Below, piece after piece: positions 1 through 44,754 of a stretch of 44,754 nt of DNA (the stretch's first letter is position 1; the number at the start of each line of letters is the position of its first letter). Position numbers and translations under genes: made by a program. The notes under the pieces were generated by a model that ran no database searches, was not told where the DNA came from, and saw only the letters and a list, made by a program, of their open reading frames with translations. Location: positions 1 to 44,754 of the forward strand of contig CACIPQ010000008.1 of assembly GCA_902588585.1 (NCBI GenBank), given 5' to 3'. This stretch comes from an uncultured Pelagibacteraceae bacterium. GTDB taxonomy: Bacteria; Pseudomonadota; Alphaproteobacteria; Pelagibacterales; Pelagibacteraceae.

Positions 1-705
1 GCCTTTGTATTCACCATTAATTTTACTTAAATTTTCTTGAAGATTGCTGGAAGAAAATATCTTCTTATATGCCTGATCCAGTTCCATAATTTTTTTATTA
101 TCATATTTTTTTCTTCTTAAACCTATTAAATTAATACCTTTTAAATAATTTCTATTTCCAAATGATAAGCCAAATGGAATCACGTCCTTTAAAACGCCGG
201 TCATACCACCGATCATTGCTAATCTTCCTATTCTAGTAAATTGTTGAACGGCTGAATTACCTCCTATAACAACCGAATCTTCGATCGTAACATGTCCTCC
301 CAAAGGAACATTGTTAGCAATAACAACATTATTTCCTATTTTACAGTCGTGAGCGATATGAGATGAAATCATGAATAAACAATTATTGCCAATAACTGTT
401 TTATTTCCTCCACCGGCCGTACCTGGATTAATAGTTACGTACTCTCTAACAACATTGTTCTCACCAATTTCTAAACTATTCTCTTCCCCTTTATATTTTA
501 AATCTTGAGGTGCTGTTCCAATACTTGCAAAAGGATAAATTTTTGTTCCTTTGCCTATTTTTGTATTTCCTTCAATATGAATATTTGAAATTAATTCAAC
601 GCCGTCTTCTAGTTTTACTTTTGGTCCAACAAAACAGAAAGGTCCAACCTTTACATCTTTTCCAATTTTTGCTTTTGGATCTATTACGCTTGATTTATGT
701 ATCAT
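1..705 (-). CDS. lpxA: LpxA, UDP-N-acetylglucosamine O-acyltransferase (3' end cut by window edge)
   Basis: First enzyme of lipid A synthesis: it transfers a 3-hydroxyacyl chain from ACP to the 3-OH of UDP-GlcNAc in the cytoplasm. The visible 235 codons start at ATG 705-703 ([15 protein letters not shown]) and show left-handed beta-helix hexapeptide repeats (IGKDVKVG, IGNNCL, IGNNVVIANN). The motif SSHIAHDC carries two histidines at about residues 116 and 119; the second matches the catalytic His125 of the E. coli enzyme. The family is about 260 residues long, so roughly 25-30 C-terminal residues lie beyond base 1. The start codon overlaps the fabZ stop by 4 bases, so the two are translationally coupled. 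It is the last visible gene of the lpxD-fabZ-lpxA lipid A block. Confidence 0.95.
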   Translation of the reverse strand, partial: MIHKSSVIDPKAKIGKDVKVGPFCFVGPKVKLEDGVELISNIHIEGNTKIGKGTKIYPFASIGTAPQDLKYKGEENSLEIGENNVVREYVTINPGTAGGGNKTVIGNNCLFMISSHIAHDCKIGNNVVIANNVPLGGHVTIEDSVVIGGNSAVQQFTRIGRLAMIGGMTGVLKDVIPFGLSFGNRNYLKGINLIGLRRKKYDNKKIMELDQAYKKIFSSSNLQENLSKINGEYKG

Positions 706-1154
706 TTATTTCTTTCTACTATTGTTGCGGCCCATTCTGCATCAGCAACTTTTTTACCATTAACTTTAGCGACACCTTTGTATTTCCAAACTCTTCCGTG
801 AGATCTAATTGCTTCAATATCTAAATGTAATTCGCAATCAGGCATCACCGGATTTCTAAAACGAGCTTTGTCTACACTCATCAGATAAACAAGTTTATCT
901 TTGTATTCTTTAGGATCAATTCCATGTGCAGTGAGTGCTGCAGCAGCTTGACCAAAAGCTTCAACAATTAAAACTCCAGGCATAACTGGTTGGTCCGGAA
1001 AATGACCGTCAAAATAAAATTTTCCTTTTTTTACATTTACAATCGCAGTAGCAGATTTTAAGGGAACAATATTGATTAATTTATCGATCAAAAGCATTGG
1101 CTCTCTGTGAGGAAGAAGTTTTTGAATTTCTTCTTTAGTAATACTGTTAGTCAT
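702..1154 (-). CDS. fabZ: FabZ, 3-hydroxyacyl-ACP dehydratase
   Basis: Dehydrates (3R)-hydroxyacyl-ACP in fatty acid elongation and competes with LpxA and LpxD for the same acyl-ACP pool, which explains why the three genes sit together. The 150-residue single hot-dog fold has the usual family length. The active-site motif [12 protein letters not shown] (about residues 50-61) supplies His51, and Glu65 follows in VEAFGQ. The N-terminal [20 protein letters not shown] is typical of the family. Start at 1154 overlaps the lpxD stop by 8 bases; the stop overlaps the lpxA start by 4 bases. Confidence 0.97.
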
Positions 1155-2130
1155 TATTTTTTTCCTTTTTTAAAAATTCTTTTAGTGGAACTGCTGGATA
1201 GCCCATTACCGTAGTATTATCTGGGATATCTTTTACAACACCGCTGCCACCACCTATTCTCACATTATTACCTATTTTTAAATGTCCAGAAACTCCTGCT
1301 TGTCCCCCGATGGAAACGTTATCTCCAATTGTTGAGCTTCCAGCAAAACCTACTTGTCCTGCTATCATGCAATTTTTTCCTACTTTAACATTGTGTGCCA
1401 TATGGACCTGGTTATCGAGAAAAGTATTTTTTCCTATAACTGTGTCACCTATGGAACCTCTGTCTATTGTACAATTAGCTCCTAATTCGACATTGTTATG
1501 CAAAATCACTCTACCTATGTGTGGAAATCTAAAATTTTTATCTTTCAAAGGAACAAATCCAAATCCTTTTACTCCAACTTTACAACCATCTTGTATCACA
1601 ACATTATCACCTATTATTGTATTTTTAATCGTAACATTCGAACCTATAAGACAATTTTTGCCAATTTGCACATCGTGTTCTATAACAGTGTTACTACCTA
1701 TTAAGGTCTTAGATCCTATTTTTACCTTTTTTCCAATTAAATTATTTTTACCAAATGTGACAGAGGAAAATTTCGAAGAAACTTTTTTTGATACTAAGAG
1801 AGATTTGTCTGGATAGTCTAAATCTGCTTCAGGATAAAATTTTTTTGATATTTGAGCCGTTGAAAATAAAACGTTTTTTACAAAGATTTTAATACATTTT
1901 TTTGGTAAAAAATCTTCTAAATTTTTCTTTGTTATACAGGCTGCTGCTTTAGTTTTTATAGCATCATTTTTATAATTAATTGAATTTAAAAAAGTTATAT
2001 CTTTACTTGTAGATTTATCTAAAGTTTTAATATCAAAGACTTTAATTTTTTTTAAATCTTTTGGTAAATCAGAAGATAAATCGTTAAGATAAAATGGACC
2101 TTTAGGTTCAAAAAAAGTTATGTTGGACAT
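1147..2130 (-). CDS. lpxD: LpxD, UDP-3-O-(3-hydroxyacyl)glucosamine N-acyltransferase
   Basis: Third step of lipid A synthesis: it adds the amide-linked 3-hydroxyacyl chain to the 2-amino group of UDP-3-O-acylglucosamine. The 327 residues comprise an N-terminal uridine-binding domain of about 100 residues, then a long run of hexapeptide repeats ([26 protein letters not shown]). The motif [11 protein letters not shown] near residue 240 contains the histidine expected to be catalytic. The C-terminal [11 protein letters not shown] helix is typical. The gene lies 6 bases after ompH and overlaps fabZ by 8 bases. LpxA is the only close alternative, but the N-terminal domain and length fit LpxD. Confidence 0.97.
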
Positions 2131-2136
2131 TAAGAC

Positions 2137-2658
2137 TTAATCTATTTTAATGGATTTTAATTCTTTATTTAAAATATCTATAACTGGTTGTGTAAGATCT
2201 CTTTTCGAATTTGCTAGAATAACATTTTTTTCATTAACAATCATCATAATATTATTATCGGTCATATATTTTTCTAAAATTGGATTTATAGCTTGTATTA
2301 ATTTTTTTCTTGCATTGTTTTTCTTTTTGACAAACTCATTAGATGCGTTTCTTCTTCTTGTTTGAAAATCTGTATTTTTTTTTCTAAGAGCACTAACTTT
2401 TTTTTTGTATTCCTCTGGAGATAGTGATTTTTTTTGAGAAATCAGTTGAGTCTCTTCATTTTTCAAAGCAGCTGACTCACCTTTAAATTTTTTATCTTGT
2501 GATGAAAAATGTTTTTTCAATGTTTCTTGAGCAGCACTTCCCGCTTTGCTTTTGTTAAGGACTTGTTGCATATTCACGAAATAAACTTCTTCTGAATATG
2601 ATGAATTAATAAATCCTACGAATAAAAGTAATCCTATTAATAATTTAAAGTATTTCAT
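2137..2658 (-). CDS. ompH: OmpH/Skp family periplasmic chaperone
   Basis: Holds unfolded outer-membrane proteins in the periplasm on their way to BamA. The 173-residue precursor starts with a signal peptide (MKYFKLLIGLLLFVGFINSS, cleavage likely near residue 22). Next comes the family opening VYFVNMQQVLNKSKAG, then a long Lys/Gln-rich coiled coil (about residues 45-125), as in the tentacles of Skp. The end, ILANSKRDLTQPVIDILNKE, is the usual OmpH C-terminal strand and helix. It lies 4 bases downstream of bamA and 6 bases upstream of lpxD, the standard proteobacterial position for skp. Confidence 0.92.
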   Translation of the reverse strand: MKYFKLLIGLLLFVGFINSSYSEEVYFVNMQQVLNKSKAGSAAQETLKKHFSSQDKKFKGESAALKNEETQLISQKKSLSPEEYKKKVSALRKKNTDFQTRRRNASNEFVKKKNNARKKLIQAINPILEKYMTDNNIMMIVNEKNVILANSKRDLTQPVIDILNKELKSIKID

Positions 2659-2662
2659 GCTT

Positions 2663-4900
2663 TTAAAATGAGGTTCCTATTTGAAATTTAAATGTTTGAG
2701 TTTTATCACTTTCAGCTTTTGACAAAGCCTGGGCAAGAACAAAATTGACAGGTCCTATAGGTGTCCACAACTGCGTTGTAATACCTACTGATGATCTTAT
2801 TTTGCTTGAACTACCAACGCTGCTATCATAATCCACTGACCAAAGATTACCGAAATCTAAAAATGCTGCAACATCGGTTTGTGTATTTTCAGGAAGTAAA
2901 TTTGGTAACTGCGCCTCAAAATTAAGAGCTGCTACATAATTTCCGCCAACATAATCACCTTGGTCTACTGGTCCTATATTCTTAGAGTCAAAACCTCGTA
3001 ATCTTTTGCTTGGCATACGCAATCTTTTACTTAGTCTTACATCATCATCTAAGGCCGTTATTGTAGCTCCATAAAATTTTAAAGCTCCTATAACATTTTC
3101 AGAAAATAGATGGTACTGTGAAAAACTTAAACGATTCAAAAGTGATGCCTGATCTGCAAATACTGGTACTCCTTGGCTAAAAGAAATTATATTACCATCT
3201 GTTGGCATAAAAGATTTATCCCTTTTGTCTCTTTCAAGGCCATAGTTAAAAGTAAATTCAGTGAACTCTCCTGCCTGATTTTTTAAAGCTGTTGATGCTG
3301 AACTATCAACCCTTAAATCATCAAAAGATAAATCTAATCCTGGTGTAAAATAAATGTCTTCATATTGTTCAAATTTAGTACCTAAGTTAAAATTTATAAC
3401 AGTATTTTCATAACCTGAGTCAGGTCTATCAGTTTTAGTTGAACTTACTCCTCCATATACTAAGTTCCCACTATATTTGTAGTTAGGGTCAGATATTGAA
3501 ACGGCTCCTCTTAGAGACTCTTCTGTTAAATTCATTGTAGCATCAACTCCTAATCCTTTACCTAAATAATTGTTCTCCTTTACTGCAAAAGATAAAGAAG
3601 TACCTTCTGTACCAACACCAGCGCCAGCCATAATTTCGCCTGTGGGCTTTTCTTCAACTCTTATTTCTAGAACTTTTAAATCGTTTGTTGATCCATCAAT
3701 TATTTTCTCTGAAACTTTTTTAAAAATATTTCTTGCTCTAATATTAGAGATAGATTTGTTTAACTTTATCTTGCTGTAAGGATCTCCTTCATCTACCAAG
3801 AGTTCAGCTCTTATTACCGAATCACGTGTAACAGTGTTTCCAAAGATGTTTACTCTTTCAATTTGAACTTTTGGACCTTCAAAGATTTTAAATAAAATAT
3901 CAATTCCATCTTCATCTATTGTTTCTGAAACCGAATGTTGAACAAATTGAAGTTCGTTGTCATCAACTATATCGTCTATTTTTGCCAATATTTTTTGTAT
4001 TTTAAAGGGTGAATAGTAATCGCCAGCAAAGTTGTTAAATTCTTTTGCCAGTTCTTGAAAAATTGTAGTATCAAAAACTGGGTCAATGTCTGTTGAAAGT
4101 TTCTTGATTCTAAATCTTTCACCAGCATTTATACTGTATGTGAGCTCTATGTCAGTTTCTGTTTTACTTTCAGCGCTACTAGAAACAACCTGCACGTTGT
4201 AATATCCTTTATCTAAATAGTAGCTTTTTAATAATCTTTTATCTAATTCTATCCTCTCTGCATTTAGATAAACATTTCTTGATATGAATTTCCAAAATCT
4301 ATGTTCTTCTGAAGCTATAACATCTCTTAATCTTTTATACTTAACTTTCTTATCTCCAATAAAATTAATTTTTGCAATTCTATATTTTTCTCCCTTACTA
4401 ACTGAAAAAATTAAATTTAATCTTTTTTTATCATCCCCAATTACTTGACTTCTGGCTTCAACTTCGGCTGAGTAATAACCTAAAGATTTGTAAAAAGACC
4501 TTATAGTTTCTATGTCATTTTTTATATCACTTTCAACATAAGAACTTTTTTCTTTTAATGAGATAACTTCTAAGATTACCTTTTTGATTTTCTTTGCCTT
4601 TTCTCCATCAATAATTATTGTGTTAATAATCGGATTCTCTTCTACAATTATTTTAAGAGTGTTGTTGGAAAAATTTGTTGATATTTTTGAAAAAAACTTT
4701 GTATCGTAAAGTTTTTTAATAATATTATTAATATCATCACCAGAATAATTTTTGTTTAATTCTATATCTCCATATACTTTGATGGTTTCAGATGAAATTC
4801 TTGAATTACCTTGAACTTCAAGTTTTTTTAAAACCTCTGCACTTAAATTGCTAGAGAACAAAAATACAAGTAAACACAAGCTGGATAAAAATTTTTTCAT
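2663..4900 (-). CDS. bamA: BamA, outer membrane protein assembly factor
   Basis: Central Omp85 protein of the BAM complex that folds beta-barrel proteins into the outer membrane. The 745-residue precursor begins with a signal peptide ending about SNLSA (residue 21). Five POTRA-like repeats fill about residues 22-410, followed by a C-terminal 16-strand barrel. The L6-loop motif RGF is at residues 635-637, and the protein ends in FQIGTSF with the terminal Phe expected for BAM recognition. The start codon overlaps the dxr stop by 4 bases. In most alphaproteobacteria rseP separates dxr and bamA; here it does not. Confidence 0.97.
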   Translation of the reverse strand: MKKFLSSLCLLVFLFSSNLSAEVLKKLEVQGNSRISSETIKVYGDIELNKNYSGDDINNIIKKLYDTKFFSKISTNFSNNTLKIIVEENPIINTIIIDGEKAKKIKKVILEVISLKEKSSYVESDIKNDIETIRSFYKSLGYYSAEVEARSQVIGDDKKRLNLIFSVSKGEKYRIAKINFIGDKKVKYKRLRDVIASEEHRFWKFISRNVYLNAERIELDKRLLKSYYLDKGYYNVQVVSSSAESKTETDIELTYSINAGERFRIKKLSTDIDPVFDTTIFQELAKEFNNFAGDYYSPFKIQKILAKIDDIVDDNELQFVQHSVSETIDEDGIDILFKIFEGPKVQIERVNIFGNTVTRDSVIRAELLVDEGDPYSKIKLNKSISNIRARNIFKKVSEKIIDGSTNDLKVLEIRVEEKPTGEIMAGAGVGTEGTSLSFAVKENNYLGKGLGVDATMNLTEESLRGAVSISDPNYKYSGNLVYGGVSSTKTDRPDSGYENTVINFNLGTKFEQYEDIYFTPGLDLSFDDLRVDSSASTALKNQAGEFTEFTFNYGLERDKRDKSFMPTDGNIISFSQGVPVFADQASLLNRLSFSQYHLFSENVIGALKFYGATITALDDDVRLSKRLRMPSKRLRGFDSKNIGPVDQGDYVGGNYVAALNFEAQLPNLLPENTQTDVAAFLDFGNLWSVDYDSSVGSSSKIRSSVGITTQLWTPIGPVNFVLAQALSKAESDKTQTFKFQIGTSF

Positions 4901-6075
4901 CTATTTTTTTTCTCAATTAATTTAATTGTCTTATTTCTGGCCCACCTATCAATTTTGTAAATATCATTGATACTTGGCGATCTTTTTATAGCATATTTTT
5001 TAAAATCTTTATCCCCCAAAACTGCCTTTAGAGTTGGATATATTGATTTAAAAGATACTTTACCATCAATAAACTTGCTTACTAATACCTCGTTACTTGC
5101 GTTCAATATAATGGGTCCAGAGTTTTTATTAAAATATTTCGGCAAGAGTGTAACAATTGGAAATCTTTTTTTATCAACTCTTTTGAATTTAAACTTTTCA
5201 AAATTCTTTAATATGTCTTTCCTTCTTTTAAGAATATTTTGAATATCAAAATTATTTTCATATATTGCATTTGCTATAGGAATCCTCATATCTGTTTCGT
5301 GATAAAGAAATTTTGTTTGTCCATTTTTAAAAATAATAATGGCATGAACTAATGACTGTGGATGTATAACTATTTCATATTTTTTAGGGTTGAAAGGAAA
5401 CAATCTATAAGCCTCTATGAGTTCCAAAACTTTATTCATTAAATTGGAAGAATCAATTGAAATTTTTTTTCCCATTTTCCATTTTGGATGTTTTACAGCG
5501 TCTGAAGCTTTTATTCTCTTAAAGGATTTTAATGATCTATTTAAAAATGGACCACCTGATGCTGTTATATAAATTTTTTCTATATCTTTATCTTGAAAAT
5601 TTTTTGTTAACTGATCAATTGAAAAATGTTCTGAATCAATTGGAATTATTTTAGTTTTAGTTTTTTTACAAAGATTTCTAATTATATGCCAACCACAAAT
5701 TATTGTTTCTTTATTAGCTAAAAGAATTTTTTTACTTTTTTTTATAAACTGTATAGTAGGTTCTAAACCTGCAATCCCAACAATGGCTGATATTGTAATA
5801 TCTAATTTTGTTAAGGATAAAGGAATATGTGAAAATTTATTATAAATTTTAATTTTTTTATTCTTATATTTTTTTTTTATTTGTTTATAGACAGCAAAAT
5901 TGTTTATAACGAAAACCTTTGGTTTATATTTTTTTATTTGTGCATTAATTAATATCTGGTTCGAATTTCCAGATAATAAAAAAATATTAAATTCTTTTAA
6001 ATTATTTTTAATTATCTTTAAAGAAGCTTGTCCAATTGATCCAGTAGATCCCAATATGGCAATTTTTTTTTTCAT
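4897..6075 (-). CDS. dxr: Dxr, 1-deoxy-D-xylulose 5-phosphate reductoisomerase
   Basis: Converts DXP to 2-C-methyl-D-erythritol 4-phosphate using NADPH, the committed step of the non-mevalonate isoprenoid pathway that feeds UppS two genes upstream. The 392 residues match the family length. The Rossmann motif GSTGSIG is at residues 9-15. The metal and substrate segment includes PIDSEHFSIDQL and ASGGPF, and HPKWKMGKKISIDSSNLMNK follows with the conserved Trp-Lys-Met-Gly flap and Ser/Asn/Lys contacts. It overlaps cdsA and bamA by 4 bases on each side, so it is part of a tightly coupled operon. Confidence 0.97.
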   Translation of the reverse strand: MKKKIAILGSTGSIGQASLKIIKNNLKEFNIFLLSGNSNQILINAQIKKYKPKVFVINNFAVYKQIKKKYKNKKIKIYNKFSHIPLSLTKLDITISAIVGIAGLEPTIQFIKKSKKILLANKETIICGWHIIRNLCKKTKTKIIPIDSEHFSIDQLTKNFQDKDIEKIYITASGGPFLNRSLKSFKRIKASDAVKHPKWKMGKKISIDSSNLMNKVLELIEAYRLFPFNPKKYEIVIHPQSLVHAIIIFKNGQTKFLYHETDMRIPIANAIYENNFDIQNILKRRKDILKNFEKFKFKRVDKKRFPIVTLLPKYFNKNSGPIILNASNEVLVSKFIDGKVSFKSIYPTLKAVLGDKDFKKYAIKRSPSINDIYKIDRWARNKTIKLIEKKNR

Positions 6076-6728
6076 GGAAAGAATTTTAAATTATATAAAA
6101 TATATGCAAGAATAACCACAAACATCAAACTGTCTATCCGATCAAAAATACCACCATGTCCGGGTAAAATTTTTCCTGTATCTTTGATTTTTTCTAATCT
6201 TTTAAAATATGAAATACAAAGATCACCTAGTTGGGCTGCCAAAGAAAAAACTATAGCTAGTAAATAATATCTTGGTTGTTTAAAAATTTCTAAATCTAAT
6301 CCAGTAAAAAAATGAACAAAAATTCCTAATAAAAAAACAGATCCTAAAGAAAATATGAAAGATCCAAGGACTCCTGATAAAGTTTTTTTAGGACTAATTT
6401 TAGTTAATTTTTTCCACTTAAAAAGTTTTCCAAATACATATCCTCCTACATCGGAACTGATAGTCAAAACAATCACCCAAATTAATAATACATATGATGA
6501 AACTGTATCGTTTCTTAAATGCAAAATAGAAAGTAAAGAAAATACAAGTATTACATCTAAAAATATTATGGATAATTTTCTTTTAAATGCTGAAAATACT
6601 TCAAAATTTCCTAAAATTAAAACTGCATACAAAAAAGATACCGTGTAATTTCCACCCATAGCTATAAAAAAAATCGCTAATGGAAAAACTACCAGTGAAG
6701 TTAAAATCCTTTTTTGAAGATTGCTCAT
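6072..6728 (-). CDS. cdsA: CdsA, phosphatidate cytidylyltransferase (short form)
   Basis: Makes CDP-diacylglycerol from phosphatidic acid and CTP in the inner membrane, the branch point of phospholipid synthesis. The C-terminal family signature is clear: SYFKRLEKIKDTGKILPGHG, with Asp183, His191, Asp196 and Asp199 of K-D...GHGGIFDRID. Several hydrophobic segments precede it. At 218 residues it is shorter than the usual 260-285; the missing part is N-terminal membrane segments, so the catalytic half is intact. It overlaps uppS and dxr by 4 bases each. Confidence 0.94.
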   Translation of the reverse strand: MSNLQKRILTSLVVFPLAIFFIAMGGNYTVSFLYAVLILGNFEVFSAFKRKLSIIFLDVILVFSLLSILHLRNDTVSSYVLLIWVIVLTISSDVGGYVFGKLFKWKKLTKISPKKTLSGVLGSFIFSLGSVFLLGIFVHFFTGLDLEIFKQPRYYLLAIVFSLAAQLGDLCISYFKRLEKIKDTGKILPGHGGIFDRIDSLMFVVILAYILYNLKFFP

Positions 6729-7402
6729 ATATTTCCAAAGTTTCTTTTTACTTTTTTAAAATCTTTAATAATCTTAATATAATCGGAAACGGTAAAATCT
6801 GGCCATAGTTTTTTGATAAAGTAGAGTTCTGAGTATGCTAATTGCCACAGTAAAAAATTACTTAGTCTCTTTTCACCACCAGTTCTTATTAAAAAATCTG
6901 GTTTTGGTAGATCCTTTGTATATAAATTTCTTTCAAAACTTTTTAATGAAATATTAGTATTTTTTCTTCTTAACTGTTTGTGTGCGTTTAAAATTTCGTA
7001 TTTTGATCCATAATTTATTGCTAGATTAACTATAATTTTTTTAGAATTCTTGGTTCTCAACATGCTTTCGATCAAACAATTTCTGATCTTCACAGGTAAA
7101 GGCTTTAAATTTCCTAAAATATTTATTTTTATATCATTTTTAACAAGATTATTAATTTCTTTATCAAAGTATTGTTTAATTAATTTAAAAAGGAAAGTGA
7201 TTTCCTTTCTTGGCCTCTTCCAATTTTCTGTTGAAAACGTATAAAAGGTTAACACTGGAATTTTTAACTTAATTGATTTTTTTACGAGCTTTTCAATTAC
7301 GTCTACTCCCTTTAAATGTCCAAAATTTCTAGATTTACCCTTTTTCTTTCCCCATCGACCATTACCATCCATAATAATGGCAATATGGTTAATTCTGTTC
7401 AT
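6725..7402 (-). CDS. uppS: UppS, (Z)-polyprenyl diphosphate synthase (undecaprenyl type)
   Basis: Adds isopentenyl units in cis to farnesyl diphosphate to form the C55 lipid carrier used for peptidoglycan and surface glycans. The N-terminal HIAIIMDGNGRWGKK contains the magnesium-binding Asp12. Also visible are the conserved FYTFSTENWKRP, INYGSKYEI, PDFLIRTGGEKRLSNFLLWQ and ELYFIKKLWPDF blocks. The 225 residues fit the family. The start at 7402 gives MNRINHIA, the normal distance to the motif. It overlaps frr and cdsA by 4 bases each. Confidence 0.96.
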   Translation of the reverse strand: MNRINHIAIIMDGNGRWGKKKGKSRNFGHLKGVDVIEKLVKKSIKLKIPVLTFYTFSTENWKRPRKEITFLFKLIKQYFDKEINNLVKNDIKINILGNLKPLPVKIRNCLIESMLRTKNSKKIIVNLAINYGSKYEILNAHKQLRRKNTNISLKSFERNLYTKDLPKPDFLIRTGGEKRLSNFLLWQLAYSELYFIKKLWPDFTVSDYIKIIKDFKKVKRNFGNI

Positions 7403-7956
7403 AAAGTAAGGATTTCTTTTTCTTTCTCTGTTAATATTTTTTCTATTAGAGAAATATTATCATCAGTGCTTTTTTGAACTTCAGATTCATAATCTTTACT
7501 CTGGTCTTCGCTGATCTTCTTTTCTTTAAGAAGTTTTTTTATATTATCATTACACTCTCTTCTGATATTTCTGATAGAAACTTTTCCTTTTTCTCCTAAG
7601 TTTTTTAAAACTTTAGTTAATTCTTTTCTTCTTTCTTCTGTAAGTTGGGGTATATGAATTCTTACTATTTGACCATCTACCTGAGGGTTAACTCCAAGAT
7701 TTGATTTTTGTATTTCTGAATCCACTAGTTTGACATTATTTTTATCCCAAACTTGTATTGATATAGTTCTAGACTCAGGTACAGTAATCGTAGCAAGTTG
7801 GTTAATTGGCATTTTCTGCCCATAAACATCTACTCTAATAAGATCAAGCATAGCAGGGTTAGCTCTACCTGTTCTTAATGTACTCAAATCTTTTTTAAAT
7901 GAATCAATTGTTTTTTTCATTTTTTGAGAAGCTTCATTTTGGTTGAAGTCACTCAT
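7399..7956 (-). CDS. frr: Frr, ribosome recycling factor
   Basis: Splits post-termination ribosomes together with EF-G. The 185 residues are exactly family length. Diagnostic blocks are LSTLRTGRANPAMLD, VYGQKMPINQLATI, VPESRTISIQVWD, GQIVRIHIPQLTEERRKEL and VSIRNIRRECND. It starts 2 bases after the tsf stop. The usual intervening gene pyrH (UMP kinase) is not present between them. Confidence 0.98.
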   Translation of the reverse strand: MSDFNQNEASQKMKKTIDSFKKDLSTLRTGRANPAMLDLIRVDVYGQKMPINQLATITVPESRTISIQVWDKNNVKLVDSEIQKSNLGVNPQVDGQIVRIHIPQLTEERRKELTKVLKNLGEKGKVSIRNIRRECNDNIKKLLKEKKISEDQSKDYESEVQKSTDDNISLIEKILTEKEKEILTL

Positions 7957-7958
7957 GA

Positions 7959-8825
7959 TTAATCAATCCCTTCTCCCACTTTGAATCTGACAAAATCTAA
8001 TACTTTGATTTCGTTACCGTCTGAATGCTGTTTAATAACCTGACTTACTTTCATTTTTGTATCCATTATCCAAACCTGATTTAACAGCGTATTGTCTGAA
8101 ACAAATTTTTTAATTTTACCGTTTGCAATTTTTTCAATCATATCTGTTTTCTTTCCGGTATTTTTCAACTCTTCTTTAATAATTTCAAGCTCTTTATCTA
8201 AAATCTCCTTTTTTATACCACTTTCGTCTATAGCGATTGGGGATTGTGCAGCTATATGCATGGCTAATTTAACCCCTATTTCTTTTAAGTCTTTTTTATT
8301 ATTTTTACTCAATTGCACTATTGCTACTACCTTGCCAATATTTTTTTCTACCGAATTATGCACATAGGCAAAATTTAATCCCTTATTGTCAAAATATTTA
8401 CTTCTTCTAATAGTAATTTTTTCTCCGATTTTAGATATTAAAGAAATCAAATTTTCATCTACAGTTTTTCCATTTTTCATTTTACTTAATTTTAATGAAT
8501 CTAAATTTGATTTGTTTTGAAAATTTATTTCTGAAATTTCCTTGCAAAATAAAATAAAATCTTTATTTCTTGCAACGAAGTCTGTTTCACTGTTAATCTC
8601 AATGGCTGAAATTGTGCCGTTTTTTTCCTGTATTAAAGCTAATCCATCGGCTGCTATTCTTCCCATTTTCTTTGAAGCCTTAGCTATGCCTTTTTTTCTT
8701 AAATACTCTATAGATTTATCTATGTCACCATTATTTTCTTCGATAGCTAGCTTACAATCTTTAAAGCCTACACCTGTAATCTCTCTGAGTTTTTTTATAC
8801 TTTCTAAGATTTCTTTGCTGGACAT
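7959..8825 (-). CDS. tsf: Tsf, translation elongation factor Ts
   Basis: Nucleotide exchange factor for EF-Tu. The 288 residues contain the N-terminal UBA-like domain with LREITGVGFKDCKLAIEE, the EF-Tu contact motif TDFVARN near residue 81, and the core block AMHIAAQSPIAID. The C-terminal ends in VLDFVRFKVGEGI, which is typical. It lies 22 bases after rpsB with no terminator in between, so it should share the rpsB transcript and its leader control. Confidence 0.98.
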   Translation of the reverse strand: MSSKEILESIKKLREITGVGFKDCKLAIEENNGDIDKSIEYLRKKGIAKASKKMGRIAADGLALIQEKNGTISAIEINSETDFVARNKDFILFCKEISEINFQNKSNLDSLKLSKMKNGKTVDENLISLISKIGEKITIRRSKYFDNKGLNFAYVHNSVEKNIGKVVAIVQLSKNNKKDLKEIGVKLAMHIAAQSPIAIDESGIKKEILDKELEIIKEELKNTGKKTDMIEKIANGKIKKFVSDNTLLNQVWIMDTKMKVSQVIKQHSDGNEIKVLDFVRFKVGEGID

Positions 8826-8847
8826 AACAAAAATTTAATTTATTTGA

Positions 8848-9654
8848 TTATTTTTTAGCTGTCTTACTAGCTTTTTCTTTTTTACTTTTGTCTTCATTCT
8901 TTATTTCTTTTTGGATATTTTTAATTTTTGGTTTTACTTGATTTTCACTCACTTCTTTTTTTGCAATATATTTTTTTGCATCTATAATTGTATCTTTTAA
9001 AACTTCACAATATAAATTTATTGATCTTCTAGCATCATCATTTCCGGGTATAGGATAATTAATTCCTGTTGGATCTGAGTTAGAGTCTAAAATTGCAATT
9101 ATTGGAATGTTTAATTTAATTGCTTCTTTTACTGCGATAGATTCAACGTTTGTATCAATAATGAAAAGCATGTTAGGAACTGTTTTCATTTCAGCTATAC
9201 CGCCTAATGATCTTTTTAATTTATCTCGTTCTCCTGTAAATTTTAAAATTTCTTTTTTTGTAAATCCGATATCTTCTTCTTGAGATAGATCTTTTTCTAA
9301 TTTTTTTAATCTTTTGATAGAATTCTGTATTGTTTTCCAATTAGTCAACATTCCACCTAACCATCTATGATTTACGTAAAATTGATTTGTTTCATTTGCT
9401 ACTTTTAAAACACTTTCTGCAGCTTGTTTTTTTGTAGAAACAATCAAAATTTTTCCACCACTTGAAATACACTTGTGAGCTTCTTGCATGGCGTCTTTGA
9501 TTAAAGTTACTGTTTTGGTTAGATCAATAATATGAATAGAATTTTTTTCACCAAAAATGAATTTTTTCATTTTCGGATTCCATCTTAAAGTTTTGTGTCC
9601 TAAATGAACGCCTGCTTCTAATAATTGTTTTATAGATACGTTTGGTATATTCAT
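8848..9654 (-). CDS. rpsB: RpsB, 30S ribosomal protein S2
   Basis: Binds late at the back of the 30S head-body junction. The protein starts MNIPNVSIKQLLEAGVHLGH and carries the S2 signatures GHKTLRWNPKMKKFIFGEKN, VNHRWLGGMLTNW and GINYPIPGNDDARRSI. At 268 residues it has a Lys-rich C-terminal tail (after about residue 230), common in alphaproteobacteria. It is preceded by a 113-base gap holding a promoter-like sequence and a folded leader (see separate entries). S2 is known to repress its own rpsB-tsf operon in E. coli. Confidence 0.98.
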   Translation of the reverse strand: MNIPNVSIKQLLEAGVHLGHKTLRWNPKMKKFIFGEKNSIHIIDLTKTVTLIKDAMQEAHKCISSGGKILIVSTKKQAAESVLKVANETNQFYVNHRWLGGMLTNWKTIQNSIKRLKKLEKDLSQEEDIGFTKKEILKFTGERDKLKRSLGGIAEMKTVPNMLFIIDTNVESIAVKEAIKLNIPIIAILDSNSDPTGINYPIPGNDDARRSINLYCEVLKDTIIDAKKYIAKKEVSENQVKPKIKNIQKEIKNEDKSKKEKASKTAKK

Positions 9655-9720
9655 AATTTTTCCGGTTAAACCACCACAGCTTTCCTTTCGGACCGGTGGG
9701 CTTTCACCCTAATGCTGTGT
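9655..9720 (-). promoter_or_regulatory. Structured rpsB leader RNA, candidate S2 autoregulatory element
   Basis: The minus-strand 5' UTR of rpsB is unusually GC-rich for this genome and folds compactly. A closing stem pairs CACAGC (9719-9714) with GCTGTG (9680-9675). Inside it are two GNRA hairpins, GGGT-GAAA-GCCC and TCC-GAAA-GGA. The unpaired CCACC (9699-9695) can form a pseudoknot with GGTGG (9675-9671). Alternatively CCGGT (9696-9692) pairs with ACCGG (9666-9662), whose GG and following A form the probable ribosome-binding GGA about 8 bases before ATG. Structured rpsB leaders in Pelagibacter and other alphaproteobacteria have, as I recall, been proposed before; this assignment rests on position and visible pairing. 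Confidence 0.75.
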
Positions 9721-9736
9721 GCGAAATTAAATAGTA

Positions 9737-9763
9737 CTTATAGTTTATTAGAAATAAAATCAA
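9737..9763 (-). promoter_or_regulatory. Candidate promoter for rpsB-tsf operon
   Basis: On the minus strand TTGATT (9763-9758) is followed after 15 bases by TATAAG (9742-9737), directly downstream of the dnaE stop. Transcription would start near 9730, just before the folded rpsB leader. The 15-base spacer is short for a housekeeping promoter, so the -35 assignment is weak; the -10 and its position are better. Confidence 0.45.
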
Positions 9764-9767
9764 GATA

Positions 9768-12700
9768 TTAAAAAGTGATTTTTTTTACATATTCTTTGTT
9801 TTTAATATGGTTAAAGATACCAATATTAAATTTTCTTAGGTTTTTTAATGAAAAGGTGTAAATTTTTGATGTATTTTTAATCTTAATCTCAATCTTTGTA
9901 TTTCCGTCTTCTTTTAATATTGATTGGAGTTCGTTCAAATCGGATTGATTGGCAACCTCTATAGTAACTTTTTCATATTCTTGTTTTGTAAAGTCACCAA
10001 GATTAGTTAGCTTTTTGATGTTTATTCGTCTTGAAAAAGAAGAGTTGTTTGAAGTTTCTTTTTGTAAAGTCAGTATGAAAGAATTGGCTGCTTTAAGATT
10101 TTCTCTATTTGAAACCAATAAATCTGAAAATAAGAATAATTCAAATTCACTTTTTAGATCACTAAATTTTACAATTGCAAAAGGAGTTCCTTTTGAACTT
10201 TTCTTTTCTTGTATAGACATAATGGTGCCGGCCACAATAGCGGTGATTTCTTGACCTTCATTAAAGTTATTAAAAGACACAACTTTCATTTTCTCAAAGT
10301 AGTCTTCATAAGCTTTAAGAGGATGGTCAGACATATAAAATCCTATAGATTGAAATTCATTCATAAGATTCTCGTTTTTAGACAGTGGTTCAATTTTTTC
10401 TAGTTTAAAAATTAATGACTCATCATTTTCGTTATTAGAAAAAAGACTGTTTTGATTACTGGATCTTTCTTCCCAAAGACTTTTGCTTAATTGTATTAAT
10501 CTTGGAATAGATTTTATTATAGAATTTCTATTTGATTCTAGATTATCGAAAGCACCTGCTTTGGATAATCCTTCTAATTGAAGCTTGTTTATATCCTTTG
10601 GATTTACCCTTTTTATAAAATCATTTAACGATTTAAATTTTCCATTTTTTTCCCTCTCTTTAACAACGTTTGATATTGCTTCACGGCCTACACTTTTAAT
10701 TCCTGATAAAGCATAATAAATTTTATTTTTTTCTGGTTTAAAGTCGGCAAAACATTTGTTTATACAAGGTCTTATAACTTCTATATTAAGTCTTTTTAAT
10801 TCCTCAACAAATTCTCTAAGTTTATCTGTGTTTGATATTTCTGTTGTCATTGTTGCGGCTATAAAGTCTTCTTTATAGTAATATTTTAAATACGCAGTTT
10901 GATAAGCAATTAAAGCATATGCTGCTGCATGACTTTTGTTGAAACCGTACTCTGCGAATGGTTTTATTTTTTGAAATATAAATGAAGCAATATCTTTACT
11001 TATTTTGTTTTTAACAGCACCTTTTATAAACTTTTCTTCTTGTTTTTCTAATTCCTTTCTCTTCTTTTTTCCCATTGCTTTTCTTAAAATATCCGCTTCA
11101 CCTGCTGTAAAACCGGCAAGAACCTGTGCTATTTGCATTACTTGTTCTTGATAAATAATAATACCATAAGTTGGTTTAAGAATTTTTTCTAAACTTGCGT
11201 GAATGTAATCAGGTTTTTTTATTCCATTTTTACAGTCATTATAGATTGAAATATTATTCATTGGTCCAGGTCGATATAAAGCAACTAGTGCTATAATATC
11301 TTCAAATTGATTTGGTTTCATTTGTCTCAAAGCTGATCGAACACCTGAGCTTTCTAATTGAAATAATCCGGTTGTTTCACCCGTAGAAAGCATTTTGTAT
11401 ATTTCTTTATCGTTCAAAGGAATTTTACTAATATCCACTTCTATTTTTTTATCTTTCAACATTTGAACTGTCTTATGAATTACGGTTAGAGTGTTTAATC
11501 CTAATATATCAAATTTTACTAACCCGGCATTTTCTGAGGAATGCATATCAAATTGTGTGGAAGGCAAAAGTAAATTAGAGGTAGTATCTTTATATAAAGG
11601 GACCTGATCTGATAATTTTTCTCCAGCTATAACTACGCCAGCTGCATGTGTGGCTAAATTCCTATTCAATCCTTCTAATTTTAAGGATAATTCTATTAAT
11701 TTTTTAACCTTTGGATTATTTTTTTCTTCTTCTTTTATCCTGGGTTCTCTCGAAATAGACTCTTGAAGACTTAATGGTCTTGAGGGATCAAATGGAATCA
11801 TTTTACAAATTTTATCTACGTGTCCATACGGTAAACCAACAACTCTTCCTATATCTCGCAGAGCCATTCTAGCTTTAAGTTTTCCAAAAGTTATTATATG
11901 TGCCACTCCTCCTTTATATTTTGATTTTAAATATTTAAAAACGAGATCCCTTTTTTCTTCACAAAAATCAATATCAAAGTCAGGCATAGAAATTCTATCT
12001 GGATTTAAAAATCTTTCAAAAATTAATCCAAATTCTATTGGATCAAGGTCTGTTATATCTAGAGAATATGCTACCAAAGAACCTGCTCCCGATCCTCTTC
12101 CAGGACCAACTGGAATATTATTTTTTTTTGCCCATTTTATATAGTCAGACACAATTAAGAAATATCCGGCGTAATTCATTTTATTAATAATATCTATTTC
12201 ATGCGATAGTCTTTCTTTATAAATTTTTTCTATTTTAGATTTATCTAAAGATTTATTTTTTTTAAATATAAAATTTTTAAGTCTATTTTCTAAACCAAGT
12301 TTGGATTGAGCCGAAAGTTCTTCTTTCTCTGTTAAATTGCTAGATATTTTTATTGAAGGAAGAATAGGTTCTGATTTTTTTAATTTATAGCTAAATCTAT
12401 ATGGAAAATTATAATTATTCTCAAGCGCCTCTGGTAAATCTTGATATATTTTTCTAATTTCATCTGACGATTTTATATAGTGTTGATCGCTATATTTTTT
12501 TCTATTTTTTTCATCTACATACGTTTTTTCACCAATACAAAGCAAAGCATCATGGGCTTCATACATATCTTTTTCAATATAATAGATTTCCTGTGAAGCT
12601 ATAAGTGGTACTTTAAATTTATTAGATAATTTTATAAAAATGTTTTCAATATTTTTTTCTCCAACATCACCATGTCTTTGTATTTCAAAATAAAAATTAT

Positions 12701-13187
12701 CTAAAAATGTTTTTTTAATATTTGAAACAATTTCTTCCAGTTGCTTTAAATTATTTTTTTTTACCAAATTCGAAAAAAGTGAATCAATTCCACCACTTAA
12801 TACTATAAGATCTTCAGCATTTTTAACGAGATCCTCTATTAAACAGTGTGGAATATCATCGTCTTTGACCTCTAGATAACTTCTAGATGATAGTTTGGTC
12901 AAATTACGATAACCTTTTTCTGTTTTAGCGAAAACTGTTAGTTTTCCTAAAGTATCATAAAATTTAAAATTTATTTGCGATCCAATAATTGGTTGGGTTC
13001 CTGTTTTGCTAATTTCTTCAGAAAACTCTAAGGCACCGCACAAATTGAAGCTATCGCTTAATCCGATAGATTGAATTTTGTTTTCTTTGCAATATTTTGC
13101 TAAATCTTGGATCTTAATAGCACCTTCACAAATAGAATATTGTGTATGTATTTTAAAATGTGTGAAGTTTTTTGGTGCATTATCCAT
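9768..13187 (-). CDS. dnaE: DnaE, DNA polymerase III alpha subunit
   Basis: Catalytic subunit of the replicative polymerase. The 1139 residues show, in order, an N-terminal PHP domain with a degenerate metal site (FKIHTQYSICEGA, about residues 11-23), then the C-family polymerase core with GPGRGSGAGSLVAY (about 361-374). The catalytic aspartates are D403 and D405 in PDFDIDF, and D560 in KFDILGLNTL. A beta-clamp binding pentapeptide QNSLF lies at residues 912-916, followed by an OB-fold (about 978-1050). The start overlaps the lolD stop by 8 bases, so dnaE is read from the long nuo-to-lol transcript or an internal promoter I cannot see. Confidence 0.98.
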   Translation of the reverse strand: MDNAPKNFTHFKIHTQYSICEGAIKIQDLAKYCKENKIQSIGLSDSFNLCGALEFSEEISKTGTQPIIGSQINFKFYDTLGKLTVFAKTEKGYRNLTKLSSRSYLEVKDDDIPHCLIEDLVKNAEDLIVLSGGIDSLFSNLVKKNNLKQLEEIVSNIKKTFLDNFYFEIQRHGDVGEKNIENIFIKLSNKFKVPLIASQEIYYIEKDMYEAHDALLCIGEKTYVDEKNRKKYSDQHYIKSSDEIRKIYQDLPEALENNYNFPYRFSYKLKKSEPILPSIKISSNLTEKEELSAQSKLGLENRLKNFIFKKNKSLDKSKIEKIYKERLSHEIDIINKMNYAGYFLIVSDYIKWAKKNNIPVGPGRGSGAGSLVAYSLDITDLDPIEFGLIFERFLNPDRISMPDFDIDFCEEKRDLVFKYLKSKYKGGVAHIITFGKLKARMALRDIGRVVGLPYGHVDKICKMIPFDPSRPLSLQESISREPRIKEEEKNNPKVKKLIELSLKLEGLNRNLATHAAGVVIAGEKLSDQVPLYKDTTSNLLLPSTQFDMHSSENAGLVKFDILGLNTLTVIHKTVQMLKDKKIEVDISKIPLNDKEIYKMLSTGETTGLFQLESSGVRSALRQMKPNQFEDIIALVALYRPGPMNNISIYNDCKNGIKKPDYIHASLEKILKPTYGIIIYQEQVMQIAQVLAGFTAGEADILRKAMGKKKRKELEKQEEKFIKGAVKNKISKDIASFIFQKIKPFAEYGFNKSHAAAYALIAYQTAYLKYYYKEDFIAATMTTEISNTDKLREFVEELKRLNIEVIRPCINKCFADFKPEKNKIYYALSGIKSVGREAISNVVKEREKNGKFKSLNDFIKRVNPKDINKLQLEGLSKAGAFDNLESNRNSIIKSIPRLIQLSKSLWEERSSNQNSLFSNNENDESLIFKLEKIEPLSKNENLMNEFQSIGFYMSDHPLKAYEDYFEKMKVVSFNNFNEGQEITAIVAGTIMSIQEKKSSKGTPFAIVKFSDLKSEFELFLFSDLLVSNRENLKAANSFILTLQKETSNNSSFSRRINIKKLTNLGDFTKQEYEKVTIEVANQSDLNELQSILKEDGNTKIEIKIKNTSKIYTFSLKNLRKFNIGIFNHIKNKEYVKKITF

Positions 13188-13863
13188 TTACTCTTTTTAT
13201 ATTACCATTGCTCAAGCTTAAAGTATAATCTGCTTTTTTTGCGATTTCTCTATTATGAGTTGCAATTAAAATTATTTTATTTTTTTCTTTTAATTTTAAA
13301 AAATAAGAAAAAACTTCAGCAGAATTTTTATAATCTAGGTTTCCCGTTGGTTCGTCTGCTAAAATAATTTTTGTTTCTGATACCAAAGATCGTGCTATTG
13401 CAACTCTTTGTTGTTCTCCCCCGGATAAGTCTGAAGGAAAATGTTTCAACCTATGACTTAAATTAACTTGTTTTAAAAATTTTTCAGCTTTTTCTATAGC
13501 ATAACTGTAACTTTTATTTCTAATTAATAAAGGTATTGCCACATTTTCGAGTGCAGTAAAATCTGAAAGTAAATTATTATTTTGAAATATAATTGAAACA
13601 TGTTCTCTTATCATTTCATTTTTTTTGTCTTCAGTTAATTCAGAAGTTGATTTACCTAATATAGATATTTTTCCTTTTGTGGGTTTGTCTAATAGGGAAA
13701 GTAAATGCAAAAAAGTAGACTTGCCAGACCCGGAAGGTCCTACAATAGCTATAACTTTTCCTGATTCTAAATTCAAATTCACATTTTTAAGAACCTTTAT
13801 AGTTGAGTTATTGTTTTCAAACTGTTTGTCTAGATTTTCAATTTTGATTAATAATTTACTCAT
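13180..13863 (-). CDS. lolD: LolD, lipoprotein-releasing ABC transporter ATPase
   Basis: ATPase of the inner-membrane transporter that extracts lipoproteins and passes them to the periplasmic carrier LolA. The 227 residues show Walker A GPSGSGKST (residues 42-50), the signature LSGGEQQRVAIARSL (from 146), Walker B ILADEPTGNLD (from about 167) and the H-loop ATHNRE. Similar MacB/FtsE-class ATPases exist, but the adjacent permease with the LolC/E architecture decides the call. It overlaps the permease upstream and dnaE downstream by 8 bases each. Confidence 0.93.
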   Translation of the reverse strand: MSKLLIKIENLDKQFENNNSTIKVLKNVNLNLESGKVIAIVGPSGSGKSTFLHLLSLLDKPTKGKISILGKSTSELTEDKKNEMIREHVSIIFQNNNLLSDFTALENVAIPLLIRNKSYSYAIEKAEKFLKQVNLSHRLKHFPSDLSGGEQQRVAIARSLVSETKIILADEPTGNLDYKNSAEVFSYFLKLKEKNKIILIATHNREIAKKADYTLSLSNGNIKRVNG

Positions 13864-15088
13864 ATTTTAATGCTTTTATTGGTTCAATTTTAGTTACTGC
13901 TAAAGATGGAAATAAAGATGCTAACATTGTAATTACAATAGAAAAAATTGATATCGAAAGAATAGACGATATATTTATTTCACTTGGCATTTCATTTAAA
14001 AAGTAAATATCTTCTGGAAAAATTTGTAAATTTAATGTCGCTGACAAAAACTGCCGAATTTCCTCTATATATATAGAAAATATTATTCCAAATATTACAC
14101 CGACAGTTGTAGCAAAAAAACCTATTAGGAATCCTGTGAGAAAAAAAGATTTAACGATTGATTTTTTTGATAAGCCTAGTGATTTTAAAATAGCTATTTC
14201 TTTTGTTTTATTTTTTATGAGAATTGTAAGTCCAGAAATTATATTGAATGCAGCAACAATTATAATAAGAGTTAATATTAAAAACATTACATTTCTTTCC
14301 ACTTTTAAGGCAGAAAGAAAAGATTTGTTAAGATCTGACCATGAATTAACATAAAAATCAGAGTTCTTGGTCTGTATTTCTTTTTTGTATTTATCAGCAT
14401 TTAATGGATTTTTTAAAAAAATTTCTAAATTAATATCATCGACAGTTTTTTCAAAAAATGAAAGAGAATCTTCCAAGTTAAAAAAAGCAACATTTCTATC
14501 AAATTCATATAAACCACTGCTAAATACAGCAGCAATTTTATAAGAAGATTGTTTTGGTATAGCTCCAAGAAGTGTTGAAACTGATGAGGATGACATGATA
14601 TTAATTTTATCTCCTACAACTACTCCTAGTTCAATTGCAAGCTGTTTTCCTAAAACTATTGTTCCGTCTACAAAGTTAGATAATTTTCCGTCAATAATAT
14701 TTTTTTTAAAAAAATCTATTTTTTCTATTTTATCAGGATCTATACCTCTAATTATAACTCCCTTGGCAGAATCACTCATCATAACAACCGCCTCACCATT
14801 ATATACTTTTATAATTTTAGCTTCTTTGTATTCTTCTTGAAGATTAGAATAAAATTCTTCACTAATATTATTGCTATAAGGCTTTATAGTTATGTGGGAA
14901 TTAAAACCCAAGATTTTTTCAGTAAGCTCAGTTCTAAAACCATTCATTACTGACATGACAATTATCAAGGTAGATACACCAAGCATTATCCCTAGAAAAG
15001 AAAAGATTGAAATAACCTTTAAAAAACCTTCTTTCTTTTTAGGTTTGAGATTTCTCGTTGTTATTAATTTTTCTATAGTGGTAAACAA
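13856..15088 (-). CDS. lolE: LolC/LolE family lipoprotein-releasing permease
   Basis: Membrane subunit of the lipoprotein exporter. The 410 residues have one N-terminal membrane helix (about 25-48), a periplasmic domain of about 210 residues, then a FtsX-like block of three helices with the family motif KTKEIAILKSLGLSKKSIVK near residue 290. The N-terminal MFTTIEKLITTRNLKPKK matches the cytoplasmic start of LolC/E. Only one permease gene is present, so the transporter is probably a homodimer with LolD, as is usual in alphaproteobacteria. It starts 1 base after the proS stop. Confidence 0.9.
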   Translation of the reverse strand: MFTTIEKLITTRNLKPKKKEGFLKVISIFSFLGIMLGVSTLIIVMSVMNGFRTELTEKILGFNSHITIKPYSNNISEEFYSNLQEEYKEAKIIKVYNGEAVVMMSDSAKGVIIRGIDPDKIEKIDFFKKNIIDGKLSNFVDGTIVLGKQLAIELGVVVGDKINIMSSSSVSTLLGAIPKQSSYKIAAVFSSGLYEFDRNVAFFNLEDSLSFFEKTVDDINLEIFLKNPLNADKYKKEIQTKNSDFYVNSWSDLNKSFLSALKVERNVMFLILTLIIIVAAFNIISGLTILIKNKTKEIAILKSLGLSKKSIVKSFFLTGFLIGFFATTVGVIFGIIFSIYIEEIRQFLSATLNLQIFPEDIYFLNEMPSEINISSILSISIFSIVITMLASLFPSLAVTKIEPIKALKYE

Positions 15089-15089
15089 T

Positions 15090-16403
15090 TTAGTTTTTCA
15101 AAAGTTTAATAATTTTATTTAAATCTAACATTTGTGAATCTTTGTCTATCTCTTTAAATTCAAATTGATCTTTTGTTGCTTTTGAGCCTATGATGATTTG
15201 ATAAGGAATTCCAAGCAAATCATGCTTTTTAAATTTGTTTGAAATATTTTCTTCAACATCGTCCAATAATACATCAATACCCTTGATTTTAAGCTCTTCA
15301 TAAATACTATTTGCTTTTTCAAGGTTTGAATTATCATTTTTATTAATAGCTGGAATAATTACAACGTCAAAAGGTGAAACAGATTTTGGCCATTTCATCT
15401 TTTCATTTAAGTACTTTGCTTCAATTATTGCTGCTACTAATCTAGAAACTCCAATTCCGTAGGAGCCCATTTTAACAAAGGTTTTCTTTCCATCCTTTGA
15501 GTCAACAGAACAGTTCATTGCTTTAGAATATTTATCGCCAAAATAAAATATATGGCCAACTTCAATTCCTTTTGTTTGTATTTGATCTCCTTTTTTAACA
15601 TTCTTATCAAAATCTTCTGATTTAAATTTGTCATCCGTAACGGCATAAAATTTGGAAAAATCATCTCTCATTTTCTTTAAAGAAGCTTCATTGTTTTTAT
15701 ATTTATCTATTGGAACATCAAAAATTCTTTTATCTGCAAAAATTTTGCTTTCTCCGGTATCTGCTAAAATTACAAACTCATGTGAAAGATCTCCTCCTAT
15801 TGGGCCGGTATCTGCTTTCATTGGTATAGACTTTAAACCCAATCTCTGAAAGGTTTTTAAATATGCACAAAACATTTTGTTATACGACGAAACTGCGTCA
15901 TTTTCATTTAAATCGAAAGAATAAGCGTCTTTCATATAAAATTCTCTACATCTCATAACACCAAATCTAGGTCTTAATTCATCCCTAAACTTCCATTGTA
16001 TGTGATAAAAAATTTGAGGCAATAATTTGTATGATTTAACACTAGATCTAAATATTTCTGTAATTTGCTCTTCATTTGTTGGTCCATACAACATTTCTCT
16101 TTTCTGTCGATCTGATATTCTAAGCATTTCTTCTCCATAATCATCGTATCTACCACTTTCTTTCCATATATCTGCTGACTGTATGGTTGGCATCAGCATT
16201 TCTTGAGCACCAATATTATTTTGTTCTTCTCTAACGATTTGTTCAATTTTTTTCATGACTTTAAAACCAAGAGGTAACCAAGAATAAATACCTGCTGAAG
16301 ATTGTCTTATCATTCCTGTTCTGAGCATTAACTGGTGTGATTTAATTTTTGCCTCGGCAGGTAAATCTTTAGTTATAGGAATAAATAATTTTGATAATAA
16401 CAT
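15090..16403 (-). CDS. proS: ProS, prolyl-tRNA synthetase (short, alphaproteobacterial/mitochondrial type)
   Basis: Charges tRNA-Pro. Class II motifs are visible: motif 1 region LRTGMIRQSSAGIYSWLPLG, motif 2 FRDELRPRFGVMRCREFYMK, and motif 3 GSYGIGVSRLVAAI. A C-terminal anticodon-binding domain starts at about residue 340 (FDVVIIPAIN). At 437 residues it lacks the large editing insertion found between motifs 2 and 3 in 570-residue bacterial ProS. Misacylated Ala-tRNA-Pro must therefore be cleared in trans, if at all; a free-standing YbaK-like protein is encoded at 44252-44734. The start overlaps the rnj stop by 1 base. Confidence 0.96.
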   Translation of the reverse strand: MLLSKLFIPITKDLPAEAKIKSHQLMLRTGMIRQSSAGIYSWLPLGFKVMKKIEQIVREEQNNIGAQEMLMPTIQSADIWKESGRYDDYGEEMLRISDRQKREMLYGPTNEEQITEIFRSSVKSYKLLPQIFYHIQWKFRDELRPRFGVMRCREFYMKDAYSFDLNENDAVSSYNKMFCAYLKTFQRLGLKSIPMKADTGPIGGDLSHEFVILADTGESKIFADKRIFDVPIDKYKNNEASLKKMRDDFSKFYAVTDDKFKSEDFDKNVKKGDQIQTKGIEVGHIFYFGDKYSKAMNCSVDSKDGKKTFVKMGSYGIGVSRLVAAIIEAKYLNEKMKWPKSVSPFDVVIIPAINKNDNSNLEKANSIYEELKIKGIDVLLDDVEENISNKFKKHDLLGIPYQIIIGSKATKDQFEFKEIDKDSQMLDLNKIIKLLKN

Positions 16404-18064
16404 TATAATCTAGCTATATTTATATTAGTGAAAGGTTTTTTTCCAGTTCTGTCTTTAACCACTTTTCGACAGTTTTGTTTTAGTTGTTCGATTAAATTTT
16501 TTTCCTGATTTTTATTTTTTGCTGAAAAAGTCCTACAAGTATTAAATATCTCATCCTCAACTTCAAAAATAATTTTTTCGTTATTAACATTTTCTGGTAT
16601 ACCTTTGTAGGAAATTACAGGTTTGTTGAGTTTTCCGTTATTACTCAAAATTAGAGTGATTTCCAGATATCCATTTTGTGATAAGCTTCTTCTTTCTTTA
16701 ATAGAAGGTGAATCTTCACCAACACCAATACTTCCATCTAAATACATTCGTCCCGAAGGAGCCTTATCAATTATCTCTGGATTATTTCCAGGAAATATTC
16801 TTATGACGTCTCCATTTTCGACTTGTAAAGCATGTGGTACCTGCATTTCTTTTGCAAATTTTATATGTTCGTTCATGTGCCTGTGTTCACCATGAACTGG
16901 TATTATAGAATTTGGTTTTACCCAATTGTACATATCTTTTAAATCCTCTCGATTAGGATGTCCAGAGACATGTACGAAATCTGTTTCTTCGGTAATAATC
17001 TCAATATCTTGTTTTACAATGTCGTTATGAAGTGAATATAATTTTTTTTCATTTCCTGGAATAATTTTAGAAGAAAAAATAATTGTATCTCCTTTTTCAA
17101 CAAAAACATCAGGATGAATTCCCTTTATAATTCTTTTCATAGCGCCCATTGGTTCTCCCTGGCTACCGGTGCATAAATAAACAATTTTTTCTCTGGGAAT
17201 TTTTTTTGCATCTCTTGGGTCGATTGGATCTTTTATATTTTGTAAATAACCACATTGTCTTGCGGCTTTAAAAATTCTGTTCATTGAACGCCCGACTAAT
17301 GAAATTTTACGATTTGTTTTTTCTGCGCAATAAAAAATACTTTCCATTCTTGCTACATTAGAAGCAAATGACGTAACAATAATACGTTTAGATTTTAATG
17401 ACATAATTTTTAAAAGACTGTCTCTAACGTCTGATTCTGATCCTGCTCTTCCTGGACTAAATACATTGGTTGAGTCACAAATCATTGCTAAAACCTTTTC
17501 GTTTCCAATTTCTTTAAGTTTTTTTTCATTAATTTTATCTCCAATTAGAGGATTTGGATCAACTTTCCAGTCCCCTGTGTGTAGTATAGTTCCTGCTGGA
17601 GTTTTTATGCTTAAACCGTTTGGTTCTAAAATTGAGTGAGTCAAAGTAACAAAATCAATGCTGAACGGGCCCAATTTAATATGTCCATTTAACTTAACAA
17701 TCTTTAAATTTTTTTTTATATCTATTTTTTTTTCTTTAAATTTTTCTGCTATCAAAACCGCCGTGAATGGAGTTGCATAAATATTACAATTTAGGTCAGG
17801 CCAAATATGTGCTATAGCCCCGATATGATCCTCATGTGCATGGGTCAAAACAATTCCTAACAGATCATGTTTCTTGTCAATTATATATCCAGGATCAGGA
17901 TAAATTAAATCAATGCCAGGTATAGAGTCGTCAGCAAAAGTAACTCCTGTATCTACGATAATCCATTTTTGATTAGTTTCATTTCCGTATGCAAATAAAT
18001 TCATATTCATACCAATTTCTCCAGATCCTCCTAACGGACAAAAAATAAGTTCTTCTTTGCTCAT
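16403..18064 (-). CDS. rnj: Ribonuclease J (beta-CASP metallo-beta-lactamase family)
   Basis: RNA-degrading and maturing nuclease with endonuclease and 5'-exonuclease activity in studied members. The 553 residues start with LIFCPLGGSGEIGMN and carry the metal motif HAHEDH (His75, His77, Asp79, His80). The beta-CASP segment includes DSTN, LCTGSQGEPMGAM and VSGHPNREDL. A C-terminal domain follows. The length and the order birA-coaX-rnj-proS match other alphaproteobacteria, where RNase J is commonly found. It overlaps coaX by 4 bases. Confidence 0.94.
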   Translation of the reverse strand: MSKEELIFCPLGGSGEIGMNMNLFAYGNETNQKWIIVDTGVTFADDSIPGIDLIYPDPGYIIDKKHDLLGIVLTHAHEDHIGAIAHIWPDLNCNIYATPFTAVLIAEKFKEKKIDIKKNLKIVKLNGHIKLGPFSIDFVTLTHSILEPNGLSIKTPAGTILHTGDWKVDPNPLIGDKINEKKLKEIGNEKVLAMICDSTNVFSPGRAGSESDVRDSLLKIMSLKSKRIIVTSFASNVARMESIFYCAEKTNRKISLVGRSMNRIFKAARQCGYLQNIKDPIDPRDAKKIPREKIVYLCTGSQGEPMGAMKRIIKGIHPDVFVEKGDTIIFSSKIIPGNEKKLYSLHNDIVKQDIEIITEETDFVHVSGHPNREDLKDMYNWVKPNSIIPVHGEHRHMNEHIKFAKEMQVPHALQVENGDVIRIFPGNNPEIIDKAPSGRMYLDGSIGVGEDSPSIKERRSLSQNGYLEITLILSNNGKLNKPVISYKGIPENVNNEKIIFEVEDEIFNTCRTFSAKNKNQEKNLIEQLKQNCRKVVKDRTGKKPFTNINIARL

Positions 18065-18819
18065 ATCAAAAACTTTCTATAAATCTTAATAATTCCCTGA
18101 ATAGTAATATCATGTTCAACTTTTGCTTTTTTTTCTATTTTATTCTTAAACAAACTGGAATATCCGCCTGTAAGTATTATTTTGAAACCTTTGCCGTTTT
18201 TTTTAGCAATTTTTTTAACTATGTTATTTATCAAGCCCTGGTAGCCCCAAAAAAAACCTGAGTTCAAAGCCTCTTTTGTATTCTTTCCATAACTATTAGG
18301 ATAATTTTTAATTTTAAACAAAGGCAATAATGCGGTTGATGAAAATAAATTTTCTATAGACAGATTAATTCCTGGAGCAATAACTCCGCCATCATAAATG
18401 GCAGGTTTTTTTACAACATCAAAAGTGGTGGCAGTTCCAAAATCTATCACGATACAATTTGTTTTATATTTATCATATGCTCCAATAGCATTACATATCC
18501 TATCAGAACCCAGTTGTGAAAGCTTTTTTATTCTTAAATTTATAATCTTGTTAAGTTTAAATCTTTTAACTTCAAACACTTTGAATTTTTTTTTTGTAAA
18601 GATTTTATAAATTTTTTTATAAATATTAGGAACGACGCTCGAAAAAAGTATTGATTTTGACGTGTTTTTTTTTAATAACTGATTTAATTTTTTTTTAATA
18701 TTTTTTTCTAAACTCCTATCCTTACTATTAAATACAATTGTTTGAATTATTCTAAATTTTTTATTTATTTTACAAATCTTTATACTCGTATTTCCAATAT
18801 CACCAACTAAATAGTTCAT
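18061..18819 (-). CDS. coaX: CoaX, type III pantothenate kinase
   Basis: Phosphorylates pantothenate, the first step of coenzyme A synthesis. The 252 residues begin MNYLVGDIGNTSIKI, the ASKHA phosphate-binding loop. Then come QLGSDRICNAIGAYDKY, IDFGTATTFDV and GGVIAPGINLS, the standard type III blocks, and a C-terminal LTGGYSSLF. Type III enzymes are not subject to CoA feedback. The gene follows birA by 9 bases and overlaps rnj by 4. The birA-coaX pair is common in bacteria. Confidence 0.95.
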   Translation of the reverse strand: MNYLVGDIGNTSIKICKINKKFRIIQTIVFNSKDRSLEKNIKKKLNQLLKKNTSKSILFSSVVPNIYKKIYKIFTKKKFKVFEVKRFKLNKIINLRIKKLSQLGSDRICNAIGAYDKYKTNCIVIDFGTATTFDVVKKPAIYDGGVIAPGINLSIENLFSSTALLPLFKIKNYPNSYGKNTKEALNSGFFWGYQGLINNIVKKIAKKNGKGFKIILTGGYSSLFKNKIEKKAKVEHDITIQGIIKIYRKFLI

Positions 18820-18828
18820 TTAAACCTG

Positions 18829-19386
18829 CTAAATTTTTTTTAATAATAATTTATTTATTTTATAATTGTAAAAAATACTTTCATAACTATTCTTTAACTT
18901 TTTTATAATTTCGGAATTATTAATTAGTTTATTTGAACACTCAAGCAAAGATGTTGATTTAAATCTGTTATTCATTGGATAGGTCAGTGTATTTATTCCG
19001 ATTCCTATTATTAAAAAATTTTTTTTTTCGAACCTAATAACTTCCTGTAAAATTCCACAAACTTTTTTACTTTTTATTAATAAATCATTTGGTCTTTTAA
19101 TTTTGACTGCATTAATTGAATAAGTGCTTAAAACTTTTTTTATTATTATGGGATTAATTAATGAAAATTCTTTAAAATTTGGCAATGTTTCTTTTAGCTC
19201 AAAAAATACCGAAATGAATAAATTTCCTTTTTGTGAAACCCACTTCTTTCCCATTGTTCCTTTGCCATTTGTTTGTAAGTTTGAAATTATAATTCCTTCT
19301 TTTTTTTTTCTAGATCTTATAATTTTAATTGCACTTTCGTTTGTGCTTTTTACACAATTAAATTTAATCACGTTTAATTTCATCAA
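18829..19386 (-). CDS. birA: BirA, biotin--protein ligase, catalytic core only
   Basis: Attaches biotin to carrier proteins such as the acetyl-CoA carboxylase BCCP subunit. The 185-residue protein shows GTMGKKWVSQKGNLFISVFF (biotinyl-AMP loop), KRPNDLLIKSKKVCGILQE with the catalytic lysine region, and IGIGINTL. It lacks both the N-terminal helix-turn-helix of bifunctional BirA and most of the C-terminal SH3-like domain, so it should not act as a repressor. The start at 19386 overlaps the nuoN stop by 4 bases. The low length is real: an in-frame stop ends it 9 bases before coaX. Confidence 0.9.
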   Translation of the reverse strand: MMKLNVIKFNCVKSTNESAIKIIRSRKKKEGIIISNLQTNGKGTMGKKWVSQKGNLFISVFFELKETLPNFKEFSLINPIIIKKVLSTYSINAVKIKRPNDLLIKSKKVCGILQEVIRFEKKNFLIIGIGINTLTYPMNNRFKSTSLLECSNKLINNSEIIKKLKNSYESIFYNYKINKLLLKKI

Positions 19387-20795
19387 AAAATATTAATATT
19401 TGAAATAATGCCATTAAAAATAGATGGATATAAGAAAAATGAAACCAGAAAAATACAGCTTAGTGCTAAAGAACTATAGATCCCATATTCTTTAAAACTT
19501 TCAAAAGGTTTTTTGGGATCATCAAAATACATTATTTTTATAATTCTAATATAATAAAAAGCAGACACAACTGTAGTAACCAAACCAACTATTGCTAGAG
19601 TATACATTCCGCTTTCTACAACAGCCATAAAAATATAAAATTTTGCAAAAAATCCTGCTAATGGTGGAATGCCGGCTAAAGAGAATAATATTATCATTAA
19701 AGAAAGTGATGTAAGTGGATGGTTTTTTGAGACTCCTGAAAGCTCACTAATTTCTTCCACGTATTTACCTTTTCTTTTCATTAAAAAAACAAAAGCGAAA
19801 ATTCCTATATTCATCGCAGCATAAATTAAAATATAAGTTAAAGTGCTTTTAAATCCGTTCTCCGTTCCAGACGCTATACCTGCTATTGCGTAACCGATAT
19901 GGCCGATTGAACTATAAGCGATAAGCCTTTTAATATTATTTTGTCCTATAGCCGCAACCGCTCCTAAGATCATGGAAGCTATAGATATAAAAACCAAAAT
20001 AAATTGCCACTGATCAATAATTTCATAAAAAGGCGAATACATGAATCTTATAAATACTGCTATACCTGCAATTTTTGGAACAGTAGAAAAAAAACTTGTG
20101 ACAGATGTTGGTGATCCCTCATAAACATCCGGGGTCCACATATGAAAAGGTACCGCTGCAACTTTAAATGCTAAACCCACTAGAATAAAAATCATAGCGA
20201 AAATAGTTCCTATCTTTAGGTCCCCAGTGTTGTTTGCTATTACTTCAAAATTTGTCGAACCAGTAAAACCATAAAGCAGTGAGCAACCATATAATAATAA
20301 ACCAGAAGAAAGAGCGCTCAAAACAAAGTATTTTATTCCTGCTTCTGAAGATTTTAAATTGTCTCTATCTATTGAAGCTAAAATATACAAAGACAATGAT
20401 TGTAGCTCTAATCCTAAATAAAAAAGAATTAAATCATTTGCACTAACCATAAAAAACATTCCTAAAATTGAAAGAAGGATAATAATAGGATATTCAAATT
20501 TATTATTTTTTATATCTAAAATATATTTTTTTGACATCAGTAATACAAAAAATGAGGATACCAATATTAATATTTTTGAAAATGATGCAAACTCGTCTAA
20601 AATAAAACTTTTGTTAAATATTTTTACAGAATCATTATTGTCGCTTATAATAATTAAAATAAGTAAAAAAATTACAAAAGTTGAGAGCCTATAAATAATA
20701 TTAAAACTATTCTTTATAAATACACCAATAATCAACAATGAAAAAATTGAAGTTGATAAAATAAGTTCAGGAATTAAATATTGAATAGCTATCAT
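19383..20795 (-). CDS. nuoN: NuoN, NADH-quinone oxidoreductase subunit N
   Basis: Antiporter-like proton-pumping subunit of complex I. The 470 residues form about 14 membrane helices. Conserved blocks are FYLGLELQSLSLYILA with the helix-5 glutamate, KVAAVPFHMWTPDVYEGSPT around the central lysine, and QNNIKRLIAYSSIGHIGYA. It lies 6 bases after nuoM and overlaps birA by 4, so the cofactor and replication genes downstream may be read through from the nuo operon. Confidence 0.97.
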   Translation of the reverse strand: MIAIQYLIPELILSTSIFSLLIIGVFIKNSFNIIYRLSTFVIFLLILIIISDNNDSVKIFNKSFILDEFASFSKILILVSSFFVLLMSKKYILDIKNNKFEYPIIILLSILGMFFMVSANDLILFYLGLELQSLSLYILASIDRDNLKSSEAGIKYFVLSALSSGLLLYGCSLLYGFTGSTNFEVIANNTGDLKIGTIFAMIFILVGLAFKVAAVPFHMWTPDVYEGSPTSVTSFFSTVPKIAGIAVFIRFMYSPFYEIIDQWQFILVFISIASMILGAVAAIGQNNIKRLIAYSSIGHIGYAIAGIASGTENGFKSTLTYILIYAAMNIGIFAFVFLMKRKGKYVEEISELSGVSKNHPLTSLSLMIILFSLAGIPPLAGFFAKFYIFMAVVESGMYTLAIVGLVTTVVSAFYYIRIIKIMYFDDPKKPFESFKEYGIYSSLALSCIFLVSFFLYPSIFNGIISNINIF

Positions 20796-20801
20796 AAAAA
20801 A

Positions 20802-22298
20802 TTATTTTAAAGCAACCGATTGACTAATATCCAAATTATAGTTAGTAATTAAATTATCCACAGAAACACTTATTGTATCTATCAAAGGATCTGGATAAAA
20901 ACCAAAAAATAATATTAAAGCTCCTAAACAAAATAAAATTCCAAATTCTGATTTGTTCAAATCTTTCATTCCTTTTAATTCATTTTTTTCTAATTTCCCA
21001 AAAACAGCTCTTTTGTAAAGCCAAAGCATATAGATTGCAGACAATATGACACCTAAACTTGCTAAAATAGCCGCTAAAAAATTAACTTTAAACGTTCCCA
21101 CTAAAACTAAAAATTCTCCTACAAAACCACTGGTTCCTGGTAGACCTAGAGCCGCGAGAACAAAAATCATAAAAATAAATGAATATTTTGGTAAAATATG
21201 AACTACTCCACCAAAATAGTTTATTAATCTTGAATGTGTTCTGTCATAAAGAACTCCAACACATAAAAATAAAGCTGCAGAAATTAAGCCATGACTGAAC
21301 ATCTGTATTATACTTCCCTCAATACCTTGTTTGTTGAATGCAAATATACCTAATGTAACAAAGCCCATGTGTGCAACTGAAGAATAAGCAATCAATTTTT
21401 TCATATCATCTTGCATAAGAGCCACCAAAGATGTGTAAATTATCGCTATTACACTTAATGTAAAAATAAACGGAATAAAATACTCAGATGCTATGGGAAA
21501 CATTCCTACAGAAAATCTTAAAAAACCATAACCGGCCATTTTAAGAAGAATGGCCGCAAGTATAACAGAGCCAGCTGTTGGAGCCTCAACATGTGCATCT
21601 GGTAGCCAAGTGTGAACAGGCCACATTGGTAATTTGACAGCAAAAGAACTAAAAAACGCTAACCAAAGTAAATATTGAAATTCTGAAGGTATTTTAATTT
21701 TATAAATTTCAACAACATCTGTTGTTCCGGTAATCCAATATATAGAAATTATGGCAATAAGCATTAAAACAGAGCCTAAGAGTGTGAATAGAAAAAATTT
21801 AAATGCAGAGTAAACTCTTCTTGAACCACCCCATATACCAATAATTAAAAACATGGGTATCAAACCTGCTTCGAAGAAAAGGTAAAAAATTACTAAATCA
21901 AGTGAGCAAAATACACCAATCATAAAAGTTTCTAATATAAGAATTGCAATTAAAAATTCTTTAAGCCTTGTCTTGACGCTGTTAATGCAAGAAATTACAG
22001 AAATAGGAACAATAAAAGCAGTCAAAAGAATAAATAAGATGGAAATTCCATCAATACCAAATTTAAACTTTATAAAACCACTAATCCAAGTGAGTTCCTC
22101 AATAAATTGAAAATCTGAAGTTTTATTATCAAAGGAATACCATAAAAATAGTGCAAGAAAAAAATTTACAAAACTTGTAAATAGAGAAACATATATTGCT
22201 CCTTTATTTGTTTGATTAATTTCACTCCGAGTTAAAAATACAAAGAAAGCACCAATTAGAGGTAAAAAAGTAATCGATGATAATATTGGAAAGTTCAT
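20802..22298 (-). CDS. nuoM: NuoM, NADH-quinone oxidoreductase subunit M
   Basis: Antiporter-like proton-pumping subunit of complex I. The 498 residues (about 14 helices) carry FFEAGLIPMF with Glu143, matching the essential Glu144 of E. coli NuoM. They also carry VKLPMWPVHTWLPDAHVEAP with the helix-7 lysine, and QDDMKKLIAYSSVAHMGFV. The start overlaps the nuoL stop by 4 bases. Confidence 0.98.
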   Translation of the reverse strand: MNFPILSSITFLPLIGAFFVFLTRSEINQTNKGAIYVSLFTSFVNFFLALFLWYSFDNKTSDFQFIEELTWISGFIKFKFGIDGISILFILLTAFIVPISVISCINSVKTRLKEFLIAILILETFMIGVFCSLDLVIFYLFFEAGLIPMFLIIGIWGGSRRVYSAFKFFLFTLLGSVLMLIAIISIYWITGTTDVVEIYKIKIPSEFQYLLWLAFFSSFAVKLPMWPVHTWLPDAHVEAPTAGSVILAAILLKMAGYGFLRFSVGMFPIASEYFIPFIFTLSVIAIIYTSLVALMQDDMKKLIAYSSVAHMGFVTLGIFAFNKQGIEGSIIQMFSHGLISAALFLCVGVLYDRTHSRLINYFGGVVHILPKYSFIFMIFVLAALGLPGTSGFVGEFLVLVGTFKVNFLAAILASLGVILSAIYMLWLYKRAVFGKLEKNELKGMKDLNKSEFGILFCLGALILFFGFYPDPLIDTISVSVDNLITNYNLDISQSVALK

Positions 22299-24205
22299 TT
22301 ATATATAATAAAAAAAGTTAATAACAAAGAAAGTCCTAACAACATTACAAAAGCATAATCAAATATATATCCACTCTGCAGTTTTGTTGCCTTATTAGAA
22401 ATAATCTTAACAAGTTTCGAAATACCATCTGGACCAAATCTATCAATAGTTTTGACATCCCCTGATTTCCAAAAAAATAATCCAATTTTTTTAATTGGGT
22501 TTATAAAAATAAATTCATAAATTTCGTCAAAATACCATTTATTTAATAAAAAATTGTAAAGTACTTTATTTTTTAATTTGATATTGTCTAAAATTTTTAC
22601 ATTATCTATAAATAGATAATAAGACAAAGGAATCGACAGTGTTACCAAAGTTGGAGTCAAATATAGCAGCCAGACTGGAACTTGTTCGTGTGAAAACTTT
22701 TTTAATAACAAAATAGAATTTCCCCAAAATTCTGTGTAATGATGTCCAATTAAAAAATCTTTAAACAGAAAACCTGAAAAAATTGAGCCTAGAATTAAAA
22801 TAGCGAGAGGCAAAGTTATTGATAAACCAGATTCATGTATTGCAGATTTTGAGATTTTTTGATTGTTAAATCTTCCATGAAAAGTTTTAAATATTAATCT
22901 CCAAGAATAAATAGCCGTTAGTAATGCTGTAATTATTCCCACAGCAGCTGCAAAATAACCAATTTTAGTGTGGCTTAAATATGCAAATTCTATAATGGCA
23001 TCTTTTGAGTAATAACCGGACAACAAAGGGAATCCTGTAAGAGCAAGAGTTCCCACAAGCATAGAAATCCATGTGAAAGGCATTTTTTTCCACAAATCTC
23101 CCATATTTCTAATATCTTGTTCATTATTCATAGAATGAATAACTGAACCTGAACCTAAAAATAATAATGCCTTGAAAAAAGCATGTGTAAATAAATGAAA
23201 TATTGCAACATGATAAGCTCCTACTCCTGCTGCAAAAAACATATAACCAAGTTGACTACATGTTGAATATGCAATTATTTTTTTTATATCGTTTTGAACT
23301 ATAGCAACCGTTGCAGCAAAAAATGCTGTCATCATTCCTATGATAGCTACAAAATTTAATGCAAATTGAGAATATTCAAAAATGGGAGAACATCTCACTA
23401 CTAAAAATACTCCAGCTGTAACCATTGTTGCCGCGTGTATTAATGCTGAAACAGGAGTTGGCCCTTCCATTGCATCTGGAAGCCATGTGTGTAAAAAAAA
23501 CTGAGCTGATTTTCCCATTGCTCCTAAAAATAAAAACAAACAAATCAATGTTATTAGATTTATATCAAAACCTATAAAATTAATTATTTTTTCAGAAAAA
23601 CTGGGAACTAATTGAAAAACTTCATTATAATTTAAAGTTCCAAAAAATAAAAATATAAGAAATATACCTATCGCAAATCCAAAGTCTCCCACTCTGTTTA
23701 CAATGAAAGCTTTTATAGCAGCCTTGTTTGCTGAGTTTTTTTTATACCAAAAACCAATTAGAAGATATGATGAAAGGCCAACTCCCTCCCATCCAAAAAA
23801 TAGTTGTAAAAAATTATCAGATACTACAAGAACCAACATAGAGAAAGTGAATAAAGAGAGGTAAGACATGAATCTTGGTTTGTTTGGATCATGACTCATG
23901 TATCCAATTGAATAAATATGCACCAAAGCAGAAACTAAAGTAACTACCACTAACATAATTGAACTAAGAGGATCTATGTTTATTGACCAGTTTGCTTGAA
24001 AATCACCCGAGCTAATCCATTCATAAATTAAATAGTTTCCATAGCCATTGTTAATAACGCCATTGTAAAAAATTATTATTGATAAAACTGCAGATAAACA
24101 AACTGAAACTGTAGTGATTAACTGGGAAGTCATATCACCAAAATATTTTGATAAATATCCTATGATAGTTCCAAACAAAGGTAAAAATATAACTGCGTAT
24201 TCCAT
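22295..24205 (-). CDS. nuoL: NuoL, NADH-quinone oxidoreductase subunit L
   Basis: Distal antiporter-like subunit of complex I with the long lateral helix. The 636 residues include GWEGVGLSSYLLIGFW (helix 5 glutamate), GAMGKSAQFFLHTWLPDAME (helix 7-8 lysine and His), and QNDIKKIIAYSTCSQLGYM. An extended C-terminal portion (after about residue 480) fits the lateral arm and terminal helix. It begins immediately after the nuoK stop with no spacer. Confidence 0.98.
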   Translation of the reverse strand: MEYAVIFLPLFGTIIGYLSKYFGDMTSQLITTVSVCLSAVLSIIIFYNGVINNGYGNYLIYEWISSGDFQANWSINIDPLSSIMLVVVTLVSALVHIYSIGYMSHDPNKPRFMSYLSLFTFSMLVLVVSDNFLQLFFGWEGVGLSSYLLIGFWYKKNSANKAAIKAFIVNRVGDFGFAIGIFLIFLFFGTLNYNEVFQLVPSFSEKIINFIGFDINLITLICLFLFLGAMGKSAQFFLHTWLPDAMEGPTPVSALIHAATMVTAGVFLVVRCSPIFEYSQFALNFVAIIGMMTAFFAATVAIVQNDIKKIIAYSTCSQLGYMFFAAGVGAYHVAIFHLFTHAFFKALLFLGSGSVIHSMNNEQDIRNMGDLWKKMPFTWISMLVGTLALTGFPLLSGYYSKDAIIEFAYLSHTKIGYFAAAVGIITALLTAIYSWRLIFKTFHGRFNNQKISKSAIHESGLSITLPLAILILGSIFSGFLFKDFLIGHHYTEFWGNSILLLKKFSHEQVPVWLLYLTPTLVTLSIPLSYYLFIDNVKILDNIKLKNKVLYNFLLNKWYFDEIYEFIFINPIKKIGLFFWKSGDVKTIDRFGPDGISKLVKIISNKATKLQSGYIFDYAFVMLLGLSLLLTFFIIYK

Positions 24206-24517
24206 TTATCCTTTCATTTCATTTATTTCTTCTACTCTTATTGATCCTTTGTTTCTGTAGTATGAAACAATAATTGCTAGTCCTATGGCAGCTTCAGCTG
24301 CCGCAACTGTTAAAATAAACATTGTAAATATTTGTCCAGTTATATCTTGGAGATAAATAGAAAACGCGACGAGATTAATATTTACGGCTAATAATATCAG
24401 TTCAATGGACATTAAAATAACAATAACGTTTTTTCTATTTACAAAAATTCCAAGAGTTCCAATTGAAAAAATTATGGCGCCAAAAGTAAGATAATGTCCC
24501 AAACCAATTTCAATCAT
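24206..24517 (-). CDS. nuoK: NuoK, NADH-quinone oxidoreductase subunit K
   Basis: Small three-helix membrane subunit that lies in the central proton path. The 103 residues contain the two buried glutamates of the family, Glu39 in [11 protein letters not shown] and Glu75 in [10 protein letters not shown]. It overlaps nuoJ by 8 bases and abuts nuoL. Confidence 0.98.
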
Positions 24518-25142
24518 CTAGATTTACTCCTTTATCAGATTCGACTTCAACTAATTTTACAGAATCTTCTCTTTCTCTAGATATTTGTTTAAAATAGCTT
24601 TGTCTCTTTACGCCTTCACGTTTTCTGTAAGTTAAAACTATGGCGCCAATCATAGAAAGTAATAAAATTATTCCAGATATTTGGAATAAATGTATGTATT
24701 CTGTATACATGACATTGCCTATTGCATGTGTATTAGTAAAATCAGTTTGAAAGTTTAAAAATTTTGTTTCAGTAAAAGTATCTCTATATTTCCATCCCCC
24801 AATTACAACGATAAGTTCAAGAAGAATTACTGCTCCTACTGTAAGTCCAACTGGAATATGTTTTGATTGTTTTGACCCTCTAAACCATGAAAGTGTTTGT
24901 TCGCTAACATTCATTAACATAACTACAAATAAAAACAAAACAGCGACAGCCCCGACATAAACAATAATCATCATCATTCCTAAAAATTCTGCTCCAATGA
25001 TGATGAAAAGTGATGCTATTGAGATAAAATCCAAAATAAGAAAAAATACAGCATGTACTGTATTTCTAGAAACTATAACCATAATTGCAGATAGAATCGC
25101 AATTGTAGAAAAAAAATAAAAAAAGAATGCGTGAGCTATCAT
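24510..25142 (-). CDS. nuoJ: NuoJ, NADH-quinone oxidoreductase subunit J
   Basis: Five-helix membrane subunit next to NuoK and NuoA. The 210 residues contain [20 protein letters not shown], the conserved pi-bulge helix 3, and [11 protein letters not shown] hydrophilic C-terminal tail of about 40 residues ([20 protein letters not shown]) extends beyond the last helix. It follows nuoI by 8 bases and overlaps nuoK by 8. Confidence 0.97.
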
Positions 25143-25150
25143 TTAAAAAT

Positions 25151-25636
25151 TTATCTATAAGGTTTGTCTAGTTTTATATTTTCAGCTAAAACTGATTCCC
25201 ATCTATCTCCATTTTCCATTAATTTTTCTTTGTTGTAATAAAGTTCTTCTCTGGTTTCTGTTGCAAATTCAAAATTTGGACCCTGGACTATTGCGTCTAC
25301 AGGGCAGGACTCTTCACATAAACCACAATAAATACATTTGATCATGTCAATATCGTACTTAGTGGTTTTTCTACTTCCGTCAGAGCGTTCTTCTGACTCT
25401 ATAGTTATTGCTTGTGCAGGACATATAGCTTCACATAATTTGCATGCAATACATCTTTCTTCTCCATTAGGATAACGTCTTAAAGCATGTTCGCCTCTAA
25501 ATCTTGGGCTAATCGCTCCTTTCTCAAATGGATAATTTATAGTTTTCTTTACTCTAAACATCTCTTTAAAAGCAATAATTATTCCATTAATAAATTCTGA
25601 TAAAAATATAATTTTAAAAATTCTGTTTAATTTCAT
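25151..25636 (-). CDS. nuoI: NuoI, NADH-quinone oxidoreductase subunit I
   Basis: Peripheral arm subunit carrying two [4Fe-4S] clusters (N6a and N6b). The 161 residues hold two full ferredoxin motifs: Cys62, 65, 68, 72 ([12 protein letters not shown]) and Cys101, 104, 107, 111 ([12 protein letters not shown]). The preceding block [20 protein letters not shown] is characteristic. It abuts nuoH with no spacer. Confidence 0.98.
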
Positions 25637-26641
25637 CTAAAATCCTTTGTTAGGTAATAAGTCAAAGTAAATTAAAAAACTTGATGTCAAGACAACATAG
25701 ATTAAAGAAAAAGGTAAAAATATTTTCCAACCTAATCTCATCAACTGATCGTATCTATATCTTGGAACTATTGCTTTGATAATTGCAAACATAAAAAATA
25801 ATAATAAAATTTTAAATATCATCCAAAAAACTCCAGGAATAATATTGAATGGATAAATATCTACTGGGGACAGCCACCCGCCTAAAAAAAGAATAGTTCC
25901 TAATGCACACATTAATAAAATATTTGCATATTCTCCAAGCCAAAACATTGCGTACATCATTCCTGAATATTCTGTTTGATAGCCTGCTACCAATTCAGCT
26001 TCTGCTTCTGGTAAATCAAATGGTGGTCTATTAGTCTCAGCTAAAGCAGATATAAAAAAAATTACAAACATTGGAAATAGAGGAACAACAAACCATAAAT
26101 TTTTCTGAGCTAAAACGATGTCTTTTAGATTTAAAGATCCGGTACACAAGAGAACATTTATAATTATTATACCAATCGAAACTTCATAAGAAACCATTTG
26201 AGCTGCTGACCTGATTGCGCCTAAAAAAGGATATTTTGAGTTTGAGGACCAACCACCCATTATTATTCCATAAACTCCTAGGGAAGAAATAGCAAAAATA
26301 TATAGAATACCAACATTAATATCTGAGATAACCATCTTGTCGCTTAGGGGAATTACTGCCCAAGCTGATAAGGCCAAGGTCATTGTTACAATAGGGGCAA
26401 GAATAAAAATTACTTTATTTGCGCTTGCCGGAATTATTATTTCTTTAAAAATATATTTTAAAGCATCAGCCAATGTTTGTAACAAACCAAATGGACCAAC
26501 AACATTAGGTCCTCTTCTTTTTTGAACAAAACCCCATACTCTTCTATCAAACCAAACAATTAGTGCTACCGATACCAAAATAGGAATTATTAAAAATAAA
26601 ATCTTATAAACTTCTTTATATAAAATAGTAAAATATTCCAT
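25637..26641 (-). CDS. nuoH: NuoH, NADH-quinone oxidoreductase subunit H
   Basis: Membrane subunit that anchors the peripheral arm and forms much of the quinone chamber. The 334 residues (eight helices) contain [37 protein letters not shown] and the acidic loop [19 protein letters not shown], all diagnostic. It starts 1 base after the nuoG stop. Confidence 0.98.
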
Positions 26642-26642
26642 A

Positions 26643-28697
26643 CTAGCCTGTCAGCCTATTTTGGTTCTTCTTAGACTTTATCAATTTACAATCACTCATA
26701 GTTTTTGAGGCTCGAGCGATTGCGTTGCTAAAGTAGTAGTCGATCTCTCTTATTAAGATCTTTTCACTTACTAATTCACCTTTTTTTAATTTAATATTTT
26801 TTGTTTCAAGATTTGGTAAAGAGTCGAATCCTGTATTATTTTTAACTTTACTTAAAGTATCGTCGATCAATTCTTTATAGTTTGTAAAAAGTTCATTATT
26901 TTTGATTTTCTTGTTCAATAAATTAAAAATTTTCCAGTCTTCTTTCGAACTACCAATTGGATTTGTTACTTTTACAGCTTTTTGTAGTCTTCCTTCTAAA
27001 TTTATGAAAAGACCATTTTGCTCGGTATAAGCTGGACTGGGTAAAATTACATCAGCAATTTGAGCGATTTTATCTCCATGACTTCCTTGATAAATAATAA
27101 ATTCATTTTCTTTATCAAAATTTAGCTCATCTGAAGCAAGAAAATATAATAAATCAAATTCTTTTTTTTCAAGTTTTTGGAAGAAAGCAAAATTATTTTC
27201 TTGCTGAATATCAAAAAAGTTTAGATCTATCGCTCCAATTGTTGAAGAATTTTGTGTTAAAATATTAAAAGCATTCCATTTATCATTTATGAATCCGTTC
27301 TTAAAAAGAAAATCTTTTACACCTTCTAAAATGTATTTCCCTGATTTAAGTTCTAATGCTGATTCTCCAATTATTACTATTGGTCGTTTTGACTTCTTAA
27401 ATTTATTACTTATCTCACTTTCTTCATTAATAAATTTCTTAATATCATCCGTTGTTTCACCAATAATTTTATATGGGTATGTTAAATCACCAGGATTCCC
27501 CATTGAAAATACCGGTAGCCCACTAGAAACAAAAGATTTCCTAATTCTTGCATTTAACATAGTTGCTTCCTTCCTGGGGTTAGCTCCTATCAAAAGTAAA
27601 AAGTCAGAATTTTCAATTTCTTGGATTGAAGAATTAAATAAATAATTTATTTTCTGCTCTGGATTTATATAGAAAGGCTTTTCTCTAAATTCAAAATTAT
27701 TCGTTCCTAACGAAATTAAAAGTTTCTTAAAAGAATTTATTGTTTCCAAGCTAGACATACATCCAACATGACCAGCAATACGTTTTGGATCTATTGAATT
27801 TATTTTTGAAGAAACTAAATCTATTACTTCATCCCAATTTGACTCTATTAGCTTACCATCTTTTCTAATATACGGTTTGTCTAATCTTTGTTTTAATAAA
27901 CCATCACATGCATAGCGTGTTTTATCAGAGATCCATTCTTCATTAATAGAATTGTTTAATCTTGGCAAAATTCTTTTTACTTCCCAACCGTAACTATCAA
28001 TTCTTATATTTGAACCAACAGCATCCATAACATCTACACTTTCTGTCTTCTTTAGTTCCCATGGTCTTGCTTCAAACGCATATGGTTTTGAAGTTAGAGC
28101 ACCAACCGGACATAGATCTATTACATTTCCAGAAAGTTCCGACGCCATAGATTTTTCTAGATATGTTGTTATTTCCATATCTTCACCTCGTCCAATAGCA
28201 CCAAGTTCAGGAACTCCAGCTACCTCTGTTGCAAATCTAATACATCGAGTACAATGAATGCATCTTGTCATTTGAGTTTTAATCAAAGGACCCATGTATT
28301 TGTCTTTTACTAATCTTTTGTTTTCTTTAAATCTTGAACCATCAAAACCATAATAAAGTGATTGGTCTTGCAAATCACATTCTCCCCCTTGATCACAAAC
28401 CGGACAATCTAATGGATGATTCACAAGTAAAAATTCCATTACACCTTTTCTGGCCTTTTCAACCATTTTACTATTTGTTTTTATTTTCATTCCTTCGGCT
28501 GCTGGCATGGCGCATGAAGCAATTGGTTTTTGGGATTTTTCCATTTCAACCAAACACATCCTGCAATTACCAGCTATTGACAACCTTTCGTGATAACAAA
28601 ATCTTGGTATTTCAGCTCCAGCAAGCTCACATGCCTGTAAAACGGTCATGCCATCTTTAAATTCTATCTCTTTGTCATTAATAATAATTTTAGGCAT
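26643..28697 (-). CDS. nuoG: NuoG, NADH-quinone oxidoreductase subunit G
   Basis: Largest peripheral-arm subunit, with an electron-transfer N-terminus and a molybdopterin-oxidoreductase-like C-terminus. Visible cluster ligands are Cys34, 45, 48, 62 ([2Fe-2S] N1b); His94 with Cys98, 101, 107 (N5); and Cys146, 149, 152, 196 (N4). No ligands for the extra N7 cluster are seen. At 684 residues it resembles the mitochondrial NDUFS1 and alphaproteobacterial form rather than the 900-residue E. coli form. The start overlaps the nuoF stop by 8 bases. Confidence 0.97.
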
Positions 28698-30021
28698 CTT
28701 TGCTTTCTAATGTATGTTGATCAATCAGATATGGTACTTTTCTTTTCTTTTTAATTATTGGTTCGCCATGACATCTTTTATCAATTTCTTTTCTAAAATG
28801 TCTTAGCAACCCTTGTACTGGCCACGCAGAGCCTTCTCCAAAAGCACAAATTGTATGTCCTTCTATTTGTTTAGTAACATCTTCTAAAAGATCTATATCT
28901 TTATATGTGGCTTCACCCTTTGCGGTTCTTTCAAGTATTCTCCACATCCAACCTGAACCCTCTCTGCAAGGTGTACATTGACCACAACTTTCATGTTTGT
29001 AAAATTTTGCAATTCTGGCCATACACTTGACTATGTCTTGGTCTTTATTAATAACAACTATGCCCGCAGTTCCTAAACCACTTTTTACCGCTACAAGAGA
29101 GTCAAAATCCATTTTTAGTGTTTCGCAAATATCTTGAGGAATAAGAGGCATAGACGATCCTCCAGGTATAACAGCTTGTAAATTTTTCCATCCGCCAATT
29201 ACACCACCGGCATGTTTTTCTATAAGATCTTTTAAAGATATTCCCATTTCTTCTTCAACATTGCCCGGTTTATTAACGTTTCCAGAAATACAAAATATTT
29301 TTGTTCCTGTATTCTTCGGACGACCTAATGAGCCAAACCATTTTCCACCCTTTCTTAAAATTGTAGGAACAACAGCAATTGTTTCAACATTATTTACTAT
29401 TGTTGGACAACCGTATAATCCTACTAAAGCTGGGAACGGTGGTTTTAACCTTGGTTGTCCCTTGTTTCCTTCTAAGCTTTCAAGTAGAGCTGTCTCTTCT
29501 CCACAAATATAAGCACCAGCTCCAAAATGAATATAGATATCTAAATCCCATCCAGAATTGCATGCGTTTTTTCCAATAAAGTTTTTTTCATATGCTTCGT
29601 TTATTGCTTCCTGAAGCCTCATACCTTCATTGTAATATTCACCTCTAATATAGATGTAGCAAATATTTGCGTTAACCGCATAAGACGTTATAAGACAACC
29701 TTCGATTAATTTTTGTGGTTCAAATCTTAATATATCTCTATCTTTACAAGTTCCTGGTTCTGACTCGTCAGCATTAATTACCAGGTAATGAGGTCTTGAA
29801 CCGACTTTCTTAGGTGTAAATGACCATTTTAACCCTGTCGGGAAACCTGCTCCTCCCCTGCCTCTCAACTCGGATGTTTTGATCTCATTAATAATCCAAT
29901 CTCTTCCTTTTGCAATAAGGTCTTTAGTATTCGACCAGTCATTTCTTTTTAATGAATCTTCTAGTTTCCAGCCAAATTCATTTGATAAATTTTTGAATAT
30001 CTTGTCTTCTTCTTTAAGCAT
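28690..30021 (-). CDS. nuoF: NuoF, NADH-quinone oxidoreductase subunit F (NADH and FMN site)
   Basis: Oxidises NADH with FMN and passes electrons to cluster N3. The 443 residues include the glycine-rich NADH/FMN segment [17 protein letters not shown] (from residue 52), [34 protein letters not shown], and N3 ligands Cys346, 349, 352 and 392 ([15 protein letters not shown] and TICAFGEG). It overlaps nuoE and nuoG by 8 bases each. Confidence 0.98.
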
Positions 30022-30622
30022 TTTTTATTCCATTCGATACTTTTTTTTCTTTTTCCGGAGCTGAATTTTTTCTATTTCTAAATGATCCAGGACTCAAAGG
30101 TTTATCATCTACAAAAGAGTTTAAAATCTTTTCTGCACTTAAATCATCCAAATCTTCATAATAGTCTGTATTGACTTGCATCATAGGTGCATTAACACAT
30201 GCTCCCAAGCACTCAACTTCTGTCCAGGAACAAAGTCCATTTTCAGATAATTCGCTTGGATTCTTAGAAATTTTTTCTTTACAAATTTTAACAATATTGT
30301 TTGAACCCCTTAACGCGCAGGGACTGGTAGTACAAACCTGTACAAAATATTTCCCTACTGGAGATAAATTATACATTGAGTAGAAAGTTGCTATTTCGTA
30401 GACGTTGATGTATGGCATAGAAAGGAATTTTCCTATGTATTTTAAAGCAGCTAACGGAATCCAATTATCATTTTGATTTTGTGCTAAACTTAATAATGGC
30501 ATAACAGCACTCTTTTTTCTATTTTTTGGATATTTTTCCAATATTTTTTTTGCAAGGTCAAAATTTGATTGTGTAAATTCAAATTTTTCAGGTTGTTCAT
30601 GATGAACTTTTTTTAAACTCAT
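30014..30622 (-). CDS. nuoE: NuoE, NADH-quinone oxidoreductase subunit E
   Basis: Thioredoxin-like subunit carrying the off-path [2Fe-2S] cluster N1a. The 202 residues have ligands Cys97, Cys102, Cys138 and Cys142 (CTTSPC and ECLGAC). A C-terminal Lys/Ser-rich tail after about residue 170 ([18 protein letters not shown]) is variable in the family. It overlaps nuoD by 4 bases and nuoF by 8. Confidence 0.97.
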
Positions 30623-31794
30623 CTATCAACCTCCCCAAAAACAATATCAAGAGATCCTAAAATTGCCGGGACGTCTGCTAACATATGTCCTTTGACTAGA
30701 TGGTCCATAGCCTGTAAATGGGAAAATCCAGGCGCCCGAATTTTACATCTATACGGTTTATTACTTCCATCAGAAATCAAATATACTCCGAATTCTCCTT
30801 TGGGAGCCTCAACAGCGGTATAAACTTTTCCTTTTGGAACTCTGTATCCCTCCGTAAAAAGTTTAAAATGATGAATTAATGCTTCCATAGACTCTTTTAG
30901 TTCCTCTTTTTTTGGAGGTGATATTTTTCCATCAATTGTTTTTACTGGACCAATTGGAATCTTTTTAAGACATTGTTTTATAATTTTTACACTTTCACGC
31001 ATCTCTTCAATCCTGCATAAATATCGATCGTAACAGTCTCCATTTTTACCTATCGGTATTTTAAAATCTAAATCCTTGTAACATTCGTATGGCTGAGATT
31101 TTCTTAAATCCCAAGCTACGCCTGATCCTCTTAACATTACTCCTGAAAAACTGTGCGCTAATGCTTCTTCTTTTGTTACAATGCCTATTTGGACATTCCT
31201 TTGTTTAAAAATTCTGTTGTCAGTTAACAAATTTTCAAGATCGTCAATTATTTTTGGAAATGTTTCACAAAATTTCCCTATATCGTTTAAAAGATTTTTT
31301 GGTACATCTTGATGAACACCTCCTGTTCTAAAATAATTAGCATGCAATCTTGATCCTGAGGCCCTTTCATAAAAGGTCATTAAAGTTTCTCGCTCCTCAA
31401 AACCCCATAGTGAAGGTGTTAGCGCTCCAACATCAAGAGCTTGTGTGGTTACATTTAATATATGACTTAAAATTCTTCCTATTTCACAAAAGATAACCCT
31501 TAAATATTGACCTCGTATTGGCACCTCAATTTTTAATAACTTTTCTGTTGCCAAAGCAAAGGCATGTTCTTGGTTCATCGGTGCAACATAGTCTAACCTA
31601 TCAAAATATGGTAAAGCCTGAGCATATGTTTTATGTTCTATCAGTTTCTCAGTTCCTCTATGGAGTAAACCAATATGAGGATCGGCTTTTTCAACAAGTT
31701 CACCATCTAATTGCAATATTAGCCTCAAAACACCGTGAGCAGCTGGATGCTGGGGTCCAAAATTTAAATTCATAGTTTTTTTTTGTTTAGTCAT
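30619..31794 (-). CDS. nuoD: NuoD, NADH-quinone oxidoreductase subunit D (49 kDa type)
   Basis: Peripheral-arm subunit that lines the quinone site with NuoB. The 391 residues start with [17 protein letters not shown], then [32 protein letters not shown] and [19 protein letters not shown], and end with DIVFGEVDR. The terminal arginine is conserved. NuoC and NuoD are separate genes here, unlike the E. coli fusion. It overlaps nuoC by 8 bases. Confidence 0.98.
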
Positions 31795-32389
31795 CTTTAG
31801 TTTTACTTGTTTTTATTTTTTCCATGTACTTTGTGCCTTCCCAGGGACTTTCAAAGTCAAACTTTCTATATTCTTGTTCTAATTTAACTTGTTCATAAAC
31901 AATTTTTTTATCTTTTTCGCTATATCTAACTTCGTTAAAACCTGTAAGAGGGAAATCCTTTCTTAATGGATATCCATCAAAACCATAATCAGTTAGTATT
32001 CTTCTAAGATCCGGATGATTTTTAAATTTAATTCCGTACATATCAAAAACTTCTCTTTCCATCCAATTTGCTGATGGATATATTTTTACTATCGATGGAA
32101 TTTTTTCATCTGAGCTAAGATTTATTAATATTTTAATCCTTAAATTATTTTCATGGCTTAAAAGCAAATAACATATTTCGAATCTTTTTTCTTCACCTGG
32201 ATAATCTGCAGCAGCAATATCAATCAATTGTCTAAATCTACATTTCTCATATGTTTTAAGAAATAAAAGAGTGGAATATAAATTTTCGATTTCAACATTA
32301 ATAGATAATTCATCTTCTTCTATGTCTGTTTTTATTATTTTTGTTGTTAATTCTGAATTTAAAAGTTTATTTAATTCAATTAGTTTCAT
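31787..32389 (-). CDS. nuoC: NuoC, NADH-quinone oxidoreductase subunit C (30 kDa type)
   Basis: Peripheral-arm scaffold subunit. The 200 residues contain the family signature [20 protein letters not shown] followed by [20 protein letters not shown], and near the C-terminus the usual [12 protein letters not shown]. It lies 7 bases after nuoB and overlaps nuoD by 8. Confidence 0.97.
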
Positions 32390-32396
32390 TAAAAAA

Positions 32397-32954
32397 TTAT
32401 CTAGTTTGAGTTCCTTCTCTTCTTATCTTCTTCTGAAGCTGAAGAATTCCGTAAAGCAATGCTTCTGCTGAAGGCGGACATCCAGGAACATAGATATCTA
32501 CCGGAACTATTCTGTCACAACCTCTTACTACAGAATATGAATAGTGATAATATCCTCCTCCATTAGCACAACTGCCCATTGATATAACGTATCTTGGTTC
32601 TGGCATCTGGTCATAAACTTTTCGTAAAGGAGCTGCCATTTTGTTTGTTAGTGTACCCGCAACAATCATAACATCAGACTGTCTAGGTGAAGCTCTGGGA
32701 GCAGCACCAAATCTTTCAAGATCATATCTAGGCATTGAGGTTTGCATCATTTCAACTGCACAACAAGCTAAACCAAAAGTCATCCAATGAAGAGAGCCTG
32801 TTCTTGCCCAATTAATTAAATTTTCCGAAGATGTTGTTATAAAACCCTTTTCACTAAAATCTTTTGCTATTTGCTTAAACTCTTCAGGAATTTGTTTTTC
32901 TTTATTTTTAAAATTTAAAAATCCTATTCCCATTCCAAAGCTCCCTTCTTCCAT
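32397..32954 (-). CDS. nuoB: NuoB, NADH-quinone oxidoreductase subunit B
   Basis: Carries the terminal [4Fe-4S] cluster N2 that reduces quinone. With the start at 32954, ligands are Cys64 and Cys65 (tandem, [10 protein letters not shown]), Cys129 (GSCANGGG) and Cys159 (VPGCPPSAE). The start is uncertain: ATG 32954 overlaps nuoA by 31 bases, whereas Met8 (ATG at 32933-32931, MGIGFLNFK) overlaps it by only 10, closer to the 0-8 base overlaps seen elsewhere in this operon. Both starts leave the conserved domain intact. Confidence 0.95.
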
Positions 32955-33292
32955 TCATATATAAATCCTACAGTCAAAATAAACAGGAAAAGCATCATTG
33001 AATAAAAACCTAATAAACCTATACCTCCAAGCGATATTGACCATGGAAACAAGAAGGCTATTTCTAAATCAAAAATTACAAAAAGAATTGCAACTAAATA
33101 AAACCTAACATCAAATTCTATTCTTGAGTCACTAAACGCTTCAAATCCACATTCATAAGCAGACAGCTTCTCTGGATCAGGGTTTTTAGGAGCGGCTAAA
33201 TAATTAATTGCTACAAAACCTATGCTCAAAAATAGAGATAGGAAAAAAAATATAATTATAGATAGGTATTCTGATAAGAAGTCAAAAATCAT
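32924..33292 (-). CDS. nuoA: NuoA, NADH-quinone oxidoreductase subunit A
   Basis: Three-helix membrane subunit and first gene of the operon. Starting at ATG 33292 gives [17 protein letters not shown] and 122 residues, the usual length. The loop motif [20 protein letters not shown] contains the conserved cysteine, and the helix [16 protein letters not shown] follows. An upstream in-frame ATG at 33322 would add ten residues that do not resemble family members and would cut into a stem-loop. It is preceded by 146 bases with two inverted repeats. Confidence 0.95.
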
Positions 33293-33309
33293 TTTTTTAC
33301 CAATACGTA

Positions 33310-33331
33310 CCTCAATGCACATAGCTTGAGG
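33310..33331 (-). promoter_or_regulatory. Stem-loop in the nuoA 5' region
   Basis: On the minus strand CCTCAA (33331-33326) pairs with TTGAGG (33315-33310), extended inward by GC/GC across a bulged A to leave a 5-base loop. It ends 17 bases before the nuoA ATG and has no following T-run, so it is not an ordinary terminator. It could shape nuo mRNA stability or translation; no known family recognised. Confidence 0.4.
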
Positions 33332-33360
33332 ATTTTCATATTAATTTAACTAACTAAATA

Positions 33361-33379
33361 TATACCAGCGTAAGGTATA
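33361..33379. repeat. Inverted repeat upstream of nuoA (operator-like)
   Basis: TATACC, a 7-base spacer, then GGTATA form a perfect 6-base inverted repeat 69 bases before the nuoA start. It lies in the only sizeable gap ahead of the nuo operon. It could be a regulator site or overlap a promoter; I could not pick a good -35/-10 pair here. The rest of 33293-33438 shows nothing else I recognise. Confidence 0.35.
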
Positions 33380-33438
33380 AGTGTACAGAAACAGATATTC
33401 ACATTGTCGCTGATTAGGTGAAAACGATTCTCAACAAA

Positions 33439-33515
33439 TGGCGGGAGTGACGGGACTCGAACCCGCGACCTCCTGCGTGACAGGCAGGCGCTCTAACCAA
33501 CTGAGCTACACCCCC
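33439..33515 (-). tRNA. tRNA-Asp (GTC)
   Basis: A 77-base cloverleaf including an encoded CCA. The 7-bp acceptor stem pairs GGGGGTG with CACTCCC (one G-T pair). The D-arm is GCTC...GAGC, the anticodon stem CCTGC/GCAGG with loop reading GTC, and the T-arm GCGGG-TTCGAGT-CCCGT. It lies 3 bases downstream of tRNA-Val on the same strand, so both probably come from one precursor. Confidence 0.97.
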
Positions 33516-33518
33516 ATC

Positions 33519-33594
33519 TGGTGGGCGGTAAAGGACTCGAACCTATGACCCTCTCGGTGTAAACGAGATGCTCTACCAACTGAGCTAACCGCCC
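33519..33594 (-). tRNA. tRNA-Val (TAC)
   Basis: A 76-base cloverleaf with encoded CCA. The acceptor stem pairs GGGCGGT with ACCGCCC; the anticodon stem CTCGT/ACGAG-type flanks a loop reading TAC; the T-loop is TTCGAGT. A well-placed promoter lies just upstream. Confidence 0.97.
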
Positions 33595-33612
33595 CAAATC
33601 GAAACAAAGCGT

Positions 33613-33641
33613 GGTATACAACAAAAAAATAGGAATGTAAA
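33613..33641 (-). promoter_or_regulatory. Promoter for the tRNA-Val/tRNA-Asp transcript
   Basis: On the minus strand TTTACA (33641-33636) and TATACC (33618-33613) are 17 bases apart. Initiation near 33606 would leave about a dozen bases before the tRNA-Val 5' end at 33594. It is back to back with a plus-strand promoter in the same 96-base gap. Confidence 0.65.
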
Positions 33642-33653
33642 AACTTAAAACTT

Positions 33654-33682
33654 TTGTTAATCTGTAGATACTACATTATAGT
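33654..33682 (+). promoter_or_regulatory. Promoter for the zinc-ribbon/aacS plus-strand genes
   Basis: TTGTTA (33654-33659), a 17-base spacer and TATAGT (33677-33682) match the housekeeping consensus well. The -10 box ends only 8 bases before the ATG at 33691, so the transcript would begin at or within a few bases of the start codon and have essentially no leader. Confidence 0.7.
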
Positions 33683-33690
33683 TTAGCCAA

Positions 33691-34221
33691 ATGATAATTA
33701 CTTGTACAGAATGTAAAAAACAGTTTGTGGTTCCTGACGCAGCTATACCTGCTGAAGGTAGAACAGTACAATGCAGTTCTTGCTCAAACGAATGGAAACA
33801 ATTTCCTATTGAAAAATCTGAAATTGTTAAAAAAACAACTGCAATACCAGCAAAAAAAACACCCGCGCCTGTAAAGAAAAAAACAACAAAAAGTAAGAGT
33901 CCTCTTCCTTATTCAAAAGAGTATATGAAACAAAAATGGGGTACTACAGTACAAAGTTATGCTGCGGATAAAGGATTATCAAAAAAAGTATCAAAACCAA
34001 AGAAAATACAAAAACAAAAATCTATTCAAACAACAAAACCAGGATTTGGTTTCTTCAATTACATAATTACATATTCTATTTTATTTACATTTTTTATTGG
34101 TATTTTAAAATTTGAAAGAGGAAGGCTCATAAGAAAATTTCCTGTTCTAGAACCTTACATTGAGCACTTCTTTGAAACGCTTAATAATTTTAAAATTTTT
34201 ATTCTAGATTTTTATAGATAA
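33691..34221 (+). CDS. Zinc-ribbon membrane protein (MJ0042-type N-terminus)
   Basis: Function unknown. The 176 residues start with a zinc ribbon of the MJ0042 type: Cys5 and Cys8 (CTEC), Cys28 and Cys31 (CSSC), with VPDAAIPAEGRTVQC between. A Lys/Pro/Thr-rich linker (about 41-117) follows, then one membrane helix (about 121-139) and a short basic/aromatic tail. The zinc ribbon is therefore probably cytoplasmic and tethered to the membrane. Similar proteins occur across alphaproteobacteria without a settled role. It is the first of three plus-strand genes; aacS starts 6 bases later. Start choice is firm because the motif begins at residue 3 and the promoter is immediately upstream. Confidence 0.88.
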   Translation: MIITCTECKKQFVVPDAAIPAEGRTVQCSSCSNEWKQFPIEKSEIVKKTTAIPAKKTPAPVKKKTTKSKSPLPYSKEYMKQKWGTTVQSYAADKGLSKKVSKPKKIQKQKSIQTTKPGFGFFNYIITYSILFTFFIGILKFERGRLIRKFPVLEPYIEHFFETLNNFKIFILDFYR

Positions 34222-34227
34222 AATTTA

Positions 34228-36192
34228 ATGATAGATAATCAATCTTCATTATGGTCTGCAAATGAAGTTTACAGAAAGAACTCTCTATTAGAAAAATTTT
34301 GTAAAAATTTAGAAAAAAAAGGTCTTTTTAAAAAAACTTCAAATTTTAGAGACCTTTGGAAATGGTCTGTAAATAATCCAGAATCTTTCTGGTCTGAAGT
34401 TTGGGATTTTACAAAAATAAAAGGTATTAAAAGAGGCAAAATCATTAAAAAAAATAAAGTGTTTTATAAAAATATCTTTTTTCCTGATAGCCAAATAAAT
34501 TATGCTGAAAATCTTCTTGTAAAAAAAAATGAAGAAACAGCAATACACTTTTTGTCAGAAAATAGTTTAGAAAAAAAAATTAGTTGGAAACAACTATATG
34601 AGAATGTTTGTAAACTTTCATTTTACTTAAAAAAATTAAAATTAAAAGAAAAAGACAGAGTGGCAGCTTACGTTCCTAACTCGATTGAAACAATTACTTC
34701 ATTTTTAGCTGCCTCAAAAAATGGCTTAATATGGTCATCGTGTTCACCAGATTTTGGAGCTGATGGAGTTATTGATAGATTTTCGCAAATAAAACCAAAA
34801 GTTTTGATAACTTGTGACTACTATTTTTATAATGGTAATAAAATAAATATTATAGAAAAAATTCCTGAAATACTGAAAAAAGTCAAATCAATAAAAAAAA
34901 TAATAGTTTTTCCATATGAAAATAAATTTGAAAAAAAAATAGATCCAAAATACCTTGATTTTAATTTAATCCTTAAAAAATCAAAAATTAATAAAGTTTT
35001 TAAAAAATTTAATTTTAATCACCCTCTCTATATACTCTATTCTAGCGGAACAACCGGTGTTCCAAAATGTATTACGCATGGAGCAGGAAATGTATTAATT
35101 GAACACAACAAAGAATTTTCTCTTCATTGTAATGTATTAAATAATGATAAAATTTTTTATTACACAACAACGGGCTGGATGATGTGGAACTGGTTAGTTG
35201 GAGGTTTATCATCAGGAGCATGTTTATATTTATATGATGGATCTCCCACTTATCCTTTCAAAGATAGTTTGATAAAATTTTGTTCAAAAGAAAAAATAAA
35301 TCTGTTTGGTGTAAGCGCCAAATATATTGACTTTCTTAAAAAAGAAAATTTAAATTTTAATAATCTTGACTTATCAAATTTAAAAATAATTACCTCTACC
35401 GGTTCTCCGCTGGTTAAAGAGAGTTTTGAATTTGTTTATAAAAACATTAAGAAAAATGTTCATCTTGCTTCAATAAGCGGAGGAACAGATGTGGTTGGAT
35501 GTTTGGTTTTGGGAAATGTTTTTTCAAAAGTATATGCGGGTGAAATACAGGGTGAAAGTCTCGGTATTGATGTTGATGTCTTTGATCATAAAGGAAAAAG
35601 TATCAGTAAAAATAAGAAGGGCGAGTTAGTTGTAAAAAAACCTTTCCCGACAATGCCTATTAAATTTTGGAATGACGCTAAATATAAAAAGTTTAGAAAT
35701 GCTTACTTTTTAAAATACAAAAATATTTGGCATCACGGAGATTTTATTGAAAGAACAAATAATGGAGGATTTATTATACTAGGAAGATCAGATGCTACTT
35801 TAAACCCTGGTGGAGTAAGAATAGGAACTGCAGAAATATATAGACAGGTTGAGAGTATTGATTTTGTTCGTGAAAGCTTAGTTGTAGGTCAAAATTGGAA
35901 AGATGATGTAAGGATAATATTGTTTGTAGTTTTAAATGTGAAAAATAAACTTGAAGAAAGTGATATTAATTTAATAAAAAAAAATATTAGAAAAAATTGT
36001 TCTCCAAAACATGTTCCTTATAAAATCATACAAGTTCCTGAAATCCCGAGGACTAAAAGTGGGAAAATCGTAGAATTGGCCGTAAAAAAAGCTATACACG
36101 GCGAGAAGATTGATAATTTACAAGCATTAGCAAATCCAAATAGTTTAGTTTTTTTTAAAAAACTTTATAAAACAAAGACCATTAATGAATAA
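34228..36192 (+). CDS. aacS: Acetoacetyl-CoA synthetase (acetoacetate--CoA ligase)
   Basis: ATP-dependent activation of acetoacetate to acetoacetyl-CoA, linking ketone bodies or polyhydroxybutyrate breakdown to acetyl-CoA. The 654 residues show the ANL-family P-loop YSSGTTGVPK at 271-280, TTTGWMMWNWLVGGL, the adenylate motif GRSDATLNPGGVRIGTAEIY, and the catalytic lysine K613 in PRTKSGKIVELAVKKAIHG. The last block and the N-terminal ANEVYRKNSLLEKFCKNLEK favour acetoacetyl-CoA over acetyl-CoA synthetase; acetyl-CoA synthetase is the main alternative. It is preceded by the zinc-ribbon gene and overlaps a 72-codon gene by 8 bases. Confidence 0.88.
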   Translation: MIDNQSSLWSANEVYRKNSLLEKFCKNLEKKGLFKKTSNFRDLWKWSVNNPESFWSEVWDFTKIKGIKRGKIIKKNKVFYKNIFFPDSQINYAENLLVKKNEETAIHFLSENSLEKKISWKQLYENVCKLSFYLKKLKLKEKDRVAAYVPNSIETITSFLAASKNGLIWSSCSPDFGADGVIDRFSQIKPKVLITCDYYFYNGNKINIIEKIPEILKKVKSIKKIIVFPYENKFEKKIDPKYLDFNLILKKSKINKVFKKFNFNHPLYILYSSGTTGVPKCITHGAGNVLIEHNKEFSLHCNVLNNDKIFYYTTTGWMMWNWLVGGLSSGACLYLYDGSPTYPFKDSLIKFCSKEKINLFGVSAKYIDFLKKENLNFNNLDLSNLKIITSTGSPLVKESFEFVYKNIKKNVHLASISGGTDVVGCLVLGNVFSKVYAGEIQGESLGIDVDVFDHKGKSISKNKKGELVVKKPFPTMPIKFWNDAKYKKFRNAYFLKYKNIWHHGDFIERTNNGGFIILGRSDATLNPGGVRIGTAEIYRQVESIDFVRESLVVGQNWKDDVRIILFVVLNVKNKLEESDINLIKKNIRKNCSPKHVPYKIIQVPEIPRTKSGKIVELAVKKAIHGEKIDNLQALANPNSLVFFKKLYKTKTINE

Positions 36193-36403
36193 TAAATACA
36201 GAGTAAAAGATATTATTGAAGCTATAGATTCTTTTTTGGAAGATGAAAAAAAAACTTTAAAACTAGTTAATCAAATTGAGAGTCCTAAAACAGAAGTGTT
36301 AAAATTAGTTAATGAAATTGAAGATACAGAAAAAAAAGTAAATAAAATTCCAAAAGATACAGAAAAGATTATTTTACAAGCAGAAAAATATTTAAAAAAA
36401 TAA
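36185..36403 (+). CDS. Hypothetical 72-residue charged helical protein
   Basis: I do not recognise this protein. It is Lys/Glu-rich, has no Cys, signal peptide or membrane segment, and looks largely helical. It contains a short internal duplication, LKLVNQIES and LKLVNEIED, 15 residues apart. Support for a real gene is positional: it overlaps the aacS stop by 8 bases, as real operon neighbours do in this genome, and fills the space to lon exactly. Its stop lies 1 base from the convergent lon stop. No function is proposed. Confidence 0.6.
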   Translation: MNNKYRVKDIIEAIDSFLEDEKKTLKLVNQIESPKTEVLKLVNEIEDTEKKVNKIPKDTEKIILQAEKYLKK

Positions 36404-36404
36404 T

Positions 36405-38780
36405 TTAATGTCTGCTTGTAACTTCGCTTTTACCTGAGGCCTGATCAATCTCTGCCCATTTCACAGGTTTTAACGTTTTTGTTAATGCGTGTTTTAAAAC
36501 CTCTTCAACTGTATTAACCGGAATTATATTTATGCTTTTTTTAATAACATCAGGTATTTCTACTAAATCTTTCTTATTGTCGTTTGGAATTAAAACAGTT
36601 TTAATTCCAGCTCTGTGTGCTGCTAATAATTTTTCTTTTAGTCCTCCTATTTGAAGAACGTGACCTCTTAAAGTTACTTCTCCGGTCATAGCTACATCCT
36701 TGCTAACAGGAACTCCAGTAATTGACGATATAATTGAAGTAACTATAGCTATACCTGCTGAAGGACCGTCTTTAGGAGTTGCTCCCTCTGGAACGTGTAT
36801 GTGAAAATCTTTTTTTTCAAAAAAAGGAGGTATTATTCCATAATCTAAAGATTTAGATCTAACATAAGATTTTGCTGCCTTTACAGACTCTTGCATTACC
36901 TCACCGAGCTTTCCAGTAATTTGCATTTTTCCTTTGCCGGGCATATTAACTGACTCTATTTTAAGAATTTCCCCTCCGACTTCAGTCCATGCCAAACCTG
37001 TGGCAACACCAGTTTTGTTTTCTTTTTCTATTTCTCCAAAATTAAATTTTTTAACTCCTAAATAATTGTTAAGATCTTCTTCCGATACTGTCTTGTTTAT
37101 TTTTTCTTTTGAATCTATCTTTTTAACCATTTTTCTTGCAATTTTTGAGATTTCTCTTTCTAAATTTCTAACCCCTGACTCTCTTGTATAATCTCTAATA
37201 ATTTTTTTATTTACTTTCTCAGAAATTTCCCATTCTTCTTTTTTTAAACCATTATTTTCGCTTTGTTTTGGTATCAAAAATTTCTGAGCTATATTAATTT
37301 TTTCATCTTCTGTATAACCAGGTATTCTTATAATTTCCATTCTGTCTAAAAGCGGAGGAAGAATATTTAATGTATTTGCTGTAGTTACAAAAAGAACATC
37401 TGACAAATCGTAATCAACTTCTAAATAATGATCGTTGAATGTTTTATTTTGTTCAGGGTCTAAAGCCTCCAGTAAAGCTGAGGATGGATCTCCTCTATAA
37501 TCGCTTCCGACCTTATCGATTTCATCTAATAAAAATAAAGGGTTATTGGTTCCTGCTTTTTTCATCATTTGAATAATTTTTCCCGGTAAAGAACCAATGT
37601 ATGTTCTTCTATGACCTCTAATTTCAGCTTCATCTCTAACTCCTCCTAAGGAGATTCTTACAAATTTTCTGCCAGTTGCTCTCGCAATTGATTTGCCGAG
37701 AGATGTTTTTCCCACACCAGGTGGGCCCACCAAACAAAGTATAGGTCCTTTTAATTTCTCTATTCTTTTTTGAACAGCTAAATACTCTATTATTCTTTCC
37801 TTAACTTTTTCCAAACCATAATGATCTTCGTCTAAAACTTTTTGAGCAGAGTTTAAATCAGAGATAATCTTGCTTTTATTACTCCAAGGCAAATCTATCA
37901 TCCAGTCTAAATAATTTCTAACAACTGTAGCTTCTGCAGACATAGGACTCATTCCCTTTAATTTTTTAAGTTCAGACATGCATTTGTTTTGAGCTTCTTT
38001 TGTCATTTTAGCTTTCATTATAGATTTGCTTAAATTAGAGACTTCATCTTTACCATCCTCTATATCTCCAAGTTCTTTTTGAATTGCCTTTAGCTGTTCA
38101 TTCAAATAATACTCTCTTTGAGTTTTCTCCATTTGATTTTTAACTCTGCCTCTTATTCTTTTTTCCATGCTTATAACGCTGGTTTCTTTCTCTATTAATT
38201 CATAAATCTTTTCCAATCTTTTTTTAAGATCAGTCATTTCAAGCAATTCTTGTTTTTCAAAAATTTGAATATTTAAATTAGAAGATATGTTATCAGCCAA
38301 TTGTGTTGCGTTTTTTAGAGATTTTAAACCTTTTGTAAAATCAGAAACATCTTTTTTACTTAAGGTAGATAATTTTTCAAATTTCTTTATCAAATTTGAT
38401 GCAAAAACTTTGTTTTCTTCACTTTCTTTTTCAGACTCAATTATTTTAGTTTTGCAGCTTAGAAATTTTTTATTATTGTCTTCAATTTCAAGAATCTTAA
38501 CCCTGGCCAAGCCTTCTATTAAAACTTTGACGGTTCCATCGGGTAATTTTAGTAATTGTAAAACTTTACTAAGACATCCAAACGAATAGATATCTTTTTC
38601 AGTAGGGTCGTCTACTTCAGAATTTTTTTGTGTAACCAGAATTACTGACTTGTCTGATTTCATAACTTCTTCCAAAGCCTTTATTGACTTCTTTCTTCCA
38701 ACAAAAAGAGGCACCACTATTGAGGGAAAAATCACTATATCCCTAAGCGGTAAAAGAGGTTTCTTATTATCTGAATCCAT
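36405..38780 (-). CDS. lon: Lon, ATP-dependent protease
   Basis: Cytoplasmic quality-control protease. The 791 residues comprise an N-terminal LON substrate domain (LPLRDIVIFPSIVVPLFVGR, from about residue 10) and coiled-coil. An AAA+ module has Walker A GPPGVGKT at 352-359 and FLLDEIDK as Walker B. The protease domain carries the Ser674/Lys717 dyad (PKDGPSAGIA and GGLKEKLLAA). ATG 38780 is the only usable start. It is the last gene of tig-clpP-clpX-lon and has its own heat-shock-like promoter. Confidence 0.98.
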   Translation of the reverse strand: MDSDNKKPLLPLRDIVIFPSIVVPLFVGRKKSIKALEEVMKSDKSVILVTQKNSEVDDPTEKDIYSFGCLSKVLQLLKLPDGTVKVLIEGLARVKILEIEDNNKKFLSCKTKIIESEKESEENKVFASNLIKKFEKLSTLSKKDVSDFTKGLKSLKNATQLADNISSNLNIQIFEKQELLEMTDLKKRLEKIYELIEKETSVISMEKRIRGRVKNQMEKTQREYYLNEQLKAIQKELGDIEDGKDEVSNLSKSIMKAKMTKEAQNKCMSELKKLKGMSPMSAEATVVRNYLDWMIDLPWSNKSKIISDLNSAQKVLDEDHYGLEKVKERIIEYLAVQKRIEKLKGPILCLVGPPGVGKTSLGKSIARATGRKFVRISLGGVRDEAEIRGHRRTYIGSLPGKIIQMMKKAGTNNPLFLLDEIDKVGSDYRGDPSSALLEALDPEQNKTFNDHYLEVDYDLSDVLFVTTANTLNILPPLLDRMEIIRIPGYTEDEKINIAQKFLIPKQSENNGLKKEEWEISEKVNKKIIRDYTRESGVRNLEREISKIARKMVKKIDSKEKINKTVSEEDLNNYLGVKKFNFGEIEKENKTGVATGLAWTEVGGEILKIESVNMPGKGKMQITGKLGEVMQESVKAAKSYVRSKSLDYGIIPPFFEKKDFHIHVPEGATPKDGPSAGIAIVTSIISSITGVPVSKDVAMTGEVTLRGHVLQIGGLKEKLLAAHRAGIKTVLIPNDNKKDLVEIPDVIKKSINIIPVNTVEEVLKHALTKTLKPVKWAEIDQASGKSEVTSRH

Positions 38781-38788
38781 AGTTATTA

Positions 38789-38816
38789 ATATGGCTACTT
38801 AAATAATTATTGCAAG
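38789..38816 (-). promoter_or_regulatory. RpoH (sigma-32)-type promoter for lon
   Basis: On the minus strand CTTGCAA (38816-38810), a 14-base spacer and GCCATAT (38795-38789) match the heat-shock sigma consensus CTTGAAA / CCCATNT at 12 of 14 positions. lon is a classical RpoH target in proteobacteria. The -10 box ends 8 bases before the lon ATG, so the mRNA leader would be only a few bases. Confidence 0.6.
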
Positions 38817-38822
38817 AGAAAT

Positions 38823-40076
38823 CTAGGCCGCAGTTGTAGATTTGTTTTTTGAAAAACTAATGATAGGTTCGGTTTTGCCCTTGACAACAGACTTGTCAAT
38901 TGTAACTGAATCAACATTTTCCATGTCTGGCAATGCAAACATAGTTTTTAGAAGTATTGACTCTAATATTGATCTTAGACCTCTAGCTCCAGTTTTTTTG
39001 CTAATAGCCCTTTTGGCTACCTCGTTTAATGCATCTTCTCTAAATTCTAATTTAACATTTTCAAATTCAAAAAGTCTTTTATACTGTTTAATTAAAGAAT
39101 TCTTTGGTTCTTTTAAAATTTTTACTAAAGATTTTTCGTCTAAATCTTTTAGAGTAGTAACAATAGGCATTCTTCCAACAAATTCAGGGATAAGACCATA
39201 CTTAATTAAATCTTCTGGTTCCAGTTTGTGTATAAGATCTGAGTTCATATTTTCATCCCTGCTTCTAACTTTGGCTCCAAAACCAATTGAAGTTCCTTTT
39301 CCTCTGGCTTCTATTACTTTGTCCAGTCCTGCAAAAGCACCTCCGCATATAAATAAAATATTTGTAGTGTCTACTTGTAAAAATTCTTGTTGAGGATGTT
39401 TTCTACCTCCCTGTGGAGGCACACTTGCTATAGTCCCCTCCATAATTTTTAAAAGAGCCTGCTGAACACCTTCTCCTGAAACATCTCTGGTAATTGAAGG
39501 ATTTTCTGATTTTCTACTAATCTTATCTACCTCATCAATATAAACTATGCCTCTCTGAGCTTTTTCAACATTATAATCCGCTGCTTGAAGTAATTTTAAA
39601 ATTATATTTTCAACATCTTCACCAACATAACCAGCTTCTGTTAATGTTGTGGCATCAGCCATTGTAAATGGTACGTCTAAAATTCTCGCTAAAGTTTGAG
39701 CTAATAAAGTTTTTCCACATCCAGTGGGACCAACTAAAAGAACGTTTGACTTAGATAATTCCAAATCTTTATTGCTTTTTGATTCATGATTAAGTCTTTT
39801 GTAATGATTGTGTACAGCTACAGACAAAACCTCTTTTGCATAAGTTTGTCCAATAACATAATCATCTAAAACTTTACATATTTCACTTGGTGTTGGAACT
39901 CCCTCTTCATTTTTAAATAAAGAGCTTTTGGTTTCTTCCTTTATGATGTCCATACAAAGTTCAACGCACTCATCACAAATAAAAACAGTTGGTCCAGCAA
40001 TAAGTTTTTTAACTTCGTGTTGACTCTTTCCACAAAAAGAGCAGTAAAGAATATTTTTGTTATTTTTGTCTGACAT
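38823..40076 (-). CDS. clpX: ClpX, ATPase subunit of ClpXP protease
   Basis: Unfolds and feeds substrates to ClpP. The 417 residues have the N-terminal C4 zinc-binding domain (Cys12, 15, 34, 37), Walker A GPTGCGKT at 116-123, [10 protein letters not shown] (Walker B), and [17 protein letters not shown]. The C-terminal sensor-2 region is intact ([14 protein letters not shown]). It sits 77 bases downstream of clpP with a candidate promoter in the gap, and 42 bases upstream of lon. Confidence 0.98.
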
Positions 40077-40091
40077 AACGAATCAAAATCC

Positions 40092-40120
40092 AATTTAAAT
40101 GTTAGCGGAATCTTTGGCAA
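40092..40120 (-). promoter_or_regulatory. Candidate internal promoter for clpX
   Basis: On the minus strand TTGCCA (40120-40115), 17 bases, then TAAATT (40097-40092), with a likely start about 8-10 bases before the clpX ATG at 40076. The -35 matches at five of six positions, the -10 at four. Confidence 0.45.
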
Positions 40121-40125
40121 GTATA

Positions 40126-40141
40126 AGTTGTGCGACCAACT
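40126..40141. repeat. Small inverted repeat in clpP-clpX gap
   Basis: AGTTG, a 6-base spacer and CAACT lie just upstream of the candidate clpX promoter. No T-run follows on either strand, so it is not a convincing terminator. It may be chance in such AT-rich DNA. Confidence 0.25.
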
Positions 40142-40153
40142 AGATATTGTGTA

Positions 40154-40765
40154 TTATTTTCTTTTTTCGACTACAGAGTCAATTAGACCAAAATCTTTTG
40201 CTTCACTTGCTGTCATAAACTTATCTCTTTCGAGAGCTTGTGAGATTTCTTTTAACGACTTACCGGTATGTTTAGAGTAAATTTGATTTAATCTTTCTTT
40301 TAAAGACAAAATTTCCTTGGCATGTATTTGTATATCAGTGGCCTGTCCTTGAAAACCTGCAGAAGGTTGATGAACCATGATTCTCGAGTGAGGTAATGAA
40401 AATCTTTTACCCTTTTCTCCAGCAGCTAAAAGAAAAGATCCCATTGATGAAGCTTGACCTATACAAAGTGTAGATACCGGAGATTTTATGTATTGCATAG
40501 TGTCATAAATTCCTAGACCAGACGTAACTAATCCGCCAGGACTATTTATATAAAAATTTATTTCTTTTTTTGGATTTTCCGATTCTAAAAATAAAAGTTG
40601 TGCTGTAACTAATGACGCAACATTGTCATTAACGGGTCCTACTAAAAACACTATTCTTTCCTTTAAAAGTCTAGAATAAATATCATAGGCCCTTTCACCT
40701 TTAGTAGTTTGTTCAACCACCATAGGGATCAAATTATTCATTTGTTCTTCAATATTACGACTCAT
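40154..40765 (-). CDS. clpP: ClpP, proteolytic subunit of Clp protease
   Basis: Serine peptidase that forms the tetradecameric chamber used by ClpX. The 203 residues show the triad: Ser107 in [11 protein letters not shown], His132 in RIMVHQP, and Asp181 in ERDKFMT. The N-terminal [20 protein letters not shown] is typical. It lies between tig and clpX, the standard proteobacterial arrangement. The 46 bases before it show no clear promoter. Confidence 0.98.
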
Positions 40766-40811
40766 AATAGTATCGCTTATACAATCTTCGAGGAGTTTTT
40801 GCTAATTTTTT

Positions 40812-42173
40812 CTATTTTTTCTTTCTAATTTTCGTTTTTTTCTGCTGTTTTTTAACGCTAGATGATTTTGAATTTTTAGAATCCTCACTAATTTTTTTTA
40901 ATATTTCTTCAGCTTCTTTGGTGTTAATAGTTTTCTTTTGTAATTTAATTTTTGTTTTTATTAACTCTATTACTTTTTCTTCATACAGTGCTCCTCTTAA
41001 GCTAGCTAATGCATTTTGATTTTTTTGATAATATTCCATAACCATTTTTTCTTGACCAGGCATACTTTTAATTTGTTTTTGAATTTCACTTTGAATCTCT
41101 GCTTCATTTACTTTTAAATTGTTTTTTAATCCAATCTCATTCAAAATTAGTCCTGTTTTTATTCTTGATCTAGCCAATTTTATATGTTCATTTTTGTTCT
41201 TTTCGACATCTTCCTTTTTTAAGTTTTGAGTAATTATTTTGGTTTCTTGTTCAATTAAGTTTTCAGGTAAATCAACTTCATGAGATTTTTCGATTTGTTC
41301 TAAAATCTTTTTTTTCGTTATTGTTTCTAAAGTATTTTGGTATTGATTTTTTATTTGTTTTTTAATTAAACTTTTTAAATCATTAAGATCTTTTGCTCCA
41401 AGTTTTTTTCCAAGTTCATCATCAAGCTTGGTCTCTATTGTTTTTTTTATATTTATAATTTTACAATTAAAGTTTGCTTTCTTGTTGGCAAGTTCCTTCT
41501 TGGGAAAGTTTTCAGGAAGCTTAACTGAAACAGATTTGTTCTGATTTATTTTAACTCCAACTAACTGTTCATCAAATCCTTTAATAAATAAATCTTTTCC
41601 TAAAACAAGCTGTATATTCTTTCCTTCATTTCCCTCAAAATCTTTTTCTTCAACTTTTGCTTTGTAGTCAAAAACAACAAGATCTCCTAAATTAGATTTT
41701 TCTTCTTTTTTCTTGTCGGAAAAATTTTGTTGATTTTTTGCAATTTCTTTTAACCTATTTTCTACCAGTTCATTTTCAACTTCTATTTCATAATTAGTAC
41801 CTTGAATTTTTTCCAAAGATTTTAATTTAATATCTGGCAAAGTATCTAATTCCATAGTGTAATCTAAATCTTTTCCTTCACCGAAAGTTTTTAAATCTAT
41901 TTTTGGTTGCCCTGCTACTTTAATTTTGTTGTCCTCAATTGCCTTTGCAGATGTTTCTCTTAAAATTCCATCAATAACTTCCCCGTATATAGCTTTTCCA
42001 AATTGATTTTTAATTACTTGTGGAGGAACTTTTCCAGGTCTAAAACCTTTTAATTCAACTTTATTTTGAAGTTCAATAAGTTTTTCATCCATTTTTTTTT
42101 GAATAGTTTTCTTGTCTACCAGAACTGACAAACTAGTTTTTAAACCTTTTTTTGAATTAATACGAACTTTCAT
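40812..42173 (-). CDS. tig: Trigger factor, ribosome-associated chaperone and PPIase
   Basis: First chaperone met by nascent chains at the ribosome exit. Starting at ATG 42173 gives MKVRINSKKGLKTSL and 453 residues. The ribosome-binding signature GFRPGKVPP is at residues 43-51. An FKBP-like PPIase domain follows (about 150-240, GDLVVFDYKAKVEEKDFEG), then a long helical C-terminal domain and an unusually Lys-rich tail (SSVKKQQKKTKIRKKK). A longer reading frame from 42221 runs through tRNA-Leu and is spurious. Only 6 bases separate the tRNA 3' end from the start codon, leaving no room for a normal Shine-Dalgarno site outside the tRNA. Confidence 0.97.
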   Translation of the reverse strand: MKVRINSKKGLKTSLSVLVDKKTIQKKMDEKLIELQNKVELKGFRPGKVPPQVIKNQFGKAIYGEVIDGILRETSAKAIEDNKIKVAGQPKIDLKTFGEGKDLDYTMELDTLPDIKLKSLEKIQGTNYEIEVENELVENRLKEIAKNQQNFSDKKKEEKSNLGDLVVFDYKAKVEEKDFEGNEGKNIQLVLGKDLFIKGFDEQLVGVKINQNKSVSVKLPENFPKKELANKKANFNCKIINIKKTIETKLDDELGKKLGAKDLNDLKSLIKKQIKNQYQNTLETITKKKILEQIEKSHEVDLPENLIEQETKIITQNLKKEDVEKNKNEHIKLARSRIKTGLILNEIGLKNNLKVNEAEIQSEIQKQIKSMPGQEKMVMEYYQKNQNALASLRGALYEEKVIELIKTKIKLQKKTINTKEAEEILKKISEDSKNSKSSSVKKQQKKTKIRKKK

Positions 42174-42179
42174 ATTTTT

Positions 42180-42264
42180 TGGTGGGCAAGAAGAGACTCG
42201 AACTCTTAAGCCTTGCGGCACTAGTTCCTAAGACTAGCGCGTATACCAATTCCGCCACTTGCCC
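42180..42264 (-). tRNA. tRNA-Leu (TAG)
   Basis: An 85-base class II tRNA with a long variable arm and encoded CCA. The acceptor stem pairs GGGCAAG with CTTGCCC; the D-region GCGGAATTGG is typical of tRNA-Leu; anticodon stem CTAGT/ACTAG with loop CTTAGGA reads TAG. It is wedged between the GT4 transferase gene (33 bases upstream) and tig (6 bases downstream). Confidence 0.97.
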
Positions 42265-42297
42265 CTTTTTATTTTTTATAACAGCAACTTATAACAA

Positions 42298-43362
42298 CTA
42301 TTGCTTTTTTTCGAAACTATAAAGTAAATAATAAAAGACTATATAAAGAGCTATCAAAGAGAAAAACCAGTACTTACAAATTAACCCGTTATCATTGAAG
42401 AAGATCGAAGGCAAAATTAAACTTAAATAAACCAAATTAATGGTTAAAGAATTTAGATAATTACAATCTTTAAATTTTTTAGATTTTTCCAAATAATTGT
42501 ACAGAAGCATATGCATATGTTGTCTGTCTGGTTTTAATGGAGACTTTCTCAAATATAACTTTCTGAAAAAAGAAAAAAAAACCTCAAAAAATAGATAAAA
42601 TAAAAGTATGCAGAAGAAAAAAGACGAGATCTCTGGATTCAAATTATTTGTTTGAATAATATTTAAAGCAACTAAAACTCCGAATAAGTAGGACCCTCCA
42701 TCGCCCATGAACATCTTAGCTTTGGGAAAATTAAAAAGTAGAAACGACAACAAAACTACAATTTGTGCAGTAATTATTATGGTTAAATGTTCGTGATTAT
42801 TGTTTAGGTTTAAAAACAAAAGTATAATATTTATTATAAGCAAGTGAATCGTCAAAAGACCATTGAAACCATCTATTAGGTTGGCTCCATTTATAATAAA
42901 CAAAAAACACAACAGAATAAAAAAATTTGCAAATATACTGTTTGCCATCCATATATTCAGAAAGATCAAATCAATAGAGTTAATATTGATAGAAAAAAAA
43001 GTTATAAATACAAACAAGATAGCAATCATTAAAACAAGCCTATAATTTGGACTGATCTTAAATTTTATATCCTCAGAAAAGCCAAGCAAAAATAAGGTTA
43101 TAGACAGAACCAGATATTCAGTGAGAATTTGTTGAAACAAAAAATAGTATAAAACAAAAAAAATAGTTAAAGATATTATTGAGGCTAAACCACCGCTTCT
43201 TGCAGCTGGTTCCTTGTGGAAAGCCTGAGGTTTGTCAAAATCTTGATCCATTAATGCTCCGTTTCCAATTTTTGGTGAAAATTTATTCACCGTTAGAGCA
43301 ACAAAAAAACTTAATAGTGAAATAACAGAGAGAAGACTTAATGAGGCTGATTCCGTTGGCAT
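42298..43362 (-). CDS. GT4 polyprenyl-phosphate sugar-1-phosphate transferase (WecA/WbpL-like)
   Basis: Integral membrane enzyme that transfers a HexNAc-1-phosphate from a UDP-sugar to undecaprenyl phosphate, starting a surface polysaccharide. The 354 residues form about ten helices. Family motifs are KPQAFHKEPAARSGGLA near residue 44; an acidic pair Glu97-Asp98 where many members have Asp-Asp; NLIDGFNGL with Asp164; GDGGSYLFG with Asp221; and the basic loop PDRQHMHMLL (His282, His284). The His-x-His loop favours WecA/WbpL over MraY, whose mur neighbours are absent here. The exact sugar cannot be read from sequence. It overlaps the transporter gene by 1 base. Confidence 0.88.
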   Translation of the reverse strand: MPTESASLSLLSVISLLSFFVALTVNKFSPKIGNGALMDQDFDKPQAFHKEPAARSGGLASIISLTIFFVLYYFLFQQILTEYLVLSITLFLLGFSEDIKFKISPNYRLVLMIAILFVFITFFSININSIDLIFLNIWMANSIFANFFILLCFLFIINGANLIDGFNGLLTIHLLIINIILLFLNLNNNHEHLTIIITAQIVVLLSFLLFNFPKAKMFMGDGGSYLFGVLVALNIIQTNNLNPEISSFFFCILLFYLFFEVFFSFFRKLYLRKSPLKPDRQHMHMLLYNYLEKSKKFKDCNYLNSLTINLVYLSLILPSIFFNDNGLICKYWFFSLIALYIVFYYLLYSFEKKQ

Positions 43363-44255
43363 TATCTGTTCTGAATTCCTTTATTTCCTTTTTTTACCAT
43401 AAATATACCTAAAATAATAATTATAAGAGAAAGCAATACCTTCCATGTTATTTTTTCATCCATAATTAAATAGCCAAATATAACTCCGAATATTGGTATT
43501 AGATAAGCTACTTGCGCTTGAAAAATTAATCCATTGGTTGTCAAAATATGAAATCTTAACATCCATGCAATTCCTGTAGCAAAAATTCCTAAATAGACAA
43601 GTGATAGAGTAGATTCTAATGAAGGGTTTAGATTGTTCCATGGTTCTTGATAAAGGCAAAAAGGTAAAAGAGAAATTAATGACCAAATTACTGTAGAGGT
43701 AGTAACATTTTCATTTCCTTTGTTTTTTAAAAATTTTAAAGTTATTAATCCTCCAATCACATATAATGTTGATGCAAGAAGTATTATTAAAGCGTAAACA
43801 AAATTACTTTCTGAGATAACTATTTTATCAAAAAACAGAATAACAACTCCTATAAAACCAACTATTACTCCGATGCCCTTTGTTAAATTAAGTTTTTCAT
43901 TAGATGTAAAAAAATGAGCTAGTATTGCACCACTTAATGGTGTTGAGCTCATTAAAATTGCGGATAAATAACTTTGAACTTTATCTGTGCCGTAAGCAAT
44001 AAGTAGAAATGGCAGTGAAATGTTAACAAGTCCAACAAGAGCGTAGAGTTTCCAATCTTTGGAAAACGCCATTATTTTAATTTTTTTATAAAAGCACCAA
44101 AGAAATAAAGCTATTGTTGCAAAAAAAACTCTAACGAAAACCAAGGTAAAAGTATCGTAAGTATAAGTGGCTATTTTAATATTAAAAAAAGCCGATCCCC
44201 AAATTACTGCTAGTAAAAGTAATAAAAAAATATCAATAGCTTTTGGTTCTCTCAT
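43362..44255 (-). CDS. EamA-family (DMT superfamily) transporter
   Basis: Inner-membrane protein of 297 residues with ten predicted helices in two EamA repeats of about 140 residues (first repeat with LLLAVIWGSAFFNIKIA, second with LVYLGIFATGIAWMLRF). Members export or import amino acids, nucleosides or other small metabolites; the substrate cannot be told here. Its stop shares one base with the next start (TAATG), and its start overlaps the ybaK-like stop by 4 bases. Confidence 0.88.
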   Translation of the reverse strand: MREPKAIDIFLLLLLAVIWGSAFFNIKIATYTYDTFTLVFVRVFFATIALFLWCFYKKIKIMAFSKDWKLYALVGLVNISLPFLLIAYGTDKVQSYLSAILMSSTPLSGAILAHFFTSNEKLNLTKGIGVIVGFIGVVILFFDKIVISESNFVYALIILLASTLYVIGGLITLKFLKNKGNENVTTSTVIWSLISLLPFCLYQEPWNNLNPSLESTLSLVYLGIFATGIAWMLRFHILTTNGLIFQAQVAYLIPIFGVIFGYLIMDEKITWKVLLSLIIIILGIFMVKKGNKGIQNR

Positions 44256-44734
44256 TCAATTATTTCTTGCTCTGATCCAATTGTTAATTTAACCAACTCG
44301 GGATAAGTAATTCTGAATACACAATCAGGATGACCTGCTGCACCATACACATATTTAAACCTACTTAAAGACTTATCTACAATAATATTTAATTTTTTTA
44401 AGTGTCCTGTTGGAGCAACTCCTCCTATCGAAAAACCGGTATTTTCTTTTACCTGATCGGCATTAGCCATTGCGACATCTTTTTTATTCAAGATTTTTTT
44501 TAACTTATTTAGCGAACATCTTTTGTCTCCAGAAACTAAACAAATTATAAAAGTATCTTCAGTCTTAAAAACTAAACTCTTAACTATAGCTCCTAATTCG
44601 CATTTTAAAGAATTTGCAGCATCCTTGGCTGTCCTTGCTGTCGTGTCTAAAACTATTATTTTTAAATTAGAATCAAATTTCTTTAGAGATTCTTCCACTC
44701 TTTTTACAGGTTCTTTGTTCAATAATTCATTCAT
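44252..44734 (-). CDS. YbaK/ProX-family aminoacyl-tRNA deacylase
   Basis: Free-standing homologue of the ProS editing (INS) domain; studied members hydrolyse mischarged tRNAs such as Ala-tRNA-Pro or Cys-tRNA-Pro. The 160 residues include TARTAKDAANSL, GAIVKSLVF with the conserved lysine, GFSIGGVAPTGH, and VYGAAGHPDCVFRI. This set of motifs is characteristic of the fold. Specificity for one mischarged amino acid cannot be decided by eye. It is relevant because ProS in this window lacks an internal editing domain. Only 20 bases remain upstream, so its promoter is not seen. Confidence 0.9.
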   Translation of the reverse strand: MNELLNKEPVKRVEESLKKFDSNLKIIVLDTTARTAKDAANSLKCELGAIVKSLVFKTEDTFIICLVSGDKRCSLNKLKKILNKKDVAMANADQVKENTGFSIGGVAPTGHLKKLNIIVDKSLSRFKYVYGAAGHPDCVFRITYPELVKLTIGSEQEIIE

Positions 44735-44754
44735 TTTTTTAATCTTTGTAGAGC

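Follow-up and report, generated by a model that had tools for sequence, protein, structure and literature searches.

Between dnaE and rpsB, the stretch of Pelagibacteraceae DNA analyzed here (44,754 nucleotides in all, referred to below as the window) carries a short segment in which a single loop strand can be written as the partner of two different sequences, raising the question of whether the rpsB leader acts as a two-helix switch or as a simpler operator. According to the original prediction, the joining strand J2-3 alternates between GGUGG, located just after stem P1, with the ribosome-binding site (RBS) free, and ACCGG, with the RBS hidden, the toggle being ribosomal protein S2.

Anatomy and identity of the leader

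By sequence inspection, all the parts named in that prediction were found on the minus strand between dnaE and rpsB. The features of the region are given below in the direction of that strand.

9768 to 13187, minus strand: open reading frame upstream of the leader, presumably dnaE.
9714 to 9723, minus strand: 5' strand of P1, comprising CGC (9723 to 9721), a bulged A (9720) and CACAGC (9719 to 9714); based on the RF01815 structure line, the minimum-energy fold, core covariation in 76 distinct SAR11 leaders, and the association of 9722 with the middle base of GGNGG.
9698 to 9709, minus strand: P2 hairpin, GGG-UGAAAG-CCC, GAAA-capped; compensated in SAR11, with GC, AU, UA and CG types.
9692 to 9696, minus strand: J2-3, the 5' strand of the pseudoknot, CCGGU; found in 80/80 SAR11 leaders and covarying with the 3' strand in other Alphaproteobacteria and in Gammaproteobacteria.
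9684 to 9691, minus strand: P3 hairpin, CC-GAAA-GG, of 2 bp as in P. ubique; based on the sequence, the minimum-energy fold and section 6 of PMC2704228.
9671 to 9680, minus strand: 3' strand of P1, GCUGUG (9680 to 9675), followed by GUG (9674 to 9672) and G9671; the GGUGG of the original prediction is 9675 to 9671. Based on the Rfam structure line, the minimum-energy fold, covariation and association; a partnership with J2-3 is unsupported.
9662 to 9666, minus strand: 3' strand of the pseudoknot, ACCGG, found in 79/80 SAR11 leaders; its final GG and A9661 form the Shine-Dalgarno (SD)-like stretch closest to the start.
8848 to 9654, minus strand: rpsB, ribosomal protein S2 (268 aa), the presumed regulated gene; based on the open reading frame and homologues, with the AUG at 9654 to 9652.
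7959 to 8825, minus strand: open reading frame after rpsB, which we take to be tsf (EF-Ts).

The name tsf is presumed from the sequence and the gene order, and that of dnaE, which we likewise assume, follows the original prediction; P. ubique has the same upstream neighbor. From 5' to 3', the leader runs CGC-A-CACAGC, a GAAA hairpin, ACCGGU, another GAAA hairpin, GCUGUGGUGG, UUUA, ACCGG, AAAAAUU and AUG, with CCACCGGU at 9699 to 9692 (minus strand) between P2 and P3. It ends at the AUG of rpsB, so the element lies in the rpsB 5' leader, and 7 nt separate the end of ACCGG from that codon. Both complementarities, CCGGU/ACCGG and CCACC/GGUGG, can be written in the letters of the window. The two GNRA hairpins said to be enclosed by P1 are indeed present, P3 also appearing in the minimum-energy fold of the window, but their loops are not conserved, that of P2 differing within the genus and that of P3 beyond it. 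Folding energy was rejected as evidence, since neither the 76-nt leader (-20.4 kcal/mol; z of -1.27) nor the 168-nt stretch (z of -0.04) stood out from shuffled sequences.

The suspicion that a structured rpsB leader of SAR11 might already be catalogued proved right: the leader is the SAR11 form of the already described rpsB motif (PMC2704228; RF01815). Meyer et al. (2009; PMC2704228) reported this motif from most Alpha- and Gammaproteobacteria and from the dnaE-rpsB gap of 'Candidatus Pelagibacter ubique', and a table in the same paper places it between dnaE and rpsB. Section 6 of that paper describes P1, short P2 and P3 hairpins, and a pseudoknot of five pairs formed by the strand joining P2 and P3 with an extension after P1. 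Since P2 has three pairs in the published text on P. ubique, the joining strand here is ACCGGU, and thus CCGGU/ACCGG fits that text. The window resembles the motif, as far as the text of the paper describes it, in the gene, the dnaE-rpsB gap, P1, a P2 of 3 bp, a P3 of 2 bp and a five-pair J2-3 pseudoknot, while it differs in scoring below the Rfam cut-off. RF01815 matched positions 9648 to 9723 with 31.6 bits against a gathering score of 40 (E of 0.00014 on 401 bases, or 0.016 when the whole window was searched), and this was the sole match at an E of ≤1 in the genome searched. At the gathering threshold, Rfam yielded three tRNAs only over the window. The top three named S2 matches were from Pelagibacteraceae (82 to 85% identical), placing the window in the same group as P. 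ubique.

Across 289 genomes of Alphaproteobacteria, RF01815 exceeded its cut-off in 73 and reached an E of ≤0.01 in 187, in searches whose filters lose weak matches, which suggests that the cut-off is too stringent for Alphaproteobacteria. The printed part of the RF01815 structure line shows no pseudoknot pairs.

Conservation of the two candidate pairings

Homologues of rpsB were found in 79 of the 99 family genomes, that of the window included, and no genome with a completeness of ≥90% lacked one (40/40). These 79 genomes rendered 80 SAR11 leaders (one genome gave two), 76 of them distinct in their last 84 nt; the 20 genomes without a leader were all at most 84% complete. A set of 29 named SAR11 loci was not independent of these, since 10 of its leaders duplicate members of the 80, leaving 19 new ones. 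For the other Alphaproteobacteria, the 30 best RF01815 loci, the 30 best protein-search loci and 40 regions picked from that protein search, partly because they were missed by RF01815, gave 94 leaders after removal of 6 duplicates (in the last 60 bases) from the 100. The gammaproteobacterial sample consisted of the 30 best RF00127 loci, a further 20 regions chosen from the other matches and Escherichia coli K-12, which left 49 leaders after 2 of 51 were dropped as duplicates. All the Fisher and shuffle figures given below ignore shared ancestry.

CCGGU/ACCGG was exact in 79 of the 80 SAR11 leaders, the remaining one having ACCGA and retaining four of the five pairs. In the named set, 28 of the 29 loci could be anchored and the pseudoknot was present in 28/28, while the unanchored one (L271) has CCGGU and ACCGG by eye. 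When P1, P2 and the pseudoknot were considered together in the 76 distinct SAR11 leaders, 95.4% of the cells were paired and 7 pairs had changed on both sides, neither value being reached by any of 500 shuffles; the number of further pair types was reached by 41 of the 500. The 95.4% figure understates the pseudoknot, since one additional base ahead of ACCGG shifted its columns by one in 8 rows of the alignment (A1), whereas 79/80 is an exact count. All 7 doubly changed pairs sit in P1 and P2, and the pseudoknot never changed on both sides within SAR11.

The covariation check proposed for this helix could thus be decided only outside SAR11, where the strands vary, and it was passed across Alpha- and Gammaproteobacteria. 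Among the 94 distinct leaders of other Alphaproteobacteria, 73 had the consensus strands, and the other 21 retained five pairs (14 leaders), four (6 leaders) or two (1 leader). These divergent leaders kept 96 of 105 pairs against a shuffled mean of 89.9, with 1 of 5,000 strand shuffles as high when shared ancestry was ignored. By visual inspection, some divergent J2-3 strands seem to be misaligned (L182, L196, L202, L204, L211, L215 and L217). Changes on both sides included CUGGU/ACCAG (L170, L172 and L201), CCGAU/AUCGG (L180 and L199), CCAGU/ACUGG (L200 and L224) and UCGGU/ACCGA (L194). For their part, 43 of the 49 gammaproteobacterial leaders, E. coli included, kept five pairs, 4 kept four and 2 kept two; the both-side variants were GGGGU/ACCCC, which was present in 35, CGGGU/ACCCG, UGGGU/ACCCA and AGGGU/ACCCU.

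Scans blind to the pseudoknot, made with pairs of five-column segments (well-filled columns only, listed above 90% standard pairs for Alphaproteobacteria or 85% for Gammaproteobacteria), placed P1 first and the pseudoknot next in both classes. In the gammaproteobacterial scan, another segment pair came close behind (5 cells changed on both sides and 87% paired, versus 7 cells and 96% for the pseudoknot). In general, P1, the bulged A, GGNGG and the pseudoknot are common to the leaders of both classes and kept in SAR11, and a linker of 4 nt was observed in 72/80 SAR11, 78/94 other alphaproteobacterial and 47/49 gammaproteobacterial leaders. The comparison of sequences supports CCGGU/ACCGG as a conserved, predicted helix that overlaps SD-like purines upstream of the start and fits the published pseudoknot; the proposed pairing of the loop strand with ACCGG was upheld.

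Among the named non-SAR11 loci, the anchor failed in 21/51 and 5 of the 30 anchored ones had no exact complement; by eye, some of the unanchored loci carry the motif and others do not (L291, L294 and L300, for example). One of these, L300, is titled Pelagibacterales and was counted as non-SAR11; its S2 is 55% identical to that of the window, and no sign of the motif was seen before its rpsB, for which loss, a wrong label or a distant lineage are alternatives. Three SAR116 loci (L288, L289 and L293) keep CCGGUG and UUAACCGG, with the GGNGG after P1 replaced by AT-rich sequence.

Compensatory changes were to be looked for in both helices. The second one, CCACC/GGUGG, did not exceed the level of shuffled sequences. 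Its middle bases paired in 26 of the 80 SAR11 leaders, with about 28 expected by chance from the marginal counts, and over the 76 distinct leaders pairing reached 86.8%, versus a shuffled mean of 87.1% (349 of 500 shuffles at least as high). The middle position, the one that varies strongly, was unpaired in 50 of those 76, whereas the four outer pairs were invariant or showed wobble-only variation. No association was found between the J2-3 base and the middle base of GGNGG, either in SAR11 (478 of 2,000 shuffles; n = 80) or in other Alphaproteobacteria (1,024 of 2,000; n = 78 of 94). Instead, this middle base was associated with base 2 of the 5' strand of P1 (1 of 2,000 shuffles in SAR11, n = 80; 0 of 2,000 in other Alphaproteobacteria, n = 76 of 94). 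These tests used only those alphaproteobacterial rows that were free of gaps and had a G on both sides of the middle base, and their shuffles ignore relatedness. Moreover, both the Rfam structure line and the minimum-energy fold assign the GUG of GGUGG to the base of P1, which it closes across the bulged A.

CCACC/GGUGG was thus rejected as a helix: it pairs at shuffle level, its middle bases are not associated, and P1 uses its GUG. A two-state switch would call for two competing helices that are both conserved or covarying, and one such helix was found. Although both complementarities can be written in the window, and the near-invariance of the outer CCACC/GGUGG pairs in SAR11 speaks for the second one, a middle position that is mostly unpaired and lacks association makes the two-helix toggle fall. 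We therefore regard S2-driven alternation of J2-3 between GGUGG and ACCGG as highly improbable. Judging from the text of PMC2704228, the labels of the original prediction look crossed, the pairing called a pseudoknot (with GGUGG) being the unsupported one and the pairing said to hide the RBS being that which fits the published pseudoknot. A second pairing proposed on the basis of one sequence should first be compared across relatives, and only then be interpreted as a switch.

The P1 pair beyond the bulged A, 9722/9673, is mostly nonstandard (A-A, U-C or G-U/A), and its bases are associated in SAR11 and in other Alphaproteobacteria. This pair and the bulged A may belong to the S2 contact.

Position of the pseudoknot relative to the start codon

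In SAR11, the 3' end of the pseudoknot lies at a median distance of 8 nt from the start codon (range, 4 to 12; n = 80), and the named set gave the same median (range, 6 to 8; 28 anchored of 29 loci). The corresponding distances were 17 nt in other Alphaproteobacteria (range, 9 to 79; n = 94) and 18 nt in Gammaproteobacteria (range, 11 to 80; n = 49). A separate SD lying wholly downstream of the pseudoknot strand (ΔG of ≤-3.5 with the 16S tail, start codons being assigned by homology) was detected in 6/80 SAR11, 87/94 other alphaproteobacterial and 49/49 gammaproteobacterial leaders. By contrast, an SD-like stretch overlapping the pseudoknot strand was present in 75/80 SAR11 leaders (ΔG cut-off of -3). 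The six SAR11 leaders with a separate AGGA (L042, L046, L050, L051, L053 and L056) all belong to a single genus among those drawn (g9), so the fusion of pseudoknot and ribosome site is not universal.

The earlier identification of GGA as the likely SD held in part. An SD-like stretch does overlap the strand, but the firm statement that GGA is the SD was rejected, since at the expected position 4/80 SAR11 leaders read GGUU and 1/80 reads GAAA, and SD use in the window is modest. When sites 40 nt further upstream served as the control, a ΔG of ≤-3 was found at 13 of 38 genes versus 8 of 38 control sites, and a ΔG of ≤-5 at 5 of 38 versus 0 of 38. A search for the exact 16S 3' end with CCUCC found it in 5 of 41 family genomes; the genome of the window, where that part may be missing, gave no match. 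Given such modest use, we emphasize the location of the pseudoknot within the ribosome footprint more than the SD itself. What the data carry is that the pseudoknot strand lies in the ribosome-binding region.

A similar arrangement was observed in a few other Alphaproteobacteria. The 6/94 leaders with tails of ≤12 nt all read ACCGGAG, in which GGAG begins on the pseudoknot strand, whereas this sequence occurred in 14 of the 88 leaders with longer tails (Fisher P of 4.8e-5, with the 12-nt limit set after the lengths had been seen and ancestry ignored). Five of the families drawn contributed these six leaders (two from f107 and one each from f34, f64, f114 and f67), one of which, L192, also has a separate SD.

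It is tempting to suppose that SAR11 has fused the S2 operator pseudoknot, located upstream of the RBS in relatives, with that site into one five-base strand, and that a few other short-leader alphaproteobacterial families have done so separately, the operator thereby becoming a device for direct occlusion; we hold this tentatively, as a conjecture with slightly less than an even chance of being right. The SAR11 geometry was not found stated in the literature searched, and earlier work may already discuss it. In PMC2704228, section 6 does not place the pseudoknot in the ribosome-binding region of SAR11, and the main text never uses the term 'Shine-Dalgarno' (0 occurrences). Judged by leader comparison, the SAR11 fusion would be a small measured addition to a known element. 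If it is true, short leaders would be the simplest system for solving the repression by S2 of its own mRNA, a natural form of about 70 nt with the pseudoknot inside the ribosome footprint offering a simple prediction and a small construct.

Proposed regulation by S2 and its alternatives

A review (PMC10931766) describes the repression of rpsB-tsf in E. coli by excess S2, which needs S1 for this; repression by S2 was also stated in the original prediction. In the review's account, the mechanism is called unclear because the RBS lies outside the operator, and in-cell probing showed an architecture shared by the S2 sites on 16S rRNA and on rpsB mRNA. The E. coli rpsB-tsf leader (t44; RF00127) resembles that of SAR11 in P1, in CACAC...GUGGAGG and in a pseudoknot, GGGGU/ACCCC, that follows the same 4-nt linker. 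Leaders of the E. coli type differ in the longer pseudoknot-to-start distance and in their separate SD, with the RBS outside the operator according to the same review. In E. coli K-12 (L112, 213 to 348), the leader bears the annotation of a putative small RNA (tff, T44). Rfam keeps RF00127 apart from RF01815, although the two leaders correspond in their pseudoknot, linker and P1.

The SAR11 leader is built on a three-way junction in which P2 and P3 are very short hairpins and P1 has a bulged A close to its base, and it contains one pseudoknot, CCGGU/ACCGG. We consider it likely that it is an S2 autoregulatory element in which the S2-stabilized pseudoknot blocks initiation, that is, a fold-or-open operator and not a two-helix toggle. 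An excess of S2, perhaps together with S1 as in the reports on E. coli, would bind the folded leader and stabilize the pseudoknot; with the ACCGG strand then kept paired within the ribosome footprint, the 30S subunit would be unable to start rpsB. As S2 is drawn into ribosomes, the pseudoknot would open and rpsB would be translated. Direct block of initiation by an S2-stabilized pseudoknot is most likely, with the binding, stabilization and repression by S2 all taken as presumptive steps. Given the modest SD use, hiding the SD may matter less here than sitting in the ribosome footprint, and since the review places the E. coli RBS outside the operator, the mechanism may differ between the two systems. 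While the E. coli mechanism is still described as unclear in that review (PMC10931766), the SAR11 short form has the conserved pseudoknot itself in the ribosome footprint.

One point against the fold-or-open operator is that a GC-rich helix of 5 bp might form without S2, leaving the translation of rpsB then unexplained. In an alternative reading, the same RNA would no longer regulate through S2 in SAR11, and its pseudoknot would set a constant low or S1-dependent initiation rate or protect the mRNA; in its favor, P2 and P3 are minimal in the window and in P. ubique, and S2 regulation in SAR11 is presumed. We find this unlikely, because SAR11 has kept the parts common to Alpha- and Gammaproteobacteria (P1, the bulged A, GGNGG, the pseudoknot and the 4-nt linker). 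Another reading takes CCGGU and ACCGG as sequences contacted by S2 whose complementarity is incidental. Strands that hardly vary in SAR11 and keep the consensus in most other Alphaproteobacteria are what would be expected of protein-contact sequences, and some variants do break pairs, as in the gammaproteobacterial leaders that keep four or two. The both-side changes that preserve pairing, such as CUGGU/ACCAG in Alphaproteobacteria and GGGGU/ACCCC in Gammaproteobacteria, speak against incidental complementarity, and we give this reading very little credence. The fold-or-open operator remains our preferred account.

A parallel is offered by the SAM-V riboswitch of P. ubique metY, in which, in the description available (PMC6061858), a pseudoknot adjoins the start codon and is proposed to block the SD when the ligand is bound. 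The SAR11 rpsB leader likewise has its pseudoknot beside the start codon, an analogy of mechanism only, since SAM-V as described there has a small-molecule ligand and a different fold.

Finally, TATA-like hexamers, located at 9737 to 9742 in the window, tend to lie 16 to 20 nt upstream of the CGCAC of P1 in SAR11 leaders. Of 142 pattern matches between -30 and -8, 71 were at 16 to 20 nt upstream, a count made without control for the AT-rich background, and these hexamers hint at a possible promoter of rpsB's own inside the gap.
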